Assembly: GCA_022567875.1 (NCBI GenBank)
Contig: JADFGB010000019.1
Coordinates: 1 to 10,283 of the forward strand
DNA from: Bacteroidota bacterium
GTDB taxonomy: Bacteria; Bacteroidota; Ignavibacteria; Ignavibacteriales; Ignavibacteriaceae
Direction: 5' to 3'
Length of the DNA: 10,283 bases
Numbering within the stretch: position 1 is the first letter of the stretch; each line of letters starts with the position of its first letter. The notes under the pieces were generated by a model. The model saw only the letters and a list, made by a program, of their open reading frames with translations, was not told where the DNA came from and did not search any database. Shown here in pieces: positions 1 through 10,283 of this stretch. Position numbers and translations under genes: made by a program.

Positions 1-1
1 G

Positions 2-781
2 GAGTTTATATCTTCACAAAAACCATTATTTCGTGGAGGAAGAGAGATAGACCCCCTAAGAGTCCCAACCAGATTCGGAACATCTGTAACCACAAATAGA
101 CGAGTCGCAGAACTTACTGCAAATCTTAGAAGAGCAGAAGGTGTAAAAGGAGTTGGCATAAGCGAGGTATTTATTAGTCCAAATGCAAAAATACTAACAA
201 AGAGTGGAATACCAGAAGAAATACTTAAACGTCCTGGTGTAGAGTTTTCAAATGTTATAGAGTTTGCAAAGAAGGGTGGATTTGATGTCGTAGACCTCAA
301 GGGTATTGAGATAGCTACAATTCTTGACCCCAAAATAGGTAGACAAATTAGAGAAGATGAATTGAGAATTATAAACCCTAGTATACTTAAAACCAAATCC
401 CAACTCACCGATATATTCAATCAAGCTAAGGGAGTAGTACCTAAAATAGTACCTAAGGTAGTAAAGCACACTATAAAACCAAAAGAACCAGTAGTACCAT
501 TTAAACCTATGGAGAAATTTAGTTTACAATTTGAAAAAATTAAAAAAGATTTTAAGACTTTATCTTCATTAAAAATTGGTGAAGAAGGAGAAGTGGTGGG
601 TATATCAAGAGCTTGCCGGAAACAACAAAGAAGAAGACTATTAGATTTTGGAATTGTTCCCGGAACTAAAATAATCTCTGAATTACAAGGTTTTTCAAAA
701 GATCCTATAGCCTATAAAATTCGTGGGACACTAATTGCTTTAAGAAAACAACAGACAGATTATATTTATATAAAAAAATAA
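2..781 (+). CDS. FeoA-domain protein with unrecognised N-terminal region (5' partial)
   Basis: The frame is open from base 2 and has no stop before 781, giving at least 259 residues; the true start lies left of the window. The last ~80 residues are a clear FeoA (SH3-like) domain: [13 protein letters not shown], an [13 protein letters not shown] core, DPIAYKIRG and IALRKQQ. FeoA domains modulate FeoB-mediated Fe(II) uptake on the cytoplasmic side, and feoB follows after 10 bases. In related bacteria this FeoA type often sits at the C terminus of a DtxR-family iron regulator. I see no DtxR helix-turn-helix or metal-binding motif here. Residues 1-~140 are a Lys/Arg-rich sequence I cannot assign, followed by a Pro/Val/Lys linker (~145-168). 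An in-frame ATG at 509 would give a 90-residue stand-alone FeoA, but no convincing ribosome binding site precedes it. The FeoA domain is secure; the N-terminal fusion is real in the sequence but unexplained, and an assembly join is possible. Confidence 0.8.
435..458 (+). repeat. Two tandem 12-base repeats in the linker
   Basis: TAGTACCTAAAA is followed directly by TAGTACCTAAGG (10 of 12 bases identical). A further GTAGTACC stretch occurs near 490. In frame the repeats encode V-P-K-I/V-P-K-V, part of the Pro/Val/Lys linker that separates the unknown N-terminal region from the FeoA domain. The repeat is probably a slippage-prone linker rather than a regulatory element. Confidence 0.5.
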
Positions 782-791
782 TAAATCGAAA

Positions 792-1601
792 ATGAGTAAT
801 AGTTTAATACATAATTGTGAAACGTGTCCTGCCCACAATGTTGGTAATCTAACAAAACTGGGTATAAATATGGATAATTTTGATTTTGTAGTTGCACTTG
901 CAGGTAATCCAAACACTGGCAAAAGTACGGTCTTTAATGCGTTAACAGGATTAAAACAACATACAGGTAATTGGCCGGGTAAAACAGTCACCCGTGCAGA
1001 AGGAGGTTTTTTATACAACAATAAAAAATTTAAACTTGTTGATTTACCTGGAACATATTCTCTTTTATCCACAAGCACCGACGAAGAAGTTGCAAGAAAT
1101 TTTGTTCTGTTCGGTCAACCCGATGTAACTATTATAGTGGTTGATTCTTCGAGGTTGGAAAGAAATCTAAATTTAGTTTTACAAGTTCTTGAAATTACAA
1201 ACAGAGCCGTATTATGTCTTAATTTAATTGATGAAGCAAAAAGACACAGTATTATAATTGATGAAAGAAAATTATCAAAAGATTTGGGAATCCCGGTAGT
1301 ACCTACATCAGCAAGATATGATGAAGGGATAAACGAATTATTAAAAATGATTTATGAAGTAGCAACAGGTGCTTTTGTGTGCAAGCCTTATAAAATTAAA
1401 ACAGAATCAAAACAAGTTAAAAATGCTGTTGAAAAATTAAAGGGGAAATTATTACAAGCATTTCCGAAATTACCAAATGTTAATTGGGTTGCATTAAGAT
1501 TATTAGAAGGTGATCAAGAGATAATAAATGCAATCCGTTCCGGTGATTTAGGAAGTCTTGAAATTAAAAATTTTATACCTCTTTTAGAAGAGCAAACTTA
1601 A
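792..1601 (+). CDS. feoB: FeoB N-terminal GTPase domain as a separate protein
   Basis: This 269-residue cytoplasmic G domain of the ferrous iron transporter FeoB would bind GTP and control the membrane permease encoded next. All G motifs are visible: G1 GNPNTGKS (38-45), a G2-region Thr in HTGNWPGKT (57-65), G3 DLPG (84-87), G4 NLID (144-147) and G5 TSA (172-174). A helical spacer follows, including [10 protein letters not shown] (~232-241), and the protein stops inside it. Full FeoB proteins are usually 600-800 residues with the channel fused on; here TAA ends the frame and the channel restarts 15 bases later in the same frame. An unusual head, H7-x-C9-x2-C12-x2-H15, precedes the G domain and could bind metal or act as a thiol pair. 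ATG at 792 lies 10 bases after the FeoA-domain stop, with no clear ribosome binding site, consistent with translational coupling. The family is certain; whether the split is ancestral is inference. Confidence 0.93.
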
Positions 1602-1607
1602 CAATAG
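1599..1607 (+). other. Two in-frame stop codons splitting FeoB
   Basis: TAA (1599-1601), CAA, then TAG (1605-1607) lie in the same frame as both the GTPase ORF and the permease ORF. Only five further-reading codons separate the last sense codon of the first ORF from the TTG start at 1617. The AGG at 1606-1608, partly inside the TAG, is eight bases before that TTG and may serve as a weak ribosome binding site, so the second stop and the reinitiation signal overlap. Confidence 0.75.
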
Positions 1608-1616
1608 GTTAATATT

Positions 1617-3044
1617 TTGGAAAATATAAATAATACATATAGAGAATCAATTATAAGTGAAGCAACTACCCTTAGATGGGAAGTCGGCGAAAACTTTCAC
1701 GATTCATTAATGGAATCAATTTATAAAAACGCATCTGAGATAGCTGCGCATTCGGTGACACAAAAAAACAAGCAACAAAACCATACGTTCGATCAAAAGC
1801 TGGATAAAATTATTACAAGCAGAATGTTCGGTTTCCCAGCAATGTTTATTGTTTTAGCTGTTGTATTTTGGGTAACAATAATAGGTTCCAATGCTCCTTC
1901 TGCTATGCTTGCATCGGTTTTAATAGATAAATTTCATCCTTGGCTAAAAGAGATTGCAGCAGCTATATCCACTCCGCTATGGATTAGCGGTTTATTAATA
2001 GACGGTGCTTATCTTGGAATGGCTTGGGTAGTAAGTGTAATGCTGCCCCCAATGGCAATTTTCTTTCCGCTATTTACTTTACTTGAGGACTTTGGTTATT
2101 TACCAAGAGTATCCTTTAATATGGATAGTCTATTTAGAAAAGCCGGTGCCCATGGTAAACAGGCTTTAACAATGAGTATGGGGTTTGGTTGCAATGTTGC
2201 GGGTGTAATAGCAACTCGTGTTATTGATAGCCCTAGAGAAAGACTGATTGCTATTATTACTAATAATTTTGCATTATGCAACGGGAGATGGCCAACTCAA
2301 ATATTAATTGCTACTATATTTATCGGCGGTGCAGTACCTGGATATTTAGCAGGGATAGCTTCTGCCGGAGCTGTTGTTGGTGTTGCACTATTAGGTGTAG
2401 TTTTAAGCTTAGTTGTGTCATGGGGACTTTCCAGGACTGTTTTAAAAGGAGAAGCTTCAACTTTTAGTCTCGAACTTCCGCCATATAGACCCCCAAGAAT
2501 ATTGCGAACGCTGTATACTTCCTTAATTGATAGAACAGCTATTGTTCTTTGGCGTGCAGTAATATTTGCAGTCCCTGCAGGTTTAGTAATATGGCTTGTT
2601 TCAAATATTACAATAGAGGGAATTAGTCTTGCTGAATATTTTATTAATTGGTCAAATCCTTTTGGTTTGTTGTTTGGATTAAACGGCGTAATTCTTCTTG
2701 CCTATATTATTGCTATACCTGCAAATGAAATTGTTATACCTACAATTTTAATGCTAACAGTATTAACGTTAGGAATGAATTCTGTTGGAGCAGGTGATGG
2801 GGTGATGTTTGAACTTGAGTCCGTTAACGCTACTGCTGATATATTTAAAGCAGGTGGTTGGACCTTGCTAACAGGTATAAATTTAATGTTATTCAGTTTA
2901 ATACATAATCCTTGTTCAACAACTATTTATACTATTTATAAAGAAACCAGAAGTCTAAAATGGACAACAGTTTCTGCTTTGCTTCCTGTTGTTATGGGTT
3001 TTATTATTACTTTTTTTGTTGCTCAGATTTGGAGGTTAATTTAA
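1617..3044 (+). CDS. feoB: FeoB membrane permease domain (nucleoside-recognition/Gate domains)
   Basis: A 475-residue inner-membrane protein, the Fe(II) channel half of FeoB. Residues 1-~65 complete the helical spacer ([15 protein letters not shown], then [16 protein letters not shown]). Many hydrophobic segments follow (~71-90, 118-157, 228-272, 305-330, 352-390, 450-472). FeoB signatures are present: GFGCNV (189-194, Cys192), Cys221 in [19 protein letters not shown] (284-294) and [19 protein letters not shown] (431-449, Cys433). These correspond to the conserved channel and Gate cysteines of the family. The usual S/C-A-R-L-P after the second cysteine reads N-G-R-W-P here, a modest deviation. 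The start is taken as TTG 1617, because the next in-frame ATG (1710) would remove 31 residues that look like genuine spacer. It probably assembles with the separate GTPase and FeoA proteins. NCBI-style names for this piece include 'nucleoside recognition domain-containing protein'. Confidence 0.93.
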
Positions 3045-3055
3045 GGTAAAATAAT

Positions 3056-4279
3056 ATGAAAGGAATTATTTATATATTATTACTTTGTACGGCATTATTA
3101 ATAGCTGTTTCTTGTTCAGAATTGTTGCCTCCTGCACCAGAACCAGAAACTGTTTTAGCCGGACCAATTGAGGATTTAACGCCACAGCAATTACGTGATC
3201 ACCTAATCGGAGACGAACAATTTGGTAGAATTTTTGGTCAAAAAGACGGATTAGGACCAATTTTTGTTAGTAATGCTTGCGAGAGCTGCCACATTGGAGA
3301 TGGAAAAGGACATCCCTTGACTACCTTAATAAGGTTCGGAAAGTATAGTGGTGGTATTTGGGATCCAATGGTTGAAAAAGGAGGACCCCAACTACAAAAT
3401 AGATCAATTGCAGGATATCCACCTGAAACTGTACCAGGTGATGCAACTGGTGTTACACGTTTGATGCCGCCAGCTGTTACGGGGATGGGTTATCTTGCAG
3501 CAGTACCGGATGCGGTTATTTTAGGATTAGCGGATCCTAATGATTCGAATGGTGATGGTATATCAGGTGTTCCAAACTACATTCAACCGCTAGATTATTT
3601 TGTCCCATTACCTTCTCATATCCCTTCAAACGGAAGATACATAGGTAGATTTGGAAAAAAAGCAGGCGCAATCGATTTGCTTCAACAAATCGTTACAGCG
3701 TATAAAGAAGATATGGGAATTACTTCGGATTTCGATTTACAGGATAATTTCAACATCCAGGCAGGATTGACTACAGGCGACTTTGTTGACGATCCCGAAG
3801 TATCTGCAGCAATTGTTAACAATGTTGTTTTTTATGTTCGCACTCTAAAAGTACCGCCTCGGCGTAATGAAAATGATATCGATGTAATAGCAGGAGAAAA
3901 TTTATTTAATCAAATCAACTGTTCAGGTTGCCATATTCCGTCTTTGGTTACGGGATTTTCTGATGTGACCGCCTTGAGTAATAAAGTAATTTATCCTTAT
4001 ACTGATTTATTATTACATGATATGGGAAGTGTGCTTGACGATGGTTATACAGAAGGTACGGCACTTACATCTGAATGGCGAACAGCTCCCCTATGGGGCA
4101 TTGGGCTTGCAGAAGATTCACAAGGAGGCTTACCTTTTTATTTACATGATGGAAGAGTTTCAACCTTAGAGGCTGCAATCGGTTTTCACGGTGGTGAAGC
4201 TTCGAATAGTCGGGACGCGTTTAATAATCTTTCACCCGGAGAGAAAGTACAGCTCATCAAATTTTTGAAATCATTATGA
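3056..4279 (+). CDS. Di-heme c-type cytochrome lipoprotein, DUF1111 / di-heme oxidoreductase family
   Basis: This 407-residue exported protein begins with a hydrophobic signal and a lipobox-like AVSC (Cys20), suggesting a lipid-anchored periplasmic or outer-membrane-facing protein. Two covalent heme sites are visible: CESCH (75-79) and CSGCH (289-293). A Ca-loop-like D-P-N-D-S-N-G-D-G-I-S-G (160-171) and the family tail WRTAPLWGIG (341-350), LHDGR (363-367) and HGGEA (378-382) identify the DUF1111 group. That group is related to MauG/cytochrome c peroxidase and is often labelled 'thiol oxidoreductase', a function that is not established. DUF1111 genes are frequently found in iron-uptake neighbourhoods, and this one follows the FeoB permease by 11 bases. 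TTAAGG (3041-3046), overlapping the permease stop, gives a reasonable ribosome binding site for ATG 3056. The likely role is electron transfer or peroxidase-type redox chemistry in the periplasm; the substrate is unknown. Confidence 0.88.
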   Translation: MKGIIYILLLCTALLIAVSCSELLPPAPEPETVLAGPIEDLTPQQLRDHLIGDEQFGRIFGQKDGLGPIFVSNACESCHIGDGKGHPLTTLIRFGKYSGGIWDPMVEKGGPQLQNRSIAGYPPETVPGDATGVTRLMPPAVTGMGYLAAVPDAVILGLADPNDSNGDGISGVPNYIQPLDYFVPLPSHIPSNGRYIGRFGKKAGAIDLLQQIVTAYKEDMGITSDFDLQDNFNIQAGLTTGDFVDDPEVSAAIVNNVVFYVRTLKVPPRRNENDIDVIAGENLFNQINCSGCHIPSLVTGFSDVTALSNKVIYPYTDLLLHDMGSVLDDGYTEGTALTSEWRTAPLWGIGLAEDSQGGLPFYLHDGRVSTLEAAIGFHGGEASNSRDAFNNLSPGEKVQLIKFLKSL

Positions 4280-4318
4280 TAATAAACCCATCTAATTACA
4301 TAATAAATATGGTTTAAT

Positions 4319-4753
4319 ATGAATCAAACCCGTAGAGATTTTATGAAAAAATGTGGATTAATTTCTGCAGCACTTGTTTACGGTGGAAGTTCTTTAATGT
4401 TGGAGGGTTGTGCTAGCGTAAGCTATTTTCCTTATAGTGAAGAGAAAAACCTGTTAGTTATTAAAAAATCTAATTTTGTTAAAGACAAATACGGTTTAAT
4501 AGAGTACAAAAATTTACCCGCTCCTATCTACATTACAAAATTGGAAGACGATAATTATTCAGCTGTCTTATTAGAATGCACTCATAAAAGATGTGAAGTA
4601 TCACCGGCGGGAAATCTCCTAATATGTCCTTGTCATGGAAGTGAATATTCGAATACTGGAAAAGTATTACAACCACCCGCAGATAAAGATTTATATTCAT
4701 TCAGAATTAAAACAGACTCTGAAAACATTTATGTAAATGTTAAGAACAATTGA
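4319..4753 (+). CDS. Small Tat-signal Rieske [2Fe-2S] protein
   Basis: A 144-residue protein with an N-terminal twin-arginine-like signal (TRRDFMKKCG, residues 4-13) and a hydrophobic stretch to ~29, so folded export with a cofactor is likely. A possible non-canonical lipobox, LEGC (Cys31), follows. The Rieske cluster motifs are C87-T-H89-K-R-C92 and C103-P-C105-H106-G-S. Cys87, His89, Cys103 and His106 would ligate the [2Fe-2S] cluster, and Cys92-Cys105 could form the disulfide seen in bc1/b6f-type high-potential Rieske proteins. The usual box 1 Gly (CTHLGC) is replaced by Arg91. There is no cytochrome b gene beside it, so this is unlikely to be a standard bc1 subunit. Lying between a di-heme cytochrome and a porin, it is a plausible electron carrier for the cytochrome. 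ATG 4319 is 39 bases after the upstream stop. Confidence 0.9.
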   Translation: MNQTRRDFMKKCGLISAALVYGGSSLMLEGCASVSYFPYSEEKNLLVIKKSNFVKDKYGLIEYKNLPAPIYITKLEDDNYSAVLLECTHKRCEVSPAGNLLICPCHGSEYSNTGKVLQPPADKDLYSFRIKTDSENIYVNVKNN

Positions 4754-4756
4754 AGG
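4753..4756 (+). promoter_or_regulatory. Ribosome binding site choosing the porin start
   Basis: AAGG five bases before ATG 4762, in the context AAGGTAAAAATG, favours ATG 4762 over the in-frame TTG at 4750, which overlaps the Rieske stop. The di-heme cytochrome gene has a similar AAGGTAAAA sequence before its ATG (from 3043). Confidence 0.45.
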
Positions 4757-4761
4757 TAAAA

Positions 4762-5940
4762 ATGTTAAAAATATATATTACATTAGTCTACTTTATATTG
4801 CTAGTGACTCCAATTATTGGACAACAAGATACTTCTGTTGTTCAAGATGCTATTTATAATCGTCCATTTATCACCTCTGCATTTCCGGTAGCTCTAGGCG
4901 GATACTTGGAAGGAAACACTAACTACTTTTCTGAAGATGGTGTTTCTGAAGGCTTTTCGATGGAATTTAGAAGATTTAATATCTTTCTTTATTCTACTAT
5001 TATTCCGAGGGTAAGATTCTTTGCAGAATTGGAGTTTGAACATGGTACCGAAGAGATAGCTATTGAGACTGCTCAGGTAGAATTTGAATTTCTTCAAGCG
5101 TTGGTGTTTCGAGCCGGTATTATAATCGTCCCCATTGGAGCTTATAACGTGAACCACGATCCTCCGAAATATGAATTTGTAGAACGACCATTAGAAGCCA
5201 CGAAAATCATTCCAACAACGCTTTCAGACATAGGATTTGGTTTTAATGGCAAGATTTTTTGGAATAATTTATTGTTTACTTACGATGCTTATTTAGTTAA
5301 CGGCTTGAACGATGGAATAATTTTAAACGATCAGGGACGTACCTTTCTCGGAAGTGGAAAAGCAGAAGAACGTTTTGCTGAAGATAATAACGGTTCTCCT
5401 ACATTTTCAGGCAGACTTGCTGTAAAATCCCAAAAGTTTGGTGAATTAGGAATTTCATATTATAGAGGTATTTACAATTCATTCCGGATTGAAGGAGAAA
5501 CGGTAGATGCAAAACGAAGTATCGGAATAATGGCAATAGATTTCAACACTAAGATTGAGAAATTAATTATACAAGGAGAGTTCGCAGTAAATTCAATCGA
5601 GGTGCCAAAAAATATTTCTGAAATATTCGGGACTAAACAATGGGGTGGTTACCTTGATATAGTTTATCCTGTCATTAAAGCGAATATTCTTGGTTTTGAT
5701 AACTCTGTTATTAATTTAGCTGTACGGTTAGAACGAATTGATTACAACGTTGGTAAATTCGCTGAGACCGGTAAAAATATATACGATGACATCAATGGTC
5801 TCTCATTTGCAATTAGTTTTCGTCCTGCTCCTGGAACTGTGTTTAGGGCTAATTATATTCATTATTGGAGCCGCGATGTTTTAGGTAATCCTACTGTTAA
5901 AACTACAGGCTTTCAGTTTGGGTTAACAACTTATTTTTAA
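4762..5940 (+). CDS. Outer-membrane beta-barrel porin (phosphate-selective porin O/P-like)
   Basis: About 392 residues from ATG 4762: a cleavable signal (hydrophobic ~4-18, cut likely near IIG-QQ), then many short amphipathic beta strands with aromatic ends (GGYLEGNTNYF, MEFRRFNIFLYS, RVRFFAELEFEHG, LGISYYRGIY). The protein ends in GLTTYF, a terminal Phe typical of BAM-assembled outer-membrane barrels. The FRRFNIFL...FFAELEFEHG layout and the APGTVFRANYIHYW segment near the end resemble porins of the OprO/OprP type, but the family is assigned by pattern only. It starts eight bases after the Rieske stop, so it is very probably co-transcribed. In this context it may admit an iron source or another small solute to the periplasm; the specificity cannot be read from the sequence. 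Confidence 0.75.
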   Translation: MLKIYITLVYFILLVTPIIGQQDTSVVQDAIYNRPFITSAFPVALGGYLEGNTNYFSEDGVSEGFSMEFRRFNIFLYSTIIPRVRFFAELEFEHGTEEIAIETAQVEFEFLQALVFRAGIIIVPIGAYNVNHDPPKYEFVERPLEATKIIPTTLSDIGFGFNGKIFWNNLLFTYDAYLVNGLNDGIILNDQGRTFLGSGKAEERFAEDNNGSPTFSGRLAVKSQKFGELGISYYRGIYNSFRIEGETVDAKRSIGIMAIDFNTKIEKLIIQGEFAVNSIEVPKNISEIFGTKQWGGYLDIVYPVIKANILGFDNSVINLAVRLERIDYNVGKFAETGKNIYDDINGLSFAISFRPAPGTVFRANYIHYWSRDVLGNPTVKTTGFQFGLTTYF

Positions 5941-6011
5941 ATTATTTTACCTGTACTGAAAAGATATCCAACAATATTCAATTGATATTATTTAACACCA
6001 CATAGTAATTG

Positions 6012-6030
6012 AAAGATTTAATTATCTTTT
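6012..6030 (+). terminator. Weak AT hairpin in the gap before xthA
   Basis: AAAGAT (6012-6017), loop TTAATT, ATCTTT (6024-6029) and one further T form a 6-base-pair stem in the 147-base gap between the porin and the exonuclease gene. It could end the iron-cluster transcript, but the stem is short, AT-rich and lacks a full U tract. A TTGAAA at 6009-6014 overlaps it and may instead be part of a promoter. I see nothing else in this gap. Confidence 0.25.
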
Positions 6031-6087
6031 ATTAAGTAATTTAAACCTTTATATGTTTATAAGAATTTATTTTAAGGGAATATTTTT

Positions 6088-6861
6088 ATGAAGAAAGTGA
6101 GAATCTTATCTTGGAACGTTAACGGGATAAGAGCTGTATATAAAAAAGGTTTTGTTGAATGGATTAGAAGCGTCGATCCTGATATACTTTGCATTCAGGA
6201 AACTAAAGCCAGAGAAGAACAATTACCTGAAGATTTAAAAAACATAGACAATTATCAATCTTATTTCTGCTGGGGTGAAAAAAAGGGTTACAGCGGAACT
6301 GCAATTTATACAAAAGAAAAACCGAAAAATGTCAGCAGAAAACTTGGTATTGAAAAATTTGATAATGAAGGACGTATATTAATTGCAGAATATGATGCTT
6401 TCACATTATTCAATATTTATTTTCCCAACGGAAAAGCTAAAGAAGAAAGACTTCAGTATAAAATGGACTTTTACGAAGCGTTTCTTAACCACGTTAAAAA
6501 ACTTAAAGATAAAGGAAAAAAAATTATTATATGCGGAGATGTAAACACGGCGCACAAAGAAATTGACCTTGCAAGACCAAAATCTAACGAAAAAACTTCA
6601 GGCTTTTTACCCGAAGAGAGAGCTTGGATTGACGAATTATTGGCTAACGGTTTTTTAGATACCCTGCGTATGTTTAACGACAAACCGGAACAATATTCCT
6701 GGTGGGATATGATAACCAGAGCCAGGGAAAGAAACGTAGGTTGGCGTATAGATTATTTTTTTATAAGTGATAATCTAAAAGAACAAACTATGGATGCTTT
6801 TATTATGCCTGAGGTAATGGGTTCAGATCATTGTCCTGTTGGGCTTAAAATATCAGTTTAA
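6088..6861 (+). CDS. xthA: Exodeoxyribonuclease III (AP endonuclease)
   Basis: A 257-residue cytoplasmic DNA repair enzyme of the exonuclease III/APE1 fold. It cleaves DNA 5' to abasic sites and removes 3' blocking groups in base excision repair. Family landmarks are in order: SWNVNGIRA with Asn10, QETK with metal-binding Glu38, YSGTAIYTK (68-76), YFPNG with Tyr111, GDVNTAH with Asp151 and Asn153, the long SWWDMITRARERNVGWRIDY (204-223) with Asp222, and GSDHCPV with the catalytic pair Asp247-His248. Length is normal and no key residue is missing. AAGGGA (6074-6079), eight bases before ATG 6088, is the best ribosome binding site in the window. The 147-base gap upstream suggests a promoter separate from the iron cluster. 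The gene may also be named exoA. Confidence 0.96.
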   Translation: MKKVRILSWNVNGIRAVYKKGFVEWIRSVDPDILCIQETKAREEQLPEDLKNIDNYQSYFCWGEKKGYSGTAIYTKEKPKNVSRKLGIEKFDNEGRILIAEYDAFTLFNIYFPNGKAKEERLQYKMDFYEAFLNHVKKLKDKGKKIIICGDVNTAHKEIDLARPKSNEKTSGFLPEERAWIDELLANGFLDTLRMFNDKPEQYSWWDMITRARERNVGWRIDYFFISDNLKEQTMDAFIMPEVMGSDHCPVGLKISV

Positions 6862-6869
6862 GTATTAAT

Positions 6870-6905
6870 ATAATTTCTTATTTTTAATCCCTCAAATTAT
6901 TTTTT
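6870..6905 (+). terminator. Possible AT-only terminator after xthA
   Basis: ATAATTT (6870-6876) pairs with AAATTAT (6894-6900) around a 17-base loop and is followed by five further T residues (6901-6905). The stem has no G:C pair, so it would be weak; trhO begins 15 bases later on the same strand. Chance is likely in DNA this AT-rich. Confidence 0.22.
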
Positions 6906-6920
6906 AATAAATTTAGTTAT

Positions 6921-7808
6921 ATGAAGAATTACAGAGTATTATTATTTTATAAATATGTAAATGTGGGAGACCCTGAACAGTTTCAAAACGAACACTTAAA
7001 ATTTTGTTTTGAAAACAATATAAAAGGAAGAATATATATAGCTAAAGAGGGAATAAACGGGACAGTCTCAGGAAAAACATCTGATATTGAATCATATAAA
7101 TCTAAATTGAGAAGCTACACAATTTTTAAAGATATTGTTTTTAAGGAAGATGAAGAAGATAAAATTGCTTTTACTAAAATGCACGTTAGAGTAAAAAAAG
7201 AAATTATTCATTCCGGGTTAAACGGAACTTCCTTAAAAAATGGGGGGAAAAGATTAAAACCTGAAGAGTTACTAAAATTTTATGAAGAAGAAAAAGATTT
7301 TGTGATTATAGACGCAAGGAATTGGTATGAAAGTAAATTGGGTAAATTTAAAAATGCCATAACACCGCAGATGAAAAATTTCCGTGAATGGAAAAAAACG
7401 GTAAAAGATTTAGAAGAATATAAAAACAAAACTGTTGTAACTTATTGCACAGGCGGCATCAGATGCGAGAAGGCTTCAGCTTATATGGTTGAACAAGGAT
7501 TTAAAGATGTTTATCAACTTGATGGCGGGATTGTAACTTATACAAAAAAATATCCCAATACATATTGGGAGGGAAGCATATGGGTCTTCGATGAAAGATA
7601 TGCGGTTGATGTTAACACAGAAGAAGAACTAAAATATACAACTAAATGTGAGCATTGCGGAACCCCAACTTCATATTACATAAATTGTCATAGTGTAGAG
7701 TGTGATAAAATAATTTTTTATTGCCATCAGTGTAAGAAAGATATGGACTACTGCTGTTCTGAAGATTGTAAAAACGCCCCAAGAAAAAGGCCAAGATATT
7801 ACGGATAA
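6921..7808 (+). CDS. trhO: tRNA uridine(34) hydroxylase, rhodanese-type
   Basis: A 295-residue cytoplasmic protein of the TrhO/YceA family, which hydroxylates wobble uridine 34 of tRNAs as the first step of oxygen-dependent 5-methoxyuridine/5-carboxymethoxyuridine formation. The N-terminal acylphosphatase-like domain (~1-95) carries GRIYIAKEGINGTVSG (36-51) and KMHVRVKKEII. A rhodanese domain (~113-215) has IDARNWYES (130-138) and the active-site loop C176-TGGIRC. The C-terminal region (243-283) contains nine cysteines spaced like a zinc-binding element (CEHC, CDKI...CHQC, CCSEDC). These features match full-length family members. ATG 6921 lies 59 bases after xthA, with no clear ribosome binding site. 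Older names are yceA or 'rhodanese-related sulfurtransferase'. Confidence 0.95.
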   Translation: MKNYRVLLFYKYVNVGDPEQFQNEHLKFCFENNIKGRIYIAKEGINGTVSGKTSDIESYKSKLRSYTIFKDIVFKEDEEDKIAFTKMHVRVKKEIIHSGLNGTSLKNGGKRLKPEELLKFYEEEKDFVIIDARNWYESKLGKFKNAITPQMKNFREWKKTVKDLEEYKNKTVVTYCTGGIRCEKASAYMVEQGFKDVYQLDGGIVTYTKKYPNTYWEGSIWVFDERYAVDVNTEEELKYTTKCEHCGTPTSYYINCHSVECDKIIFYCHQCKKDMDYCCSEDCKNAPRKRPRYYG

Positions 7809-7842
7809 GCATTCAAATCTAAATGAATAATAACGACAAACA

Positions 7843-8628
7843 ATGAATAAAAAATTTCTTATTATAATTTTTATTTTTTCCTTAACAACTTCTCTTTATT
7901 CGCAAACAGATACTTTAAAAACCTACTACCCTAATAACAATTTAAAATCAGTGATACCTTTACTTGATAGCTTAAGAAACGGTCTTGCTAAGTTTTATTT
8001 TGATAATAAAAAAATAAAAGAAGAAAGACCTTATATAAATGGAAGAGTTGAAGGCGTTGTTAAGCATTATTATAAATCCGGTGCATTGAAATCTTTATAT
8101 TCAATACTTAATGGAAAAAGAGAAGGTAACTATACTTTGTATGATGAAAAGGGCGAAGTGTTAAAAGATGTAAATTTTGTAGGTGGTAAAATAGACGTAA
8201 AAAAAATTCCATTTTATGTAGATAAAGAAGAAACTTTTTTAAACAAATCAATTAAAAAAATAAAAGAAAAACGAACCGGCGTACCACTTCCACCCAAAAT
8301 AGAGGAAGAAAATTTTAAAGATGATCCTGCTTATTATCTAAATGTAGAAGTTATGCCAAAACCAATTGGGGGAATGGCAGGGATTTATAAAAAGTTATTT
8401 TATCCTAGCTTAGCGAGAAAGAATGATATTCAAGGTATAGTAAAGGTTAGAGCATTTATTGAGAAGAATGGAAAAGTAAGTAAAACTGAAATTATAAAAG
8501 GGCTTGGTTATGGATGCGATAAATCAGCAGAAATTGCTGTTAAATTTACAAGATTTACACCCGGTTTATTAAGAGGACAAAAAGTTAAAGTACAAATGGT
8601 AATACATGTTGAATTTAAATATCCTTAA
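7843..8628 (+). CDS. Secreted MORN/YwqK-repeat protein with TonB C-terminal domain
   Basis: A 261-residue protein with a hydrophobic N-terminal signal and a likely cut at LYS-QTD (~20-21), a form common in Bacteroidota. Residues ~46-117 hold three repeats of about 23-24 residues of the YwqK/MORN type, each opening near NG-x-x-x-G and holding Y/F-Y/F-x-x-G/N (NGLAKFYFDN, NGRVEGVVKHYYKSG, NGKREGNYTLYDEKG). Residues ~168-261 form a TonB C-terminal domain: YPSLARKNDIQGIVKVRAFI, the KNGKV turn and FTPGLLRGQKVKV. TonB domains normally transmit inner-membrane energy to outer-membrane receptors. Here there is no evident uncleaved N-terminal anchor, Pro-rich spanner or adjacent exbBD, so this is better called TonB-domain-containing than a proven transducer. 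It follows trhO by 34 bases and may share its transcript. Confidence 0.85.
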   Translation: MNKKFLIIIFIFSLTTSLYSQTDTLKTYYPNNNLKSVIPLLDSLRNGLAKFYFDNKKIKEERPYINGRVEGVVKHYYKSGALKSLYSILNGKREGNYTLYDEKGEVLKDVNFVGGKIDVKKIPFYVDKEETFLNKSIKKIKEKRTGVPLPPKIEEENFKDDPAYYLNVEVMPKPIGGMAGIYKKLFYPSLARKNDIQGIVKVRAFIEKNGKVSKTEIIKGLGYGCDKSAEIAVKFTRFTPGLLRGQKVKVQMVIHVEFKYP

Positions 8629-8641
8629 TTCTTAAATTAAG
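8624..8641. terminator. Bidirectional hairpin over two convergent stop codons
   Basis: CTTAATT (8624-8630), loop CTTA, AATTAAG (8635-8641) form a perfect 7-base-pair stem. It includes the TAA of the TonB-domain gene (8626-8628) and, in its loop, the stop codon of the minus-strand pdxB (8632-8634). On the + strand ATTGTTTT follows. Position at a tail-to-tail junction supports a shared terminator, but the stem is AT-rich and short. Confidence 0.4.
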
Positions 8642-9762
8642 ATTGTTTTAAAACGCAGCTTGTCTAAAATTTCTTTTTCCTTACTGTATTTTAAATTTAT
8701 TAAAATATTATAATTAACAAATTCTCTTCTTGTTTTATAATTTTTTCTTAAATCATCAAATATATTTTTTTCGCGATTTAATATATTTAATAAATTTTGG
8801 TGGTCGTCATTAATATCATAAATGTTTTTTATAATTGATAATAATGTGTTTTCTACATTGCCAATTTCTCTAAAAGTTAACTCTTTTGATATAAAGGTAG
8901 ATTCTTCAAAATCCCATTGTGTCTTTTGATTCAAGAATTTGCAAAGATGAGTATAAACAGCTTTTGTTCCGTTTATTTTACCGTTATGTGTATAACCTGC
9001 AATATGCGGTGTCCCTATATCAACTAGCTTTAATAAATTTAAATTAATATTAGGTTCATTTTCCCAAACATCAAGCACAGATATTAAATTTTTAGATTTT
9101 ATTATTTTGATAAGTGCAGCATTATCAACCACACTCCCCCTTGATGTATTAATCAGGATAGAGTTATCTTTAAGATTTTTTAAGATATTAAAATCAAATA
9201 GATGGTGAGTTTTATGTTTGCCTTTATTTGTATAAGGAACGTGCAGTGTTAGAATATCAGCATTTAATACTTCCTTTAGTGGAAGATATTTTTTATTGGA
9301 TGTTAATTCTTTCAAAGGTGGGTCGTTAAGGAGAATTTTCATTCCAAAGGATTTTGCAAAATCTGCTACCTTACTTCCTATATTACCTACACCAATAATT
9401 CCGATGGATTTATCTTTTAATGAAAAATTGTATTTAACAGCTAAATTTAATAGCGCTGTTATTACATACTCTGTAACAGAATATGAATTTGAGCCTGGAG
9501 CATTACAATTATAAATGTTTTTTTCATTTAAATAATTTATATCTAAGTGATCAACACCAATAGTTGTACTACCAACAAATCTAATGTTAGTATTCTCAAG
9601 TAAATTTCTATCTACTTTAGTAACAGAGCGGACAAAAAGAATTTCAGAATTTTTTATAGATCTGTTAGTTATTTCTTTTCCGGGGAGTAGGGTTACTTTG
9701 CCAAAAGGAGAGAAGACCTTTTTTGCAAGTAAAATGTTTTCATCTGCTAAAATATTTAACAT
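8632..9762 (-). CDS. pdxB: Erythronate-4-phosphate dehydrogenase
   Basis: A 376-residue NAD-dependent D-2-hydroxyacid dehydrogenase family enzyme. PdxB oxidises 4-phosphoerythronate in the DXP-dependent pathway to pyridoxal phosphate. Evidence: ADENI at the N terminus, FVRSVTKV (43-50), FVGSTTIGVDH (62-72), APGSNSYSVTEYV (88-100) and the Rossmann loop G124-V-G126-N-I-G129. The catalytic set is Arg208 in NTSRGSVVDN, Glu236 in DVWENEP and His253 in GTPHIAGYT. The DVW.NEP.LNLLKLVDIGTPHIAGYT arrangement is diagnostic of PdxB over SerA. The C-terminal ~100 residues, the dimerisation region, are divergent and Asn/Lys/Ile-rich, but overall length matches the ~380-residue family. The gene reads leftward, convergent with the TonB-domain gene and divergent from mgtE, with no other B6 gene in the window. 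Confidence 0.93.
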   Translation of the reverse strand: MLNILADENILLAKKVFSPFGKVTLLPGKEITNRSIKNSEILFVRSVTKVDRNLLENTNIRFVGSTTIGVDHLDINYLNEKNIYNCNAPGSNSYSVTEYVITALLNLAVKYNFSLKDKSIGIIGVGNIGSKVADFAKSFGMKILLNDPPLKELTSNKKYLPLKEVLNADILTLHVPYTNKGKHKTHHLFDFNILKNLKDNSILINTSRGSVVDNAALIKIIKSKNLISVLDVWENEPNINLNLLKLVDIGTPHIAGYTHNGKINGTKAVYTHLCKFLNQKTQWDFEESTFISKELTFREIGNVENTLLSIIKNIYDINDDHQNLLNILNREKNIFDDLRKNYKTRREFVNYNILINLKYSKEKEILDKLRFKTILI

Positions 9763-9880
9763 TAAATTCTTGTTTGTTTAACTATAATAGAATATATTTT
9801 TTTATTAAAAAAACTGTACTAATTAAAAATAATCTTGTTTAACCGATGTAATTATAAACACTAATTTAGCGAGAAGAGAA
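9763..9880. promoter_or_regulatory. Divergent AT-rich intergenic region between pdxB and mgtE
   Basis: This 118-base spacer must contain the start signals for both genes. Visible elements are a TATAAT on the + strand (9783-9788), an A/T-tract palindrome of seven T, ATT and seven A (9797-9813), and two direct copies of TTGTTTAAC (9774-9782 and 9835-9843), 61 bases apart. A TATAAA at 9853-9858 follows the second copy by 12 bases, too close for a standard -35/-10 pair. There is no room or obvious structure for an M-box magnesium riboswitch. Individual promoter calls are not secure. Confidence 0.35.
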
Positions 9881-10283
9881 ATGCTAAGCCAGTTGCTTCA
9901 ACCTGAAATAATAGAATTGTTAAAAGAGCGTAAGCTTAGCACTTTAAAAGAAGTATTAAATGATTGGGACCCTACCGATTTAGCATCACTTATAAGTCAA
10001 ATTCCAGAAAAAGAAAGAGTAATTTTATTTCGCCTTCTAAAGCAAGATCTTGCTACCGAGACTTTTGAATTTCTTGAAGTAGAACAGCAGATTGAACTTA
10101 TTAAAGCAATGGGTAATGGTGAAGTCGCATCTATACTGAATGAAATGGCACCCGATGATCGTACAGCTTTATTTGAAGAACTTCCAAGCTCTGCAGTAAA
10201 ACAATTTGTAAGGATGCTTTCTGCTGAAGAAAGAAAAGTCGCACAAACTTTATTGGGTTATCCTGAAGATAGTGTCGGTCGTT
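9881..10283 (+). CDS. mgtE: Magnesium transporter MgtE, N-terminal part (3' partial)
   Basis: An open frame from ATG 9881 runs past the right edge, giving 134 residues. The sequence is the acidic all-helical MgtE N domain: LNDWDPTDLASLISQIPEKE, a VILFRLL helix, EMAPDDRTALFEELP, and LLGYPEDSVGR, the conserved segment just before the first CBS domain. Full MgtE proteins are ~450 residues, with N domain, two CBS domains and five membrane helices forming a Mg2+ channel gated by cytoplasmic Mg2+; the CBS and membrane parts lie outside this window. A purine-rich GAGAAGAGAA lies directly before the ATG, but no strong Shine-Dalgarno is seen. The gene is divergent from pdxB. Confidence 0.93.
   Translation, partial: MLSQLLQPEIIELLKERKLSTLKEVLNDWDPTDLASLISQIPEKERVILFRLLKQDLATETFEFLEVEQQIELIKAMGNGEVASILNEMAPDDRTALFEELPSSAVKQFVRMLSAEERKVAQTLLGYPEDSVGR

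Follow-up and report, generated by a model that had tools for sequence, protein, structure and literature searches.

A conserved DHOR-Rieske-porin trio as a candidate redox accessory of divalent-metal acquisition in Bacteroidota and related phyla

A di-heme DHOR (DUF1111) lipoprotein, a Rieske protein and an outer-membrane porin are encoded as a conserved gene trio, which we read, with a probability of roughly 0.55, as one redox accessory of divalent-metal (Mn2+/Fe2+) acquisition, repressed by a DtxR/MntR-type regulator while metal is plentiful. The conserved unit, its DtxR-type boxes, its adjacency to importers that are swapped between relatives, and the modelled folds are consistent with such an accessory role at the level of sequence. 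The trio is found in Bacteroidota, Balneolota, Ignavibacteriota and Gemmatimonadota. Among open-licence papers, in titles, the starts of abstracts and passages, no description of DHOR, Rieske and porin as one unit was found.

Gene organisation

The window, meaning the whole analysed stretch of 10,283 nucleotides, carries six co-oriented frames on the + strand, with gaps of 10, 15, 11, 39 and 8 bases as reported by an earlier, sequence-only reading. The final 8-base gap presumes that the porin starts at the ATG at 4762, the frame itself opening at a TTG at 4750. The features are as follows.

1 to 531, + strand: probable foreign stretch (misjoin), contributing ~176 codons to the start of the FeoA frame
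557 to 775, + strand: FeoA domain (PF04023, residues 186-258); relatives have it as the C-terminus of a DtxR-FeoA protein
792 to 1601, + strand: FeoB G domain as a separate GTPase (PF02421, PF17910)
1617 to 3044, + strand: FeoB channel, Gate plus FeoB_C (PF07670, PF07664), TTG start
3056 to 4279, + strand: di-heme DHOR/DUF1111 lipoprotein of the trio (short) type (PF06537, E 3.6e-67), predicted MauG/CCP fold
4319 to 4753, + strand: Rieske [2Fe-2S] protein (PF00355) with Tat signal (TIGR01409) and lipobox Cys31; alignments A3 and A6
4762 to 5940, + strand: outer-membrane 16-strand porin, predicted OprP-like fold; possible TTG start at 4750

The families first proposed for these genes are borne out by Pfam for FeoA, FeoB_N, Gate plus FeoB_C, DHOR and Rieske; the description does not fit the FeoA gene at its 5' end. 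The proposed outer-membrane barrel has no Pfam match, yet models as an OprP-like barrel.

The 5' end of the window is set apart from the remainder. Positions 521-6039 are 98.3% identical to a sister genome, in which 1 to ~531 has no match; this stretch matches nothing elsewhere in its own genome or in 40 related genomes, and a word-based search of ~5.8 billion proteins gave no match at E 1e-3. The join sits on an A-rich stretch, as expected of an assembly misjoin, and the sequence comparisons suggest that 1 to ~531 is probably such a misjoin, true recombination being the alternative. A phage origin of positions 1-531 was considered and dropped, as no match in PHROGs, viral-contig relative or phage record was found. 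At the same place the sister locus, L061, encodes a 337-aa protein with a DtxR dimerisation domain, a FeoA domain and, judged by eye, a hydrophobic N-terminus. Homologues of this DtxR-FeoA protein occur at 12 further loci, and the window keeps only its last 82 residues. Canonical feo operons have a small stand-alone FeoA, which is absent here: relatives carry FeoA as the C-terminus of a longer DtxR-FeoA product. The promoter of the operon is missing from the window, so its own box is not visible and the box counts given below come from relatives.

Split FeoB and the tie to feo

Both parts of a canonical FeoB, the G domain and the Gate/FeoB_C channel, are present above the Pfam cut-off on two polypeptides. 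The split is genuine, as first proposed, with channel-only frames recurring across many genomes of the class; the same channel lies inside a 734-781-aa frame in three genomes (G009, G013 and G061), and the window's genome has another FeoB, in a frame of 683 aa. By sequence, no solved structure was found for the channel at E 1e-5. A DtxR-FeoB operon that has been studied in the phylum, PgMntR-FB2 of Porphyromonas gingivalis, serves manganese according to passages of the paper describing it (PMC4805248). Its FB2 is a manganese FeoB (PMC4805248). As in the present array, a DtxR-family protein carrying one or more FeoA domains shares an operon with FeoB; the FeoB of the window differs in being split and followed by the trio.

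The sequence-only reading had coupled the trio specially to Feo import, a claim to be abandoned if the trio occurred mostly without feo genes. This is what was found: FeoB lies within 4 kb of the trio in 11 of 84 non-redundant loci, which rules out a Feo-specific module. The trio is also missing from some split-Feo operons of this kind (L076-L080), and three genomes of the window's family (G505, G509 and G512, 99-100% complete) carry the DtxR-FeoA gene and no trio-type DHOR.

Conservation of the trio and its importers

Short-type DHORs, those of the trio, are separated from a long type by profile score (in the phylum sample at least 577 bits for the short and at most 325 for the long type; across all loci, 449 and 376). 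Of the 84 short-type loci, a non-random sample chosen for the similarity of their DHORs, 80 have both partners, Rieske and porin, nearby, and three of the remaining four stop at a contig edge. An importer lies within 4 kb in 18/84 (11 FeoB, 6 Nramp and 2 metal ABC, L174 having both FeoB and ABC) compared with 0/39 long-type loci (Fisher p 7e-4), and a DtxR-family regulator within the same distance in 35/84 compared with 0/39 (Fisher p 2e-7). Weighing against a role in uptake, no importer is in reach in 66/84 loci, and importer, DtxR and efflux genes are alike absent from 29/84.

The importer appears to be exchangeable. Sister DHORs that are 85% identical stand beside Feo in one locus (L073) and Nramp in another (L127), and a second pair, 81% identical, beside ABC (L069) and Nramp (L123). 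L069 forms a tight operon in the order DtxR, metal-binding protein, DHOR, Rieske, porin, ABC ATPase and ABC-3 permease; its binding protein, the only one of the ABC binding proteins to be typed, falls closest to manganese proteins.

DtxR-type boxes and regulators

Of the 45 loci without a nearby DtxR gene, 35 have an exact TTAG-N6-CTAA box upstream of the trio, against a shuffle mean of 0.46, with 0 of 200 shuffles reaching 35; two of the 84 short-type and one of the 39 long-type loci were left out for too little upstream DNA. The long-type loci have the box in 0/38, but they form a weak control: imelysin usually precedes DHOR in them, so that DHOR does not open the operon. The shuffles are therefore the real control. 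Operons for feo, Nramp and ABC importers carry this box at their dtxR promoters: at 19 operon starts, five of them (L076-L080) without the trio, TTAG-N6-CTAA was found in 9/19, TTAAG-N4-CTTAA in 5/19 and neither in exact form in 5/19, counts that carry no shuffle control. Genome-wide, the box was compared with its reversed pattern in ten genomes and was above it in three (G275, 50 vs 30; G257, 59 vs 34; G220, 2 vs 0), equal in one (G240, 41) and below in six (for example G307, 4 vs 25). With such mixed counts, only the promoter positions of the box are informative. Of all 16 sites in four low-count genomes, six lie upstream of DtxR, DtxR-Nramp, DtxR-ZnuA-ABC or a TonB receptor and ten do not, and none of four sites picked from the 50 of G275 lies ahead of a DtxR or importer gene, judged by the references used.

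The nearest solved relatives of the regulators include SloR and ScaR, which are manganese sensors. Position 100 is Glu in 34/35 regulators and position 11 is Lys in 33/35. Two observations weigh against a firm assignment to manganese: on the regulator profile B. subtilis MntR, a shorter protein, scores 89 bits, below IdeR at 122 bits, and the regulator of L061, to which the window is most closely related, has His at position 100. The part of the earlier proposal that placed the trio in an uptake module stands, given its FeoB, Nramp and metal ABC neighbours and its DtxR-type boxes. Its restriction to iron is too narrow in view of the SloR and ScaR relatives, the manganese-like ABC binding protein and the manganese role reported in passages on PgMntR-FB2 (PMC4805248).

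The neighbourhood also holds heavy-metal efflux genes (CusA/CusB/HMA/MerT-like), within 8 kb in 28/84 loci compared with 3/39 of the long type (p 0.002); the label CusA rests on the size of that reference and the gene next to it, while scans covered the CusB-, P-type-ATPase- and MerT-like references. The trio could on this count be detoxification cargo, handling a toxic metal and moving on resistance islands. Such a role is very improbable: importer and efflux genes occur together in 0/84 loci, and the boxes that trio and importer operons have in common suggest that the trio is expressed when metal is scarce rather than abundant.

The di-heme enzyme

Trio-type DHORs conserve C20, two CxxCH motifs and a Gln/Glu pair. 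By model, their closest folds include MauG and the di-heme cytochrome c peroxidases of bacteria, and two CxxCH hemes in a predicted CCP/MauG fold place them in the MauG/CCP superfamily. They differ from these enzymes in identity (at most 22%), in being lipoproteins, and in having His378, invariant in 48/48 rows, where the N. europaea peroxidase has Met, a correspondence taken from a weak 5.9-bit alignment. Gln114 (47/48) and Glu124 (46/48) show the 10-residue spacing of Q103/E113 in MauG entries, the equivalence being one of spacing only.

DUF1111 enzymes are also found in imelysin-DUF1111 loci (EfeUOB-like; IrpA/ICMP), which passages of one paper assign to iron uptake, the di-heme peroxidase being EfeB-like (PMC3143127). 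The enzyme family and the metal-uptake setting are thus common to both systems (PMC3143127), as is a homologous porin near DHOR in 18/39 long-type loci. The trio differs in its short DHOR class, its DtxR-type promoter box and a Rieske protein in the place of imelysin, which is a partner in 0/84 short-type and 36/39 long-type loci.

These folds, the Gln/Glu spacing and the EfeB-like precedent (PMC3143127, in the passages noted above) also speak for peroxide defence in the periplasm. A Rieske-fed di-heme peroxidase would then guard the cell and incoming Fe2+/Mn2+ during metal shortage, when Mn-dependent defences are low, and would leave the metal itself untouched. This account is possible though somewhat unlikely, as it leaves the obligate porin unexplained and has to accommodate the invariant H378 at the aligned Met position.

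The Rieske protein and the porin

By sequence the Rieske protein is closest to those of b6f/bc1 complexes, with which it has in common the fold, the ligands and, in 19/42 rows, both disulphide cysteines. It differs in lacking both of these cysteines in 23/42 rows and in being a Tat lipoprotein without a cytochrome b partner; in the window its gene neighbours are DHOR and porin, with no cytochrome b gene beside them. A respiratory or electron-disposal branch, sharing metal regulation and taking no part in uptake, was the alternative offered by the sequence-only reading. It could draw on this kinship, on NADH dehydrogenase genes (PF00507, PF01058) that adjoin the trio on the opposite strand in L065, and on a Bizionia transcriptome in which, in the passages concerned, an adjacent cytochrome c/Rieske pair grouped with metal-uptake genes and was interpreted as complex III (PMC9478572). 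It nevertheless agrees poorly with the recurrence of the trio beside three unrelated families of importer, and the selected neighbours that were scanned included neither cytochrome b nor terminal oxidase genes; we regard it as improbable. Contact between DHOR and Rieske was also sought in fusion proteins, and none was found among the best 120 of 7895 matches.

The porin profile found no solved structure by sequence at E 10, and the protein differs from OprP/OprO porins in its 13-14% identity, its lack of a Pfam family and its other partner genes. Three tyrosines, Y52, Y178 and Y181, are invariant (A5, 44 rows). A MauG/MbnH-like maturation, in which the di-heme enzyme would alter a residue of the porin or of a binding protein to create a metal site, has very little likelihood, as no Trp is invariant in the porin (A5, 44 rows) or the Rieske protein (A6, 42 rows).

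Proposed role

In the favoured reading as an accessory of metal acquisition, a DtxR/MntR-type repressor would keep the trio off while metal is plentiful, presumably in its metal-bound form. When metal is short, the OprP-fold porin would let metal or its ligand through the outer membrane, and the Rieske lipoprotein would pass electrons to the di-heme lipoprotein. The latter may then carry out a periplasmic redox step and hand divalent metal to whichever inner-membrane importer is present, split FeoB in the window and Nramp or metal ABC elsewhere. As to substrate and direction of electron flow, we infer reduction of metal and favour it over removal of peroxide. In its most specific form the trio would be a nutritional metal reductase, with electrons passing from Rieske to di-heme enzyme to porin-admitted Mn(III/IV) or Fe(III) and yielding Mn2+/Fe2+ for Nramp, MntABC-type importers or a manganese-type split FeoB. 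This version is tentative and unlikely as it stands; if true, it would represent a dedicated periplasmic pathway of reductive manganese acquisition.

The trio can be viewed as a variation on the DUF1111-imelysin theme, and its relatives suggest a portable unit that is switched on in metal shortage. It might account for the Bizionia cytochrome c/Rieske pair, as far as the passages describing that pair extend (PMC9478572). If the proposed role is confirmed, manganese and iron uptake would gain a redox step and an outer-membrane step.

Conservation of the DHOR-Rieske-porin trio

Among 197 genomes of the class, a full-length short-type DHOR (di-heme DUF1111 lipoprotein, PF06537) is found in 16, and in all 16 it is adjoined by a Rieske gene. 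The porin accompanies it in 15, the sixteenth being cut by a contig edge, while FeoB lies directly upstream in 9. In a phylum sample of 395 genomes, overlapping the class sample, the short type occurs in 29 (577 bits or more), with all other matches at 325 bits or below. The loci examined comprised 96 short-type loci, reduced to 84 at 95% identity, and 39 long-type loci, and include 80 named loci, the best 80 of at least 593. A cut at 440 bits separates the types, the lowest-scoring short locus having 449 and the highest-scoring long one 376; loci were chosen by DHOR similarity, and counts among the 84 and 39 are not population frequencies.

A Rieske gene is located within 1.5 kb of the short DHOR in 81/84 loci, and both Rieske and porin stand beside it in 80. 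Three of the four exceptions (L063, L125, L139) stop at a contig edge, and the fourth, L138 from Poribacteria, has no partners. Gene order varies slightly, with a methyltransferase gene inserted between Rieske and porin in L074 and the porin as first gene in L135. The gene array described by the sequence-only reading was largely right; FeoB is within 4 kb in 11/84 loci. Long-type loci carry imelysin (36/39), a related porin (18/39) and occasionally Rieske (4/39); these four (L183, L185, L192 and L147), in which the long-type DHOR is grouped with co-oriented porin, Rieske and imelysin genes, form a link between trio and imelysin loci. Participation of DUF1111 and imelysin in iron uptake is already known (PMC3143127), and full-text search of the accessible open-licence literature found no description of DHOR-Rieske-porin as one unit.

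The first gene of the window

The sister genome is 98.3% identical over window positions 521-6039, with similarity lost leftwards of about 531. No relative of the open frame at 1-531 was found in the genome itself, in 40 related genomes, among PHROGs, viral contigs and phages, or in a search of 5.8 billion proteins. It probably came in through a misjoin of contigs at an A-rich stretch, by which the window's own promoter was lost. At the counterpart position the sister locus, L061, encodes a protein of 337 aa that combines a DtxR dimerisation domain, FeoA and, by eye, a hydrophobic N-terminus, perhaps a membrane anchor; a 218-aa DtxR with a FeoA domain precedes it. Homologues occupy the same place in 12 more loci. 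Two fusions of sensor domains to, or beside, transporters are as follows:

L061:813-1826, DtxR-FeoA protein with hydrophobic N-terminus, adjoining split FeoB (homologues in L062, L063, L068, L072-L080)
L069:13020-14291, ABC-3 permease with C-terminal DtxR dimerisation domain

The window's first gene should therefore not be taken for FeoA carrying an unusual N-terminal part. Metal-sensor domains joined to transporters, as in these two proteins, perhaps give direct feedback on transport. The split FeoB is not the genome's only one, a second match lying in a 683-aa frame (contig C273, about 2712-3644).

Metal genes and importer exchange

DtxR is present within 4 kb in 35/84 short-type loci versus 0/39 long-type, and an importer in 18/84 (FeoB 11, Nramp 6, metal ABC 2) versus 0/39. 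The trio is mostly found without feo, the outcome named beforehand as counting against a tie to Feo. In L069 it sits inside the operon of a metal ABC importer, after DtxR and the binding protein and ahead of the ATPase and the ABC-3 permease. Heavy-metal efflux genes occur within 8 kb in 28/84 versus 3/39 loci, with CusA/CusB-, HMA-ATPase-, MerT- and ArsR-like genes (e.g. L093, L117, L163, L164, L169), as if the trio were cargo of heavy-metal islands; 29/84 have neither DtxR, importer nor efflux genes nearby. At L065:8325-9268, NADH dehydrogenase genes (Oxidored_q6, Oxidored_q4) adjoin the trio on the opposite strand.

On the DHOR tree, built by a quick method with support by SH-aLRT only, importer type requires 13 changes. 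Strongly supported sister DHORs have unlike importers (L073 Feo and L127 Nramp, 85% identical; L069 ABC and L123 Nramp, 81%). Within the family to which the window belongs, the DtxR-FeoA gene is present but a trio-type DHOR absent in G503 (81% complete), G505, G509 and G512; G514 has the two together. The trio therefore enters and exits importer operons.

DtxR-type boxes

The core TTAG-N6-CTAA was suggested by palindromes in the spacers that separate divergently oriented DtxR and DHOR genes, and was scanned from -300 to +90 bases around the DHOR open-frame start. An exact box is present in 16/23 short-type loci with DtxR within 1 kb, and in 35/45 that have neither DtxR nor an FeoB channel within 4 kb, where shuffled sequences give a mean of 0.46 and none of 200 shuffles gets as high. 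The remaining 14 (DtxR 1-4 kb off or FeoB near) have none, nearly all being importer operons with the promoter elsewhere. Long-type loci (0/38) are a weak control, since their DHOR seldom opens the operon. Operon-type loci have the box at the dtxR promoter, exact in 9/19 and as TTAAG-N4-CTTAA in 5/19, both without shuffle control; the variant loci include L061, L062 and L082, the window's closest relatives. In other genomes, 6/16 box sites examined precede DtxR-Nramp, DtxR-ZnuA-ABC, DtxR and three TonB receptors. In genome G275, a gene for a CCP_MauG di-heme peroxidase (PF03150) has a DtxR-type box 166 bases upstream, at L218:2286.

As reported in PMC9478572, a Bizionia argentinensis mutant in the MerR-like regulator MliR is poor in Fe, Mn and Zn and has lowered neighbouring cytochrome c and Rieske genes (BZARG_RS03000, RS03005), alongside TonB receptors, imelysin and an Mn/Zn ABC transporter. 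Its authors interpreted the pair as complex III. As a candidate DHOR and Rieske partner it is only a lead, because MliR is not a DtxR and one TonB receptor gene went up, not down, upon ferric citrate addition (PMC9478572).

The metal handled

The nearest solved relatives of the 35 regulators are 5zr4, SloR, 6o5c, ScaR and 8pvt (220 to 171 bits), compared with 122 bits for IdeR, about 112 for DtxR and 89 for the shorter B. subtilis MntR. SloR and ScaR are manganese sensors. His77, Glu103 and His104 are present in 35/35, and the position that is Cys in iron-type DtxR/IdeR is Glu in 34/35 and His in L061. The metal-binding protein of L069 has manganese proteins as nearest relatives. PgMntR, which is a DtxR bearing FeoA domains, is encoded in one operon with FB2, a manganese FeoB, and binds DNA more strongly with Mn2+ and more weakly with Fe2+ (PMC4805248).

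The proposal of a periplasmic redox module coupled to Feo import of Fe(II) was right in kind, as a redox module with metal import, and wrong in its tie to feo. Iron was too narrow a choice of metal: given the SloR/ScaR-like regulators, the Glu position and the PgMntR-FB2 case, manganese would be at least as likely as iron to be the metal handled.
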